Assembly: GCA_026710945.1 (NCBI GenBank) | Contig: JAPOQA010000002.1 | Location: forward strand, 1-57,882 | Reading direction: 5' to 3' | Source of the DNA: Chloroflexota bacterium | GTDB lineage: Bacteria; Chloroflexota; UBA11872; VXOZ01 | Length of the DNA stretch: 57,882 bases | Part shown: positions 1 through 57,882 of the stretch, one piece after another | Layout of the letters: each line of letters starts with the position of its first letter | Position numbering within the stretch: position 1 is the first letter of the stretch | Notes under the pieces: model-generated | The model's input: the letters and a program-made list of their open reading frames with translations, nothing else | What the model was told of the DNA's origin: nothing | Databases searched by the model: none | Translations under genes and position numbers: made by a program

Positions 1-105
1 CAGGAGACCTTTGCATAACCCTCGCCACAGCGCAGATGTCCCCTCTCCCTCGACGGGAGAGGGCTAGAGCCTGCCCCGTACTCGATACGGGGGTGAGGGT
101 GAATC
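1..105. repeat. GAGAGGG palindromic repeat, copy 1
   Basis: Perfect 9-bp inverted repeat CCCTCTCCC/GGGAGAGGG (41-49 and 55-63, loop of five), followed by a GTGAGGG-type tail. The preceding stretch at 3-22 recurs with one mismatch at 2928-2947, so the repeated unit is longer than the palindrome. Bases 70-92 (a CTGCCCC...GGGG motif) recur near 21573-21596 and, in altered form, near 56296-56321. No gene is supported in 1-394. Confidence 0.75.
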
Positions 106-190
106 TCCTGAATTCTCTCCATAGCATACCGATGTTTGCTCGGCTACATCTTGACACTGCACCAGCGCAAGGGGCCACTGCAACATAAAG

Positions 191-232
191 ATCCCCTCAC
201 CCCGACCCTCTCCCCGAGGAGAGGGAGGTTTT
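191..232. repeat. GAGAGGG palindromic repeat, copy 2
   Basis: CCCTCACCCCG lead-in followed by arms CCCTCTCC (206-213) and GGAGAGGG (218-225) with a four-base loop. Same family as the copies at 41-63, 2966-2986 and 47906-47926. Confidence 0.7.
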
Positions 233-394
233 CTCGCCGACAGGTAAGTTACGCAAAGGTCCCCCCAGGGAGAGGGAGTCACTTTGCGCTTGCGGGTCGG
301 TCGTACGCCAATCCCGCCGGTCATATGACAAAGCCTCTATTGAGCGTTTCGCCAGGCTTCCGACCCCGGCAGGAGAAGATGCGTGCCGTTTCGT

Positions 395-1144
395 TCATTG
401 TTTTCGGCCTACCATGAAGCGGGTGAGCAAGCCGAATTGGGGCGGCGCGATTGCGAATGTCTCGCGTAGTGCCGGCGGCGCAGCGGCGAAGCGCGCACGC
501 AACTCTTCAACAGCCTCCGGCGGTGTTTGCTGGCGGGCAACCCAATCGTCAAATTCCAGCATCTTCAGCCAGGTGTGCGTCACCGCAAAGTTGAGGCCCG
601 CAGCGTGAAAGAAACCCCGCCACTCACCTTGGCTCCACTCGCGCACGTGCGAAGGGTCGCGCAGCACCTCCACAGCATTAATCCAGCGGTCCGCGATGGA
701 ATCGTCTGGTGACGTATTGTCCACCACCAAGAAGCGGCCTCCAGCGGTCAGGACACGCGACACTTCCTGCACCACGCGGGCGGGCTGTTGGAAGTGGTGC
801 CCGGTGTAACGGCAAACGACGAGGGAAAAGCTCTCATCGGGAAACGGCAGGTGCTCAGCATTGCCGACGCTGGCTGCAAAATGAGCAATGCCGCGCTCGT
901 AGGCGTTGCGGCAGGCGGTCAAGACCATCTGGGGCGTGATGTCAAAGCCGATGATCTGTCCCGCTGCGCGGGACAGAGCAAAGGCGGCGTGGCCCGCGCC
1001 GGTGCCGACATCCAGTGCGCGGGCATGTTGGCCGGGGCCGGCCTGCTCCACGAGCCAGTCCAGGTCCTCGCCCTCCGCGAAGGCCGCGCTTTGGCTATAC
1101 GCTTCTGCCGCGCGGCCGAACTGTTTCTGAACTTGCTGATACAT
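395..1144 (-). CDS. class I SAM-dependent methyltransferase
   Basis: A 249-residue Rossmann-fold methyltransferase of the UbiE/COQ5-like type. The N-terminal helix (MYQQVQKQFGRAAEAYS) is followed by motif I, LDVGTGAGHAAF, the SAM-binding glycine loop, then an acidic residue in GFDIT. NAEHLPFPDESFSLVVC is the post-motif I/II region, and a VLTAGGRFLVVD strand corresponds to motif III. The substrate cannot be read from sequence; small molecules, quinones and lipids are all possible. I chose the ATG at 1144 because family members begin just before the F-x-x-A-A-x-x-Y helix. An in-frame GTG at 1195 would add 17 residues without homology. It stands alone, and no operon partner is visible. Confidence 0.85.
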   Translation of the reverse strand: MYQQVQKQFGRAAEAYSQSAAFAEGEDLDWLVEQAGPGQHARALDVGTGAGHAAFALSRAAGQIIGFDITPQMVLTACRNAYERGIAHFAASVGNAEHLPFPDESFSLVVCRYTGHHFQQPARVVQEVSRVLTAGGRFLVVDNTSPDDSIADRWINAVEVLRDPSHVREWSQGEWRGFFHAAGLNFAVTHTWLKMLEFDDWVARQQTPPEAVEELRARFAAAPPALRETFAIAPPQFGLLTRFMVGRKQ

Positions 1145-1230
1145 CGTCTCAGATAACCGTATCGCTCCATCAGGCCGGCAGACGAGATGAATCACTTACT
1201 CTAAGGAGAACTTCGCCCATCCCATGCTGT

Positions 1231-1425
1231 CTGCCCGCAAGACTCATTCTGCCTGGGAGACCATCGCGCAGCCCAATTCTGCAGGCGGCAAGACTCCCTC
1301 TCCCCAGGAAGACCCTATACACCCACCTAGCAGGCCGAAAGACTCCCTCTCACCAGAAAGCCCCTGTGCGCCCCTGCCCTGCAGGCCGCAAGACCCCCTT
1401 TCCCTGGGGAGAGGGCCGGTGTGAG
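1231..1425. repeat. degenerate ~50-bp tandem repeat
   Basis: Four diverged units each carry a GCAAGACTC-like core, at 1237, 1288, 1337 and 1388, giving periods of 51, 49 and 51 bases. The last unit runs into a GAGAGGG palindrome (CCTTTCCC/GGGAGAGG, with G-T pairs) at about 1396-1415. No credible coding region was seen in 1145-1818 on either strand. Confidence 0.6.
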
Positions 1426-1818
1426 GGGAATTCTACACCGTTACCGTCTATTGCCGCACGCTCGTCAGGACCGAAAATACATCCTTGGGACCAAGCCGTC
1501 TCATCCGCAGTCCCAAATCATCCGGCCTCCGCTTAATCGCCGCACTCCGCGCGGTTGCACAGCAACGACACAACTGGGCACTCACGGCGGCTGTAACGTT
1601 ACATCCTCAATGGGTCAAGCAGTCTCGATTCAGCAACTCCACGCCTCCGCCTCTCCGCATGGTAAAGGATGCGCCGCACTCAGGGCAACGGGAACATGAC
1701 ACTGGTTTAGTGCTATGCTAGAATCGTGGTTCGGGTGAAGAAGATGACACGTCCTTTGACGAATGGATATATAAGTTTCTTTGTGTACGAAGCTCGTGGC
1801 AAGAAGGAGTTGCTCTTG

Positions 1819-2337
1819 ATGCGGTGGGGTTTGCGCGTTCCCTTGGCGCTCGTCGCGCTTGTGCTTTCGTTGATACTTATCAGCGCATGTGGTGGCGGAG
1901 AGAAAGCAGCCTGGAGTTGGGATGAAGACCCAACGCCCGAGACAGTCGCCTCCACAGATTCCTCTACCAACAAGAAAGATGATGCATGCGAACCGATGCC
2001 GGATTGTATCGAGGTTACCGTGGACCTCAGTAAGGGCAGGGCCGAGGACGGGATGGAGTTATTCGAGACAAAGGGATGCGTCGCCTGTCATCAGGTTGAA
2101 GAAGGCGGCCCCGGCGGCACAATTGGCCCCTTACTTGCCGGCATCGGCGATCCCGCGGCGCGCCCGCAACTGGCGGCGGGTGATGAAGGTGCGGCAGGCA
2201 TTCCCAACACGCCGGAGAACATCTGGCGCTGGGTGCAGTTCCCGCAAAAGATCAAGCCGGGAACGGAAATGGCGCCGCAACCCCTTGATGAGCAAGAGGC
2301 CGCTGACCTGGTGGCGTATCTGCAGACGCTGAAGTAG
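1819..2337 (+). CDS. monohaem c-type cytochrome lipoprotein
   Basis: A 172-residue lipid-anchored cytochrome c. Residues 4-23 form a hydrophobic signal segment ending in the lipobox LISAC (Cys24), so the protein should be tethered to the outer face of the membrane. After an acidic, low-complexity linker comes one class I cytochrome c domain with haem motif CVACH (Cys87, Cys90, His91). A likely axial Met lies in the GTEMAPQPL segment, and the end is DLVAYLQTLK, the typical last helix. The ATG at 1819 has a strong AAGGAG site nine bases upstream; upstream in-frame codons would place the signal peptide too far inside. It is probably co-transcribed with the similar cytochrome that starts 62 bases downstream. 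The redox partner is not encoded nearby. Confidence 0.88.
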   Translation: MRWGLRVPLALVALVLSLILISACGGGEKAAWSWDEDPTPETVASTDSSTNKKDDACEPMPDCIEVTVDLSKGRAEDGMELFETKGCVACHQVEEGGPGGTIGPLLAGIGDPAARPQLAAGDEGAAGIPNTPENIWRWVQFPQKIKPGTEMAPQPLDEQEAADLVAYLQTLK

Positions 2338-2399
2338 TGCCTCCGGCGAACCGCAATTGGCCGCAGAGTTCGTGCGGCTCTTTCAGGGACCCGTAGTCG

Positions 2400-2858
2400 A
2401 TGCGCAGGCTTGTCCAAATCGCTGCGGGCCTATCTCTCGTCACTCTGTTGCTTGCTGCACTTACCGGCTGTCTTCCTTGGGATTCTCAGGAGCAGTCGCC
2501 TGCTCAAACCATCGCGAATGGCGGTTCCCGCGCTTCCGCCAAGCCGCTGCCGACCGTTCCGCCGGGAATTCTGGACAAAGGCAGCGCATCACAGGGCCAA
2601 GCGCTCTTCGCAAGCAAGGGGTGTACTGCTTGCCACAAGATCGGCGGTGAAGGCGGCAGCGCCGGTCCCGCCTTGGACGGCATCGGCGACAGGACGAAGC
2701 GGCCAACGCTGGCAGGCAATCTTAAAAATACGCCGGGGAACTTGTGGCTCTGGATTACGGATCCGCGAGCAGTCAAGCGTGATACCCTCATGGCGTCGCA
2801 GCCGCTCACCGCCCAAGAAGCCGCCGACCTCGTAGCATACCTGGAGACTTTGAAATAG
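2400..2858 (+). CDS. monohaem c-type cytochrome lipoprotein
   Basis: A 152-residue paralogue of the preceding gene. The lipobox is LTGC (Cys24) after a hydrophobic segment, followed by a Ser/Pro-rich linker, the haem motif CTACH (Cys75, Cys78, His79), a probable axial Met131 in TLMASQPL, and the same ending, AADLVAYLETLK. Both have the compact domain seen in cytochromes that feed haem-copper oxidases or alternative complex III, but no oxidase gene is present to decide. The shared C-terminal halves suggest a tandem duplication. No strong ribosome site precedes the ATG, so translation may depend on the upstream gene. Confidence 0.87.
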   Translation: MRRLVQIAAGLSLVTLLLAALTGCLPWDSQEQSPAQTIANGGSRASAKPLPTVPPGILDKGSASQGQALFASKGCTACHKIGGEGGSAGPALDGIGDRTKRPTLAGNLKNTPGNLWLWITDPRAVKRDTLMASQPLTAQEAADLVAYLETLK

Positions 2859-3333
2859 GGGACAGTACGGGCGGGAGGACTCCCTCCCCCTGGGAAGAGA
2901 ACAGGCGAATGATCCCACTCTCCCTGAGGAGACTTTTGCATAACCCTTGCTGGGGCGGGAAAGTCCCCTCTCCCGGCGGGAGAGGGTTAGGGTGAGGGGG
3001 AGATTCCCGCAATCCGGGAGCTTCTTTTGCCGCTATTGCACTCTGGCGTATCGGTCTTGCTGGTATTGAGGACGGGTTAAGCAGAAATGCCCCTCACCCC
3101 GGCCCTCTCCCCAGGGAAAGTGAGTAGTTCTTGCGCATCCGGCCGGGGTTGCGCAAAGGCCTCCTTAGACAACATGACCTGCCTTTCCACTCTTCGTCAA
3201 ACTCAGGACAGGCAAGCTCTGAGAGTCCGCATGCTCGTGCAGACTGCACCTTTGAAACACCCTAGAGCCGAATTGAGTTGAACGCAGGGATGGCAAGGTA
3301 CCGGCCATCCCTGTTGTGCATTAAGATGGTGTC
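2859..3333. repeat. intergenic block of GAGAGGG repeats
   Basis: A perfect palindrome CCCTCTCCC/GGGAGAGGG lies at 2966-2974 and 2978-2986, inside a longer copy of the repeat at 1-105. A half copy (CCCCTCACCCCGGCCCTCTCC) starts at 3090. A CTCAGGACAGGCAAGCTCTGAG-like inverted sequence sits near 3200. I see no gene here. Confidence 0.65.
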
Positions 3334-4227
3334 GTGCCTGCACGAGAGATCGGGATCACCGTGGTTGTTAAATGCTTCGCCAAGATCAACCTGACCCTGG
3401 AGATACTGGGGAAACGCGCCGACGGCTTCCATGAGGTCCGCTCGGTTATGCAGACCGTCGGGCTGGCCGACCGGCTGGAGGTCGCGGCGGCAGACGAACT
3501 ATCCTTCACATGTTCAGACCCCGTGCTGGCAAAGCCGGAAAATCTCGTGTATCGCGCCGCGCGGCTGCTACAGACAGAATTCTCCGTGCGGGCGGGCGCC
3601 GCGCTCCGTCTGGAGAAACGCATACCGGTCGCGGCCGGCTTGGGCGGCGGCAGCAGCGATGCGGCGGGAGCTATCATTGCCCTTAACCGGCTGTGGAATC
3701 TTCAACTATCCCTAACGGAGATGCAGGCACTGGCTGCCGGATTAGGATCGGACGTGCCGTTCTTTCTCACCGGCGGCACGGCGCTTGCCACCGGTCGCGG
3801 TGAACGCATCACACCACTGCCGCCACTGCCGCCGCACTGGGTGGTGCTCGTACCCCTGCCAATCACGCTCAGCACGGCGTCTGTATACGATTCCGTAAAT
3901 CCGTTCGATTACACCGCAGGTGTCGCGACCGCAGATATCGTCGCCGCTGCCCAACACGGCGCGCTCTCATCGCAGACCCGCTGGCACAACGCGCTTGAGC
4001 GCCCCGCCCGCGCGCTCGCGCCCGCCCTCGCGGCAGCACAGGCTGCACTGCTTGACGCTGGCGCGCCACACGCCCACGTCTCCGGCAGCGGCCCGACGGT
4101 GTTCACAGTCTGCCGAGACGAAGCTGCGGCCCGCAGGCTTGCCGACCGCCTCCGGGCGCAGGGGTGCACCGCGGCAATCGTCCCCTTCGTGCAGTCCGGC
4201 TGGACGTGGGGCGGCGCAGTCGCGTAA
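3334..4227 (+). CDS. ispE: 4-diphosphocytidyl-2-C-methyl-D-erythritol kinase
   Basis: IspE phosphorylates the 2-hydroxyl of CDP-methylerythritol with ATP, the fourth step of the non-mevalonate isoprenoid pathway, in the cytosol. The N-terminal KCFAKINLTLEILGKRADGFHEV is the family hallmark, with the catalytic Lys/Asp region and the substrate-binding G-F-H-E. The GHMP-kinase ATP loop is PVAAGLGGGSSDAAG (near residues 97-111), and motif III is HVSGSGPTVF. The length of 297 residues is normal. The start is a GTG; a second GTG nine codons later is also possible because conserved sequence begins just after it. dxr of the same pathway lies about 45 kb away, so the pathway genes are scattered. Confidence 0.95.
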   Translation: MPAREIGITVVVKCFAKINLTLEILGKRADGFHEVRSVMQTVGLADRLEVAAADELSFTCSDPVLAKPENLVYRAARLLQTEFSVRAGAALRLEKRIPVAAGLGGGSSDAAGAIIALNRLWNLQLSLTEMQALAAGLGSDVPFFLTGGTALATGRGERITPLPPLPPHWVVLVPLPITLSTASVYDSVNPFDYTAGVATADIVAAAQHGALSSQTRWHNALERPARALAPALAAAQAALLDAGAPHAHVSGSGPTVFTVCRDEAAARRLADRLRAQGCTAAIVPFVQSGWTWGGAVA

Positions 4228-4311
4228 CACCAGGAGCCAGCTGGAAAAGATTCCGCCCGTTGCTCGCGGCTTATGGTACATTTGTCAGAAGTAATTCAAG
4301 GGGGCGGAGCG

Positions 4312-5706
4312 ATGAATGTCATCTGGATTGTTGCCGACACCTTCCGCAGAGACCACATCGGCGCCTACGGCAATCCCAGGATTCACACGCCTTCCCTCGA
4401 TGCATTGGCCGCCAGGTCAGTCAGGTTCGACAGCCACTATGCCGCCGGCTTTCCCACTATGCCCACGCGGGCAGACCACCATACGGGACGCTGGACGATG
4501 TCCTTCATGGGGTGGGAACCCCTGCCTGCAGGCGTGAACACCATCGCGGAGATGCTGGCGGGGCACGGGTATCATACGGCGGCATCGGTGGACACGCCGT
4601 ACTACCTGCGGGACGGCATGAACTACGACCGGGGCTTTCAGTCCTTTTTCATGCATAGGGGCCAAGATACAATGTGGTCCCTCATACCCCAGCCCGGCTA
4701 CCACAATGAGGCTCTTGACGTCCGTGAGGCCTGGCGTCACGAAGCGGACCGGAATGCCCCACGCACGTTCATGACCGCTATGCAGTGGCTGGAACAGCAC
4801 TATAAAGAGGACTTCTTCCTTTACATCGACACCTGGGACCCGCATGAACCGTGGGATGCGCCGGCTTACTATACGGAGCTCTATTGGCCCGGCTACGACG
4901 GCGAACTGGTGCTGCCACTGTATGGAAACTGGCATGACGCGCCGGGCTACGATGAAGGGCAGGTCCGCAAAGGTCACGCCACCTATTGTGGTGAAGTCAC
5001 CATGGTCGACACGTGGCTGGGCTTCTTGTTGCGGTTCGTCGAGAATATGGGCCTGACAGACACAACCGCCATAATCTTCACGACAGACCATGGCTTCTGC
5101 TTTGGGGAGCATGGCGGCCTGTTCGGCAAGATGAGTGGTGACAAGCGCCCGGACGGGAGCCTGCGGCCTTACGGCGAGCCGGGATCAATGTGGACTCACT
5201 CCCCTCTCTATGAGGAGCTTGTCCACTTGCCGCTCCTGGTTTCCGTCCCGGGTATAGCGCCGGGCCCATACACCGGCCTCAGTTCCGCCATTGACGTCAT
5301 GCCGACCGTCCTTGAACTGCTGGGCGTGGAGATTCCGGCCTCCGTACAAGGCAGGTCCCTGGCTCCCCAAATGCGAGATACCGCGCTACCGGGACGAGAG
5401 TACGTCGTCAGCAGCATTCCCTTTGCCAACCCCGGGGACCCAGTCCACTCAGTGGACAGCCTCCTCCGCACGCTTTCCGCTTATCCCGTAACCACCATCA
5501 CGGCAGGGGAGTGGAGCTTGCTCTATAGCCCGGCAGCCGGACTATCGGAACTTTACAACCTGAACTCCGATCCACATCAGCATTCAAACCTTATCGGCTC
5601 GCACCGGAACGAAGCCAAAGAACTCCATCGTTTTCTGGTTGAGTTTATGGGCGAGACCAACGTGCCGGATCGCTTACTGCAGCCGCGGCTGGAACTGCGT
5701 GTCTAG
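4312..5706 (+). CDS. sulfatase-fold hydrolase with Thr at the nucleophile position
   Basis: Alkaline-phosphatase-superfamily enzyme of 464 residues. The N-terminal metal motif is present (VADTFRRDHIGAYGN, Asp9), as are LYIDTWDPHEPW and TTDHGFCFGEHG, which carry the other metal ligands. In canonical sulfatases the nucleophile lies in C/S-x-P-x-R; here the site reads T49-M-P-T-R53. A Thr cannot be converted to formylglycine, so a phosphodiesterase or phosphatase activity like the Thr-dependent nucleotide pyrophosphatases is more likely than sulfate-ester hydrolysis (inference). The ATG at 4312 has a GGGGCGGAG ribosome site; an in-frame start at 4273 lacks one. There is no signal peptide, so it is probably cytosolic. 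Confidence 0.85.
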   Translation: MNVIWIVADTFRRDHIGAYGNPRIHTPSLDALAARSVRFDSHYAAGFPTMPTRADHHTGRWTMSFMGWEPLPAGVNTIAEMLAGHGYHTAASVDTPYYLRDGMNYDRGFQSFFMHRGQDTMWSLIPQPGYHNEALDVREAWRHEADRNAPRTFMTAMQWLEQHYKEDFFLYIDTWDPHEPWDAPAYYTELYWPGYDGELVLPLYGNWHDAPGYDEGQVRKGHATYCGEVTMVDTWLGFLLRFVENMGLTDTTAIIFTTDHGFCFGEHGGLFGKMSGDKRPDGSLRPYGEPGSMWTHSPLYEELVHLPLLVSVPGIAPGPYTGLSSAIDVMPTVLELLGVEIPASVQGRSLAPQMRDTALPGREYVVSSIPFANPGDPVHSVDSLLRTLSAYPVTTITAGEWSLLYSPAAGLSELYNLNSDPHQHSNLIGSHRNEAKELHRFLVEFMGETNVPDRLLQPRLELRV

Positions 5707-5855
5707 ACGCACTGGGTTCCGTTCCCGCGCATGCCCATTCTCAACAGGGAGAGTCCGAAGAAAAGCAACGTGTTCCCTGCCAGGCTACCGATTCCGGGGC
5801 AAGCGCCGCCCGCTACTTGCGCCGCTCGACAAGGCCGTCCAACTCGACGGCTACG

Positions 5856-5917
5856 CTCGTACATACCCATCGCAATCTCATGACTACTCGTACATACCCA
5901 TCGCAATCTCATGACTA
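5856..5917 (+). repeat. 31-bp perfect tandem duplication spanning a start codon
   Basis: Bases 5856-5886 and 5887-5917 are identical. The second copy contains the ATG (5911) of the GMC oxidoreductase. The first copy's ATG (5880) opens a short out-of-frame peptide, MTTRTYPSQSHD, whose stop at 5916-5918 overlaps that start. Confidence 0.9.
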
Positions 5918-7461
5918 GAAGATACGATCACATAATCGTTGGCGCGGGTTCGGCCGGCGCGGTCTTGGCGGCCCGCCTGACCGAAGACCCCCACCGGTCG
6001 GTGCTGCTGCTCGAGGCCGGGGCGGACTTTCCCTCGGAGGCGCGGGTGCCGCACCCGCTAAAGTACGTCTACGGCGTTGACACAAGCCTCTGGGAGACCG
6101 AACACATATGGAAGTTTCGTGCCCGGGCGACGGATGAAGCCGAGATAGATGTACCGCGCGGCAAGGTCACCGGCGGTTCCAGCGCCGTCAACGACGCGCA
6201 GTTCTTGCGGGCGATGCCGGAAGACTTCGAGCGGTGGGCGTCGTGGGGGAATTCCGAATGGGAGTTCGCGAAAGTCTTACCCTATCTAAAGAAACTGGAA
6301 GCAGACGCGGACTTTCAAAGCGAGCTTCACGGCGCGGACGGTCCCATGTACTTCCACCGGTTTCAGCCCGGCGAATGGGGACCCCAGCAGCACGCGTTCT
6401 ATGAGGCCTGCCGTGACGCCGGGTTTCCCGACTGTCCCGACCACAATTTGCCCCATGCCACAGGCGTAGGACCGCTGGCGTTCAACATTGCGGGCCGCAC
6501 GCGCGTGAGCACGGCCTTCGCCTACCTCAATCCTGCCCGCGTTCGTCCAGGGCTGACTATTCGACCCCGCTGCCTCGTCCACCGCATCATCTTTCAGGGC
6601 AACCGCGCAGTAGGCGTGCGCGCTATCAGCGGGAACGAAACGTTCGACGTCTATGGCGACGAGGTCATTCTCTGCGCCGGGGCGATCGGCTCGCCCCACA
6701 TCCTGGCGCTATCGGGAATCGGACCGGCGGCGCAGTCGCGGCAGTTTGGCATACCCGTCGTGCACGACCTTCCCGGCGTCGGCCGCAATCTTCGCGACCA
6801 CCCGGACGTGCCCATGGCCTGGCGTACGCGAGCAGGATTTCGCCTGTTTACCTCTCAGGTGGCGACGGGCATGGTCACGCTGCGCTATACGGCCTCCGGC
6901 TCCCCCTACACGAATGACCTGGTAATCTACATGGGCAACTACGCGGCGGAACGGCCCATGCGGGGTGCGGACCATCTGATTCCGATAGGAATCGGCGTGA
7001 GCCAGTGCCTCTATTTGGCCCTGAGCCAGGGCGAACTCCGCCTCCAATCCGATGACCCGCGGCAGCAGCCGTATCTCGACTTCAACCTGCTGGACGACTC
7101 GTTCGATCGCTCGCGGCTGTGCGAGAGCATCCGGACCTGCGCCGGGTTGTTCCAACATGCAGCCTTCGCAGACATGGTGGCTGAACGGGTCGCGCCCGCG
7201 AACAATGTCCTTGACGATGACGCTGCCCTGGACGCCTGGATGAAACGCGAGGTGGTCACGGCCCATCACGTCTCAAGTACCTGCAAAATGGGGCCCGCCA
7301 CCGATCCACTGGCCGTGGCGGACCAATACGGCAAGGTGCACGGCGTCGCGGGCCTCCGCATCTGCGACGCATCCATCATGCCCGACACCGTGCGGGCGAA
7401 CCTCAACCACACGGTTATCGCGATTGCGGAAAAAATGGCAGACTTTATCAAGGAACGCTGA
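5911..7461 (+). CDS. GMC-family FAD-dependent oxidoreductase (choline dehydrogenase-like)
   Basis: A 516-residue flavoenzyme that oxidises an alcohol group with FAD. The N-terminal dinucleotide loop is HIIVGAGSAGAVLAARL (Gly11-x-Gly13), followed by VLLLEAG, which holds the Glu that binds FAD ribose. GMC signature 1 appears as PRGKVTGGSSAVNDAQFLR and signature 2 as GAIGSPHILALSGIGPA. The C-terminal pair of active-site segments is AHHVSSTCKMGP and NLNHTVIAIAEKMADF. The substrate is unknown; choline dehydrogenases, alkanol dehydrogenases and sugar oxidases share this outline. No ribosome site is seen, and the start lies in the 31-bp duplication, where a short upstream peptide ends on the start codon. 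It follows the sulfatase-fold gene after 204 bases. Confidence 0.92.
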   Translation: MTRRYDHIIVGAGSAGAVLAARLTEDPHRSVLLLEAGADFPSEARVPHPLKYVYGVDTSLWETEHIWKFRARATDEAEIDVPRGKVTGGSSAVNDAQFLRAMPEDFERWASWGNSEWEFAKVLPYLKKLEADADFQSELHGADGPMYFHRFQPGEWGPQQHAFYEACRDAGFPDCPDHNLPHATGVGPLAFNIAGRTRVSTAFAYLNPARVRPGLTIRPRCLVHRIIFQGNRAVGVRAISGNETFDVYGDEVILCAGAIGSPHILALSGIGPAAQSRQFGIPVVHDLPGVGRNLRDHPDVPMAWRTRAGFRLFTSQVATGMVTLRYTASGSPYTNDLVIYMGNYAAERPMRGADHLIPIGIGVSQCLYLALSQGELRLQSDDPRQQPYLDFNLLDDSFDRSRLCESIRTCAGLFQHAAFADMVAERVAPANNVLDDDAALDAWMKREVVTAHHVSSTCKMGPATDPLAVADQYGKVHGVAGLRICDASIMPDTVRANLNHTVIAIAEKMADFIKER

Positions 7462-7535
7462 CCGCGCGTCGGGTTACTGCTGCCGCCGAGTGCCAAGGCC
7501 CGACTACAGAACGACGATGTAAATCGTGAGGGACT

Positions 7536-8180
7536 ATGTTCGCTGCTCGCACGCTGCAAGTTGCCACAATCGTGCTCTTTACAGGGCTCTGTTTCCTCTT
7601 TACTACCGAAGTTACTGAGGCTTGCTCGTGCGGGGAGACGCCCTCTCCCACCGAGGCGTTGGCGCAGAGCGCAAAAGTGTTCTCCGGTAAAGTCGTGCAC
7701 GTCAGCGGGGGCGACGGCACGCTGCGCGAGCCGGCGCTGCTCAGCGGCTACGTTACGGTAGAGTTCGAAGTGTTCACCGTCTGGAAAGGCCACGGCTATG
7801 CCACCATGTTTATCGAAACGGCATGGTGGAGCGGCAGTTGCGGTGTCGAGTTCTACGTGGGACAGGAATGGCTGGTCTACTCCTACGACGGCGAGACCGC
7901 GGTCCCTTGCAGCCGCACGCGCCACTTGTCGCTTGCGCAGTCGGACATTGACGCGCTGGGTGAAGGCCAAGTGCCTGCCGCGGGAACCAGCGAGCCCTAT
8001 CGACAGTCCGGTCTTCAGATTGAGCGGACGCGCACAACACCTGCCGGGGCCGATGCAGCCACGTCCGCTGAAAGTCCTTTGCAGGAATTTATTCCGGCGT
8101 GGCTGGGCTTTGCGGTGCTCTTAGTTGTGGTGGTGGCAGTGCTGGGTTGGGTGCTGCGGGGAACCAGCCAGAAGGGCTAG
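7536..8180 (+). CDS. TIMP/NTR-like secreted protein with C-terminal membrane anchor
   Basis: A 214-residue exported protein. Residues 8-28 form a signal peptide, and cleavage after Ala29 would leave a mature N-terminus of CSCGETPSPTEALAQS. This is the pattern of bacterial TIMP-like (NTR-fold) domains, in which the N-terminal Cys of tissue inhibitors of metalloproteinases chelates zinc. Further family features are VFSGKVVHV, FEVFTVWKG, a CGVEF segment, LVYSYDG and CSRTRHLS, with paired cysteines. A Ser/Thr-rich linker follows, then one membrane helix (AWLGFAVLLVVVVAVLGWVL) and a short basic tail. Inhibition of a protease is an inference; many bacterial relatives have no known function. Confidence 0.8.
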   Translation: MFAARTLQVATIVLFTGLCFLFTTEVTEACSCGETPSPTEALAQSAKVFSGKVVHVSGGDGTLREPALLSGYVTVEFEVFTVWKGHGYATMFIETAWWSGSCGVEFYVGQEWLVYSYDGETAVPCSRTRHLSLAQSDIDALGEGQVPAAGTSEPYRQSGLQIERTRTTPAGADAATSAESPLQEFIPAWLGFAVLLVVVVAVLGWVLRGTSQKG

Positions 8181-8339
8181 GGCTGTCCTTGCGCTAGGCA
8201 GACCCGTGCGGCTCAGGCCGCAGTCTCGGCAACAGCTCGGCAATGGGCCGAGCCGCCAGCCCGCAGTATTCGCCAGCAGTTGTCCCGCGCGACTATTGCA
8301 GACGGAACAGCGCCTTGTCGTTATGGAATGACCGCTCGC

Positions 8340-9272
8340 CTACGCCCTGAACGGCTTGCCGGTGCGGCGGAGCTCTTTCGTCACCGCGATCTGGCAGGTA
8401 ACGTAGGCGCTCTCGGTGGGCCGGCCGCGGTGATTCATATCGCCGGCGGAGTAACCGGGACGGGCGTCGCCGATGGTGCCGACGATGAGGTTCGCGTGTT
8501 CGGTGGTCGTATCGTAGCGGTCGGCGATGAGACCCACCATGTCCGCCCACGCCGCGCGCACGGCATCCGTCCACGTCCGGCCCTGACCGGCGGTGAGGTA
8601 CTCTTCCGCACTCTCTACGATGTTGGTCGTCTCCACCACGGGGCTGGACGTCGAGAATCCCGGCGAGCGGTCGACTCGTATCGTCACCGTCGTGTCGATC
8701 TCTACACCGGTGCCGGTGAGTTCGCCGTCGGACATGCGCGCGTGGGCGTCGGCGAGGGTCAATAGGCCGCCGGCTTTCTGCGCGCGAATGTGCACGGTGC
8801 TGCCGGGGCGCGTTGAGTTGAAGTCCATGTTGCCGCCGTGGTCGATCTCATACGGGTCCACGGATTCCAACATGACCACGCCGACCATGGGGCGCTCCGG
8901 CACCACAAAGTCCGGTGGAAAATGTACGAGACCGTCGCGCACCGGAGCGATGAGGCGCACGCTGCCCCAATTTGGGCCGCCGTTGCGGTAGAAGCCGTAG
9001 GGGCCGCACTCCATATCCAGAATTTCGATAGATACCCAGTCACCGGGTTCGATGCCCTCGATGTAGAACGGCCCGCCCGGCCGCGAGTAGCGCGGCGTGC
9101 CGACTTCCATGACGGCGCCGGGCTTGAGTTCGCCCTTGATCTTCAGGTCCTGGTCGTGGCCGCCGACCGTTTCGATGACCACCGTCTCACCCAATCGCAG
9201 GGTGCCTCTAAGCTCATCACGCTCAGGATCGTGGGGTCCGTCGTAGTAGGGTGTACGGGTGAAGCGCCGCAT
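8340..9272 (-). CDS. acetamidase/formamidase family protein (FmdA/AmdA)
   Basis: A 310-residue member of the FmdA/AmdA amidase family, which hydrolyses formamide or short amides to ammonia and the acid. Typical segments are an early GETVVIETVGGHDQD strand, PGDWVSIEILDMECG, the conserved HGGNMDFNSTRPGSTVHIRAQ (metal/active-site core) and LTLADAHARMSDGELTGTGVEID. The ATG at 9272 has a GGGAGGA ribosome site; the in-frame start 12 codons upstream does not. It is distant in sequence from the second family member at 29658-30626, so the two are probably not recent duplicates. It is convergent with the TIMP-like gene, with no operon partner. Confidence 0.88.
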   Translation of the reverse strand: MRRFTRTPYYDGPHDPERDELRGTLRLGETVVIETVGGHDQDLKIKGELKPGAVMEVGTPRYSRPGGPFYIEGIEPGDWVSIEILDMECGPYGFYRNGGPNWGSVRLIAPVRDGLVHFPPDFVVPERPMVGVVMLESVDPYEIDHGGNMDFNSTRPGSTVHIRAQKAGGLLTLADAHARMSDGELTGTGVEIDTTVTIRVDRSPGFSTSSPVVETTNIVESAEEYLTAGQGRTWTDAVRAAWADMVGLIADRYDTTTEHANLIVGTIGDARPGYSAGDMNHRGRPTESAYVTCQIAVTKELRRTGKPFRA

Positions 9273-9482
9273 GAGAATCCTCCCGCTTGCGGTATTGCTC
9301 GGCCGCATCGTGTCGTGTTCCCGGTGAGGAAAGCCGGCCGGACTTTCTCCTCTTAACCTAAATCCTATGCCGAAATAAAGTCTAGGGCTAGCCCTCTCGC
9401 GCTAACTCATAGGTGTAGTCAAGCTTTCTCCTGGGGTACGCAACCGGCAGACCCGGCATGCAGTTGCATAGCGCTAGTTCGC

Positions 9483-9512
9483 TTGACATAGGCGGAAAAT
9501 CCGCCCTATACT
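9483..9512 (+). promoter_or_regulatory. sigma-70-type promoter of tRNA-Val
   Basis: TTGACA (9483-9488) and TATACT (9507-9512) with an 18-base spacer, 85 bases before the mature tRNA. The spacer holds a perfect inverted repeat, GGCGG-AAAAT-CCGCC (9491-9505). Confidence 0.75.
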
Positions 9513-9597
9513 TACGGCAATCTGTCAGTGTTGCCAGTGGAGATAGACTAGTGGTTATATACCAAATGAAGCCCAAGCGGCTTCATTAGCGTTTCTT

Positions 9598-9674
<77 letters not shown>

Positions 9675-9740
9675 AGAGAAGACATTCAGATTCTTAGCCT
9701 ACTCATTCCGCCGAACAGTGTGGGATTTGACGCGAACACA

Positions 9741-10100
9741 ATGATCGAAAACGCATCCGAGAAAACACAGCTTGCCGCTGCCAAAGAGGTGGGAGCGAAG
9801 CCTGTCCTGCTCTTAGGCGGCAACCCACAGATGGCTATGGCCGACGGCGACACACCTGTGCAGGCCTGCATGGCGGCCATGCCGGAGTGGCAGAGCGACG
9901 TTTGCAGCCGCCCCGGCACACTCATCGTGCGCACAGTGCCCAAGCTGCGCGAAGCCGTGCGGTGGATCGAAAGCTACGAGGGCAAGCTCACCGAAGAGCA
10001 GATGGCCGAGTGGGTCCGGCAGGCAGCGGCCCTGCCCGGCTTGGGATGGGTTCAATCAAACCAAAGGCTGAAATCCGAACTGTCCAAGGGGCCCTCTTAG
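9741..10100 (+). CDS. small protein resembling part of DUF1801
   Basis: A 119-residue cytosolic protein 66 bases after the tRNA. The segment MPEWQSDVCSRPGTLIVRTVPKLREAVRW resembles the N-terminal half of DUF1801 proteins, where the pattern MPxW...LIVRTVPxxRKAVxW is usual. The family's next segment (a conserved N-S-P-F-Y-G turn and hydrophobic strands) is missing and is replaced by a charged helix, YEGKLTEEQMAEWVRQAAALPG. It may be a truncated or diverged relative. Reading frame extends upstream into the tRNA, so I took the first ATG outside it (9741). No ribosome site is visible and the function is unknown. Confidence 0.5.
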   Translation: MIENASEKTQLAAAKEVGAKPVLLLGGNPQMAMADGDTPVQACMAAMPEWQSDVCSRPGTLIVRTVPKLREAVRWIESYEGKLTEEQMAEWVRQAAALPGLGWVQSNQRLKSELSKGPS

Positions 10101-10251
10101 GGGCTTATCCGATCCCTTCAAAGGAGAAGTGGAGCGAAAACGTGCGCGGCGGCACGCGGCTACGAATGACCGGCCCAGTTAGGAGTGAAATGGAGGAGAC
10201 GCCCCTGTCGAACTGACTTCCCGCTTTGCCTAATGACTTCTGGTGACGTAC

Positions 10252-10273
10252 GTGGGCCGCTCGAGCGGCCCAC
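10252..10273. repeat. 22-bp perfect palindrome
   Basis: Arms GTGGGCCGCTC/GAGCGGCCCAC with no loop, between the DUF1801-like gene and the permease gene. No T-run follows on either side, so a classical terminator is not supported; a protein-binding site or repeat is possible. Confidence 0.6.
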
Positions 10274-10367
10274 CACATTGGATAGTTCACGCGAGTTTTC
10301 CGCAGTATTGTACACGTATTTCCACGGCGGCAGTATGTGTCGAGTAGCACGGAGTGAGGTGTGAAGC

Positions 10368-12110
10368 ATGGCTGCAGTAAACGTCAATGACAACGTCCGC
10401 TACGAACCCGATGAGAATCCTCCCCCGTTAGTAACTATAGGCTCCGGCATTCAGGCGGCAATACTGATCCTGGCGCCGGTGGTCTTGACCGTCGTCATTG
10501 TGTCGCGGATTGCCGGGCAGTCCGAAGGCTTCATGACGTGGGCCATATTTGCGGCGTTGCTCGTCAGCGGCTCCACAACCGTTCTTCAGGCTGTGCGGGT
10601 CGGGCGGTTTGGGTCCGGGCACGTGCTGATGATGGGTACGTCGGGGGCGTTCATTGCGGTCTGTGTGGCGGCGCTCAAGTTCGGCGGCCCGGAGACGATG
10701 GCAAGTCTGATTGTCATTTCGTCGCTCTTCCAGTTTCTGCTGGCGGCGCGCCTCTCATGGTTGCGCCGCATCTTCACGCCCATAGTCACCGGCACCGTGA
10801 TCATGCTGATCGCGGCCACGGTGATGCCGATCATCTTTGATTCACTAAATGACGTCCCGGAAGGGTCGCCGCAAGCGGCGGCTCCTGTAGCGGCGCTGGT
10901 GACGATGGTCATTGTAACGGCCATGGTGGTGCGGTCGCCGCCGGCGTGGCGGCTATGGTCGCCCATTATCGCCATTGCCGCGGGGTGCCTCGTGTCGATT
11001 CCCTTCGGCATCTTCGACTTCCAACCTCTGATCGACGCGCCGTGGATCGGCATACCCTTTGACGGCTGGCCCGGCTTTAACGTCGCGCCCGGCGTCGAGT
11101 TCTGGGCGCTCTTGCCCGCCTTCATCGTGGTTACCCTGGTTGGCGCAATCGAGACTATTGGCGACGGTGTGGCGATCCAGCGGGTCTCCCGCCGCAATCC
11201 ACGCGCGACGGACTTCCGTGTGGTGCAGGGCGCTTTGAATGCCGACGGCGTGGGCAATCTGCTTTCCGGTCTACTCGCGACGGTGCCTAATACCACCTAC
11301 TCATCCAGCATCTCCCTCGCCGAGGTTACCGGCGTGGCCGCGCGGCGTATTGGTGTTGTGATCGGTGTCATCTTTGTTGCCTTGGCCTTTTTCCCTAAAG
11401 TTGCCGCCTTACTCATTGCTATTCCCGCGCCTGTGGCGGCTGCCTACATTACCGTGCTCGTTGTGCTGCTCTTCGTCCAGGGCATGCGCATCGTCATCAA
11501 TGACGGTATGGACCACCGCAAAGCGATGGTTGTCGGCTTATCGTTTTGGATTGGCGCGGGCTTCCAGAGTGGATGGATTTTCGCCGACCTGTTGGGAGAA
11601 GGATTCTTAGGCGTGCTGCTGAGCAACGGCATGACCGCCGGCGCCATCGTGGCGATCATTGTGATGGTCTTCATCGAACTCACGCGCCCGCGGCGTCGAC
11701 GCTTGCAAGTTGCTCTAGAGAGTGACGCGCTGCCCAAGATCGAGCAGTTCCTGCTGGCGTTTGCGGGAAAGCGCGCCTGGAACGATGCTGCGACGGAACG
11801 GCTGACCTCGGCGGGTGAAGAGACGCTCGCAATCCTGTTGCAGGAAAGTGGCAAGGACGAGGCCGCTGATACCGCGCGAAACTTGACCATTAACGCGCGC
11901 ATGGAAGGCAGTTCGGCAGAGTTGGAATTCGTGACGTCGCTGGAAGGTGAGAACGTGGAAGACTATCTGGCGCACTTGAACGAAATGCCGCCTGTTCCCG
12001 ATGAGCGCGAGGTGTCGTTCCGCTTGCTGTGGCACTATGCCTCTTCCGTGCGGCACCAGAAGTACCACGGCCTCGACATCATCACGGTGCAGGTGGAGGG
12101 CTCAAGCTAA
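10368..12110 (+). CDS. NCS2 purine/uracil permease fused to an anti-sigma-like ATPase domain
   Basis: A 580-residue fusion. Residues 1-440 form an NCS2 (xanthine/uracil) transporter with about 12-14 hydrophobic segments; GVEFWALLPAFIVVTLVGAIETIGDGVAIQ and NADGVGNLLSGLLATVPNTTYSSS are the family's transmembrane 8 and 10 signatures. Residues 445-580 are soluble: LPKIEQFLLAFAGKRAWNDAATERLTSAGEETLAILLQ looks like the N-box helix of a GHKL/anti-sigma ATPase, followed by a helix rich in Arg/His and a C-terminal strand, GLDIITVQVEG. The permease should carry a nucleobase in symport with H+ or Na+. The role of the tail, perhaps nucleotide-dependent control, is inference. It is flanked by repeats and transcribed alone. 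Confidence 0.88.
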   Translation: MAAVNVNDNVRYEPDENPPPLVTIGSGIQAAILILAPVVLTVVIVSRIAGQSEGFMTWAIFAALLVSGSTTVLQAVRVGRFGSGHVLMMGTSGAFIAVCVAALKFGGPETMASLIVISSLFQFLLAARLSWLRRIFTPIVTGTVIMLIAATVMPIIFDSLNDVPEGSPQAAAPVAALVTMVIVTAMVVRSPPAWRLWSPIIAIAAGCLVSIPFGIFDFQPLIDAPWIGIPFDGWPGFNVAPGVEFWALLPAFIVVTLVGAIETIGDGVAIQRVSRRNPRATDFRVVQGALNADGVGNLLSGLLATVPNTTYSSSISLAEVTGVAARRIGVVIGVIFVALAFFPKVAALLIAIPAPVAAAYITVLVVLLFVQGMRIVINDGMDHRKAMVVGLSFWIGAGFQSGWIFADLLGEGFLGVLLSNGMTAGAIVAIIVMVFIELTRPRRRRLQVALESDALPKIEQFLLAFAGKRAWNDAATERLTSAGEETLAILLQESGKDEAADTARNLTINARMEGSSAELEFVTSLEGENVEDYLAHLNEMPPVPDEREVSFRLLWHYASSVRHQKYHGLDIITVQVEGSS

Positions 12111-12226
12111 AGGCTCGGCCCCACGCTCGGGGCCGGCTGTGGATGGCTCACGCCGGTTCATGGCACCACGGGCTCGTGTCAGAATGACGCGCCCGGCCCG
12201 CCTTGGGCACGGGGCGTTGTTATTCC

Positions 12227-12494
12227 TGTAAGAGTCAGGTAATTCGTTGACAGAATCCGCTTTCCATTCTGAGGAGTTTACGGCGCATTTCATTCCGAGA
12301 CGAGCGTCGAACGATGTATGCGGAATCTAGGGTCCCTTCTCAACGCACTTTAGCGGCTTCAGCACACTAGATTCCGCGCTAAGAGCGACTCTTCGCTGCG
12401 CTTCGTTCGGAATGACATGTGTACTAGCCATGTCTAACACTGCGGAAGGTTGCTTTTGTACTTGAATCTGTCAACGAACTATCTCACACGTACA
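12227..12494. mobile_element. MITE-like element, copy A
   Basis: A 268-bp non-coding element. The left terminal repeat (12227-12254) and right repeat (12467-12494) are 28-bp imperfect inverted repeats that begin TGTA and share the inner core TTCGTTGACAGA. Both sides are flanked by ATTCC (12222-12226 and 12495-12499), as a 5-bp target duplication would be. Its interior aligns, in the opposite orientation, along the whole length of the element at 34504-34745. It holds an inner CATTCC...TCTAG inverted unit. No transposase is present, so movement would need one supplied from elsewhere. Confidence 0.8.
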
Positions 12495-12746
12495 ATTCCT
12501 ATGCGTGTTGGCAGATTCGTTATTCTAGCTAATGCCATGGACTGCGGCAGACATCCGGTTCCGTCATGCCCGCGCGCTCGCCCCCGCACGGGGACGCGGA
12601 ATCCATCTACACTGCACGCCCTGAACTCCGGCATCCATTTAAGTGACGACACTCGCGCCACCTGACAAGCGTGCACTTGAAGCCTGGCACCTGCAATTCC
12701 GCCAATAGTCGCCTGAGTTTCGGAGCTCTCAAACAGTTGCAACGCC

Positions 12747-13319
12747 ATGCCAGTTGAAATCACCGAACAGTGCCTTAATCGGTTGCGCACGTATGGCAGT
12801 ATTCCCATCTCGTTCACGGTCGACTCCAAGTACCGAGTCGATGCCGTTGGTCGCGGGCGTGGCGCCTGGAGACTGACCGAGGAAAGCGTGGATCACCCCT
12901 ATGTCAAAGACTATGACGAGGGAGGCGAGCGACCGCTCCGGTGGGCGCAGCAATTCGATCTCTCTAACTGGGTAATCTTAGCAGCACTACAGGACTCGGC
13001 ACGACTTGGCGGGGCTGTCGTCGCTTGGAACACTCCCGGCGTAAACATGCTGGAGGATCGCGAAGATCTCGCCGTGCTGTGGGACGTGCGGGTTCATCCG
13101 CGCCGCCGCCGAGAGGGCATAGGTAAACGGCTCTTCGACCACGCCGCCGCCTGGGCGCGCGCCAAGGGGTGCCGGCAACTCAAGGTGGAGACCCAGAACA
13201 TCAACGTGCCGGCGTGTAAGTTCTATGCCAAGCAGGGCTGCTACCTTGGAGCCGTACAGCCTGGCGCCTATCCGGAGTACCCCAACGAAGTACGACTCCT
13301 TTGGTATCTGGACTTGTGA
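12747..13319 (+). CDS. GNAT N-acetyltransferase, streptothricin-acetyltransferase-like
   Basis: A 190-residue GNAT enzyme that would transfer acetyl from acetyl-CoA to an amine. The acetyl-CoA loop (motif A) is VHPRRRREGIGKRLFDHAAAWA. The C-terminal third, LKVETQNINVPACKFYAKQGCYLGAVQPGAYPEYPNEVRLLWY in outline, matches the Sat-type streptothricin acetyltransferases, including N-V/I-x-A-C-x-F-Y-A-K. The middle QFDLSNWV also occurs in that group. Whether it confers resistance is unknown; many environmental relatives act on other amines. It begins about 250 bases after MITE copy A, with no operon partner. Confidence 0.85.
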   Translation: MPVEITEQCLNRLRTYGSIPISFTVDSKYRVDAVGRGRGAWRLTEESVDHPYVKDYDEGGERPLRWAQQFDLSNWVILAALQDSARLGGAVVAWNTPGVNMLEDREDLAVLWDVRVHPRRRREGIGKRLFDHAAAWARAKGCRQLKVETQNINVPACKFYAKQGCYLGAVQPGAYPEYPNEVRLLWYLDL

Positions 13320-13534
13320 CGTCGTTCCTGCCACTCGTGGTACTGCCGCAAGAGTTTGGCTTCGCGCCCGACCTCGTCACAAGCCACGAGAAATCCGGCA
13401 GGGGAAGCGCGCCAGGTGTCGACGTGAACGCGTGCTAGGTTGCCGGCATCTTTCGCGCCGGCCTGTCGTATGCGCAGTGCCGCGTTAATTTCTCTAGCGA
13501 CAAGAGACCCTTGGGGCGACGCTGTAGAATCCGC

Positions 13535-15151
13535 CTATTCCGGCAAAAGGCGCTGCGCAACTTCCTTGGCTTCGTCGAGGTCTTTCGCGAATTGATCGGC
13601 GGGGACCCGCTGCAATATGTTCAGCGCCCGCAGGGCAAACGCAGGCGGGCCGGTGAGACCCATGATGATGCACTCGGTGTCTTCCGCAATGGCGGTATCG
13701 ATCATCTGCTCCACCACCAGCGCGGCGCTGTCGTCGATGTAGACGGTCTCAGTGAAGTCGAGGATGACGACCTCATGGTCGCGAATGTCCACGCTGATCG
13801 TGTTGATGAGCTTGTTGGACGAGGCGACGGAGAAGCTGCCTCTGAGCGCCACCAGCCCCACGCGGGCGGAGAAGGCGTCCGCCTTTTCATCAGTCTCCTC
13901 ACTGCCAAAGAAGGTCTGGTCCAGCAGCGGCACTGAGACGACTCTATCGAGCTCCAGGCGCTCGAACTGGCGCGCGCTCGCCATGCCTGCGGCGATCAGT
14001 CCAATAGCTACGGCGGTGACAAGGTCGACGAAGACGGTGAGTCCCAAGGTGATCAGCATCACCAGCAGGTGTTCCCGCTGCACGCGGTGCATGCGTAAGA
14101 TAAAGCGCCAGTCGATGATGTCCCAGCCGACTTTCATCAGAATGCCAGCCAACACGGCATGAGGGATGGCCTCGACGTACTTACCGAGCCCCAGCACAAG
14201 CGCGAGCAAAATGGCCGCCCGCAGGGCGCCGGATACTTGCGTCTGCCCACCGGCACGGATGTTCACCACCGTGCCCATCGTAGCGCCGGCCCCCGGCAAG
14301 CCTCCGATGAATCCAGTAATCAGATTGCCGATGCCCTGGCCTACCAACTCGCGGTTGGGGTTGTGGCGCGTGCGGGTCATGGCGTCGGCGATCAGTGAAG
14401 TGAGCAGACTGTCAATGGAACCGAGCAGCGCGAGGATTAGGGCAGGCTCGATGGCCCTGACGAGAATCCCGGCCGAAATGGCCGGCATCTCGATCTGCGG
14501 CAGACCCGTCGGCACCTCCCCAATCACCGGCACATTGGTCAGCCACAGCACGCCCAGCAGCGTACCGGCGACCAAAGCCGCCAAGGTAGGAGGAAAGTAT
14601 CGCCGCAGTTGCTGGGGCCAGAGTATACCCACGACAAGAGTCACGGCGGCGATGGCAAGTGCGCTGAAGTTTATGTTGCCGATTGCCTGCGGCCACGCGC
14701 GCACGGCCCCCAGCGGGCCGCCCGTCGCACCGGCTGCTCCCATGAATGGCAGCGTCTGGAGGAGCATGATGATGACGCCGATGCCGGACATGAAGCCGGA
14801 AATCACCGAGTACGGCGTGAAGGCCACGAAGCGCCCGATCCGCATGACGCCGAGCGCAATCTGCAGCAGGCCGGCCATGATGACGATGGTGAAGGCTTCG
14901 GGAAGCGTGTCGGCGTGGGTGGTGACGATGACGGCCATGGCAACCGCCATGGGGCCGGTGGGACCTGAAATCTGCGACTTCGTGCCCCCAAAGACCGCAG
15001 CGAAGAACCCGACGGCAATGGCGCCGTAGATGCCCGCCAGCGCGCCCAAGCCGGACGCTACACCAAAAGCCAAAGACACCGGCAGGCCCACCACGGCTGC
15101 GGTAATGCCGCCAAAGATGTCTCCACGCAGTGTTTGGAGGTTGTACGTCAC
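13535..15151 (-). CDS. SulP-family anion transporter with STAS domain
   Basis: A 538-residue membrane transporter for an inorganic anion (sulfate, bicarbonate or similar). The N-terminal DIFGGITAAVVGLPVSLAFGVASGLG is the SulP signature region, followed by KSQISGPTGPMAVAMAV, the conserved substrate-site helix. About 12-14 membrane segments run to residue 400. The C-terminal STAS domain (about 430-530) contains VVILDFTETVYIDDSAALVVEQM, though the Ser common before the Asp in regulatory STAS domains is not evident. The start is a GTG without a clear ribosome site. It lies 379 bases downstream of a K+ channel on the same strand, with AT-rich sequence between that could hold a promoter. Confidence 0.92.
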   Translation of the reverse strand: MTYNLQTLRGDIFGGITAAVVGLPVSLAFGVASGLGALAGIYGAIAVGFFAAVFGGTKSQISGPTGPMAVAMAVIVTTHADTLPEAFTIVIMAGLLQIALGVMRIGRFVAFTPYSVISGFMSGIGVIIMLLQTLPFMGAAGATGGPLGAVRAWPQAIGNINFSALAIAAVTLVVGILWPQQLRRYFPPTLAALVAGTLLGVLWLTNVPVIGEVPTGLPQIEMPAISAGILVRAIEPALILALLGSIDSLLTSLIADAMTRTRHNPNRELVGQGIGNLITGFIGGLPGAGATMGTVVNIRAGGQTQVSGALRAAILLALVLGLGKYVEAIPHAVLAGILMKVGWDIIDWRFILRMHRVQREHLLVMLITLGLTVFVDLVTAVAIGLIAAGMASARQFERLELDRVVSVPLLDQTFFGSEETDEKADAFSARVGLVALRGSFSVASSNKLINTISVDIRDHEVVILDFTETVYIDDSAALVVEQMIDTAIAEDTECIIMGLTGPPAFALRALNILQRVPADQFAKDLDEAKEVAQRLLPE

Positions 15152-15530
15152 TCTGAGCTACCCACCACAACGGAGCGGAACCACATCCACTACGCTTCAC
15201 ATCAGCAAACTGCACACGCCCTCCGGGCGACCATCGCAGTTTTCACACAACTAGCAGCCACTAAGTGCCCCAATTTGCCAAGCATGCTACCACAACCGGG
15301 CGAGAATGTCAGGAAGAGTCCTAATCAACTGAATACCCCTGCGAATTCTAATATTTATACTTAAACGGAGACTCCGAGCGCGCGCGACCAGACTGCGACT
15401 TTGCTGGAGATTGGCGCCGCAAACCCTGTCAAGGCCTGCTGCAAAACTCGCAAATGCAAGAAATCTCCCGAGAGGTTTTGGCGCGGCCGTGGGCAAGCGA
15501 ATGGCTGGTTGCGTATGACCAAGTCTTGTG
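15152..15530. other. gap between SulP and K+ channel genes
   Basis: No gene seen. An AT-rich patch at 15342-15366 (TTCTAATATTTATACTTAA) is a plausible promoter location for the minus-strand SulP gene, but no clear -35/-10 pair could be fixed. Confidence 0.3.
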
Positions 15531-16550
15531 TTAGACGTCTTTCTTCACGTGTTGTAGTTGGTCGTCGTCTCCGGCCACCACAACCCTGTCACCGGCCTCC
15601 AATACGACTTCCGCAGCCGGAGTAAAGAGCACCTGTCCGTCTTGTTTTCTCACGGCCAGCACTTGCAGGTGGTGTAGCGCCACAAATCCAGCAAGGTCCA
15701 TACCGGCGTAGCGCGACTCGGAGGCTACGGCTATTTCGGCAAGTCTTGGGCCAATGCGCGAGGAATCGAGCATGTCATCGAGAAAGTCGGCGGTGAGCGG
15801 TCTCACAGCGGAGAGCGCCATGCGCCGTCCGCCAATACTGTAGGGAGTGACTACCCGGTCCGCGCCCGCCAATCTGAGTTTGTCTCTCGTCTCCACGGCA
15901 TCGGCACGGGCGACTATGGTGACATTGGGGTTAATCGCCTTAGCGGTGAGCGTGATGAGCACGTTGTTGCTGTCGCTGCCGGTGGCGGCGACGAGACCGC
16001 GGGCACGCGCGATCCCGGCTTGGTGGAGGGAGTCATTCTGGGTGGCGTCCCTGCAGATGGCAAGCAGCCCATCCTCCCCCGCTATCTCCACCGCAGGTTC
16101 CGCGCTATCCACCACAACCACATCCACGTTTTCGCCACTGAACGCGGATGCGGCCTCACGGCCCACTCTGCCGTAGCCGCAAAGGATGAAGTGGTCCCTG
16201 GTTGCGTCGATTCTGGCTTTCATACGTCGCCTCCGCACGAATACTCTGAGTATTTCATCTTCAACCACGGTCTGCACGGTGACCGTGAGTATGTAGAGCA
16301 TCAAGCCAACACCGGCAAGCATGAGGAAAAGATTGAAGAAGCGGCCGAGCTGCGAAAGCGGCCGCACCTCTTCATACCCCACAGTCGTCATGGTGACCAC
16401 CGTCATGTAAACGGCGTCAAAATAGCCCCAACCCTCGATGAGGACAAACCCGGTGGAGCCGACGAGAAAAACCAAGGCGAGAGCGAGACCGCCACGCGTA
16501 AGCCGACTGGCGGCAACGGCTGTGAGGATGTGGTGGAAGTGTTCTCGCAT
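15531..16550 (-). CDS. RCK-gated potassium channel (MthK-like)
   Basis: A two-transmembrane K+ channel subunit with a cytosolic gating domain, about 339 residues. TM1 is ALALVFLVGSTGFVLIEGW; the pore helix and selectivity filter are AVYMTVVTMTTVGYEEV, with the filter TVGY; TM2 is FFNLFLMLAGVGLMLYILTVTV. An RCK/TrkA-N domain follows, HFILCGYGRVGREAASAF, with the Rossmann G-x-G-x-x-G, then a TrkA-C domain near the end (LQVLAVRKQDGQVLFTPAAEVVLEAGDRVVVAG). It should pass K+ as a tetramer under control of a cytosolic ligand. An in-frame GTG lies two codons upstream; I took the ATG. Confidence 0.92.
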   Translation of the reverse strand: MREHFHHILTAVAASRLTRGGLALALVFLVGSTGFVLIEGWGYFDAVYMTVVTMTTVGYEEVRPLSQLGRFFNLFLMLAGVGLMLYILTVTVQTVVEDEILRVFVRRRRMKARIDATRDHFILCGYGRVGREAASAFSGENVDVVVVDSAEPAVEIAGEDGLLAICRDATQNDSLHQAGIARARGLVAATGSDSNNVLITLTAKAINPNVTIVARADAVETRDKLRLAGADRVVTPYSIGGRRMALSAVRPLTADFLDDMLDSSRIGPRLAEIAVASESRYAGMDLAGFVALHHLQVLAVRKQDGQVLFTPAAEVVLEAGDRVVVAGDDDQLQHVKKDV

Positions 16551-17021
16551 AGCCACGGTGAGTTTCCGGGGACGCTAAGCCGAGAACGGGAGACTAGCAG
16601 TGTGGAAAGATGGACCCTGCATGTGGTTCTCAGGCAGTGCTCTCGGATTGAGTACGGACTCTCCTCTTGCCGCACGCAAATGGCGTATGAGAGCGGAGCA
16701 TCTCATTCACTGCAGCAATTCTAGCACACGCCCAAGCGATTCAATTCTTCCTTGAATCGTTAGCATTGGCTGGCCTGGCTCACGTGAAGTCGTCCTTGCT
16801 TGGATAGAGACACTTCGCGTGGTATGTATTTGATGGCGGATAGCTGGACCTGATCTTTGGTGAGCATAGCTGGGCCTATCTTGACGATAGACAGAACCGC
16901 CTTCGAAATGTGGCTGGGTGCTCCGTGACCTTTGAACCGGCGATCTTCTACGCGAAGTCTGAGTCTGGTTGAGTAGCGTATGGTCGGACAGTAAGCAGCA
17001 TCGGGGCATCCGTCCTCATAC
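16551..17021. other. gap between K+ channel and defence genes
   Basis: No gene can be assigned with confidence. A minus-strand frame open from 17065 to 16760 overlaps the helicase 3' end by 44 bases; its last 80 residues (with KGHGAPSHISKAVLSIVKIG) look moderately protein-like but match nothing I recognise. It could be a small third gene of the defence unit or chance. Confidence 0.25.
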
Positions 17022-18869
17022 TTACAGGCCAGCTTCACGCAGAAACTGCGACGGCTCCGCTGCACGTTCGCCGTAACGAGTCCGCCGCTTTTGAGGCCAG
17101 GTTAGCAGTAGTGCACGCGAGGCACGAGTGATAGACACATAGAAGGCTCGGCGCTCGGCCTCCAGGGCCTCTTGATCGCTCAACGATCGGTAATCAGGAA
17201 ATGCGCCTTGGGTTAACCCAACGACGGCAACCGCGCGAAACTCAAGCCCCTTTGAACGATGGGTGGTCGTCAGCCGAATACCAGGCTCGTCTGGCCTGGT
17301 TTGCTGTACGCGAAGAAGGTATCGCAGGAAACCTCCCAAATTCCTGTCTTGCAGTGCAGTGCTCGCCCGATATTCAGTCCACCAGCTAGCAAGTCGCTCC
17401 ACGTCCGGTTCAAGGAAATACTCGCCACGCTTCAATGCTTTAATCAACTCCTCTAGACCATCAGCATCAAGCGTGCTGCCGATTACGAGTTCTACCATGC
17501 TATCGGTCGGAGTCCCGGAGACAGCCATTAGCACATCGGTGAGGCCGCACTGCTCCTGAGGAAGTTCAGGATAGTCTCCGAGTAGGTTGAACAGCTCTTC
17601 CTCTACGCGGCGCAGCGCTGGCCGATTACTTGGGTTCGCCTTTACTTCGAGAAGAGCGTAGAATAGCCGCGCTTCGGAGCTACTCAGGAAGCTCCCACTG
17701 TCAACTTGGACTGACACCTGGTATCCGCGCTTGAGTAGTTCTTCTTGCACGTCATCAAGCCCATAGCGAGTTCGGGCAATCACCGCGATATCTTCAGCGA
17801 AAACTCGAGGTTCTTCTCCCGGGACTAGGAGACTGGAATCCACACCCTTCAGGACAAGGCCATCGACCCAATCACCAACTATGTGCGCCTCTTCCTCAGA
17901 GTTCTCCGCCTCACGCTGGAGTAGCATGCCCTCAGGAGCTCCGGGCGGCGTTCCTCCATCTGCTCGGGGCGGATTGAAGTGACGGGCAACCTGGCGGGAG
18001 AGCGAGAGGATTCGAGTTGCGCACCGGAAGTTGTGCCGTAGTTCAAACCGCTGGGGGTGCGGCCCTACAAGCTTCTCTGCCCACTGCATACCGCCGCCCG
18101 CCCAGCCGTTGATCGACTGCCGGTCGTCAGCTACCACAAATAGCTCAAGGGCATCTCCCTTTATTGTACGCAGGAGTTCTGCCTGAGCATGTGTCAGATC
18201 CTGACCTTCATCTACCAGAATCTGATAGTAGGTCCGTTGGATTCTTCTGAGAACCGCTGGGTCGGCCTCAAAGAGGTCTAGGAGTTTCACGAGCATACCT
18301 GGAAAATCGATACCCCCGGCGTTGTCCAAGGCGGTCAAATATGCTTCGTAAATTTCGGGAAGCTGGAAAGACGAGCCAATAAACGACTGATTAGGCGCAG
18401 CGCTTGGCTTCACAAGACTAGTTCTAAGGTCGTTTATTTGCTCGAGAATATCCAGCAGGGCTCGATCCTCAAAATGCGACTCCTCCACGGAGTCCAAAAA
18501 ACGCCGAAGCAAATCCACACAGTCGCGGCTTTGGGCATAAACGACAACATCAGGCGAGATGCCAACCGGTTGGCCAGAGCGCTGCAGCCAGTCGAGAGCA
18601 AAACCGTGGATTGTATTCGCATCCACCCTCCAGGCTTCATCTCCAAGGGATCGGGACACTCGACTCTTCAGTTCATCTGCGGCCTTGACAGTGAATGTAA
18701 CGGCCAATAACCGAAAGGAATCGCCTTGACTCTCGTCTAACAAGCGCTCAATCCTGCGAATGAGCACCTCAGTCTTGCCACTTCCTGCCGGAGCAATTAC
18801 GAGGCTAATCCGTGCTTTCGCATCCACAACATCCTGCTGATCGGGTGTCAGTTGTTGGGGGATAGCCAT
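17022..18869 (-). CDS. gajB: UvrD/PcrA-like superfamily 1 helicase (GajB-like)
   Basis: A 615-residue SF1A helicase. The Q-motif region TPDQQDVVDA precedes Walker A, APAGSGKT (26-33). Further motifs are Ia VTFTVKAADEL, Walker B ILVDEGQD (Asp220-Glu221), III FVVADDRQSINGWAGG, IV LRHNFRC, V TTTHRSKGLEF and VI FYVSITRASRALLL. It starts two bases after the stop of the upstream OLD nuclease gene, with a GGGAG site inside that gene's end, so the two are translationally coupled. An OLD-type nuclease followed by a UvrD-like helicase is the arrangement of the Gabija anti-phage system. It is longer than the best-known GajB (about 500 residues), so a Gabija-like variant is possible. GC content is visibly lower than in the neighbours. 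Confidence 0.82.
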   Translation of the reverse strand: MAIPQQLTPDQQDVVDAKARISLVIAPAGSGKTEVLIRRIERLLDESQGDSFRLLAVTFTVKAADELKSRVSRSLGDEAWRVDANTIHGFALDWLQRSGQPVGISPDVVVYAQSRDCVDLLRRFLDSVEESHFEDRALLDILEQINDLRTSLVKPSAAPNQSFIGSSFQLPEIYEAYLTALDNAGGIDFPGMLVKLLDLFEADPAVLRRIQRTYYQILVDEGQDLTHAQAELLRTIKGDALELFVVADDRQSINGWAGGGMQWAEKLVGPHPQRFELRHNFRCATRILSLSRQVARHFNPPRADGGTPPGAPEGMLLQREAENSEEEAHIVGDWVDGLVLKGVDSSLLVPGEEPRVFAEDIAVIARTRYGLDDVQEELLKRGYQVSVQVDSGSFLSSSEARLFYALLEVKANPSNRPALRRVEEELFNLLGDYPELPQEQCGLTDVLMAVSGTPTDSMVELVIGSTLDADGLEELIKALKRGEYFLEPDVERLASWWTEYRASTALQDRNLGGFLRYLLRVQQTRPDEPGIRLTTTHRSKGLEFRAVAVVGLTQGAFPDYRSLSDQEALEAERRAFYVSITRASRALLLTWPQKRRTRYGERAAEPSQFLREAGL

Positions 18870-18871
18870 GG

Positions 18872-20683
18872 CTACACTCCCCCGGAGGCCGCGCGGTACG
18901 ATTCCGTGACAGGCTCGACAAGGTTGAGAGTGGCTCGAATGCGACTCGCCAGATCGATAACCACAGCAGGTGCTGCCTTACCATTCCGCATTGCTTCACG
19001 AGCTATCAACTCTCCAGCCCAGCCTTTGGACTTCTTCAGGAAAGCCAAGTACATTGCGTCCATTGAGGGTCCGTACGGGGCAAGACGAGGCTGGTCGCTG
19101 GCCGGGTCGGGTGACAGACGTGGAGAATACTTGTTCGCAACCATCTCAATCTCAGGGCCATACCCGGCATCGAGAAGTAGTTGCTCAAGCTGCTTATTGC
19201 CACTTACCACCACCTGCGAATGGCTTGTGGACAGCGGCGTCCCATCTGACCCAATGCACCCATCTATCGCATGTAGCCCGTCAGAATCGTTATCTACGAA
19301 CGCAATCCAAGGAATCCCACCCAGCGCGTCGAGTCCTTCTACTACCTTCTTCACCCACTCCCTACTCGGGCTTTCCATATCCAGAATGGTCAATCCGAGC
19401 CCTGCGATATCTCTTCCGAGCAGTGGGCCAAGCAATTCTGGAAGAGTGATTCGCTCGGCCGCCCCATCCACAAGTACAACCATACGTGCGAAGAACAGCT
19501 CGCCGAGTGGACGTGATATGTAGCGCCGAAACACCGCGAGCTTCTTGGCCGTGTCACTTCCCAGCTTGTGGACAGTGGTCCCCTCTTTGGTTGAACGGAG
19601 TATTCTCACTGCCTCTAGATCGGTTTCGCCGATCAGCACGCTCGAATGAGTGGCGACTACTACTTGACCAGGAAGGTCCTGAATGAAGCGATACATGGCC
19701 GCCTGTGCTTGTGGGTGCAAGTGGGCCTCAGGTTCCTCCAGCAACGTGATTAACTGTGGACGCACTCCTTGATCGACCCCAACCCGAAGCTCGCAAAGCG
19801 CGCGGAAAACTCTCAACGCTGCTAGGCTTCGACTGCCTAGCCCCTGTAGACGCATGGGAAGGGCCGGCCTACCACTTCCTGCTCCCACTACAATGTCTAC
19901 GGAGCGAGCCAAATCCTCTAGGCGTCCCGGAAGCGGTCGTAGCTGGACCTCCTCGACATCGGACTGGCTGTCTTTCATCTTCACCAATTCCGAGGCGAGC
20001 TTCCTAAAGGTTGGGCTCGCGTCTTGCAATGAGTGGCCAAGGTCTGAGAGGCTCTCTTCTAGAGTCTTGCGGTCTGCTTCGCTTACCCCAAGGTCCGCTA
20101 ATACCCGTCCCCAATCGGAGGTGCGACTGAGGACATCGACAGAGAGATCACGGAACGCATCGACCAGATGGGCAGCCAACAACTCAAGGACCTGCGAGGA
20201 TGGTGCGCGTGTCGTCGCAATCCATGTTTGCGTACTAGCGTCCCATGATAAGTAACTCCGCCTCGTGCTGAGGAAGGAAGACTCCCGACTTTCAACGAGT
20301 CTGGTCCGGATGGCAGTCCACTCACCGGGCCCCGGCCCGTTACTGAAATTGCCGTTCAGACGCTGTGCCACGGCCTCAACGAACTCTTTCCCTACGGAAC
20401 GGATTATCAGATCGATAGTAGCTTCGGTCGATGTGCCTTCGTCGCTCTGGTGGAGATCATCGCGGGTTGCCCTGTGGAAACCACACGCTGTAGCGATCGC
20501 GAGCAAGGACGAGGACTTCCCAGCGTTGTTCTCACCGACAAGAAACGTCGCGCCCGATTGGAGGGGAATACGAATGTCGACAATGTTCCTGAAATCCGAA
20601 ACGTGGACCTCATCAATCATGAGATCGGCACTAGGTGACGTTTGGGCCTGCGGCCCGGCATCTGTGGTATAGGAATCAGTCAT
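18872..20683 (-). CDS. gajA: OLD-family ATPase/TOPRIM nuclease (GajA-like)
   Basis: A 603-residue protein of overcoming-lysogenization-defect type. The N-terminal ABC-like ATPase has Walker A GENNAGKS (50-57), a GLGSRSL signature (281-287), Walker B LITLLEEPEAHLHP (311-324) and the His switch VVATHS (342-347). The C-terminal TOPRIM nuclease has VLVDGAAERITLPELL (404-417), with Asp in place of the usual first Glu of VEG-x-x-E but with the key Glu410, and AFVDNDSDG (461-469), supplying the D-x-D metal site. In Gabija, GajA is a nucleotide-inhibited DNA nickase that attacks phage DNA when nucleotides run low; GajB acts beside it. Here the helicase gene follows after two bases. No strong ribosome site precedes the ATG. 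Confidence 0.83.
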   Translation of the reverse strand: MTDSYTTDAGPQAQTSPSADLMIDEVHVSDFRNIVDIRIPLQSGATFLVGENNAGKSSSLLAIATACGFHRATRDDLHQSDEGTSTEATIDLIIRSVGKEFVEAVAQRLNGNFSNGPGPGEWTAIRTRLVESRESSFLSTRRSYLSWDASTQTWIATTRAPSSQVLELLAAHLVDAFRDLSVDVLSRTSDWGRVLADLGVSEADRKTLEESLSDLGHSLQDASPTFRKLASELVKMKDSQSDVEEVQLRPLPGRLEDLARSVDIVVGAGSGRPALPMRLQGLGSRSLAALRVFRALCELRVGVDQGVRPQLITLLEEPEAHLHPQAQAAMYRFIQDLPGQVVVATHSSVLIGETDLEAVRILRSTKEGTTVHKLGSDTAKKLAVFRRYISRPLGELFFARMVVLVDGAAERITLPELLGPLLGRDIAGLGLTILDMESPSREWVKKVVEGLDALGGIPWIAFVDNDSDGLHAIDGCIGSDGTPLSTSHSQVVVSGNKQLEQLLLDAGYGPEIEMVANKYSPRLSPDPASDQPRLAPYGPSMDAMYLAFLKKSKGWAGELIAREAMRNGKAAPAVVIDLASRIRATLNLVEPVTESYRAASGGV

Positions 20684-20848
20684 CTCAGATCTGTCGAGTC
20701 TCGTCTTGGTACGGCATATGCGGCGTTTACGGAGGTCAGGTCACACATTAAGGCCTGTAGGCCATCATCCCGCCACTTTGGGAGTCTAAAGACTTTCACG
20801 AAAAACTAAGACTCATAGTAGCATGATGGTCAGGTCTTGGGAGGTCAG

Positions 20849-21247
20849 TCAAGCACTGAAGCGCTGCCCCATTGTTGAACGGTGCATTTCTTGCCGTGAC
20901 ACGGTCGAACTCAGGCGACAAGCGGACCAAGGACTCCCTGTCGTCGAACATAGTGCTCCATCGAATCCCTGGTCTTCATCTTCCGCATCTTCAATTGCCT
21001 GCACGGCGCTGTCGTGTCCCTGAATGTCCAGATGATCGCGCATCGGCTTGCCGTGGGCAGTTAGTCCGTGGAGGATGAGACTGCGCGTCTCGCCAAGGGT
21101 AAGGGTATTGCCTTCAATGGCGTTGGAATGGTAATTCGCCTCAAGCCGCAGCTTCTGCTCGACCTGAGCCAGGACGGTTGGCGGCAACGGTCGCAACTCG
21201 TCGGGTTCTCTCTTGAGCTTGGAGATGGTTCCAAGTACGTTGACCAT
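20849..21247 (-). pseudogene. Fic-family protein, N-terminal remnant
   Basis: The first 75 residues match the N-terminal helix region of Fic proteins (LRLEANYHSNAIEGNTLTLGETRSLILHGLTAHGKPMRDHLDIQGH in outline), including the inhibitory-type S/T-x-x-x-E-G-N motif. After HDSAVQAIEDAEDED the reading becomes unrelated Ser/Cys/Arg-rich sequence and stops. The catalytic HPFxxGNGRxxR core of the AMP-transferase is absent from all frames downstream. It therefore looks like a gene cut off when the adjacent defence genes arrived or by deletion. The remnant lies 165 bases upstream of gajA on the same strand. Confidence 0.7.
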
Positions 21248-21831
21248 CTGACCGGGGCCTATCTCAGTTCAGAGGTTGTTCGTGTTGTGCGCTGAGACGA
21301 ATTGTTTAAAGCCAGTTGGCGTGCGGGATTTCAGGAAAGCTCAAACACCTCAAAGGCTCTGCTAGCTCATTCCATTATAGAGCTTGACGTTGAGGATTCG
21401 ATAATGGCGGCGAAGTATATTTGGTGCAAAGGGTGGTAGGTACCGGGATGAGATCTATGGGATTGAGCTCGCGCGAGGGGGTCATCTTGGGTCGCAATGG
21501 CCAAGAGAGAAGGCTATTCCAAGGAAGTTCATTCTGATTGGGCTACCGGAGCCAAACGAGGCGAGGCGCAGAGCCTGCCCCATACTCGATACGGGGTTGC
21601 AAATCTGTCCTGAGCACTTCGGCAAGCTCAGCACAGGCTCTGTCGAGGGGCCTGCGCTACCGAAGGAAATTCTCCCAGTTGGCCTGAATCAATGGCACGC
21701 TTGGACAACTGCCATGCGCGTGGCATGTCTCAGAAACAATCCCCTTTAGGGGAATCTCGAAAACCTGTGACGGACGTCCCAAATCGAGCCTAAAAGGGGA
21801 AGGGGTCAACAGGTTGGCGTTGACTAGCCTC
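21248..21831. other. gene-free stretch with dispersed repeats
   Basis: No coding region seen. Near 21573-21596 is a copy of the CTGCCCC...GGGG repeat also present at 70-92, and at about 21599-21645 a CCTGAGC/GCTCAG inverted repeat. The local composition is more AT-rich than the flanking katG gene. Confidence 0.4.
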
Positions 21832-22093
21832 TGTGGACATTCAGTGTCATTCCGAGCGCAAGCGTCGAACGGGGTTCGCTGACTTCGTCAAGGACGCTGA
21901 CTTCGTCACAGGCGCGGAATCTCAAGCGTTTGTACGGGACTGTCTCTCGTTTTGCTCCGCAAAGTGGCAAGGAAAGTGGTTGACAAAGATGATACTTGCG
22001 TATGTGATGCACGCCACCTCACGTAGCAGTACGATCCGGTGTCGCGTGAAGATGGATTCCCGTTTTCACGGGAATGACGGCAAAATGTCCACA
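21832..22093. mobile_element. MITE-like element of a second type
   Basis: The ends are a perfect 10-bp inverted repeat, TGTGGACATT (21832-21841) and AATGTCCACA (22084-22093), followed on both sides a few bases inward by GTCATTCC/GGAATGAC. The length is about 262 bp, with no coding capacity. Just inside the right end is the hairpin ATTCCCG-TTTT-CGGGAAT type (near 22055-22078). No clear target duplication is seen. The ends differ from those of the 12227 and 34504 elements. Confidence 0.55.
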
Positions 22094-22149
22094 CAACCTA
22101 GGTCTTCAAGATGTGCGCAAGAAACCGATCCTCGCAATCACCGGCGACA

Positions 22150-24345
<2,196 letters not shown>

Positions 24346-24528
24346 CTATGCGCGCGCCGAATCCCAAAGCCGCTGAATTCTTGCGGCACCACGGTTTCCT
24401 GGCAATCAAGCAATCGCGTTCACCGGTCGGGTCTCGTGTCTGCGTCCATCAAATTCTGCGTGTACCCCAAATACGCCCGCCGCCGGCCTCGCAATGACTC
24501 CGTGCGCACGCCTCTGTACGTCGCATAC

Positions 24529-24546
24529 TACCATACCGGTACGGTA
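24529..24546. promoter_or_regulatory. 18-bp near-palindrome upstream of katG
   Basis: TACCATACC/GGTACGGTA, centred on CCGG with one mismatch pair. It could bind a dimeric regulator of katG, but it is about 250 bases from the start codon and no promoter boxes were fixed. Confidence 0.35.
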
Positions 24547-24578
24547 CTGTCTGGCCTAGAAATTATACTGTTAAACTC

Positions 24579-24606
24579 GTAGGGTCACGACGTGTCGTGA
24601 CCCTAC
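24579..24606. terminator. 28-bp perfect palindrome downstream of ABC permease
   Basis: Arms GTAGGGTCACGAC and GTCGTGACCCTAC are separated only by GT, 48 bases past the stop of the minus-strand permease gene. The stem is very stable, but only GAGTTTAAC follows on the minus strand rather than a full T-run, so terminator is a tentative call; it could instead be a protein-binding site. Confidence 0.45.
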
Positions 24607-24654
24607 CCATCGGCAACTCTTGAGCGCGCCGGAGCGCTTTATCACTGTCGCCGG

Positions 24655-25728
24655 TCAGCCGCCTTTGGCGCCGGTGATGTCCCGCCGCTGGAAGAGCCAG
24701 AACGTCAGTACGCCGAAGACGAGCGTATACCCTGCCAGGACGAGAAAGGCGTGGAGGAGTTCCGGCTGCGCCGCGTCGCCGTTATCTCCGATATTTATAC
24801 TTACCTCGCCGTAACTCGCTTGGAGCACGGTCGTAGCGTTAGTGCTGAGCAAGTACTCGGAGATTCGCTGGAACCATTCAAAGTTGCTGAAAACTGGAAT
24901 CAGCGTCGTTTCAATCAGGTAGTAGACCACAAATGCGACGATGCCGAGCGCCGTCGAGGAAGTCACCGCCGTAGCGAGCAGCGCCAGCATGACGTAGGGG
25001 AGGAAGCTGAAGAGCAGAGTCCCCATCTTGATGGGCACGTCTAGCCATTCTGCCGAGCCCTGCAGCGAATCGCCTTCCAGACCGAAAAACCCGATTAAGA
25101 CGCTGCTCAGCGCCACGGTGGCGGCGGCCACAATCAAGCCAGCCAGTGTGGCCAGCATGAGCGCGACGAGCTTTGCCGTCAGGAACTGCCAGCGGCCGGT
25201 GCCTTTCGTAAGCACCGTGCGCAGCGTGCCCCAGCCGTATTCGGCACCCAGCGCCGCCGCACCTAAGATGCTGACGAGGATAAACAGAGTTCCCTGCAAC
25301 AGCGTGAAGCCCAAGAGGATGCTATTCGGCAGCAAGACGGCGTTGCTGGTGAACGTGCGGAACTCCTCATAGCCTGCGCATGATTCGCGGAATTCCTCCA
25401 CACTCGCCAGCGCACTCTCGCGATGCTCGTCAGCGAGCTCTTCGACTCCCGGTGGGATGCGGTCGCCCCGCACGTCCTTGCACGTCCATTCCGCTTCGAA
25501 GATCGTTTCCTTGTTCTCGCTTGCGGTCTCGCTTGCAGTCTCGCTTGCAGTCTCGCCTATGCCGATGCCATGCCGCGGCGAGAAGGGTTCGGTGCGGTGC
25601 ACAACGTAGGCGCCCCAAACCGCAACCTGCATCAGGATCACGACAATTGCCAACAGTATCCACGGCAACAGGCGGCGGCGGAGCTTGTGCCATTCCCAAA
25701 CACTGAGTCGCAAGACGTGGGCAATCAT
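24655..25728 (-). CDS. ABC-2 type transporter permease
   Basis: A 357-residue membrane subunit of an ABC exporter. One N-terminal helix (LLPWILLAIVVILMQVAVWGAYVV) is followed by an extracytoplasmic region of about 110 residues, then five hydrophobic segments, with the ABC-2 hallmark GAAALGAEYGWGTLRTVLTKGTGR just after the second. The outer loop contains a TASE repeat (ETASETASETASEN) encoded by a 12-bp tandem repeat. Its start codon overlaps the stop of the ATPase gene by four bases (ATGA), which is strong evidence for one complex. The substrate is unknown; systems of this form export lipids, antibiotics or peptides. Confidence 0.88.
   Translation of the reverse strand: MIAHVLRLSVWEWHKLRRRLLPWILLAIVVILMQVAVWGAYVVHRTEPFSPRHGIGIGETASETASETASENKETIFEAEWTCKDVRGDRIPPGVEELADEHRESALASVEEFRESCAGYEEFRTFTSNAVLLPNSILLGFTLLQGTLFILVSILGAAALGAEYGWGTLRTVLTKGTGRWQFLTAKLVALMLATLAGLIVAAATVALSSVLIGFFGLEGDSLQGSAEWLDVPIKMGTLLFSFLPYVMLALLATAVTSSTALGIVAFVVYYLIETTLIPVFSNFEWFQRISEYLLSTNATTVLQASYGEVSINIGDNGDAAQPELLHAFLVLAGYTLVFGVLTFWLFQRRDITGAKGG
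25515..25556. repeat. 12-bp tandem repeat inside permease gene
   Basis: Three units of TCTCGCTTGCAG (the first with one change) and a partial fourth. It is in frame (12 = 4 codons) and encodes repeated TASE in the outer loop of the permease, so copy number could vary without a frameshift. Confidence 0.85.
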
Positions 25729-26645
25729 CTGGCTTCTTCTCCTTCCTCGGCGGCAGTGATTTCCAGGAAGTAGCTTTCCAGCGACTCCTTGCCGGACGAC
25801 AATTCAGTTACATATATCTCTGCCCGGCTCAGCGCGGCACTCAATTCCGCCGCGCGCTCCGACGGCGCCGTGACCACTACAGTGCCGTTCTCGGTTTTCA
25901 CGTCATCTACCCACTCCAATGCCGCCAGGACAGCGACCGCCTGGGCATTGTCGGTGGTGCGGAGGCGGACCTGTCCGCGCCCTTTGAGCAGTTCGTCAAC
26001 CGACCCCTGCGCGATCAGCTTGCCCTTGGAGAGAATCACCACGCTATCGCACACCTGTTCAACCTCGTTGAGCAGGTGACTCGAAAGAAAGACCGTGCGG
26101 TCCTTAGTCCCCAGGCTGCGGATTAGTCCGCGCATCTCGGCCATGCCGGCGGGGTCCATGCCGTTGGTGGGCTCATCCAGGAAGAGTAGCTCCGGATCGC
26201 CTAAGAGCGCGTAGGCCAGACCCAGTCGCTGCTTCATGCCCAATGAGTACGTGTGGAAGCGGTCATCGGCGCGGTCCGCCAGTCTAACTTGCTCGAGCAG
26301 ATCATCGAGTTCCGACGCCGTCCCTCGCCCCAAGATGCCCTGGAAATAGGCGAGATTCTGGCGGCCCGTGAGGTACGGATAGAACGTCGGGGTCTCGACG
26401 ATAGCGCCGACGCGGCGCAGGGCGTCCAGGTTATTGCCCTGCTCGCCAAACAGGCTGAAGCTGCCGGCGGTCGGCCGCGTGAGACCCAGCAGCATGCCCA
26501 TGGTGGTGGTCTTGCCGGAGCCATTGGGGCCCAGCAATCCAAAGACATGGCCGCGCGGTACCGTCAGCGAAAGATCGTCCACGGCAAGGATGCTGCCGTA
26601 CCTCTTCGTGAGACCCTCCGTCTGAACGACGGGGTTAGAGTCCAT
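25725..26645 (-). CDS. ABC transporter ATP-binding protein
   Basis: A 306-residue ATPase that powers the ABC-2 permease encoded just downstream. Walker A is GPNGSGKTTTMGML, the Q-loop segment follows with the DxxxP pattern, the signature is YSLGMKQRLGLAYALLG and Walker B is LLFLDEPTNGMDP, followed by the His switch VFLSSHLLNEVEQVCD. The C-terminal 90 residues (QVRLRTTDNAQAVAVLAALEWVD onward) are the DUF4162-type accessory domain of exporter ATPases. A GGAGGG ribosome site precedes the ATG. No dedicated regulator gene is adjacent; the upstream gap is unusually AT-rich. Confidence 0.93.
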   Translation of the reverse strand: MDSNPVVQTEGLTKRYGSILAVDDLSLTVPRGHVFGLLGPNGSGKTTTMGMLLGLTRPTAGSFSLFGEQGNNLDALRRVGAIVETPTFYPYLTGRQNLAYFQGILGRGTASELDDLLEQVRLADRADDRFHTYSLGMKQRLGLAYALLGDPELLFLDEPTNGMDPAGMAEMRGLIRSLGTKDRTVFLSSHLLNEVEQVCDSVVILSKGKLIAQGSVDELLKGRGQVRLRTTDNAQAVAVLAALEWVDDVKTENGTVVVTAPSERAAELSAALSRAEIYVTELSSGKESLESYFLEITAAEEGEEAR

Positions 26646-27085
26646 TTGGGTTTCCCTCCACTCGTGTTTGCGTAGATGCGAGAACGCACTTGACTGGACT
26701 TACGTCCGATCCAGACTGTAGCGGTTTTGCTACCCTCCTAACCGCATGTTTAGAATTCTATACCTTCGGGAGAGTATAGCGCACCTTTTTGAAGAATGCA
26801 ATTTATATTGCAGTAACTATCACTATTATTGAGAAAAATAGGCAATTAACTGAGATTATTGTTTCATTGCGCTCAAATCGGAACTTCATGCACGGGCTTG
26901 TGTGGGACCGCGTGGTTAGCGTTTACCGCACGTGTGCCACGCGGGTGTCGCCGGTATGCGTCAGCACCGCGGAGTGCACACGAGGGAGGGGAATGGGAAT
27001 GCGGCGAGAAGCTCGCGGCGCAGATTGCGAGGGATATCGTCAGCGAGGCGAGGCAGCGCTCATAGGACGTCAGTCGGAAATAGAA
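26646..27085. promoter_or_regulatory. AT-rich leader upstream of the ABC exporter genes
   Basis: Two inverted repeats stand out: CTATAC-N10-GTATAG (about 26757-26779) and TGCAAT-TTAT-ATTGCA (26798-26813). Bases 26790-26880 are by far the most AT-rich stretch around. They lie upstream of the minus-strand ABC ATPase and may be its promoter and operator; exact boxes cannot be assigned. No gene is seen. Confidence 0.4.
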
Positions 27086-28657
27086 TTACCCTCGCCGGAG
27101 CGCCCGGCCCGGACGCGCGCCGGTGGGGGCGCGGTCTGCGATGACGGGTGTACCGTTGACGAGCACGTGTTCGATGCCGTCGGGATATTGCCGTGGGTCG
27201 TCGAACGTGGACCGGTCTATGACGGTCGCAGGATCGAAGACTACGATGTCGGCGGCCATGCCGTTGCGGATGATGCCGCGGTCGCTCAGCCCAAAGCGCT
27301 GCGCCGGGAAGCCGGTGAAACGCCGGATGGCGTCTTCCAGCGTGAAGAGGCCGAGTTCGCGGGCGTAGTGGCCCAGGAAGCGAGGGTAGGTGCCGTAGGC
27401 GCGGGGATGGGGAGAACTGCCCATCATGATGGCGTCGGTGGAGCCCATGTGGGCGGGATGCTGGATAATCGCCTGCACGTCGGCCTCGTTGCCAAAGTGG
27501 AACGTAAAGCCGATCTCCAGCGCGGTCTCATCGAGGAGCCGCAGCAGGAGCGCGTCGGGCGCTTCGCCGACCTCGTCGGCCACGTCCGCCAGGCGGCGGC
27601 CTTCCCATTCCCGGTAGCGCTCCAGCCCGATGTGCGTAATCTGCATGCGGGCGTAGAAGTCGCGCTCACGGCCCTCGATTTCGTCGAGGATTTGCGCCAT
27701 GACGTTGGGCGAGCGGACACGCTTCAACATGGCATTCGGTCCATCCGCGCCCATCCACAGCGGCAGCACGAACATGCCGGTTGTCGAGCCGGCGGGATAG
27801 CAATACGCATCGTAGGTAACGTCCAGACCTTCGGCGCGGGCCGCATCCACCAGCGCCAGCCGCTGGCTGCTCAATCCCCAGGTATGGACGCCGGAGATGA
27901 GGTAGTGGGCGATGTGCACCTGAATGTCGGCCTGGCGGGCAACGTCGAGTGTTTCATGCACCGGATCAAGGAACTGGTCGCCGAGGTGGTAGCGCATGTG
28001 CGTGTTGTACACGCCGCCGTAGGCGGCAACGGCCTGGCTGATGGCGACGAGTTCTTCCAGCCCGCAGAACACGTGCGGGTGGTACGAGAGGCCGGTGGCA
28101 AAGCCCACGCAGCCCTGCTCCATGGCTTCCGCCGCCAGACGCGCCATCTGATTGAGGTCATCCTCGTGAGCGGGGGAATTCTCCCAGCCAAGCACGGCCA
28201 ACCGCAGCGCATTATGCGGCACTTGAAAGGCCACGTTGACGGCAACTTTGCCGTCGAAGCGGTCCAAGTACTCGGGAATGGTCCGCCAAGGCTCTACGTC
28301 CTGGGGCAAATCGCCATTGATGGCATGGTAAAGCTGTGTGGTCTCGCGCAAGTGCTTGCGCGACATGGGCGCGTAGCCGATACCGTCGGAGCCGAGAATC
28401 TCGGTGGTGATGCCCTGCGCGACTTTGGGGGTGTGGTCCGGTTCGCGCAGGAGGATCAGATCGGAGTGATTGTGGACATCGATGAAGCCGGGGCAGACGA
28501 TTTTGTCGTGGGCATCGATCTCGGACTCTGCGGTAGAAGAATCCAAGCGTCCGACGGCGGTAATGCGGCCTTGGCTAATTCCCACATCGGCACGGAACCA
28601 CGGGTTGCCCAGCCCGTCGATGACACGGCCGTTGCGAATGAGTAGGTCAAAGGACAT
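27086..28657 (-). CDS. N-acyl-D-amino-acid deacylase-like amidohydrolase
   Basis: A 523-residue member of the amidohydrolase superfamily, D-aminoacylase/dihydroorotase-like group. The N-terminal small beta domain begins FDLLIRNGRVIDGLGNPW, followed by the metal motif GFIDVHNHSD (His62-x-His64). GVYNTHMRYH and IQVHIAHYLISG hold further His ligands, and an Asp region lies near SSPHPRAYGTYPRFLG. The C-terminal strand AADIVVFDPATVIDRSTFDDPRQYPDGIEHVLVNG completes the split beta domain. It would cleave an acyl group from a D-amino acid or a related amide. No membrane segments or signal peptide are seen. The ATG has no clear ribosome site. A long frame on the opposite strand is its shadow. Confidence 0.88.
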   Translation of the reverse strand: MSFDLLIRNGRVIDGLGNPWFRADVGISQGRITAVGRLDSSTAESEIDAHDKIVCPGFIDVHNHSDLILLREPDHTPKVAQGITTEILGSDGIGYAPMSRKHLRETTQLYHAINGDLPQDVEPWRTIPEYLDRFDGKVAVNVAFQVPHNALRLAVLGWENSPAHEDDLNQMARLAAEAMEQGCVGFATGLSYHPHVFCGLEELVAISQAVAAYGGVYNTHMRYHLGDQFLDPVHETLDVARQADIQVHIAHYLISGVHTWGLSSQRLALVDAARAEGLDVTYDAYCYPAGSTTGMFVLPLWMGADGPNAMLKRVRSPNVMAQILDEIEGRERDFYARMQITHIGLERYREWEGRRLADVADEVGEAPDALLLRLLDETALEIGFTFHFGNEADVQAIIQHPAHMGSTDAIMMGSSPHPRAYGTYPRFLGHYARELGLFTLEDAIRRFTGFPAQRFGLSDRGIIRNGMAADIVVFDPATVIDRSTFDDPRQYPDGIEHVLVNGTPVIADRAPTGARPGRALRRG

Positions 28658-28731
28658 GGTCTATGCTTTGCATGGGAAGGACAAACGAAGTTGGTTTACC
28701 GCCACTCGCACTGGAGACCTCCGGTACTGCA

Positions 28732-29079
28732 CTACGCCTGCGAGAGTGCCTTCTCTGCCTCCGGCTCCATCTCGTGCAAACCTTCGAGAAAAACCGCGTC
28801 CCGCATCACCAAGTCGCGGGAGAAAGACTTTAGGCCACTCTCGGTTATGACATCTACCTTGCGTTGGAAATGGTCCCTCAGAAAGTATTGGAGTCCGAAG
28901 AGGTTCGCGGCATTTTCGTCGGAACTCGCAAAATCCACAATGATGTCAATATCGCTGTCGTCGCGAGCCGTGTTGCGCGATACGGAGCCAAATACCCCGA
29001 TGCGCCGCACGCGGAAAGAGAGCAGCGTCGTGCGGACTTTGAAGAGTTCGGCAAGCACGAATTCTCGAGTTGGGATCAT
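28732..29079 (-). CDS. mntA: MntA-type minimal nucleotidyltransferase antitoxin
   Basis: A 115-residue nucleotidyltransferase-fold protein. The catalytic pattern GSx10DxD is intact: Gly31-Ser32, then Asp43 and Asp45 in GSVSRNTARDDSDIDIIVDF. In MntA/HepT pairs the MNT protein AMPylates a Tyr near the HEPN active site and so disarms the RNase. Its start codon overlaps the stop of the upstream HEPN gene by four bases (ATGA), as expected for a co-translated toxin-antitoxin pair. Cytosolic. Confidence 0.9.
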   Translation of the reverse strand: MIPTREFVLAELFKVRTTLLSFRVRRIGVFGSVSRNTARDDSDIDIIVDFASSDENAANLFGLQYFLRDHFQRKVDVITESGLKSFSRDLVMRDAVFLEGLHEMEPEAEKALSQA

Positions 29080-29420
29080 GGTGCGCCCAATAGTTGCTCA
29101 AGTTGTGCGACAAGACGAGGCACATGTTTGACGGCAGTGTTCCACACGGTCCGGTCACTGGTAGTCATGTATCCATGGATAAGGTGGTTGCGCATATCGG
29201 CAATTTGCCGCCAGGGAATCTCTGGGAGCTGCGCTTTGAGGCCGTCTGAGACATGGTGCGCCGCCTCTCCAGTAATCTCGATGAACCGTTCTGTGGCGGC
29301 GCGCAATCCAAAACTCTCCGCAGCAGTGTATTGCTCCAGAGAGATACCGGAGACCAAGGCTACCGCCTTTCTCGATGCATCGAGCATGTGATGCAAGCGT
29401 ACCCGATCCTCATCGGTCAT
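29076..29420 (-). CDS. hepT: HepT-type HEPN RNase toxin (DUF86)
   Basis: A 114-residue all-helical HEPN protein. The RNase motif Rx4H is present with the following Tyr, RNHLIHGY (Arg77, His82, Tyr84); the Tyr is the AMPylation target in known HepT proteins. The upstream helix ERFIEITGEAAHHV is also typical. I took the ATG at 29420 because the family begins just ahead of the first helix; a GTG at 29468 with AAGGGA before it is an alternative that adds 16 residues. It is first gene of a two-gene operon with mntA and probably acts as a stress or phage-activated tRNA/mRNA cleaving toxin. Confidence 0.9.
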   Translation of the reverse strand: MTDEDRVRLHHMLDASRKAVALVSGISLEQYTAAESFGLRAATERFIEITGEAAHHVSDGLKAQLPEIPWRQIADMRNHLIHGYMTTSDRTVWNTAVKHVPRLVAQLEQLLGAP

Positions 29421-29657
29421 CCTGTGAGCCCCATTCTTACCCTTCGTCACCAAAGCACCATACCCCACTCCCTTAACTTAAGAATACCATCAGGCGGCAC
29501 GATACGCTGCCTAGACGAAAGGATACTGCGTGTTCAACACGTTTTCTAGTGGTAGGTAGAGGCAATGGTAGCGTCGGTTCGCAACCTGCGCCGTTTGCAC
29601 GCGCCACCGGACAACGTCACGCGCGCAAATGTCCGTCATTGCAAAACTGTTAAACTG

Positions 29658-30626
29658 CTACGGCAAATACTGCTTCGGGAACTTCGCAACCACGGTGAAA
29701 TTCGGGTCGACGACGTTGCCGACGCGGGTGCGGCCCACCTGGGAAACTACTTGAAAAGCGTCCCACAGATCGAACCCGTAGTCGCTGGCAAGCCAGCGGA
29801 TCAGTTCCACGTGGGCAATCTTATAGGCGTCCATAAGCGGACGCGCGTTGGCCGCGACCATGATCCACTCGTCGTTCTCAAAGCGCGGCCAGTGTATCGG
29901 GCCACCGCTCTTGATGACCTCGACCTCCACCTCCACTTCCGCCGTTGTCTCCAGCGCCACGCCGCAGAGTTCGCCGTCGCCTTGGGCGGCGTGCACGTCG
30001 GCAAATTGCAGGTATGCGCCCTTCACGAATACCGGCAGATAGACGGTCGTGCCAGGCCCGGTCTCCACGCAATCCATGTTGCCGCCGTGGTGGGCGGATG
30101 AGAGCGTGCTGATGTGCTCCCCGAAGCGCGGAGCCACGCCGATGCAGCCCAGGAATGGCTGGCACGGGATGGTGATGCTGCCGAGTTTGCTCTCCGGCAA
30201 GTCCAGCGTCGCCATCTGGCTTTCGAGGTCGATATCCCAGTGGTAGTACTTCTGCGGCAGCGGCTCGTTGAGACCGGTCGGCCCGCCGGGATAGTCCTCC
30301 ACCCCCAGGTTCCCAAACCCGGGATTGAAACGCGAAAAGGCCCAGTCGCGGTTCAGGTCTACCCGCAGGATGCGGACACGCAAGACGTCGCCCACTGCGG
30401 CCTCTTCCACGTAGTAGGGGCCGACCTGCGGGTTGGCCTGGCGGAACTCAGTGTCGGCGCGGGAATAGCGCAGCTCCTCCGGCAACTGCTCGCCATTGCT
30501 GTCCCAATGACCGGCATCCACCGTCTTGGCGATAACGCGGTCGCCAGAGTTTATACGCAGCGCCGGTTCGTGCGGGGCAAACGTATAGTAATAGATGTTC
30601 GGTTCGTGTCGGTGTACGGTAGCCAT
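29658..30626 (-). CDS. acetamidase/formamidase family protein (FmdA/AmdA)
   Basis: A 322-residue amidase-family protein, the second in the window. Family features are PALRINSGDRVIAKTVDAGHWDSNG near the start, AAVGDVLRVRILRVDLNRDWA, the HHGGNMDCVETGPGTTVYLPVFV core and LQFADVHAAQGDGELCGVALE. The predicted activity is release of ammonia from formamide or a short amide. A clear AAAGGAG site precedes the ATG. It lies 28 bases downstream of a thiamine-diphosphate enzyme gene on the same strand, so the two are probably one operon acting on related small molecules (inference). It shares only the general family core with the copy at 8340-9272. Confidence 0.9.
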   Translation of the reverse strand: MATVHRHEPNIYYYTFAPHEPALRINSGDRVIAKTVDAGHWDSNGEQLPEELRYSRADTEFRQANPQVGPYYVEEAAVGDVLRVRILRVDLNRDWAFSRFNPGFGNLGVEDYPGGPTGLNEPLPQKYYHWDIDLESQMATLDLPESKLGSITIPCQPFLGCIGVAPRFGEHISTLSSAHHGGNMDCVETGPGTTVYLPVFVKGAYLQFADVHAAQGDGELCGVALETTAEVEVEVEVIKSGGPIHWPRFENDEWIMVAANARPLMDAYKIAHVELIRWLASDYGFDLWDAFQVVSQVGRTRVGNVVDPNFTVVAKFPKQYLP

Positions 30627-30654
30627 GCGACGCTCCTTTCATTGAATGTGCGGG

Positions 30655-32295
30655 TTAGCCGCCCATGTGTCGATACTCGTCTACATTTACCTCCACTGCT
30701 ACGAGCGCAGGCTGGTCTTGCGCCAGAGCTTCCTGGAGTTCGGCGGCGCACTCGTCTTCTCGCTGAATGTGGAATGCAGTCAAGCCGAACGCGGCGGCAA
30801 GCTGCATGTAGTCAGTGAATCCAAAGTCATTCTCGATGCCTGCGTATCCCCGCTCTTCCGACTTCATGCGAATCAAGGCCAACGTGGAGTCGACGAAGAC
30901 GACAATGACGAACGGCGAGCTGCTCTCAGGCGCCAGGCGCTTCACGGTCTCCAGTTCACCGGCATACATGAGCAAACCACCGTCGCCGGTGACGCAGACC
31001 ACCGGACGCTCAGGGTCGCAGAGCCTGGCGGCCAAAGCCGCCGGCACACCAAAGCCCATGGTCGAAAGGCCGTTGGAGACGAGGAATGTCTGGGGCTGCG
31101 TGCTCTGCCACATTTGGCACGCGAGCAGTTTGTGCGATCCGACGTCGCAGGCAAAGACCGTTTCCGGCGGCGTCAATGCGCGGAGCGTCGAGAGCAGGAC
31201 TTGTGGGGGCACGCCCGTTTCGCCGCCCGTGCGTTTTGGCGCCAAGCGCTGCCGGATCTTCTCGCGGCAGGCTGCCGCCGCGCGCGCCCCCCAGTCTCCC
31301 TGATGGGAGAGTTCGGGCGTGAGCATGCGCACGGTGGAGTCTAAATCGCCAACGAGCACGTAGTCTGCCGCAAAAGCTGAATCGACCTCAGTATGTGGGT
31401 GGATGGCAATCGTGGTCGCCTCTGTCTGCCAGGGATGGATAAAATCGGAACCGTCCAAACCGACCGCCAGGATGCAATCGGCCTGATCGAGGAATTCATC
31501 AACGATGGCATAGCCGTATACGCTGTGAATCCCGGCAAACAACGGGTGGTCCTCAGGAAAGACACCCTTGCTCATGGGCATATTGATCACCGGCGCGCCC
31601 CATTGCTCTGCCAGCGCGACAATAGATTCTTGACTGAGACGATGGTTGGTTTCCAGTCCCAGGACTACCACCGGCGCGTCGCAGGTCGTGAGACGCGCGA
31701 GCGCGGTATGCGGCAACGGCGCGGCGTCCAAGACACCGAGAGGGCGTGCCGAGGCGTGTAGAGGCATTGCGGCCAGGGGCTGGCGCGCCACGGCAGCCGG
31801 TAGCGCGAGATGCACCGGACCGGGACGCCCTTGCGCCGCCACGGCCCACGCATAGGCCAGCGCATCCGCCACGTTGGCGGGGGTCAGGCGCACGTTCCAT
31901 TTGGTGATGGGCCGCAGAAGCTCCAGCAACGGCGCATTCTGATGCGTAGCAAACTCCACGGTAGGGTCTTCAAAGTCAGCGGTGATCACGATGACCGGAA
32001 GCCGTGCCAGATACGCGTCGGCAACGGCATTGATCATATTCGTAGCGCCGGGTCCCAGGGTGGTGAGTAAGACCGATGGAACGCCGGTCACAAAGGCGGT
32101 GTTTTGCGCCAAGAAAGCGGCGGTATTTTCGTGGTGGACGAGCTGGAATTCTACGTGTTCAGCGTAGCAGGCGTTGATGAGATCGACGTTCTCACCGCCG
32201 GTGACGCCCCAGAAGCGTTGAATGCCCTGCTGACGGAGAAATCTGGCAATATACGCCGCGACCGTGAGTTCTGAATTCTGTTGGGCTGCAGCCAT
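30655..32295 (-). CDS. thiamine-diphosphate enzyme, acetolactate synthase-like
   Basis: A 546-residue ThDP enzyme with the full three-domain layout. The N-terminal Pyr domain has the cofactor-activating Glu56 in LVHHENTAAF and the GPGATNMINAVADAY stretch. The middle domain follows (residues 190-320), and the C-terminal PP domain has GDGGLLMYAGELETV. The usual second metal ligand (an Asn about 26 residues after GDG) appears to be Asp in FVDSTLALI. It could be an acetolactate synthase, oxalyl-CoA/benzoylformate decarboxylase or sulfopyruvate decarboxylase relative; no small subunit is present, which argues against biosynthetic ALS. The start is placed at the ATG at 32295 before the first conserved helix; upstream codons lack homology. 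Confidence 0.87.
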   Translation of the reverse strand: MAAAQQNSELTVAAYIARFLRQQGIQRFWGVTGGENVDLINACYAEHVEFQLVHHENTAAFLAQNTAFVTGVPSVLLTTLGPGATNMINAVADAYLARLPVIVITADFEDPTVEFATHQNAPLLELLRPITKWNVRLTPANVADALAYAWAVAAQGRPGPVHLALPAAVARQPLAAMPLHASARPLGVLDAAPLPHTALARLTTCDAPVVVLGLETNHRLSQESIVALAEQWGAPVINMPMSKGVFPEDHPLFAGIHSVYGYAIVDEFLDQADCILAVGLDGSDFIHPWQTEATTIAIHPHTEVDSAFAADYVLVGDLDSTVRMLTPELSHQGDWGARAAAACREKIRQRLAPKRTGGETGVPPQVLLSTLRALTPPETVFACDVGSHKLLACQMWQSTQPQTFLVSNGLSTMGFGVPAALAARLCDPERPVVCVTGDGGLLMYAGELETVKRLAPESSSPFVIVVFVDSTLALIRMKSEERGYAGIENDFGFTDYMQLAAAFGLTAFHIQREDECAAELQEALAQDQPALVAVEVNVDEYRHMGG

Positions 32296-32462
32296 GAGGG
32301 TACGTGAAATGGTGTTAGGATAGTGAGTGAGTTCTCTCCCTAGCTTGCGCGTCACTATGCACCTTGTCAACTTGCCTCTGCGAGCGCGCAAGTCACTTGA
32401 GACATGCCGCACGAGTCAGTAGTATAGCCCTACAACCTCAGAGAGTTTAAGGAGTTCAATCT

Positions 32463-32915
32463 ATGCGTGTCGTCTTGCTAAAGAACGTGCCGGACCTTGG
32501 TCAGGCTGGCGAAGTGAAGGATGTTGCCGACGGTCACGCGCGCAATTTCCTCATCCCGCGCGGCTTTGCCCAAAAGGCAACCAAGGGCTCCGAGCGCTTG
32601 TGGGAGGATCAACAGGCCGCCACGGTGCGGCGCGCGGCGACGGAACGGCAGGAGGCCGCGGAGACTGCAGCCAAGCTCAGCGGCTCGACCATCGTCGTCA
32701 CCGCGCGCGCCGGTGAACAAGATCGCCTGTACGGCTCGGTCACCAGTCAGCAGATTGCCGAGGCAATCAAGGAACAGACGGAAATCGAGATCGATCGGCA
32801 TGCGCTTGAATTGGAGCAGCCAATTCGTGACCTCGGTACCTTTACGGTTTCGATCAAGCTCGGACACGCCATAGAAGCGGCGATCTCAGTGGAAGTGCAA
32901 AAAGAGGAAGTGTAA
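32463..32915 (+). CDS. rplI: 50S ribosomal protein L9
   Basis: A 150-residue L9, which binds domain V of 23S rRNA and helps maintain reading frame. The N-terminal domain MRVVLLKNVPDLGQAGEVKDVADGHARNFLIPRGFA is the family signature, followed by the long connecting helix and a C-terminal domain with DRLYGSVTSQQIAEAI. The ribosome site AAGGAG is eight bases before the ATG. It is directly followed by dnaB, whose GTG start abuts its stop codon; rplI-dnaB is a common bacterial operon. Confidence 0.97.
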   Translation: MRVVLLKNVPDLGQAGEVKDVADGHARNFLIPRGFAQKATKGSERLWEDQQAATVRRAATERQEAAETAAKLSGSTIVVTARAGEQDRLYGSVTSQQIAEAIKEQTEIEIDRHALELEQPIRDLGTFTVSIKLGHAIEAAISVEVQKEEV

Positions 32916-34289
32916 GTGGCGTCCGACTTCATCGCCAACTCCAGTACCGGACGCCTGCCGCCGCAAAACATCGAGGCCGAACAAGCGGTATTGGGCAGCA
33001 TGCTCATCGATCCCGAGGCCATAGAGCGTGTGGCACAGTTCTTGCAGCCTGAAGACTTCTACCGGGAAGCGCACCAACACATCTACCGGGCAGGACTTAC
33101 CCTGTACGAGCGCCGGGAGCCGACGGATTTTGTGACTATCTGCGATGAGTTGAACCGCAATTCTCTCATCGAGGAAGTCGGCAACGAGACTTACGTGGCA
33201 TCCCTTGCCAACGTCACCCCGACGTCGGTGCACGCGGAACATTACGGGCACATCGTCGAGCGGCACGCGGTGATGCGGCGTATCATCAGCGCCGCCGCCG
33301 AGGTCGCGGCGATTGGGTACGACATGCAGCTTGACGTCGAAGATGCCATGGACAAGGTTGAGCAGGTGCTCTTCAGTCTCGCCCGTCACGCCGCAGACCA
33401 AGACTTCGTGCACATTCGCCCCATAGTGGATGAGTATTGGAAAAAGCTGGTAGGTGCGCGTCAAGGCGAGCAACCGGCGCCCGGCATCCGGTCGGGCTTC
33501 CTCGAGCTAGACCGGATCACTGCTGGCCTTCAGCGCTCTGACTTGGTCATAATTGCCGGGCGACCATCTACCGGCAAGACAACCTTGGCGCTAAACATCG
33601 CCAGCAAACTCGCTATCATAGAACCACGTGTACCTGTGGGCATCTTTAGCCTGGAGATGTCGGCCGAACAGCTCGCTCAGCGATTCCTCTGCATGCTTGG
33701 CCGTGTCGACTCTCACCGTCTCCGTTTGGGCGAGCTGACCGACAGAGAATGGGAGAACCTGACCGGCACGGTTGGAGCTTTGACCGAGGCGCCGATTTAC
33801 GTTGACGACAGCGGCTTTCTCAACTCCATGGACCTGCGCACGAAAGCGCGGCGACTTCAAGCGAGAGCAAACATCGGCCTGCTCATCGTGGATTACCTGC
33901 AACTCATCCAAGGCCGCCGCGGCGGCGAAAACCGCGTACAGGAAATCTCCGAGATTTCGCGCTCGCTTAAGGCGCTCGCGCGCGAACTAGATATTCCCGT
34001 GATCGCAATTTCACAACTTTCCCGTGCCGTGGAGCAGCGGGAGAATCACCGCCCCATGCTCTCCGACCTGCGCGAATCAGGGGCATTAGAGCAAGATGCA
34101 GACCTAGTGATGTTCGTTTACCGCGACGAGATGTATGACGAAGACTCGCCACGCAAGGGCGAGGCGGACATCATCCTGGCCAAACACCGTAACGGGCCTA
34201 CGGGAACGGTGACTCTAAAGTTCCTTAACCAGTATTTCGCGTTTGAAGATAAGCAGGAGTCCCAACAGACGAACGGCGCGCCGTTCTAA
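32916..34289 (+). CDS. dnaB: replicative DNA helicase
   Basis: A 457-residue hexameric helicase that unwinds DNA at the replication fork. The N-terminal domain begins LPPQNIEAEQAVLGSMLIDPEAI, the usual start of DnaB. The RecA-like domain has Walker A AGRPSTGKTTLALNIA, the FSLEMSAEQLAQRFL segment, Walker B IGLLIVDYLQLIQG and SQLSRAVEQRENHRPMLSDLRESGALEQDAD, ending with HRNGPTGTVTLKF. No intein or insertion is present and the length is normal. The GTG start directly follows the rplI stop, so it is translated by coupling. Confidence 0.97.
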   Translation: MASDFIANSSTGRLPPQNIEAEQAVLGSMLIDPEAIERVAQFLQPEDFYREAHQHIYRAGLTLYERREPTDFVTICDELNRNSLIEEVGNETYVASLANVTPTSVHAEHYGHIVERHAVMRRIISAAAEVAAIGYDMQLDVEDAMDKVEQVLFSLARHAADQDFVHIRPIVDEYWKKLVGARQGEQPAPGIRSGFLELDRITAGLQRSDLVIIAGRPSTGKTTLALNIASKLAIIEPRVPVGIFSLEMSAEQLAQRFLCMLGRVDSHRLRLGELTDREWENLTGTVGALTEAPIYVDDSGFLNSMDLRTKARRLQARANIGLLIVDYLQLIQGRRGGENRVQEISEISRSLKALARELDIPVIAISQLSRAVEQRENHRPMLSDLRESGALEQDADLVMFVYRDEMYDEDSPRKGEADIILAKHRNGPTGTVTLKFLNQYFAFEDKQESQQTNGAPF

Positions 34290-34503
34290 CGGGCATTCTG
34301 GTTGCGATTGGGTGGATCGTGCGGGTGGAATTGGCAAGGTGCGTTTTCCTTGCGTGTGCCGCATAGGCCCGTGCGAATCAGGGCCCGTGCGCAGCCATTG
34401 TCATCTTGCACATTGCAGTGCCCCCCAACTGCAAAGAAATGAAAGACCGGAAACGGTAGCTTCTGGCTTACCTGCTCCGTTGTGCTGAAGTACCTGTCAT
34501 TCC

Positions 34504-34745
34504 TGTAAGTGTTGACTAATTCGTTGACAGATTTGAGAACAAAAGCAACCCTTCGCAGTGTTAGACATGACTAGTACACATGTCATTCCGAACGAAGCGC
34601 AGCGAAGAGAGGAATCTAGTGTGCTGAAGCCGTTAAAGTGCGTTGAGAAGGGACCCTAGATTCCTCGCTCCGCTCGGAATGACATGCACCGTCAACTCCT
34701 CATAGTGGATAGCGGATTCTGTCAACGAATTACTCAACACATACA
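34504..34745. mobile_element. MITE-like element, copy B
   Basis: A 242-bp element, an inverted copy of 12227-12494. The terminal inverted repeats at 34504-34531 and 34718-34745 match at 26 of 28 positions (outer TGTA, inner TAATTCGTTGACAGA). It is flanked by ATTCC on both sides (34499-34503 and 34746-34750). On the right, the flank continues as a CATTCCGAACGGAGCGCAGC-type repeat, so the element may have inserted into another repeat. Inside are GTCATTCCGAACGAAGCGCA and GCTCCGCTCGGAATGACA, forming an inner inverted unit. The remainder of 34290-34953 holds degenerate units of that inner repeat and no gene. Confidence 0.8.
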
Positions 34746-34953
34746 ATTCCGAACGGAGCGCAGCGGATTGTCGCTTTTAGCGCGGAATCTAGAGTGCTGA
34801 AGCCAATGAACTGTGTATAGGTGTAAAGCATGGTCCCGAGATTCCGCGAATACGGTTCGATACTGGGCTGCGCCCCATCGGCTGCGCGCTACGTCTCACA
34901 AGCCGCATACTTAGTCCTATAACTGCTACCTATCTGAACGATAGTGCACTCAT

Positions 34954-35748
34954 ATGAATACGATCCGCATCGGTCTGGCGCCATTGAGACAACCGGACTC
35001 CGTGCTGCACGGCGCCGAGAAAATCGACGTCGTCCTCGCCAGGTGCGCCACTGAACAGGTTGCCATCGTGTGCTTCCCGGAAGCTTATCTGCCCGGACTG
35101 CGCGGGGCGAGCTTCGATCTGCCGCCGGTAGACCAAGCCGTGATGGAGGCAGCGCTCAAGCGCCTGCGCCAGTCCTGTAGGACCCACCGTGTTGCCGCTA
35201 TTGTCGGATTGGAATGGGTGAGCGAACTGGGGCTGGAAAACCGCGCCGTGGTGATATCCGCAGCCGGGCGGCTGCTGGGCTACCAAACGAAGAACCAGAT
35301 TACGCCGGGCGGAGAATCGAGAAACTACGTGCCGGACGGGAAGCGGCGGGTCTTTCGTACCGCAGGAGCGGTCTTCGGCATCACGATCTGCCATGAGGGC
35401 TGGCGGTACCCGGAAACCGTACGCTGGCCCGCCGTGCGCGGTGCGCGCATTGTGTTTCAACCCCAGGTTACCGGCAGCGACAGGCAGGGCAATGTGCTTA
35501 CGACATGGGGGGAGTCCTTCTACGAAAAGGCCATGCAGTGCCGTGCCGGAGAGAACGGCATCTACTTTGCCAGTGTCAACCAGGCGATGCGCTATCAGAA
35601 CTCAGCCACAAGCCTCATCGACCCCAAGGGCAACCTCATGGCATCCGTTCCCTACGGCAAGGAAGACCTGCTCATCGCCGACCTGGACTTGTCCGAAGCC
35701 ACGCGCTTCTACGCCCGCCGATACAATCCTGACTGGTATCCGCCGTAG
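34954..35748 (+). CDS. nitrilase-superfamily carbon-nitrogen hydrolase
   Basis: A 264-residue amidase of the nitrilase superfamily with the complete catalytic triad: Glu43 in CFPEAYLPG, Lys113 in YQTKNQITPGGES and Cys146 in GITICHEGWRYPE. The fold's late segments are present (FYEKAMQCRAGENGIYFASVNQ, SLIDPKGNLMASVPYGKEDLLIADLDL). It would hydrolyse an amide or carbamoyl group through a Cys thioester; the substrate is not evident. No signal peptide. It stands alone between repeats and the HigA-like gene 63 bases downstream. Confidence 0.92.
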   Translation: MNTIRIGLAPLRQPDSVLHGAEKIDVVLARCATEQVAIVCFPEAYLPGLRGASFDLPPVDQAVMEAALKRLRQSCRTHRVAAIVGLEWVSELGLENRAVVISAAGRLLGYQTKNQITPGGESRNYVPDGKRRVFRTAGAVFGITICHEGWRYPETVRWPAVRGARIVFQPQVTGSDRQGNVLTTWGESFYEKAMQCRAGENGIYFASVNQAMRYQNSATSLIDPKGNLMASVPYGKEDLLIADLDLSEATRFYARRYNPDWYPP

Positions 35749-35811
35749 CTTTGGCGATGCGGCTAAAGTGATTTACTCGCAGTTTACTATTACTGAACAA
35801 GGGTAAGGAAG

Positions 35812-36084
35812 ATGAACACGCCAGCCAATCAATACAGTCCAGACTATGTGGTTTCGCCGGGCTGGGTACTGGAAGAATACCTTGAGACACGGGGCATTTC
35901 GCAGTCTGAACTTGCCCGGCGGTGCGGCTGCTCGCCCAAGCTTATCAGCGCGATAGTCGCCGGTGCAGCCCCTATTGGTCCCGAAACTGCACTTCAATTT
36001 GAAAAGGCGCTCGGCCTCACTGCGGCCATATGGCTCGGTATTGAGTCTGACTATCGGCACCACCAAGAGCAAGCGGTCGAGTAG
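35812..36084 (+). CDS. HigA-family XRE-type antitoxin/regulator
   Basis: A 90-residue DNA-binding protein. The form SPGWVLEEYLETRGISQSELARRCGCSPKLISAIVAGAAPIGPETALQFEKALGLTAAIWLGIESDYR in outline is that of HigA/VapI-type antidotes, with the helix-turn-helix at about residues 30-52. A RelE/HigB-like toxin gene normally lies just upstream; here the upstream gene is an amidase and no toxin frame is seen on either side. It may be an orphan regulator or a solitary antitoxin. A TAAGGAAG ribosome site precedes the ATG. Confidence 0.85.
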   Translation: MNTPANQYSPDYVVSPGWVLEEYLETRGISQSELARRCGCSPKLISAIVAGAAPIGPETALQFEKALGLTAAIWLGIESDYRHHQEQAVE

Positions 36085-36127
36085 TTTGCTCTTGCCCACC
36101 ACCGGCGCGTGAGATCAAAGCTCACGT

Positions 36128-36628
36128 TTACGCTGGGCTGGTAGAACGCGGCAGGCCGGCTGAGTTGAGAATGGCCTCTTCCCGCGCGCGCATCTTCGTA
36201 TAGGCGGCATCTTGGTCATGCGTGTGCCCGAGCAGATGCAGGAAGCCGTGGACGAACAGGTAGGCGAGTTCACGCTCCTCGCTGTGGCCGTATTCTGCCG
36301 CCTGGGTCTTCACCCGCGCCAATGAAATCGCGATGTCACCCAAGTATTCGCAATTCTCCGGCGGTAGCGCAGGTTTGCAACCTGCGTCCGGGGACCGCGT
36401 ATCGCGGTGGGCAAATGAGAGCACGTCTGTAGGCGCATCCTTGCCGCGGTAGGTACGGTTGAGTTCCTGAAGGCGCGCGTCGCTCGTTAGCAATACCGTG
36501 ACTTCGACCGACGCAGCGGTGCACGTAGCAACGCGAGCCGCGGTGAGCAGACGCTTGAGCAGCGCCGCTATGTCCGGACGTTCTTCCACATCTTCCCAGA
36601 GGATTGTCAACATCGCACGTACATTCAT
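36128..36628 (-). CDS. ybeY: endoribonuclease YbeY
   Basis: A zinc-dependent endoribonuclease involved in 16S rRNA 3'-end maturation and ribosome quality control, 166 residues. The zinc motif is HGFLHLLGHTHDQD (three His) and the upstream family core is YRGKDAPTDVLSF. Between VLSF and YLGDIAISLARV lies an insertion, AHRDTRSPDAGCKPALPP, encoded by a palindromic repeat (see 36363-36410); it falls in a loop that varies in the family, so the enzyme may still work. Several ATGs are possible; I used 36628, which avoids overlap with the upstream glycosyltransferase gene. The two genes are probably co-transcribed. Confidence 0.9.
   Translation of the reverse strand: MNVRAMLTILWEDVEERPDIAALLKRLLTAARVATCTAASVEVTVLLTSDARLQELNRTYRGKDAPTDVLSFAHRDTRSPDAGCKPALPPENCEYLGDIAISLARVKTQAAEYGHSEERELAYLFVHGFLHLLGHTHDQDAAYTKMRAREEAILNSAGLPRSTSPA
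36363..36410. repeat. palindromic repeat inserted in ybeY
   Basis: CGCAGGTT-TGC-AACCTGCG (36368-36386) preceded by CGGTAG, followed by a second palindrome, ACCGCG-TAT-CGCGGT (36394-36408). The first palindrome, including the CGGTAG lead, recurs in intergenic DNA at 49565-49588. The insertion is in frame within ybeY. Confidence 0.8.
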
Positions 36629-36690
36629 CCATCGGGGAAAGTGGTAGAGACACTGATGAAGTTTCCCCTTCTCGGGAAAGTGCCCGCGTG

Positions 36691-37425
36691 TTAGTTCCGT
36701 GTTGGTCGCGGTTCCCTTAAGAGGCGCCATCGCAACCGCAGCACCTCTCGCATGGCGCGCAGGATAACGCGGAGGCTGCCGCCGGTATTCTCGCCGGCGT
36801 GGCGCGGCAAGTGGCTGATCGAAACTTCGCCGACACCGAAACCGGCGCGCTTGGCTTGGACAAGAAACTCGGTGTTGAAGACCGCGCCTGCCGCCTTGAT
36901 GTCAAGCGTCTCCACCACCTCACGCCGAAAGATCTTGGAACCGCAGTCCACATCATGCACCACAAAGCCAAAGAGGATTCGATTGAGTACATTCCAAAGC
37001 AGTGCGAACAACAGGCGGTGAGAAGGGTCTTGGCGCTGCACGCGGTGGCCGACCACCACGTCGTAGGTATCCAGGGCCTTGAGCATGGGCACAATATCGG
37101 CCGTGCGATATTGTGTGTCGGCGTCGCGCCAGCCGACAATCTCCCATTGTGCAGCCTTGAGGCCCGCCCAAATCGCGGAACCATAGCCGCGAATAGGTTG
37201 GTGGATCAGCCGGACGCGGGCATTCGCAGATTGAATCTGTCGTACGATCTCCGCGGTATTGTCGGTACTGTCGTTGTCAACGACGATGACCTCATAGTCT
37301 TGGGCTACCCGCTGTAGGGTCTGCACACAGTCGTCAACCGTAGCCGCAATATTGTCTGCCTCATTCAGTGCAGGCAGCACGAGGGAGACGGTCAGGGAAG
37401 GTTGCTGCGGTGTCTTCATTGACAT
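36691..37425 (-). CDS. glycosyltransferase family 2 (dolichol-phosphate-mannose-synthase-like)
   Basis: A 244-residue GT-A enzyme that transfers a sugar from a nucleotide-sugar to an acceptor such as a polyprenyl phosphate. Features are SLVLPALNEADNIAATVDDC at the N-terminus, YEVIVVDNDSTDNTAEIV, the DxD-like metal motif WRDADTQYRTADI and a late VHDVDCGSKIFRREVVETL. There is no C-terminal membrane helix. Of several starts, the ATG at 37425 precedes the first conserved strand; a frame open to 37539 adds 38 residues lacking homology. It overlaps the possible upstream starts of ybeY and is probably first of a two-gene unit. Confidence 0.87.
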   Translation of the reverse strand: MSMKTPQQPSLTVSLVLPALNEADNIAATVDDCVQTLQRVAQDYEVIVVDNDSTDNTAEIVRQIQSANARVRLIHQPIRGYGSAIWAGLKAAQWEIVGWRDADTQYRTADIVPMLKALDTYDVVVGHRVQRQDPSHRLLFALLWNVLNRILFGFVVHDVDCGSKIFRREVVETLDIKAAGAVFNTEFLVQAKRAGFGVGEVSISHLPRHAGENTGGSLRVILRAMREVLRLRWRLLREPRPTRN

Positions 37426-38229
37426 ATGCGGGCGTTGCTTCGCTTCCTTATCTTGGTAGGCGCCGAGACTACTTGATGCGACTCGTTGAGTCTTCGCTGC
37501 CAGGCTCGTTGGCAGTAGACCCATCTCATCCGACAACACCGGCTGGCGTTCAACTAAACGTCTCGCCGTAATGGCGACGGTTTGCGCACGTTGCCGGTTT
37601 GCAATGACTATCGTGCGCTTTAACGACCGTCAGGCCTTCTTTGCGCCCGGAACCCAGGGTGCGACCAACTCGCGGCGCGGCAGGAGGTCTTAAATACAGT
37701 ATAAGCCGAACTGGGCCTCGTGACACAGGTGAAGCGCCCCGTCCCCCAACATGCCGCCAAACCGACACTCATCTTGGCACCGCGAGGCGCTAGTGCTTGC
37801 AGGTCCTGGCATATCAGGCCGGCCACGACAGACTCCGGTCGCATGCCGGCGAGCCTCATGACGCTCGTGAGAACGTCAAAGACTACAGAAGTCTGCCGTG
37901 GGCCGCTTGGCCGCATCAGTCGTCTTACACGAATCAAGACTGAGATACTCGCGGTACATGCGCCTCTTGCAAGCCCGCGCCTGCTGCAAGACTCACCTTG
38001 CGTCGATGGCTGCCCCGGGCATTAAACCGACACCGGCCCTTGGGGGAAAGGGCCGGTGTGGGGTGGTGCGAACAGGAGGAGCATTCAGGAGGCAAGCAAG
38101 TTTAGTGAACCATCTGGACATGAATCCCTCGGAATCCGTAGTTGGCACTGGGCGTGGGTGAGTGGCAGTACACCTGGAGCGACGTTACCGTTCCGAGAAG
38201 AGAAGGGTGCAGTATGTGTGCGTCCACTT
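37426..38229. other. gene-free region downstream of the c-di-AMP riboswitch
   Basis: No recognisable coding region. On the minus strand, directly after the terminator-like hairpin, a 41-codon frame begins at GTG 38227 and stops near 38104. Another minus-strand frame (37937-37620, 105 codons) has mixed composition and no recognised family. A perfect 12-bp hairpin, ACACCGGCCCTT/AAGGGCCGGTGT, sits at 38030-38059. This is where the riboswitch target would be expected, so a decayed gene is possible. Confidence 0.5.
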
Positions 38230-38230
38230 A

Positions 38231-38272
38231 ACGACAAAAGAGCTTCCTCGGCTTTGCCAGCCTAAAGCTCTT
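38231..38272 (-). terminator. terminator-like hairpin after the riboswitch aptamer
   Basis: On the minus strand, AAGAGCTT (38272-38265) pairs with AAGCTCTT (38245-38238), with an inner GGCT/AGCC helix, followed by TTTTGTCGTT. The 5' arm starts five bases after the aptamer's last conserved GGCG, so folding of aptamer and hairpin could compete: an expression platform working by transcription termination. Confidence 0.6.
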
Positions 38273-38384
38273 CCTATCGCCTACGAGGTTAGCTGTCGGG
38301 TTAGGGTGGAAAGAGTCACCCTCCGCACGACTGCGGTTCACCCCAATTGCCGGGTCCCCCGCTCCATTTAAGGATTTGGCGCAT
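38262..38384 (-). ncRNA. ydaO/yuaA-type c-di-AMP riboswitch
   Basis: Read on the minus strand, the RNA contains the family's conserved blocks in order: GCGCCAAATCC (P1 5' side), GGAGCGGGGGACCC, TTGGGGTGAACC, a variable stem-loop, GAGGGTGACTC, CCCGACAGCTAACC and TCGTAGGCGATAGGAAGAG. These match the c-di-AMP-binding ydaO class, whose crystal structures show a pseudo-symmetric fold with two ligands. Such riboswitches usually turn off genes for cell-wall hydrolases or K+ and osmolyte transport. A possible promoter, TTGCAC-17-TATGCA (38466 to 38438), lies just upstream. No intact gene follows. Confidence 0.87.
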
Positions 38385-38437
38385 TACTACGGTAAATTCA
38401 CCGTACCACAACAGTTTTTGGTGCGCAAGAGTTTGAA

Positions 38438-38466
38438 TGCATAATCTTCAGATTTTCCGTGTGCAA
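38438..38466 (-). promoter_or_regulatory. putative promoter of the riboswitch transcript
   Basis: On the minus strand TTGCAC (38466-38461) and TATGCA (38443-38438) are 17 bases apart, placing transcription start about 47 bases before the first conserved aptamer base. Confidence 0.5.
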
Positions 38467-38551
38467 CTCTGTGATTGAACAGCCGGCGGAGTCAAGACCG
38501 CAGATACCAATTGCCGAGTCTTCTCTTCACAGATGCAACGAGTCTCCGCGG

Positions 38552-40114
38552 CTAGGAATCCAGGTAGACTCGATTCAGCCATGGTCGCGCCGTAGCGGAG
38601 AGTTGCACGTCACGCACCCAAGGCTTGATGAGTACACATTGCTTGCCGTGCCACAGCGGTGTCACGGGCGCATCCAACGCAATGCGCTGTTCGATCTCTC
38701 CGATCGTCGTTCTTCTCCGGCCTTTGTCTTGCTCTCCCCGTGCTTGGAGCAGGAGTGCGTCAACTTCCGAGCTGCGGTAGCCACTGTAATTCGTCAGACT
38801 TGTCGAGCGAAAGAGCGGATCGAGGAGAGCTTGCGGATCAGGATAGTCGGCTTGCCGCGTGAATAGGAAGAGCTGATAGGGATTCTCACGGGTTTCAAGG
38901 TTGCCGGCGAATGTGGCCCAGGGCTCGCGCTGGATGCGGACTCGTATGCCGAGATGCTCCTGAAACATATTGATCAGCGCCGTCATGGTAGGCGGCGTCG
39001 GGCCGCGCGTGCCCGGTACGGTAAACGTGACCTCCGGCAGGTTGCTGGCATCGCGATACCGGGACTCCGCCAGCGCCTGCCTCGCCTTGAAAATGTCAAA
39101 ATCCACGGTTTCAGCGTCGCCGTTGTGCGCCAGCGAAGGTGGGAGGAGCGAAGTTGCCTTGCCCACGGTATTGGAGAATACTTGCTCAACGATGGCCGCG
39201 CGGTCAATGGCAAAGGCAAATGCCTGACGCACGCCCTCGTCATCGAAGGGCGGAATGCGGTTGTTCATGGCGAGAAACGTCATCTCGAGAGCATCGTGGA
39301 TAACCAAGTCTTTATGTAAAGGATTATTCCTATCAAGCACTGCCGCAATGTCGTTCGCGTCAACGTACAGAATGTCCAGGGAATCGTCAGCATAGCCGCT
39401 CAGGGATTGCGCACCAACCCTACCGGTGATCTCAATCCGATCCAGCAGCGGCTCAAAACCATAGAAGCCTTCACTCCGTGCCAAGGTCAATAATTCGCCG
39501 GGAATCCAATCTACAACAGCAAACGGGCCGCTGCCCTGTGGCGATGCACCGTTCCCTATCCCAGAGGGCGCCTGGACATACGTGGTCGGGTGCGTGAGTT
39601 TTGTGGGGAATGTAAGATCGGGCTCGATGAGGTCAATTTCGAGCGTGCGCGCATTGACGACGCGTACACCGCTTATGTCCTGGGCGACTTCATTGCGGTA
39701 CTGAGCAAAACCCACAATATTGCCGAGGAATAGTCGCGCCCGCGGCGACTCGAAGCGAGGATCAAGGAGGTGCTCCCACGTATCCTTGATGTGAGCGGCA
39801 ACGAGTTGCTCTCCATCGTGAAAGCGGAGACCCGGACGCAGAGGAAATTGATACGTGCGGCCATCTGCTGACATCGACCAACGCTGCGCGAGGTCAGGGA
39901 TTGGATCCCCTTCAGCATTCAGCGCAACCAGTCCGCTGTACACGTGGGCCGCTAACTGGGCGTCGAGATCGGATTGCAGCGTCGCCGGGTCAAGCTCGTT
40001 CGGCAGTGGCATTTGGATGCGCAATGTCCCGCCGGACTTATCGTCACCACAGCCAGTGAGCAAAGGTGTCAGAAACCCCGCAAGAATGCTTGCGAGCACC
40101 GTGCGGCGTTGCAC
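38552..40114 (-). CDS. ABC transporter peptide-binding lipoprotein (SBP family 5)
   Basis: A 520-residue extracytoplasmic solute-binding lipoprotein of the oligopeptide/nickel family. The signal sequence RRTVLASILAGFLTPLLTGC ends in a lipobox (LLTGC) followed by GDDKSGG. Family features include GTLRIQMPLPNELDPATLQ, VYSGLVALNAEGDPIPDLAQRW, YQFPLRPGLRFHDG, VRQAFAFAIDRAAIVEQV and a C-terminal WVRDVQLSATARPWLNRVYLD. The GTG at 40114 has a GAGGAG site nine bases upstream; in-frame GTG 40150 and ATG 40141 are alternatives. The cognate permease and ATPase genes are not adjacent, so it is an orphan binding protein sharing a transporter encoded elsewhere (inference). Confidence 0.9.
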   Translation of the reverse strand: MQRRTVLASILAGFLTPLLTGCGDDKSGGTLRIQMPLPNELDPATLQSDLDAQLAAHVYSGLVALNAEGDPIPDLAQRWSMSADGRTYQFPLRPGLRFHDGEQLVAAHIKDTWEHLLDPRFESPRARLFLGNIVGFAQYRNEVAQDISGVRVVNARTLEIDLIEPDLTFPTKLTHPTTYVQAPSGIGNGASPQGSGPFAVVDWIPGELLTLARSEGFYGFEPLLDRIEITGRVGAQSLSGYADDSLDILYVDANDIAAVLDRNNPLHKDLVIHDALEMTFLAMNNRIPPFDDEGVRQAFAFAIDRAAIVEQVFSNTVGKATSLLPPSLAHNGDAETVDFDIFKARQALAESRYRDASNLPEVTFTVPGTRGPTPPTMTALINMFQEHLGIRVRIQREPWATFAGNLETRENPYQLFLFTRQADYPDPQALLDPLFRSTSLTNYSGYRSSEVDALLLQARGEQDKGRRRTTIGEIEQRIALDAPVTPLWHGKQCVLIKPWVRDVQLSATARPWLNRVYLDS

Positions 40115-40487
40115 TAAACAATTCTCCTCGCAGGAGCGCATCTCAGCCACCGTGGCGCTCCTTGGTTTCGTGATGTCATGGGCAATTCTCTCTCAATAGG
40201 CATGCTCGGTCTTCTCCTCTGCACGCAATGGCTTCCCGCAATTTATTTGAGTCCAGTAGGACCGCAACGTGCGGAATTCTGCAATCACACGGCACCGGAC
40301 CTAATGGGGCGGGAACTAGGGTAAACTCGCTTACCGCAAATCAACGGGTCACATGTTTGGCGTTCGAGAACGCCCTGTATCTATGAATCTAATCGGATTC
40401 AACCAGACTAGGAGCACACATTCAGCGGGGACACCGGATCCTCCGAGCGGTACATACAGGGATGATTCCGATCGATGCCCTCATAGA

Positions 40488-40515
40488 GCACGGTATCGTG
40501 CCCCTCTCGTATAAT
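40488..40515 (+). promoter_or_regulatory. putative promoter with operator-like inverted repeat (aldo/keto reductase)
   Basis: A TATAAT -10 box lies at 40510-40515, 41 bases before the start codon. Just upstream, GCACG-GTAT-CGTGC (40488-40501) overlaps the expected -35 position, and no good -35 hexamer is visible, as in activator- or repressor-dependent promoters. A second inverted repeat, GGCGTTC-GA-GAACGCC, is at 40359-40374. The rest of 40115-40487 shows no gene. Confidence 0.5.
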
Positions 40516-40555
40516 ATGCGTTGAGAACCCATGCTGTCGAGAGAAGGGATTTCGG

Positions 40556-41497
40556 ATGCGCTATCGAACGTTAGGTCGCACTGGCTTAGAGGTTTCACTG
40601 CTCGGCATTGGAACCGGAGGACCCAGCAACTTTGGGCAGAGTTCCGGTGTGCCGGAGGCCGACATCCATCGCCTCGTGCGGCGGGCGCTCGACGTAGGGG
40701 TGAACATCTTCGACTCTGCCGCCGGGTACCGAGACAGCGAGGCCATCCTGGGACGGGCGCTCAAAGGCGTGCCGCGCGATCGCTACTACCTGGCGACGAA
40801 GTTCACGCCGGAGCAAGATGGCGCGGTCGCCACGCCGGATGACGTGGTGGCTTCGGTAGAGCGCAGCCTCAGTCGCTTGCAAACGGATTCCGTCGAGGTA
40901 CTTCAGTTCCACGGCGTACGTCCGCAGCAATACCGCGCGGTGATGGAACGCTTGCTGCCAACGGTGCTGAAGCTGCAAGAACAGGGCAAGTGCCGCTGGA
41001 TTGGCATCACTGAGCAATACGGAGAAGACGGCGCGCACGAAACGCTGCAGATGGCGCTGGCAGACGACCACTTCGACACAGCCATGGTCGGCTACAACAT
41101 GCTCAATCAAAGCGCCGATAATCTCGTATATCCGCAATGCCTGGAACACAATGTGGGAGTTTTCATCATGTTTGCCGTGCGGCGCGTCCTCGCCGTGCCG
41201 GCGCGCCTGGAACAGACGGTTGCAGACCTGAAGCAGCGCGGTCTGGTGGCCGCGGACGCCGTACCTCCTTCTGCGCCTCTCGATTGGCTGATCCATGGCA
41301 ACGTGGATTCCATACCGAGCGCGGCATACAAGTTCACGGCGATGCATCCCGCCGTGAGCACGGTGCTGAGCGGCACCGCCAATCTGGAGCACTTTGAAAA
41401 CAACCTGCGGGCGCTCGAGGACCCCACGCTGCCGGATGCCGACTACGCGCGTTTGCATGCACTCTTCGGCAATGTCACTGATCCCATTGGGAACTAG
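40556..41497 (+). CDS. aldo/keto reductase family oxidoreductase
   Basis: A 313-residue NAD(P)H-dependent TIM-barrel reductase. The start MRYRTLGRTGLEVSLLGIGTGG is typical. The catalytic tetrad is Asp53 and Tyr58 (NIFDSAAGYRDSE), Lys82 (YLATKFTPE) and His119 (LQFHGV). A cofactor-binding end is suggested by VSTVLSGTANLEHFENNL. The substrate is unknown; sugar aldehydes, ketosteroids and quinones are possible in this family. Preceded by AAGGGA and its own promoter-like sequence. Confidence 0.92.
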   Translation: MRYRTLGRTGLEVSLLGIGTGGPSNFGQSSGVPEADIHRLVRRALDVGVNIFDSAAGYRDSEAILGRALKGVPRDRYYLATKFTPEQDGAVATPDDVVASVERSLSRLQTDSVEVLQFHGVRPQQYRAVMERLLPTVLKLQEQGKCRWIGITEQYGEDGAHETLQMALADDHFDTAMVGYNMLNQSADNLVYPQCLEHNVGVFIMFAVRRVLAVPARLEQTVADLKQRGLVAADAVPPSAPLDWLIHGNVDSIPSAAYKFTAMHPAVSTVLSGTANLEHFENNLRALEDPTLPDADYARLHALFGNVTDPIGN

Positions 41498-41531
41498 CCT
41501 TGTAGCCGGCGCAGATTCCCATGGTATCGAC

Positions 41532-42425
41532 TTACTCCCAACGGCCCAGGTGCGGCAGTGGTCTCGTAATCGCCAGCATAGGGCGCGCAAGTGTCGGCGC
41601 AGTGGCTAGCGGTGTCTCTTCCCCCCCGCCAGGGGATTGTAAGCCCCAATAATCCTTGTAGAGCAGGAAGACGGCTGGAATAAGCAGTGGACGGATCAGC
41701 TGAATTGCCGCCCACGTGAGGTCTGGCAGGGCAACGAGGAGCAAGGCTCGCGTAGCATGCGGGAGGGCGAGCAGCAGCCCACCGCCTACCAGGCCGAGGG
41801 GAAGCGCGATGGGTGCGCTCGCAAGGACAAGCGTACTCATGCACACCCAGAACGAGCGCCCGCTCAGCCGCCAGGACTCGACGGTTGCAAGCGTGCCCGG
41901 CAGATCACCGTGCACGGCAAAGAAGGGCGCCAGCATGGTGCGCGTGTGAATGGCAAGCGCCACGCCACCTGCAGCAATCCACCAGAATCCATCTGCAAAA
42001 GGTTGGACGCCATCCCCCAGCGGGATTATATCCTTCTGTCTGGCATGCAGCCAGACGAGCGCACTGAACGGAATCCAGAACATGAGGCTGGTATGAGCAT
42101 TCGTCCAAAGGTAGCGAAACACCCAATGCAGCGCAATTCTGCTCGCTTGTACCACACCTATTGCGCGTCCCTGCGCGTGATACGCCACCAGCACCATAAC
42201 TACTAGCGTGCCGAGTACGACAGTAAGCGAGCGCAGGAAGTAGAGCAGCACTTGCTGCCAGCCGTTAGGTTCAGGAATGAGCACGGTCAGTGCGGCTACG
42301 AGGAGCGCTGGCGAAACATACAATGCGGTAAGGCGTCCGTAGGTGGCGATGTGAGGACGCACCAATGAAATGCCTCTTGCAAAGTATTGCGCTGCCAACC
42401 GCCATGCAGCAAAGAAGGTATCCAT
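41532..42425 (-). CDS. multi-pass membrane protein of unknown function
   Basis: A 297-residue integral membrane protein with about six hydrophobic helices, for example LTALYVSPALLVAALTVLI, LLYFLRSLTVVLGTLVVMVLVAY, WWIAAGGVALAIHTRTML and TLVLASAPIALPLGLVGGGLLL. The C-terminal 30 residues are Pro/Gly-rich and soluble. I recognise no family; the layout resembles uncharacterised actinobacterial and Chloroflexota DUF624- or glycerophosphodiester-domain-like proteins but lacks their motifs. Convergent with the aldo/keto reductase gene, 34 bases apart. Ribosome site weak. Confidence 0.75.
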   Translation of the reverse strand: MDTFFAAWRLAAQYFARGISLVRPHIATYGRLTALYVSPALLVAALTVLIPEPNGWQQVLLYFLRSLTVVLGTLVVMVLVAYHAQGRAIGVVQASRIALHWVFRYLWTNAHTSLMFWIPFSALVWLHARQKDIIPLGDGVQPFADGFWWIAAGGVALAIHTRTMLAPFFAVHGDLPGTLATVESWRLSGRSFWVCMSTLVLASAPIALPLGLVGGGLLLALPHATRALLLVALPDLTWAAIQLIRPLLIPAVFLLYKDYWGLQSPGGGEETPLATAPTLARPMLAITRPLPHLGRWE

Positions 42426-42608
42426 CTTTTACGTCGTCCTCGTGTGCCTTAGAAGGACAACTATCCTACCGTAAGAGTAGCACAAGGCCGGAGGACGCGG
42501 ACACATGCGCAGTGTCGCGGCGTTTCTTGCACGAGTTACAGAGAGCGCTCCGGCGAATCCTCACGGCAGCCGCAAATGCGCCTCCTGCATAGGGCATGAG
42601 TGTAGACC

Positions 42609-42890
42609 TTAAGCCGGATCATTTGCCCTGTTCATGCGTTGAATTATCTCCGATAGCCGCGACCAACTTTGCAGAGTTGCCGGCAGCACCAATGCGGATT
42701 CAACGAACTCCCTTGAATAGCTGATAATCGAAAAGATCCTGCCGACGGTGAATTCCATGTTCGTTGCCGCGAAACAGAGATTGAAGAGGATGAGGCCAAG
42801 CTTCGCGGAGTAGATTGCGCCGTAGACGTAGGCTTCCGTGTCCGACAACCTAATCCCGATTCTTCGTATATTTTGCAAGTGGGACAGCAT
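42609..42890 (-). pseudogene. fragment of an ABC six-transmembrane-domain protein
   Basis: 93 codons that resemble only the C-terminal third of proteins annotated as ABC transporter six-transmembrane domain proteins: LSDTEAYVYGAIYSAKLGLILFNLCFA, MEFTVGRIFSIISYSREFVESALVLP and LQSWSRLSEIIQRMNR. In full-length relatives roughly 180 residues precede this part; no frame upstream (42891-43113) continues it. Likely a decayed remnant. No substantial ribosome site. Confidence 0.65.
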
Positions 42891-43113
42891 GCCTTCGGGA
42901 TGCGCTGACTCTAGAACGCGGACTTGCTACTCCGTCTGCTGGTTGTACGCGGCATTCAAGCGATAGAACCGCCGGGGCCCCGGATGGTCGTTGGCCTGCG
43001 GAACGGCTGTGGTATCGTGAAGCCGGTGCTGGTCGCAGACCGCTTTGAAAAAGACGGCCGCATCGCAGTCCCACAAGAGTACCCCCTTCAGAATTTGAGT
43101 GAGTGTGCGATTG

Positions 43114-44391
43114 ATGACGAAGACCACTGAAAATAACGAACCTAACAGAGAGCCAACCACACCGCCGGGTCAGCCGCGCATGCGGCCCTGTGTGGTTGTG
43201 CACTATCACGAAGTGGGCCTGAAGGGCCGCAACCGGCCGTTCTTTTTGAGTACGCTCGAAGAAAACCTGCGCCAAGGTACCGCGGGCCTGGGTGTGAAGC
43301 AAATCGAGCGTGCCAGCGGACGCATTCTGCTGTGGCTGGAGCCGGACGCCCCCTGGGAGCCGTTGCGCGCTCGCATCGCGCGGGTTTTTGGGGTCGTGAA
43401 CTTCGCGCGCGGGTATGCAGTGCAACCGGTCCTCGATACCCTCATTCGGAGCGTGCTGAATCGGTTACCGGAAGCGAATTCCTTCAAGACATTCGCCGTA
43501 CGCGCGCGCCGTGCATTCAAGGACCTCCCGCTTTCCTCGCGGGAGATAGCGGTCAACTTAGGCGCGGCAGTGCAGGCGGCGAGTGGCGCGGGGGGAAACC
43601 TCAGCGCGCCGGACATGACGATCTACGTCGAAGTGCTGCCGCAGTTTGCCCTGTTCTTCTTTGACAAAATACGCGGCCCCGGCGGACTGCCGGTTGGCTG
43701 CAGCGCGCCGGTCACGGTGCTGCTCTCCGGCGGCATCGATTCGCCCGTGGCCGCCTGCCGCATGCTAAAACGCGGTTCCCGTGCCGTGCTCGTGCACTTT
43801 CATTCGTTCCCGTACCTCAACAACGCTTCCCAAGAGAAAGCGCGCGAGTTGTCGCAAGTGATTCGCGGGTACCAAGGGGATACTGTGCTCTACCTTGTTC
43901 CATTGGGTGAGATCCAGCGCCAGATCGTCGTTGCGTGCCCTGCGCCTTACCGCGTTGTGCTTTACCGGCGTTTTATGGTGCGCATTGCGGAAGAACTAGG
44001 CAAACGGCACGGCGCGCAGGCGCTGGTAACCGGCGACAGCCTGGGCCAAGTCGCCTCGCAGACCATCGAAAATCTTACCGCCATCGATGACGCCGCCACA
44101 CAGATCATCCTGCGACCGCTCGTCGGCATGGATAAGCAGGAAATTGCCGATGAGGCCGAACGCATCGGCTCCTACGCCATCTCGATCCAGCCCGATCAGG
44201 ACTGCTGTGCGCTGTTCGTGCCTGCCAATCCCTCCATACACACGGACCTCAATGGCATCCGCAACGCCGAATCTGTATTGGACGTGGAGTCTCTCGTACA
44301 GCAGGGCATCGCCGAAGCGGAGATTGTGGAATACCGGCAAGGAGACACCAAGTCTGCCGCCGTGCAGAAGAAGAGTACATTGTCTGTGTAA
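43114..44391 (+). CDS. thiI: tRNA 4-thiouridine synthase (ThiI)
   Basis: ThiI makes 4-thiouridine at position 8 of tRNA and, in some bacteria, sulfur carrier protein for thiamine. About 425 residues. A ferredoxin-like/THUMP part covers residues 25-190, beginning VVVHYHEVGLKGRNRPFF, which is the family start, followed by RARIARVFGVVNFARGYAV. The PP-loop ATPase motif is VLLSGGIDSPVAACRML. The GDSLGQVASQTIENL segment is conserved for tRNA binding. There is no C-terminal rhodanese domain; the sequence ends QDCCALFVPANP and a short tail, so it is the short form. Start uncertain: ATG 43114 chosen, the next ATG (43180) directly precedes the conserved region. Confidence 0.92.
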   Translation: MTKTTENNEPNREPTTPPGQPRMRPCVVVHYHEVGLKGRNRPFFLSTLEENLRQGTAGLGVKQIERASGRILLWLEPDAPWEPLRARIARVFGVVNFARGYAVQPVLDTLIRSVLNRLPEANSFKTFAVRARRAFKDLPLSSREIAVNLGAAVQAASGAGGNLSAPDMTIYVEVLPQFALFFFDKIRGPGGLPVGCSAPVTVLLSGGIDSPVAACRMLKRGSRAVLVHFHSFPYLNNASQEKARELSQVIRGYQGDTVLYLVPLGEIQRQIVVACPAPYRVVLYRRFMVRIAEELGKRHGAQALVTGDSLGQVASQTIENLTAIDDAATQIILRPLVGMDKQEIADEAERIGSYAISIQPDQDCCALFVPANPSIHTDLNGIRNAESVLDVESLVQQGIAEAEIVEYRQGDTKSAAVQKKSTLSV

Positions 44392-44424
44392 AATGAAACA
44401 TACGTAGCTAGTCAGGTTAAAACA

Positions 44425-44662
44425 ATGAAAATCAGCTATGACCCTGAGGCAGACGCGCTTTACATCCGCCTCATCGCGGGCAGGCAGGAGTGCCGCACGC
44501 TGCGGCTGAATGAGGAAGTCGCCCTCGATGTCGGCCCTGGAGAGGTACTCGTCGGCATTGAGATTCTCGATGCGTCACACGTGCTGGGAGACGGTGAGGC
44601 GCCGGGCTGTGGAACTGATAAACGTGAGGGCAGCCGCAGAGGCGACCGTAGAGCGCCAGTAG
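44425..44662 (+). pseudogene. DUF2283 protein with a frameshift
   Basis: The first 55 residues are a good DUF2283 domain: MKISYDPEADALYIRL, then VALDVGPGEVLVGIEILDASHVLGDGEAP. In the reading frame as given the rest is GCGTDKREGSRRGDRRA and so on, ending at 44712, which looks non-native. Removing one G from the CCGGG run near 44602 restores a natural ending, APAVELINVRAAAEATVERQ, with a stop at 44660-44662. It is therefore either a recent pseudogene or a sequencing/assembly error. DUF2283 proteins are small and of unknown function, often near toxin-like genes. Confidence 0.6.
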
Positions 44663-44708
44663 CCAGACTGTCGGTCGCGCCCGGCGGGAGGAGCGGGGGC
44701 GTCACCCC

Positions 44709-45404
44709 CTAGCCTCGGCTCTTTGGCTCCATGGTCTCGATCATCGGCAGCAAGCGCTCGTAGAGCTCCGCCGTGGCGCGGGCGTCTTTGAGACAATAGG
44801 TGGCGATGTCGTCATACCTGCCGTCGGCAAATGCCTTGGGGACTGCGCTGCCGGTCAGGCCCTCTTTGGGATCGCCTATGCCGAACTGGTGGCACCAGAA
44901 ACGCAGGCTGTACGGCTGAATGGCGCGGTGGAAGCTCATGACTTCCTGCAAGTCGCAGTGATCGCGGAAACTAAAGCGGTAGGGCATGAGGTTGCGGCTG
45001 GGGCGGACACCATTCACGGCGGAGCGCAGCATGAGGATGGGGCAGTCAAAGCCGCGCCCGTTGTACGTGACAATCGTGCCGAACTGTGGGACGAGCTGCC
45101 AAAACTGCTCAAGTATCTCCTCCTCACTGCCATGGAAGACGCGCGCGCCGTCGTGGATTTCATGCCATTCCCGCCCGCCGGTCGGGTTGTTGACGAGCAC
45201 GCCGCCACTCTGCTCGCCGGGCCGCCACATGCCGATGGAGACAACTTTCGCGGCGCCGGGATACAGCGCCAATTGGCCCGGAAACGCCGCAAGCTCTTCA
45301 TCGTTCTTTGCCCGGCCTTTCAGGTAATCCTGGATTTCGGGCACGAAGCCCTCCCACGGCTGATGCGTCGTCTCGATGTCAATGGCTAGCGGCTGTGAAG
45401 CCAT
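44709..45404 (-). CDS. DnaQ-like 3'-5' exonuclease (predicted PolB-type)
   Basis: A 231-residue RNase H-fold exonuclease. The DEDD catalytic residues are visible: Asp9-x-Glu11 in LAIDIETTHQ, an Asp in TIVTYNGRGFDCPIL, and an Asp in YCLKDARATAELYE. In layout it resembles the predicted 3'-5' exonuclease related to DNA polymerase B proofreading domains, without the polymerase. It may act in DNA repair or RNA end trimming. An AAGGAG ribosome site lies ten bases before the ATG. Confidence 0.82.
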   Translation of the reverse strand: MASQPLAIDIETTHQPWEGFVPEIQDYLKGRAKNDEELAAFPGQLALYPGAAKVVSIGMWRPGEQSGGVLVNNPTGGREWHEIHDGARVFHGSEEEILEQFWQLVPQFGTIVTYNGRGFDCPILMLRSAVNGVRPSRNLMPYRFSFRDHCDLQEVMSFHRAIQPYSLRFWCHQFGIGDPKEGLTGSAVPKAFADGRYDDIATYCLKDARATAELYERLLPMIETMEPKSRG

Positions 45405-45589
45405 AGGTTAATTTCTCCTTGGCGTGAAGACCGTCGGCGCACAAGACCTCTCCGGCTTTGGTCGCCGTGCAGCGCTTGGCATCGTAGCGCAAGCGGTACG
45501 ACTATGGCTATAGACGCAATGGCTACAGCCGCAGATTAAGGGGTCAAGTATACCTCACTCCGTCATAGTAACGAAATAACAGTCCCCAC

Positions 45590-46170
45590 CGTCACCCCAA
45601 CCCCACGGTCATTTCGGTCCTCTTGTCATTGCGAGCCCACTGTCATTGCGAGCCTACTGTCATTTCGAGCGCAGCGAGAAATCTAGGGTTCTCAACCCAC
45701 TGTCACGCGGCTCAGTCTACCAATATTCTAGACTCCTCACTCCGTTCGGAGTGACAAGCTCAGGGGTTCCACAAGCCCGACCGTCACTCCAATCCCACTG
45801 TCATCGCGATCCCACCGTCTTTTCGAGCCTACTGTCATTTCGAGCCCACTGTCATTGCGAGCCTACTGTCATTTCGAGCGCAGCGAGAAATCTAGGATTC
45901 TCGACCCACTATCTCGCGGCTCAGTCAACCAATATCCTAGACTCCTCACTCCGTTCGGAGTGACAAGCCCAGGGGTTCCACAAGCCCCACCGTCACTCCA
46001 ATCCCACCGTCATCGCGATCCCACCGTCTTTTCGAGCCTTCTGTCACTGCGAGCCTACTGTCATTTCGAGCGCAGCGAGAAATCTAGGGTTCTCAACCCA
46101 CTATCACGCGGCTCAGTCAACCAATATTCTAGACTCCTCACTCCGTTCGGAGTGACAGACCTAGGGGTTC
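45590..46170. repeat. three tandem units of a CATTTCGAG...TCTAG repeat
   Basis: Near-identical units start at 45661, 45870 and 46062 (periods 209 and 192). Each carries an inner inverted pair: TCATTTCGAGCGCAGCGAG and its counterpart CACTCCGTTCGGAGTGACA. The third unit is shorter. Long open frames here encode CHFERSEKS-type low-complexity sequence and are rejected as genes. The repeat unit is related to the inner part of the MITE copies. Confidence 0.8.
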
Positions 46171-46287
46171 TCACTAATGACAGACCTGTTTCGTTGCTCC
46201 GGTTGACAAGGCGCCTTGGTATGCGCCGCACCATTCTTAGGCGTCGGTCTCGCGTTACCCATACACAATAGAATTGCCGCACGTGAC

Positions 46288-47586
46288 CTAGGCAGACGCC
46301 GCATCGGTCTGCTGCTCACGTTCCCAGGCGCGGAGTTCGTCCTGATGGTCTGCTAGCTTGTGCAGGACGTCGAGGAGGCGGTCCATGTCGCTTAGGGGTC
46401 CCAGGAACGTCGCATGCGGGAGGCAGAGCGCTTCTTCCGCGTAGATGCGTTCCGTTTCCGGCAGGTAGACCTTACGATAGTCGATCTCCTTGCCGTAGAA
46501 CGAACACGTAAAGGGATGCCCGGTGCGGCCGAAGTTCATCTCCTGGAAGATCGGGTTGCGGTAGACCGGTTGGGTGTGGCCCGTGTGCACGCGCAGTCCC
46601 TCGGCGTTCAGGGCTTTCATGACCGTGTCGCGTGCGATGCCGCCGAACTGCGCGCTATGGTACTTGAAGTGCCAGAAGTAGAAACCCCAGCGGGTCACGC
46701 GGGGATCGCGGTAGAGCGGCGAGAAACCGTCAATCTGCGCAAGCTGCTCTGACAGGAAAGTGACATTGCGCTCGCGGGTGGCGGTCTGCGCTGCCAGGCG
46801 GGCGAGTTGTGCGTTTCCAATGGCGCCCTGCCACTCGGTCATGCGCAGGTTCGTGCTGGGAATGTGGTGCTCGTAGAAGGGGCGGCCCGGATAGCGTCCG
46901 ATGTTGTGGAAGGAGGATGCATGTTGCGCCACCTCCTCCTTACTCGTTAAGACCATACCGCCTTCGCCGGTGGTGAGGGTCTTCCCCATCTGAAAGCTGA
47001 AACCCCCGCAATCGCCAATTGCGCCGGTACCGACGCCCTTCCACTGCGAGCCATGGGAGTGCGCGCAGTCAGAGACGATGGCGATGTTGTATTTGGCCCC
47101 GATGGCTTGCAGCGCGTCCATGTCGCAGGGCATGCCGCCGTAGTCTACGGGCATCACCGCCCTGGTCTTTGGCGTAATGGCAGCCTCCACAGCCTTGGGG
47201 TCGATAGTGTAGTTGCGCGGGTCGCAGTCTACGAAGATGGGAATGGCATTGGCCTGCAGCACAGCGGAAGCACTCGCCACAAAGGTAACGGCAGGGACAA
47301 TTACCTCGTCTCCCGCTTCCACACCCACGGCCCGCAGCGCGGCCTCCAGCGCCACGGTGCCGTTTGCCACAGCTATGCCGTACGTGGCGTCCTGGAAGGC
47401 GGCAAAGTCGCGCTCGAACCTTCCGACTTGGGAATCGTCTTGGTCTGCGTGCCCGCCCCGCCACCAGATGCCGCTCTCCAACACGCCTTCCAACAGCGCG
47501 TGTTCTTCCTCACCAAAGACCGGCCAGGACTTGCCGAGCGGTTCAGCGATTGCAGGCGAGCCGCCGGTAAGCGCAAGTTTTCCCAT
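46288..47586 (-). CDS. DegT/DnrJ/EryC1/StrS-family aminotransferase
   Basis: A 432-residue PLP-dependent enzyme. Features are FERDFAAFQDATYGIAVANGTVALEAALRA, the GDEVIVPAVTFVASASAVL segment, Asp173 in IVSDCAHSHGS that holds the PLP nitrogen, and the Schiff-base Lys202 in GGFSFQMGKTLTTGEGGMV. Family members aminate keto-sugars for antibiotic or cell-surface sugars, but some act on other compounds, such as in the synthesis of AHBA. No sugar nucleotide genes are adjacent. A clear AAGGAG site precedes the ATG. Confidence 0.93.
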   Translation of the reverse strand: MGKLALTGGSPAIAEPLGKSWPVFGEEEHALLEGVLESGIWWRGGHADQDDSQVGRFERDFAAFQDATYGIAVANGTVALEAALRAVGVEAGDEVIVPAVTFVASASAVLQANAIPIFVDCDPRNYTIDPKAVEAAITPKTRAVMPVDYGGMPCDMDALQAIGAKYNIAIVSDCAHSHGSQWKGVGTGAIGDCGGFSFQMGKTLTTGEGGMVLTSKEEVAQHASSFHNIGRYPGRPFYEHHIPSTNLRMTEWQGAIGNAQLARLAAQTATRERNVTFLSEQLAQIDGFSPLYRDPRVTRWGFYFWHFKYHSAQFGGIARDTVMKALNAEGLRVHTGHTQPVYRNPIFQEMNFGRTGHPFTCSFYGKEIDYRKVYLPETERIYAEEALCLPHATFLGPLSDMDRLLDVLHKLADHQDELRAWEREQQTDAASA

Positions 47587-47940
47587 GCAGTCATGCTCCT
47601 TGATTTCGTTATTGCTGTGGGAGCGGCATGCTGCCCTCGGTCATTCCCGCTTGCGCGGGAATGCATCATCTCCGCCCCCGCCTTGGAGTCCCGCTCCGGA
47701 ATCGGATCACGAAAAACACTTCGCAGGAAACACCATAGCCTCTACAGATTACACAGAGGCAGTGGCGGCGATTGGCTCCTTTTTCCGCGCCGGTAGTCTG
47801 CGCCCCGCGGTGAGGTGATCGTCAACATTCATGGTGATGAAGGACTGCTGTGATCCTTGCTTCCTCCCACGAGCGCCGCGACGCTCAGATTCGCCCTCAC
47901 CCCGGCCCTCTCCCTCGGGGAGAGGGTGACATACACAGCC
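47587..47940. repeat. intergenic palindromes
   Basis: A hairpin CATTCCCGC-TTGC-GCGGGAATG (about 47643-47664) and a GAGAGGG palindrome CCCTCTCCC/GGGAGAGGG (47906-47914 and 47918-47926) preceded by CCCTCACCCCGG. No gene seen. Confidence 0.7.
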
Positions 47941-49218
47941 TCAGACCGCCACCGGCTCACGCAGTTCGGCCAGCAGATTGATGGCGGCTTGCCGGATCAA
48001 GGGCTCGCTGGATGGCGCGATGGCCGCGAGGTTGGGCTCCATGCCGCCCTGGTCGAAGGCTTCCGGCGTGGGCACGTAGGCCACCTCGCGTGTCGGCCGG
48101 CTGATGACGACTGTATGCCGGAACGGCGACGCTTCCTTGATAGCCAGCACCGTATCGTGGAATAACTCACCGGGCATGTGGACAAGCGCGGTGTCGCCCA
48201 GCGTAATGACCTTCATCGGATACCGGATGGTGGGGTTTTGCTCGTACCACTCGAAGAGGAAGCGGTGGTAGCGATCATGCATCCGCGTGAAGTTGAATCG
48301 CAGCTCTTCCGGCTCTTCCGGTATCCTGCGCGCCGGAATTTCCACTTCGTGCACGTGCGTTTCCATGGCCGGCGTGTGCTCGGGTTCGATCTGCTCAAAG
48401 ACGTAAAGCGCTTGCGCGCCGACGGAACGCCCGATGCGACGTGCCGCTAAGCCATCGCGCTCGATAGGCACCACGTCGCCCAGCCCGCCTTGCGCAAAGA
48501 CAACCGGCAGCCCGGCGACCTCGCCAAAGACGTCCGCCACATAGCGCGGATAGTCGGCAGAAATACCGCCGTACTTGTCGGTGGAGCAGAGCGCGTGGCA
48601 GCCAAAGTTGATGAAGGCGCCGATGGCCTCGCCATCCAATGAGTCAAAGCGAAGCACGCTCACCTCGTCGTCTTTGCCTTGCTCGATCCACGCCGGATCG
48701 GGTGGCGATTCCTGACGATTGAAGACCATGTGCACTGTCCCGTCGGGCTTGATGAAACGGCGATTGTAGCACACGTCAGGCGCATGCCCGCCGCGCGACG
48801 CCATCCGCACGGGTACCAAGGACTCAAGCGCGTCCTGAATGCCGTCGGCAATACGTGCGCTGATCTCATCCTCGTAATTTTCGATGATCAGGTCTTGGGC
48901 GAAGATCATGATGTACGCGCCGTAGTTGGAGATGGGCGTGGAGCCGATGTGGGAAGGGCAGAAGAGCGTGGGAAAGGGCGCAATGCCGCGGGATTCTAAG
49001 TCAGCGGCTACTTTTTCGTCGAAGTCGATGCCGAGCTCGAATGCGTCCACGGCCACAATGGCAGCCGTATGCTCCTCATCTTGGAGGAGCAGTATCCGCG
49101 CCTTAAGGGGATCATAGACCGGATAGCTGCGTTCCTTCTTCTTTCCGTTTGTCCCTGGTCGGTTCTGATCGGGAGTAATGTCTACGGCCGTAAAGGCAGC
49201 GTGTAAGCCGTTGCTCAC
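47941..49218 (-). CDS. neutral/alkaline ceramidase-like domain protein
   Basis: A 425-residue protein with the outline of the neutral/alkaline non-lysosomal ceramidase N-terminal domain: AFTAVDITPDQNRPGTN start, VYDPLKARILLLQDEEHTAAIVAVDAFELG, then CPSHIGSTPISNYG where ceramidases have a H-T-H-S-G-P zinc-site motif, and FINFGCHALCSTDKYGGISADYPRYVADVF where they have a N-F-x-C-H and D-x-x-x motif. One His of the first motif is thus not conserved, so a different metal geometry or substrate is likely. The ceramidase C-terminal domain is absent. There is no signal peptide. A GGAGAGGAG site precedes the GTG start. Confidence 0.75.
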   Translation of the reverse strand: MSNGLHAAFTAVDITPDQNRPGTNGKKKERSYPVYDPLKARILLLQDEEHTAAIVAVDAFELGIDFDEKVAADLESRGIAPFPTLFCPSHIGSTPISNYGAYIMIFAQDLIIENYEDEISARIADGIQDALESLVPVRMASRGGHAPDVCYNRRFIKPDGTVHMVFNRQESPPDPAWIEQGKDDEVSVLRFDSLDGEAIGAFINFGCHALCSTDKYGGISADYPRYVADVFGEVAGLPVVFAQGGLGDVVPIERDGLAARRIGRSVGAQALYVFEQIEPEHTPAMETHVHEVEIPARRIPEEPEELRFNFTRMHDRYHRFLFEWYEQNPTIRYPMKVITLGDTALVHMPGELFHDTVLAIKEASPFRHTVVISRPTREVAYVPTPEAFDQGGMEPNLAAIAPSSEPLIRQAAINLLAELREPVAV

Positions 49219-49766
49219 CAGTGCTCTCCTCTCCGATGCGTTTGCGTACGCTTACTATGATACCTGCGGGTGCTCAATTAGCAAAGAAACCAAGAACCAG
49301 AGACGCGGACGTGCCAATTCGCGAGACCGTATTTCACGTCGCTTGTATGGTGTCCGTCTACATCTCACTGCGTTGCTCCCACGTGTCATTGTGTGTTGCA
49401 AGCAACTATTATGCAGACCGCAGCGAGGATTCAGGGTCTCAATCAAGAAAAATGCACTCGATACCGTAGCCGTATTCTACGCAGTAGCCGTACTCTACGA
49501 CGAGGAGCGGGGGACAAGCCCCCGCGCTACGGCATCTCGTATCTCGATTGCTCGTCTTACGATCGGTAGCGCAGGTTTGTAACCTGCGCTTCTGCCAAAA
49601 GGCCAGGAGAACAGATGGCAGAATCACACTATTGCCGCAATCTGAGGTGCAGTTTACCTAGCACGGACTCCATCGACCAGAGGCTTGCGCGCATTCACCA
49701 ACCTGCCGCTCGCTTATAATGGAAGAGAAGAATACCGTCCTAGAAACTTGAGAAGAAAAACCTGCG
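49219..49766. repeat. intergenic region with palindromic repeats
   Basis: Two palindromes: GCGGGGG-ACAAG-CCCCCGC (49507-49525), recurring at 57785-57803, and CGCAGGTT-TGT-AACCTGCG (49570-49588), recurring in ybeY. The latter is preceded by CGGTAG in both places. No gene seen on either strand. Confidence 0.65.
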
Positions 49767-50972
49767 ATGAAGCGTGTGGTGGTGCTGGGCTCCACGGGGT
49801 CCATCGGACAGCAGACTCTTGACGTGATTCGCGCAAATCCTGACGACTTTGCCGTCGTCGGCCTCGCTGCGGGGAGAGACGCACGGACGCTGGCTGCGCA
49901 AATTGCCGAGTTCAAGCCGCAGGCAGCCTACTGTATAGATGGCAGCGCGGCGAAGTACGTGGACGGTGCCACGCGCATCCACTCCGGAGACGACGGCATC
50001 GTTCAACTTGTCGAAGCGGTTGCGGCCGATGTGACCGTTGTGGGCACGCCAGGAATGGTCGGCGCACGAGCGACGATGGCTGCGCTGGAATGTGGGCAGG
50101 ACGTCGCGTTGGCGAATAAAGAGACACTCGTCATGGCCGGGGATCTGGTCATGCGGCAGGCCGCCGCCCACGGCGCCACCGTCCTGCCGACCGACAGCGA
50201 GCACAGCGCCATCTGGCAGTGCATTCGCGGCGAAGATCAGGCAACAGTTCGACGGATCATTCTGGCTGCATCCGGCGGTCCCTTCCGCACGGCGTCCGCA
50301 CAGGAACTGGCAGAGGTCACCCCGGAGCAAGCTCTGCAGCATCCGACGTGGTCCATGGGCGCCAAGATAACCGTAGATTCTGCCACGCTGCTTAACAAAG
50401 GCCTCGAGATCATCGAGGCGCATTGGTTGTTCGGATTGCCGTATACGCAGATCGATATCGTAATCCACCCGCAGAGCATTGTGCACGCACTCGTCGAATT
50501 CGCGGACGGGGCGGTTAAGGCGCAGTTGAGTCACCCCGACATGCGCTTGCCAATCCAGCATGCGTTGAGCTTTCCGGACCGCCCGCCGACGTACTGGGGC
50601 GGACTGGACTTTGCACGAGCGCCGGTGCTGGAGTTCTCCGCGCCGGAGAGCGCGCGGTTTCCCTGTCTCGCGCTTGCCCGCCAAGCGGCGGAAACCGGCG
50701 GCACGGCGCCCACGGTGCTCTGCGCCGCCGACGAGGTTGCCGTTGAGCTTTTCTTAGCGGGCAAAATAGGTTTCTTGGACATCTCACGCATTATTTCACA
50801 GGCACTGGAGTCTCATACGAGCACGCCGGTAGAATCATTGGATCACGTGCTCGCCGTCGCCGCTGAGACCCGGCAACTACTCTTGGAAGCCACGGCAAAG
50901 CTTCCCGTCAGTTCGGCAAGTGCCGGAGTCCGAGGGACTGGGGCAGATGGATTACCGCTTGCGCGGGAATGA
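49767..50972 (+). CDS. dxr: 1-deoxy-D-xylulose 5-phosphate reductoisomerase
   Basis: DXR converts DXP to methylerythritol phosphate with NADPH, the first committed step of the non-mevalonate isoprenoid pathway. NADPH loop VVVLGSTGSIGQQTLDVI; metal and substrate site LPTDSEHSAIWQ; conserved TWSMGAKITVDSATLLNKGLEIIEAHWLFG and HPQSIVHALVEFADG. 401 residues. The last about 20 residues (VSSASAGVRGTGADGLPLARE) are not family sequence: the coding frame runs into an ATTxCCGCTTGCGCGGGAAT repeat and takes its stop codon from it. The protease gene starts 37 bases downstream, as often seen for rseP next to dxr. Confidence 0.96.
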   Translation: MKRVVVLGSTGSIGQQTLDVIRANPDDFAVVGLAAGRDARTLAAQIAEFKPQAAYCIDGSAAKYVDGATRIHSGDDGIVQLVEAVAADVTVVGTPGMVGARATMAALECGQDVALANKETLVMAGDLVMRQAAAHGATVLPTDSEHSAIWQCIRGEDQATVRRIILAASGGPFRTASAQELAEVTPEQALQHPTWSMGAKITVDSATLLNKGLEIIEAHWLFGLPYTQIDIVIHPQSIVHALVEFADGAVKAQLSHPDMRLPIQHALSFPDRPPTYWGGLDFARAPVLEFSAPESARFPCLALARQAAETGGTAPTVLCAADEVAVELFLAGKIGFLDISRIISQALESHTSTPVESLDHVLAVAAETRQLLLEATAKLPVSSASAGVRGTGADGLPLARE

Positions 50973-50976
50973 CGGG
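50946..50976. repeat. CGCTTGCGCGGGAAT repeat at dxr 3' end
   Basis: A GATGGATTaCCGC-TTGC-GCGGGAATGAC repeat, the same type as at about 47641-47664 and 22055-22078. The TGA at 50970-50972 within it ends dxr. Confidence 0.75.
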
Positions 50977-51009
50977 CTTTCTCATACCAGACAGGATTCT
51001 TAACGAACG

Positions 51010-52038
51010 ATGTTTACCACGATCGCCGCCTTTGTCTTCGTCCTTTCACTCCTCATACTCGTCCATGAAATCGGCCATTTCGTGGCGGCACGGCGCGTAG
51101 GCATCCATGTCGTGGAGTTTGGTTTCGGTTGGCCGCCGCGGCTCTTTTCCCGGCGCATCGGCGAGACTATCTATTCGCTTAATCTCCTGCCGCTGGGCGG
51201 CTTTGTGCGCATGTTTGGAGAATTCGGCGGAGCGGAGCCCGGCAGCTTTATGAGTAAGCGGCCGGCGGAGCGCGCGGTTGTCATACTGGCAGGCGTTGCC
51301 ATGAACATCCTGATCGCGCCGGTGCTCTTCTCCCTTGCCTTTATGCTTGGAGAGCCGGTGCTAACGGATCGCATATTCGTTCAGGAAGTGATTCCGGAGA
51401 GCCCGGCTGCGGCGGTTGGCCTCCTGGCAGGCGACCGCATTCTCACGATCAATGATGTGGCCATTACTGAAATGGCGCAAGTACGCGAGCAGATAGGCAG
51501 CACGCAAGACGGCACCCCGATTCGCCTGACGATCGACCGGGACGGACGGCAGCAGGCACTGCGCGTGACACCCACCTACAATCCAGAGATAGAGCGCCTG
51601 GCGGTCGGCATCGTACTGGCGCCTGAGCAGACGTTCAAGCGCTATTGGCCGTGGGAGGCGGTATGGCTCGGCGTGAAACGCACGGGAGAGATGTTTGCAC
51701 TAATTGGCCTGGGCGTCGCCAGCCTCATACAGGGCACGGAAGAGGGGGATATACTGGGGCCGGTGGGCATTGCGTCACTTACCGGACAAGTGGCGCGTTC
51801 CGGCTTTTCCCGCTTACTCACGTTCACGGGGTTCTTGAGCATAAACCTCGCAATTATCAACCTCTTGCCCTTTCCCGGCCTCGATGGCGCCCGCTTTGTG
51901 TTTACGATTGTGGAGATGGTGCGCGGACGCCCAATGAACCCAAAGCGGGAAGCGGCCATCAATTTTGCAGGAATCATCATACTGCTTACCCTAACGGTAC
52001 TTATTACCTACCGAGATATCGTACGGCTCTTGGGTTAG
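51010..52038 (+). CDS. rseP: RseP-type site-2 metalloprotease (M50)
   Basis: A 342-residue zinc protease in the cytoplasmic membrane that cleaves membrane-embedded regulators or signal-peptide remnants. The active site in the first helix is HEIGHFVAARR (His19, Glu20, His23). A PDZ domain follows (about residues 118-200, VIPESPAAAVGLLAGDRILTIND). The third zinc ligand lies in LLPFPGLDGARFVF near the C-terminus, with four membrane helices overall. The position directly after dxr is common in many bacteria. No strong ribosome site; possible coupling to dxr. Confidence 0.92.
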   Translation: MFTTIAAFVFVLSLLILVHEIGHFVAARRVGIHVVEFGFGWPPRLFSRRIGETIYSLNLLPLGGFVRMFGEFGGAEPGSFMSKRPAERAVVILAGVAMNILIAPVLFSLAFMLGEPVLTDRIFVQEVIPESPAAAVGLLAGDRILTINDVAITEMAQVREQIGSTQDGTPIRLTIDRDGRQQALRVTPTYNPEIERLAVGIVLAPEQTFKRYWPWEAVWLGVKRTGEMFALIGLGVASLIQGTEEGDILGPVGIASLTGQVARSGFSRLLTFTGFLSINLAIINLLPFPGLDGARFVFTIVEMVRGRPMNPKREAAINFAGIIILLTLTVLITYRDIVRLLG

Positions 52039-52133
52039 CACTGCGTGCGGGCGGCTCTATGTACCGTCACAATGTGCTACAATATTGAGCACAGTCCGTC
52101 TGGGCTGGGGTGGGCAACGAAGGGGATTCACGT

Positions 52134-53276
52134 TTGTCTCAGGCATTCTCCTTTCGGATTCCGCAAGCTATTGAGTTTGGGCCCGGAGTTCACCATCGGC
52201 TCCCTGCGCTTTTGCGCGCGCGCTCGACTGAGCGTGTCTTGCTAATCACAGATCCCGGGCTCGTCGCTGCCGGTGTGGCGACAACAATTGAGAGCACATT
52301 GACTGCTGCTGGGAGCGAAGTAGTTCTCTTTCAAGATGTGCCACCGGAACCCCATCTCGACGACGTGGAGCGGTGTCGCGCGTTTGCCGCTGCACAGCAC
52401 GCATCACTAGTCGTGGGTGTGGGCGGCGGCAGTGTGCTCGACTGCGCCAAGATTGTGGGTGGCTTTGCTTCAAGTACGCAGCCTTTGGCCGACTTTCTCG
52501 ACCGTGAAGACGAAAGCCTTGCGCCGGGACTGCCAATCTATCTCCTGCCCACCACCGCAGGATCGGGGGCTGAGGCGACCACCGGGGCCATCGTCACGGT
52601 CAACGGGCGCAAGTGCCGCCTGGCGGGCAGCTACGTACACCCGGTGGTGGCCATCATTGACCCTACGTTTACCCGGAGCTTACCGGCAAGCATCACAATC
52701 GCAGGCGGTCTGGACGCGCTAACGCACGCGATAGAGTCCTATGCAGCGCGGCGGGCAAGCCCCATGAGCCGGTTGTATTCTCGAGAAGCCTTTCGTCTCA
52801 TCCTGACGTCGCTGCCGCGCGTACTAGAGGACGGGGACGACATGGAGGCACGCAGCGATATGTCGCTGGCAGCCCTATATGCCGGCATTGCCGTTGCAAA
52901 TGCGGGCGCAGGCGCGGTTCATGCCCTCGCATACCCGCTGGGCGGACGGACCAACATCCCCCACGGCATTGCCAACGCAATTCTTCTCCCGCATGTGCTG
53001 CGACAGAATGTGGCGACTAATCCCGAATCCTACGTCGCCCTTTGCACCGAGCAAGACTCTCGCAGCGCGGGCGCTCAATGCGACGCTCTGCTTGACGCCG
53101 TGCAAGGTCTGCTCCATTCGCTGAAAACGCCGACACACCTTGCCGAAATCGGCATGCAAGATGCCACGCTACCCGCGCTGGCGAAAGAAGCCCATACTAT
53201 TCGGCGTCTCCTGGACAATAACGTGCGCGACTACAGCCCTGCGGAAATTCTTGCCATATATGAAGCGGCTTGGTGA
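52134..53276 (+). CDS. iron-containing alcohol dehydrogenase
   Basis: About 380 residues, group III (iron-dependent) alcohol dehydrogenase fold. NAD loop VVGVGGGSVLDCAKIV; metal region GGLDALTHAIESYAA and HALAYPLGGRTNIPHGIANAILLPHV hold the Asp and three His ligands. The TTG at 52134 has AAGGGG before it and directly precedes the family start SFRIPQAIEFGPG; a GTG at 52110 adds eight residues and is an alternative. The substrate may be a primary alcohol, lactaldehyde or glycerol-like. It may be read through from dxr-rseP (72-96 base gap). Confidence 0.9.
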   Translation: MSQAFSFRIPQAIEFGPGVHHRLPALLRARSTERVLLITDPGLVAAGVATTIESTLTAAGSEVVLFQDVPPEPHLDDVERCRAFAAAQHASLVVGVGGGSVLDCAKIVGGFASSTQPLADFLDREDESLAPGLPIYLLPTTAGSGAEATTGAIVTVNGRKCRLAGSYVHPVVAIIDPTFTRSLPASITIAGGLDALTHAIESYAARRASPMSRLYSREAFRLILTSLPRVLEDGDDMEARSDMSLAALYAGIAVANAGAGAVHALAYPLGGRTNIPHGIANAILLPHVLRQNVATNPESYVALCTEQDSRSAGAQCDALLDAVQGLLHSLKTPTHLAEIGMQDATLPALAKEAHTIRRLLDNNVRDYSPAEILAIYEAAW

Positions 53277-53606
53277 CCGCATGGCCTGCCATATAGTATC
53301 GTCTACTCTGAAGGTAATACGTCACGCTCGCAGATGAAACGTTACGAGCCCTCGCGGCAATCTCCTGCTGTCTTTCCACCGCCTAGTTCTCAGTTACCGG
53401 GATCTCCAGAGAATTAGAAGCTGCCGTAAAGAGAGATTGGTCTTCAAGGGAAGAAACCCAATGCAACGAAAAACCCCTGAACACGTGCACCACAAGCGAG
53501 TAGCGTATGCCGGTGAGTACTGGCTGGCCCCAGCCAGTACTCCCTCTCAAGCGGCCGCTTTCAGACTTCCGAGCAGCTTGTCCACGACAACCTCATTGCG
53601 TAGCCC
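53277..53606. repeat. intergenic region with a perfect hairpin
   Basis: GAGTACTGGCTGG-CC-CCAGCCAGTACTC (53515-53542) is a perfect 13-bp inverted repeat, without a clear T-run on either side. No gene seen. It could act as a weak terminator or as a protein site. Confidence 0.5.
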
Positions 53607-55985
53607 ATGAATGTACAACAGCGACAACCATTCTTAATTGACTTAGTCGCGCTGGGTAGTTTCCTGCTCCTGGTGCTCGTCTTCTTTTGGAAGTCGGTCT
53701 TCGGGCTGGGAGTGATCGGCAGCGTAGACTTAATTATGCGTTTCTACCCGTACAAGGCGTACATTCGCGACTTGATCAATCAGGGGGAACTGCCTCTATG
53801 GGATCCCCTCATATTCCTTGGTGCTCCCCTGCTTGCCAATATCCAGGCCGCCGTCCTCTATCCACCGGACTTCCTCTTTACGCTCTTCTCATTCGCTTCG
53901 GCACTCACGTGGAGTGTCGTGCTGCACATCTGGTGGGCATTGGCCGGAATGTACCTATTCCTGCGGTATGGGTTTGGCACCTCGGTCTTCGCTGCCTGGG
54001 TCGGCGCCTTGTGTTTCGGCTTAGGCGGTTTCTTATTGCCGCACATCGGACAAGTGAACGTACTGCACACTGCGGTTTGGCTTCCCTGGCTCTTGCTGTG
54101 TGCAATTCGCGCCAGCACATCACCAACTCCCACCTGGCTCATACTTGGCGGCATCGCTACCGCCTTCAGCTTCACAGCAGGGCATACGCAGGAATTCTAC
54201 TACTCGATCCTCATCCTGGGGTTGTTCTGTGCGTACTCAGCCTTAGTCTCTCCTAACGGAGAGACTTCGCGCTGGTGGCCGCTGTTTGTGCCGGTAATCT
54301 TCCTCCTGATTGGCGGTATTTTGAGCGCAGCCCAACTCTTGCCGACACTGGAGGCAGCGATACACTCCTTCCGGCGAGGAGGCCTGCCGTTAGAAGAATC
54401 AGCGGCGCTGGCAGTCAGTCCGAATGAGGTATTGTTGTCTCTATTTCCTCGCTATTGGGCTCTGCCTGGTATTGAAGTAGTTGGGTATATCGGTATAGGC
54501 GGCGCCATCCTTACATTCTTCGGTGCACTGCAAGTCACGTGGCAGCGTTGGGTGCTGTTCTTTATACTCATCGCGTTGTTGGCCTTTGTCTTGGCTCTCG
54601 GTACGTACACACCGCTATTCACTGCCCTTCACACAGTCTTGCCGGGCTTTTCACTATTTCGTGTGCCAGCGCGCTGGCTTTTCCTGGTTAGCTTCAGCCT
54701 TTCGACGCTGGCGGCGTTTGGCGCAGACCGGCTCCGCGATGACCTGCGTCCGGAAGAACGGCGTCAACTCTCTCTGAAACTCCTTCTAGGGACGGTGGTA
54801 GCTACAATCCTATTGGTCGCCTATATTGGCCGCTTATACCTCATCGGTTCCGAACAGTCGTTGCCGGATCCAAAGGTGGTTGTGTTCTGGGCAACTACTG
54901 CCGTCATCATCTATGCGACTATTCTCCTTGTTCTTCACCACGGCCTGGCTAATGTACTGGCCTATCTCACAGTTGGAGGAATTGTGCTCGTAGAGCTCTT
55001 CTTTGCCTCCCGACCCCTGGAATTTAATCAGGTGATGCCGCCGGAGATATACACGCATTCAGAAACTACACAGCAACTCTCGCAACACTGGACCGAAGCG
55101 CGCTACATCAGCATCGCGGCAGAACGCTTCCCTCTGGAGAATGAAGAAGCGCGAAGGCAAGAGCTATTGGAATCGCTCTCCGAGGCCTGGGTGCAACCTG
55201 CCATCGTGTATGGCAAGTACAGCGACGAATTGCGGCCAAATCTCAATCTCCCATTGGGAATGTCGACCGCTGACGGGCACGACGGCGGTCTGCTGCCTAG
55301 CCGATACTACGCTGACCTGCGCGGCGCTCTGCTCAACGATATGGAGTTTCCGCCGCATCAAAGTCTATCGCTTGTAGATATCGATCAGATCGATGCGAGA
55401 CTGTGGGGATTGGTCAGTGTGCGCTACCTCGTCACCGACCACCAGCAAACCGAGCCGGGAACTGGGTGGGAGTTGATCGGCCAGGCCCGTACAGACGGCC
55501 CCCTGCTATTCGAGAATAACGAGGTCTTGCCGAGAGCTTTTGTAGTCTACGAGACCGTGGTAGACGATGACCCGCTGCGGCTGCGGACTATCGACGTGGC
55601 CCGACAAGTCCTTGTGGAACGACCGATTCCGGAGCTCGTCGGCGTCACCGGCGAGCCCGTGGCAGCGACGATAGTTTCAGAATCCGCGTTGCGCGTGGAA
55701 ATTCAAACGACGACGTCACAACCGGGATTGCTCGTGCTCTCCGATTCCTACTTTCCAGGATGGATTGCCACCGTCAACGGTAGCCCGAGGGAGATCCATC
55801 GCGTGGATATCGCCTTGCGCGGTGTGTTGCTGCCTTCAGGCGAGCATACCATCGTATTCGAATATCAGCCGCGTTGGTTCCAAATCGGCGTTGTCGTGAG
55901 TCTGATCGGCTGGCTGCTCGCGTTGGCTCTGCTCTTACCGCGACTCTTGCGTCGGACTCCGAAGAGATTTCCAAATCGCATGTAG
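53607..55985 (+). CDS. YfhO-family membrane protein (GT-C-like)
   Basis: A 792-residue polytopic membrane protein. About 12 N-terminal helices, the first loop carrying GSVDLIMRFYPYKAYIRDLINQGELPLWDPLIFLGAPLLANIQ, the family signature with the acidic D-L-x-x-R-F-Y-P. Then a soluble region (about 480-750) ending YFPGWIATVNGSPREIHRVDIALRGVLLPSGEHTIVFEYQP, the typical YfhO C-terminal beta-domain, and one last helix pair. Relatives modify lipoteichoic acids or other glycans with GalNAc or glucose from polyprenyl-linked donors; the substrate here is unknown. Stands alone. Confidence 0.87.
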   Translation: MNVQQRQPFLIDLVALGSFLLLVLVFFWKSVFGLGVIGSVDLIMRFYPYKAYIRDLINQGELPLWDPLIFLGAPLLANIQAAVLYPPDFLFTLFSFASALTWSVVLHIWWALAGMYLFLRYGFGTSVFAAWVGALCFGLGGFLLPHIGQVNVLHTAVWLPWLLLCAIRASTSPTPTWLILGGIATAFSFTAGHTQEFYYSILILGLFCAYSALVSPNGETSRWWPLFVPVIFLLIGGILSAAQLLPTLEAAIHSFRRGGLPLEESAALAVSPNEVLLSLFPRYWALPGIEVVGYIGIGGAILTFFGALQVTWQRWVLFFILIALLAFVLALGTYTPLFTALHTVLPGFSLFRVPARWLFLVSFSLSTLAAFGADRLRDDLRPEERRQLSLKLLLGTVVATILLVAYIGRLYLIGSEQSLPDPKVVVFWATTAVIIYATILLVLHHGLANVLAYLTVGGIVLVELFFASRPLEFNQVMPPEIYTHSETTQQLSQHWTEARYISIAAERFPLENEEARRQELLESLSEAWVQPAIVYGKYSDELRPNLNLPLGMSTADGHDGGLLPSRYYADLRGALLNDMEFPPHQSLSLVDIDQIDARLWGLVSVRYLVTDHQQTEPGTGWELIGQARTDGPLLFENNEVLPRAFVVYETVVDDDPLRLRTIDVARQVLVERPIPELVGVTGEPVAATIVSESALRVEIQTTTSQPGLLVLSDSYFPGWIATVNGSPREIHRVDIALRGVLLPSGEHTIVFEYQPRWFQIGVVVSLIGWLLALALLLPRLLRRTPKRFPNRM

Positions 55986-56408
55986 TGCCGTGCGGTATGC
56001 CACATGTCGCTGACTGCAAAGGGCCGCGCCTTTACTCTCAGCAGGCGCCTGTACCACCCATGCCGATTGGCAATGGCCTGCCTCTCCCCCTGTATTGATG
56101 GGACTCCCGGGTTACACCTGCTCGGGCGCACGGGCTTCACCATTGCCCATGGAAAAACTCTTAGCTGGATGAGCACCATGCGTAACCCATGCCCCCCGCA
56201 CAACTGTTCCCTCTCTCCCCGCACTCCCGAAGGAGAAAGGAGCTTCTCGCCTGCCGGCGTGAGTTGTGCAAGAGTCTCCCGAGGGGGTTGGCTTGAGCCA
56301 GCCCCAAACTCGATGCGGGGATGAGGAATCGACCGAGGGCATAGACGTAGCAGAGCCGGACGGCGCTGGCGTGACCGGCTCGAGCGCCCTCAACTCACAG
56401 AGCAATTG
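55986..56408. repeat. intergenic region with diverged GAGAGGG-type repeat
   Basis: Near 56214-56326 a diverged copy: CCCTCTCTCCCC..., GAGGGGGTTGG, then GAGCCAGCCCCAAACTCGATG (the CTGCCCC repeat of 70-92). No gene is supported; minus-strand frames here (97 and 119 codons) have no family features. Confidence 0.5.
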
Positions 56409-57260
56409 CTACCTACCGGCCCGTGCCGCCGGCTCCGCGTGACGGGATTCCATCTTGAGGTGTTCGCGGCAGAATGCCGCGGCCTGATGGATGCGATCGC
56501 GCACCTTCTCGTCGTCGCGGCCTGCGTGAAGCGCAAAGGGGTGTAACTCCACAACGACAATGCCACCAAAGCGGCTGCGGCTTAGTTCGCCGAGAAAGTC
56601 GGCAAGCGGCAGTGTACCCTCGCCGGGAAAGAGGTGCTCGCGACCATTGTATTCGTCAGACAAATGGATGTGCTGCACTGTGGCGCTTAGTTGCTGCCAC
56701 GCATCCAAAATATTAATCTGCGAAACGCCAAAGTGTGTGGTATCCATCGTCAGCGCCGCGAAGGGGCGCATGGCATCCGGATGCCAGAATTCGTGAAAGT
56801 CCCGCTGCAAGATGCCCAAGCGTTTCACTACCATTCGCGGCAGGTTCTCGACGGTGAGCAGGATCGGAGTCTGTGCCTGCAAGCCGGCAAGGTTTTGCTG
56901 CAGCCATTGGGCGAGGTCCGGCGTGCCCCGCGAAATCGGATGAATGACGACCGTGCGTGCCCCGACCTGTTCCGCCAAACGTATCGTCGCCTTGAGCGTG
57001 CTAGGGTAGTCGGCTCCCATCTCAGATATGGTTCGAAACGGTGCGTGAATGCTGTGTACAGGAATGCCCCACTGTTCAGTGAGCGCCTTAATGTACTCCG
57101 CTTGGCGGGTGTCCCATCGGCTATCAACTATGATTTCCACACCGTCGAACGGGGAGCCCTGCATCAGTTCGAAGGTTCGCGCCAAGCCGTAGGTGTAGAG
57201 CGAGCCGGTGGAGAGTGTGAGATATGGTGTTTGGACGGCGGAATTTCTTGCGTCAGACAT
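56409..57260 (-). CDS. sugar phosphate isomerase/epimerase-like TIM-barrel protein
   Basis: A 283-residue xylose-isomerase-like (AP endonuclease 2 superfamily) TIM-barrel protein. Metal-ligand segments are visible: ILLTVENLPRM (Glu), FAALTMDTTHFG (Asp/His), VQHIHLSDEY (His) and IVVVELHPFALHAG (Glu). VRFxG-type phosphate motifs are not evident. The ATG at 57260 directly precedes the conserved start TPYLTLSTGSLYTYG and has GAAGAGG upstream; an upstream frame to 57395 adds 45 Arg-rich residues without homology. Function unknown beyond a likely sugar or inositol isomerase/epimerase role. Confidence 0.85.
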   Translation of the reverse strand: MSDARNSAVQTPYLTLSTGSLYTYGLARTFELMQGSPFDGVEIIVDSRWDTRQAEYIKALTEQWGIPVHSIHAPFRTISEMGADYPSTLKATIRLAEQVGARTVVIHPISRGTPDLAQWLQQNLAGLQAQTPILLTVENLPRMVVKRLGILQRDFHEFWHPDAMRPFAALTMDTTHFGVSQINILDAWQQLSATVQHIHLSDEYNGREHLFPGEGTLPLADFLGELSRSRFGGIVVVELHPFALHAGRDDEKVRDRIHQAAAFCREHLKMESRHAEPAARAGR

Positions 57261-57622
57261 GTGTGCACGCCTCTTCAGGGTTCGGGGGACTCTGCCATGC
57301 GCCGTTTTGCGCTCTTGCGCCGCAATGCTCTTCTTGCCGTAGATCAGCCAGCCACTGCGGCTACGGCGTGCCATGCGGCGTCTCTGCGACGGCAACTGTT
57401 TAGTAAATTCCTTGCTACTTTCATTATAGCGACGTAACTCCCGATACGGCTATAGCATGAAGCACGCCAACATGGTCCACGGTGGACCGGCTAGCCGCAC
57501 TCTGCCGGTGGATATTCTTGCAGCCCTTTGCCGGTCGCCCGGCTAGCCGCCTCTTGCCGCGGAGTCGGCATCTCGCTATTCTTCCTAGTACTAGCTTGAA
57601 TTGCAAAGGGCCTTGCAGGATT

Positions 57623-57882
57623 CATTGGTTGTGCCAAGAGGGGGGCAAGCCCCCGCGATACGGTTGAGGCTGAGCTACCGGGGACAGTTCCCGCTTTGAG
57701 CGTATTCACCCCTTTGGATGGAACGGGGCAGCGGGAAACGCGATGTTGAAGGCGAAATAACGTAGGCATTGGTTGTGCCAAGAAGCGGGGGACAAGCCCC
57801 CGCGCTACGGTTGAGGCTAAGCTACCGGGGACAGTTCCCGCTTTGAGCGTATTCACCCTTTTGGATGGAACGGGGCAGCGGG
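57623..57882. repeat. 144-bp tandem direct repeat cut by window end
   Basis: A 144-base unit starts at 57623 and again at 57767; the second copy runs off the window at 57882 with 116 of 144 bases visible. Each unit contains a GGGGG-type palindrome (GCGGGGG-ACAAG-CCCCCGC at 57785-57803, also at 49507-49525). The minus-strand frame here encodes repeated VNTLKAGTVPGS and is not accepted as a gene. Nothing was found in 57261-57622. Confidence 0.8.

Follow-up and report, generated by a model that had tools for sequence, protein, structure and literature searches.

A c-di-AMP riboswitch in a genus of Chloroflexota that may gate a noncoding RNA

Introduction

Published structures of the c-di-AMP riboswitch family RF00379 (ydaO/yuaA) contain a pseudoknot as part of the ligand-bound form. 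Characterised members of this family, such as those of ydaO/kimA in Bacillus subtilis and kdp in Bacillus thuringiensis, have been described as OFF switches (PMC9960051, PMC6488665). In the literature that we searched, which covers few subscription journals, all the characterised c-di-AMP riboswitches act in cis on protein genes, and none controlling a noncoding RNA was found.

There exist, furthermore, C/U-rich small RNAs (sRNAs) that pair with Shine-Dalgarno sequences. As for riboswitches gating an sRNA in place of an mRNA, B12 riboswitches do so for EutX in Enterococcus faecalis and Rli55 in Listeria monocytogenes, and both of these RNAs sequester the ANTAR protein EutV (PMC7602753).

Here, we describe a locus on the minus strand of a 57,882-nucleotide stretch of Chloroflexota DNA; the whole of this stretch is called the window. 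As in the members from B. subtilis and B. thuringiensis, the same aptamer is present in full length and is directly followed by an intrinsic terminator, but no protein gene follows here, and an arm of the terminator is the pseudoknot strand itself, which predicts an ON switch instead of the OFF switches described. The locus is like EutX and Rli55 in that a riboswitch would gate a noncoding RNA, a likeness read here from sequence alone; the ligand and the phylum are nonetheless different, the direction of switching appears opposite, and no ANTAR-type hairpin pair is apparent by eye (the sole hairpin loop is TCCCCC). With the C/U-rich sRNAs pairing to Shine-Dalgarno sequences, the locus shares a conserved stretch rich in pyrimidines, which contains CTCC/TCCT words and is immediately followed by a terminator hairpin, whereas searches for complementary sites gave no target here.

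Results

The features recognised in the window are as follows.

38400-38428, minus strand: promoter-like pair, TTGCGC (38428-38423) and TACGGT (38405-38400) with a 17-nt spacer; alignment columns kept in five congeners
38263-38391, minus strand: c-di-AMP (ydaO) riboswitch aptamer; RF00379, 101 bits, full length
38304-38315, minus strand: aptamer loop CTCTTTCC, 5' side of the pseudoknot; complementary to 38274-38268
38268-38274, minus strand: GGAAGAG, the 3' pseudoknot strand, which also belongs to the 5' arm of the platform terminator
38236-38273, minus strand: expression-platform terminator hairpin with T-run; -18.3 kcal/mol free, -8.5 kcal/mol with the pseudoknot strand masked
38091-38235, minus strand: linker with unconserved sequence and near-constant length; 57% mean pairwise identity
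38060-38090, minus strand: 31-nt C/U-rich element TCCTGAATGCTCCTCCTGTTCGCACCACCCC; 98.8% mean identity in five congeners
38022-38059, minus strand: GC-rich hairpin ACACCGGCCCTT-TCCCCC-AAGGGCCGGTGT with a short T tail, where the RNA probably ends

In the Rfam scan, RF00379 matched 38391-38263 of the minus strand over its full length (model positions 1-134) with 101 bits and an E value of 7.4e-23, while the gathering score of this family is 38 bits. A first-pass annotation had proposed a ydaO-type c-di-AMP riboswitch on this strand, and the proposal holds, given a score far above the threshold and the presence of the motif in syntenic genomes. The pseudoknot feature of the family is found in the window between the loop and the GGAAGAG strand; the 3' strand is GAAAGAG or GAGAGAG in congeners, where the loop CUCUUUC pairs with GAAAGAG, and most of the Chloroflexota copies keep the same pairing with different letters (CTGAAAGAG and others). 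Judged by all the features checked, 38391-38263 is a genuine c-di-AMP riboswitch and a member of RF00379. It is the single copy in the 3.52-Mb genome (genome scan), and the same genome encodes one diadenylate cyclase domain (PF02457, E 1.5e-38) and hence has the capacity for c-di-AMP synthesis. Neither a second aptamer nor any other RNA family was found by the Rfam scan between 37500 and 38600.

Across the phylum, c-di-AMP riboswitches are unevenly spread: most of the 400 sampled Chloroflexota genomes have none, and individual genomes carry eight (G148), seven (G240 and G355), or six (G113 and G296). Two loci of family f5 (L016 and L017, aptamer at 1501-1651) have the riboswitch ahead of a gene resembling an RNA polymerase sigma factor by eye, and the genomes G012 and G022 have a second, weaker c-di-AMP riboswitch (L019 and L020) before a membrane-protein gene that is DedA-like by eye.

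Five congeners carry the switch, namely, the window's own genome and four named Chloroflexota/Chloroflexi MAGs (G001, G002, G004, and G005). The promoter-like pair that had been noticed upstream is present; it is weak by consensus, and a strict sigma-70 scan did not match it (38428-38400), yet it occupies identical alignment columns in all five congeners (TTGC..N17..TA...T). Also present is the hairpin with a T-run that had been placed directly after the aptamer (38273-38236, -18.3 kcal/mol), at which a strict consensus terminator scanner made no call. In every one of the five congeners, the 3' strand of the pseudoknot (GGAAGAG or GAAAGAG) doubles as the 5' arm of this terminator, and when that strand was masked in folding, the stability of the terminator changed from between -17.3 and -18.3 kcal/mol to between -6.7 and -8.5 kcal/mol, with the hairpin separated from the T-run. 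Since the pseudoknot strand is a terminator arm in this genus, c-di-AMP is predicted to turn the long RNA ON. In most of the Chloroflexota copies, the terminator lies further downstream with no overlap of the pseudoknot strand, which fits the usual OFF logic; these phylum-wide tallies are rough in that the most stable single hairpin was chosen, which is sometimes the antiterminator, and the five congeners were examined separately. The platform terminators at four other loci (L002, L187, L195, and L206) also seem to use the pseudoknot strand, and given these, the layout from which ON switching is predicted may extend beyond this genus.

About 150 bases beyond the riboswitch, inside a seemingly empty stretch, begins the 31-nt C/U-rich element, which the first-pass annotation overlooked together with its hairpin. 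When the five congeners are compared, the mean pairwise identity is 56% upstream, 90% in the aptamer, 79% in the platform, 57% in the linker, 99% in the element, 87% in the hairpin that follows, and 53% downstream; also, words of at least 12 nt common to four lineages (over about 1,400 nt) are confined to the aptamer and the element/hairpin. Thirty of the 31 element positions are invariant while the adjoining hairpin varies freely, and the distance from the aptamer start to the element is kept at 297-301 nt in all five. This second hairpin (38059-38030) has 12 pairs and abuts the element (38090-38060), and with a T tail of only TTT, it may be a weak terminator. Three of its pairs are variable and have changed only to G-U, i.e., on a single side and with the pair kept, which is compatible with, albeit short of proof for, a structured 3' end. 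In the predicted fold of the full transcript, the mean unpaired probability of the element ranges from 0.24 to 0.48, so that no consistent single-strandedness is predicted, and the Rfam scan matched no known sRNA family. Pairing of the element with the aptamer was also considered and rejected; by eye, such pairing is only short and is lost when the element changes in G001.

The element is a single-copy sequence and, among 41 members of the class, occurs only in the five congeners carrying the switch; indeed, an exact scan of 84,980 species retrieved only the four other congeners. Element and switch thus co-occur genome for genome, and a sixth congener (G003, 97% complete) is without either of them. 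We rejected a dispersed repeat as the identity of the element because of its single copy per genome, and a viral origin because no exact copy was found in viral contigs. At 34558-34746, elsewhere in the window, both strands have short ORFs with the readings HVIPNEAQRREESS and HVIPSGARNLGS, which suggests a dispersed repeat at that position.

A comparable arrangement was found in seven genomes of five genera from a sister family, f2 (loci L004, L005, L008, L009, L011, L013, and L015). The switch is followed there, in order, by a small ORF about 200-560 nt past the aptamer start, an invariant 27-mer TCTCTCTCCTTCCTTCTCCTCACTCGC, and a terminator. This ORF is clearly coding, with 31, 27, and 51 changes at the three codon positions, and its product of about 77-110 amino acids ends with HPVLRMD and has a zinc-finger-like CxxC...H pattern; no confident match in Pfam or NCBIfam was obtained for this protein. 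When searched by its 24-mer core, the 27-mer occurred as a single copy in each of the seven genomes that carry the ORF-type switch and in none of the other 34 of the 41 class genomes, and the reversed core used as a control had no match among the 41. In the f2 terminator, 7 of 14 pairs have changed on both sides with 99% of the cells paired, and its covariation score was reached by none of 500 shuffles. Family f2 would therefore appear, by its sequence, to have the same layout in parallel, with a different element and a small ORF in between. We also considered homology between the elements of the genus and of f2 and rejected it; both are pyrimidine-rich and are unlike beyond composition (shuffle fraction 0.61).

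Discussion

In all five congeners, the aptamer, the platform terminator, the element, and the second hairpin are arranged on one strand, as far as the sequence goes. We consider that the switch most likely gates a noncoding RNA but not a protein, and the probability of this reading is roughly 0.6. The riboswitch would then form the 5' portion of a noncoding RNA that is complete in itself. Transcripts would start near 38393 and end at one of two sites, the platform terminator (about 158 nt) or the second hairpin (about 370 nt), with the C/U-rich element contained in the longer product alone. Binding of c-di-AMP would stabilise the pseudoknot, termination would be prevented, and the noncoding RNA would be ON. 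The element would be the working part, most likely a single-stranded site at which another component of the cell makes contact, either by pairing with the element or by binding it. Transcription, the direction of switching, and the trans action and partner of the element are the parts of this model that we infer, and it counts against the model that the congener G003 manages without the switch.

As to the partner, the element resembles the single-stranded contact region that precedes the terminator in an sRNA, and ribosome-binding sites are conceivable pairing partners of its CTCC/TCCT words; a protein partner for the RNA, as in the case of EutX and Rli55, is an equally plausible candidate. 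A search for sites complementary to the elements over 20 nt, allowing three mismatches or fewer, matched solely the locus itself, and complementary 15- to 16-mers with up to two mismatches were not clearly above the reversed control.

The next gene on the same strand encodes a GT2 glycosyltransferase and starts at about 37425, approximately 840 nt beyond the aptamer, with ybeY after it; the gap of about 800 bases and both of the genes that the first-pass annotation described are therefore borne out. For this gap, three accounts had been offered: decay of the target gene, regulation of distant genes by read-through, and a very short or non-annotated product. The first is unsupported, since the aptamer, the platform, and the downstream element are constrained in the five congeners amid diverged surroundings. 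A decayed target was also rejected by direct search, given that there is no trace of the f2 ORF (best tblastn E value of 0.066) and that the linker is too short for that ORF.

Read-through is disfavoured by the second conserved hairpin, which closes the unit, and by other genes inserted after this hairpin in G001 and G002. In G004, the GT2 ortholog lies about 310 nt past the hairpin. In G001 and G002, it lies about 4.4 kb away, and a different glycosyltransferase gene starts about 170 nt past the hairpin. G003 has neither the switch nor the GT2 ortholog; the gene after the switch is thus not fixed among the congeners. As regards control of a downstream protein gene, there is no ORF within about 840 nt, two hairpins intervene, and the nearest gene varies by congener. 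Glycosyltransferases of differing kinds nonetheless recur as the next genes, and this keeps alive the rival of a cis-acting leader, in which switch, element, and second hairpin together act as a long two-step attenuator before cell-envelope glycosyltransferase genes that are expressed by reading through both hairpins. Indeed, the first downstream gene is a glycosyltransferase in five of five congeners, a glycosyltransferase-like gene likewise lies after another switch of the phylum (L018), and c-di-AMP switches often control envelope genes (PMC9960051). We nevertheless regard such a leader as unlikely, because the gap measures about 840 nt in the window as against about 170 nt in G001 and G002, with other genes lying between the hairpin and the GT2 ortholog, because the DNA past the hairpin is unconserved (53%), and because the genes past the terminator in f2 are unrelated and, in two genomes, on the opposite strand.

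It is quite improbable that the element and the hairpin constitute an independent sRNA gene, about 65 nt long and transcribed from a promoter within the linker, that lies near the switch only secondarily. The alignment does have a -10-like TA..CT at 13-14 nt ahead of the element in three of four lineages, but there is no conserved -35, the promoter scan reports none, and the linker is unconserved; furthermore, element and switch are gained and lost together with near-constant spacing.

Among the three accounts mentioned above, a very short or non-annotated product fares best, although it is a noncoding product rather than a short protein that is indicated, with no coding signature. Two frames could encode such a protein: one of 20 codons starting inside the element, whose length and stop are preserved across the five congeners, and one of 36-41 codons in the linker, which is open in all five and equally long (41 codons) in four. 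The linker peptides are unlike each other save for a single pair out of six, which is more alike than shuffles (0.006) and to which we give little weight. The start of the 20-codon frame is, however, changed from ATG to ATA in G001, no Shine-Dalgarno sequence is visible, and its changes are one synonymous against five amino-acid-changing; no other frame shared by the five congeners runs across the element on either strand. The linker frame, in turn, has an ATA start in G005, and its 14 substitutions between two close congeners are distributed 5/4/5 by codon position and alter the amino acid in 10 of 14 changed codons, in contrast to the 31/27/51 of the real ORF in f2. A short protein as the product is accordingly very unlikely. 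Least probable of all is that the element merely ends or protects the transcript, as a rut-like Rho-loading site or an RNA-stability site would, for while it is C-rich, G-poor, and directly ahead of a hairpin, such sites tolerate change, whereas 30 of 31 positions in the genus and 27 of 27 in f2 are invariant with the adjoining hairpin free to vary.

Returning to the noncoding RNA, we tentatively propose in full that a c-di-AMP ON riboswitch makes a trans-acting C/U-rich sRNA, namely, a direct relay from a second messenger to an sRNA, and that a second family of the class has the same layout, in which another invariant element is used along with a small protein of zinc-finger-like character; the chances are rather against this proposal as a whole. 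Were the switch to gate a noncoding RNA, a local sensor would become a regulator of many genes, and an apparently orphan riboswitch would be explained. The direction of the switch is apparently reversed by a pseudoknot strand doubling as a terminator arm. Other such riboswitches could, furthermore, be sought by looking for strongly conserved sequence that lies between an aptamer and a distal terminator where no gene is present.
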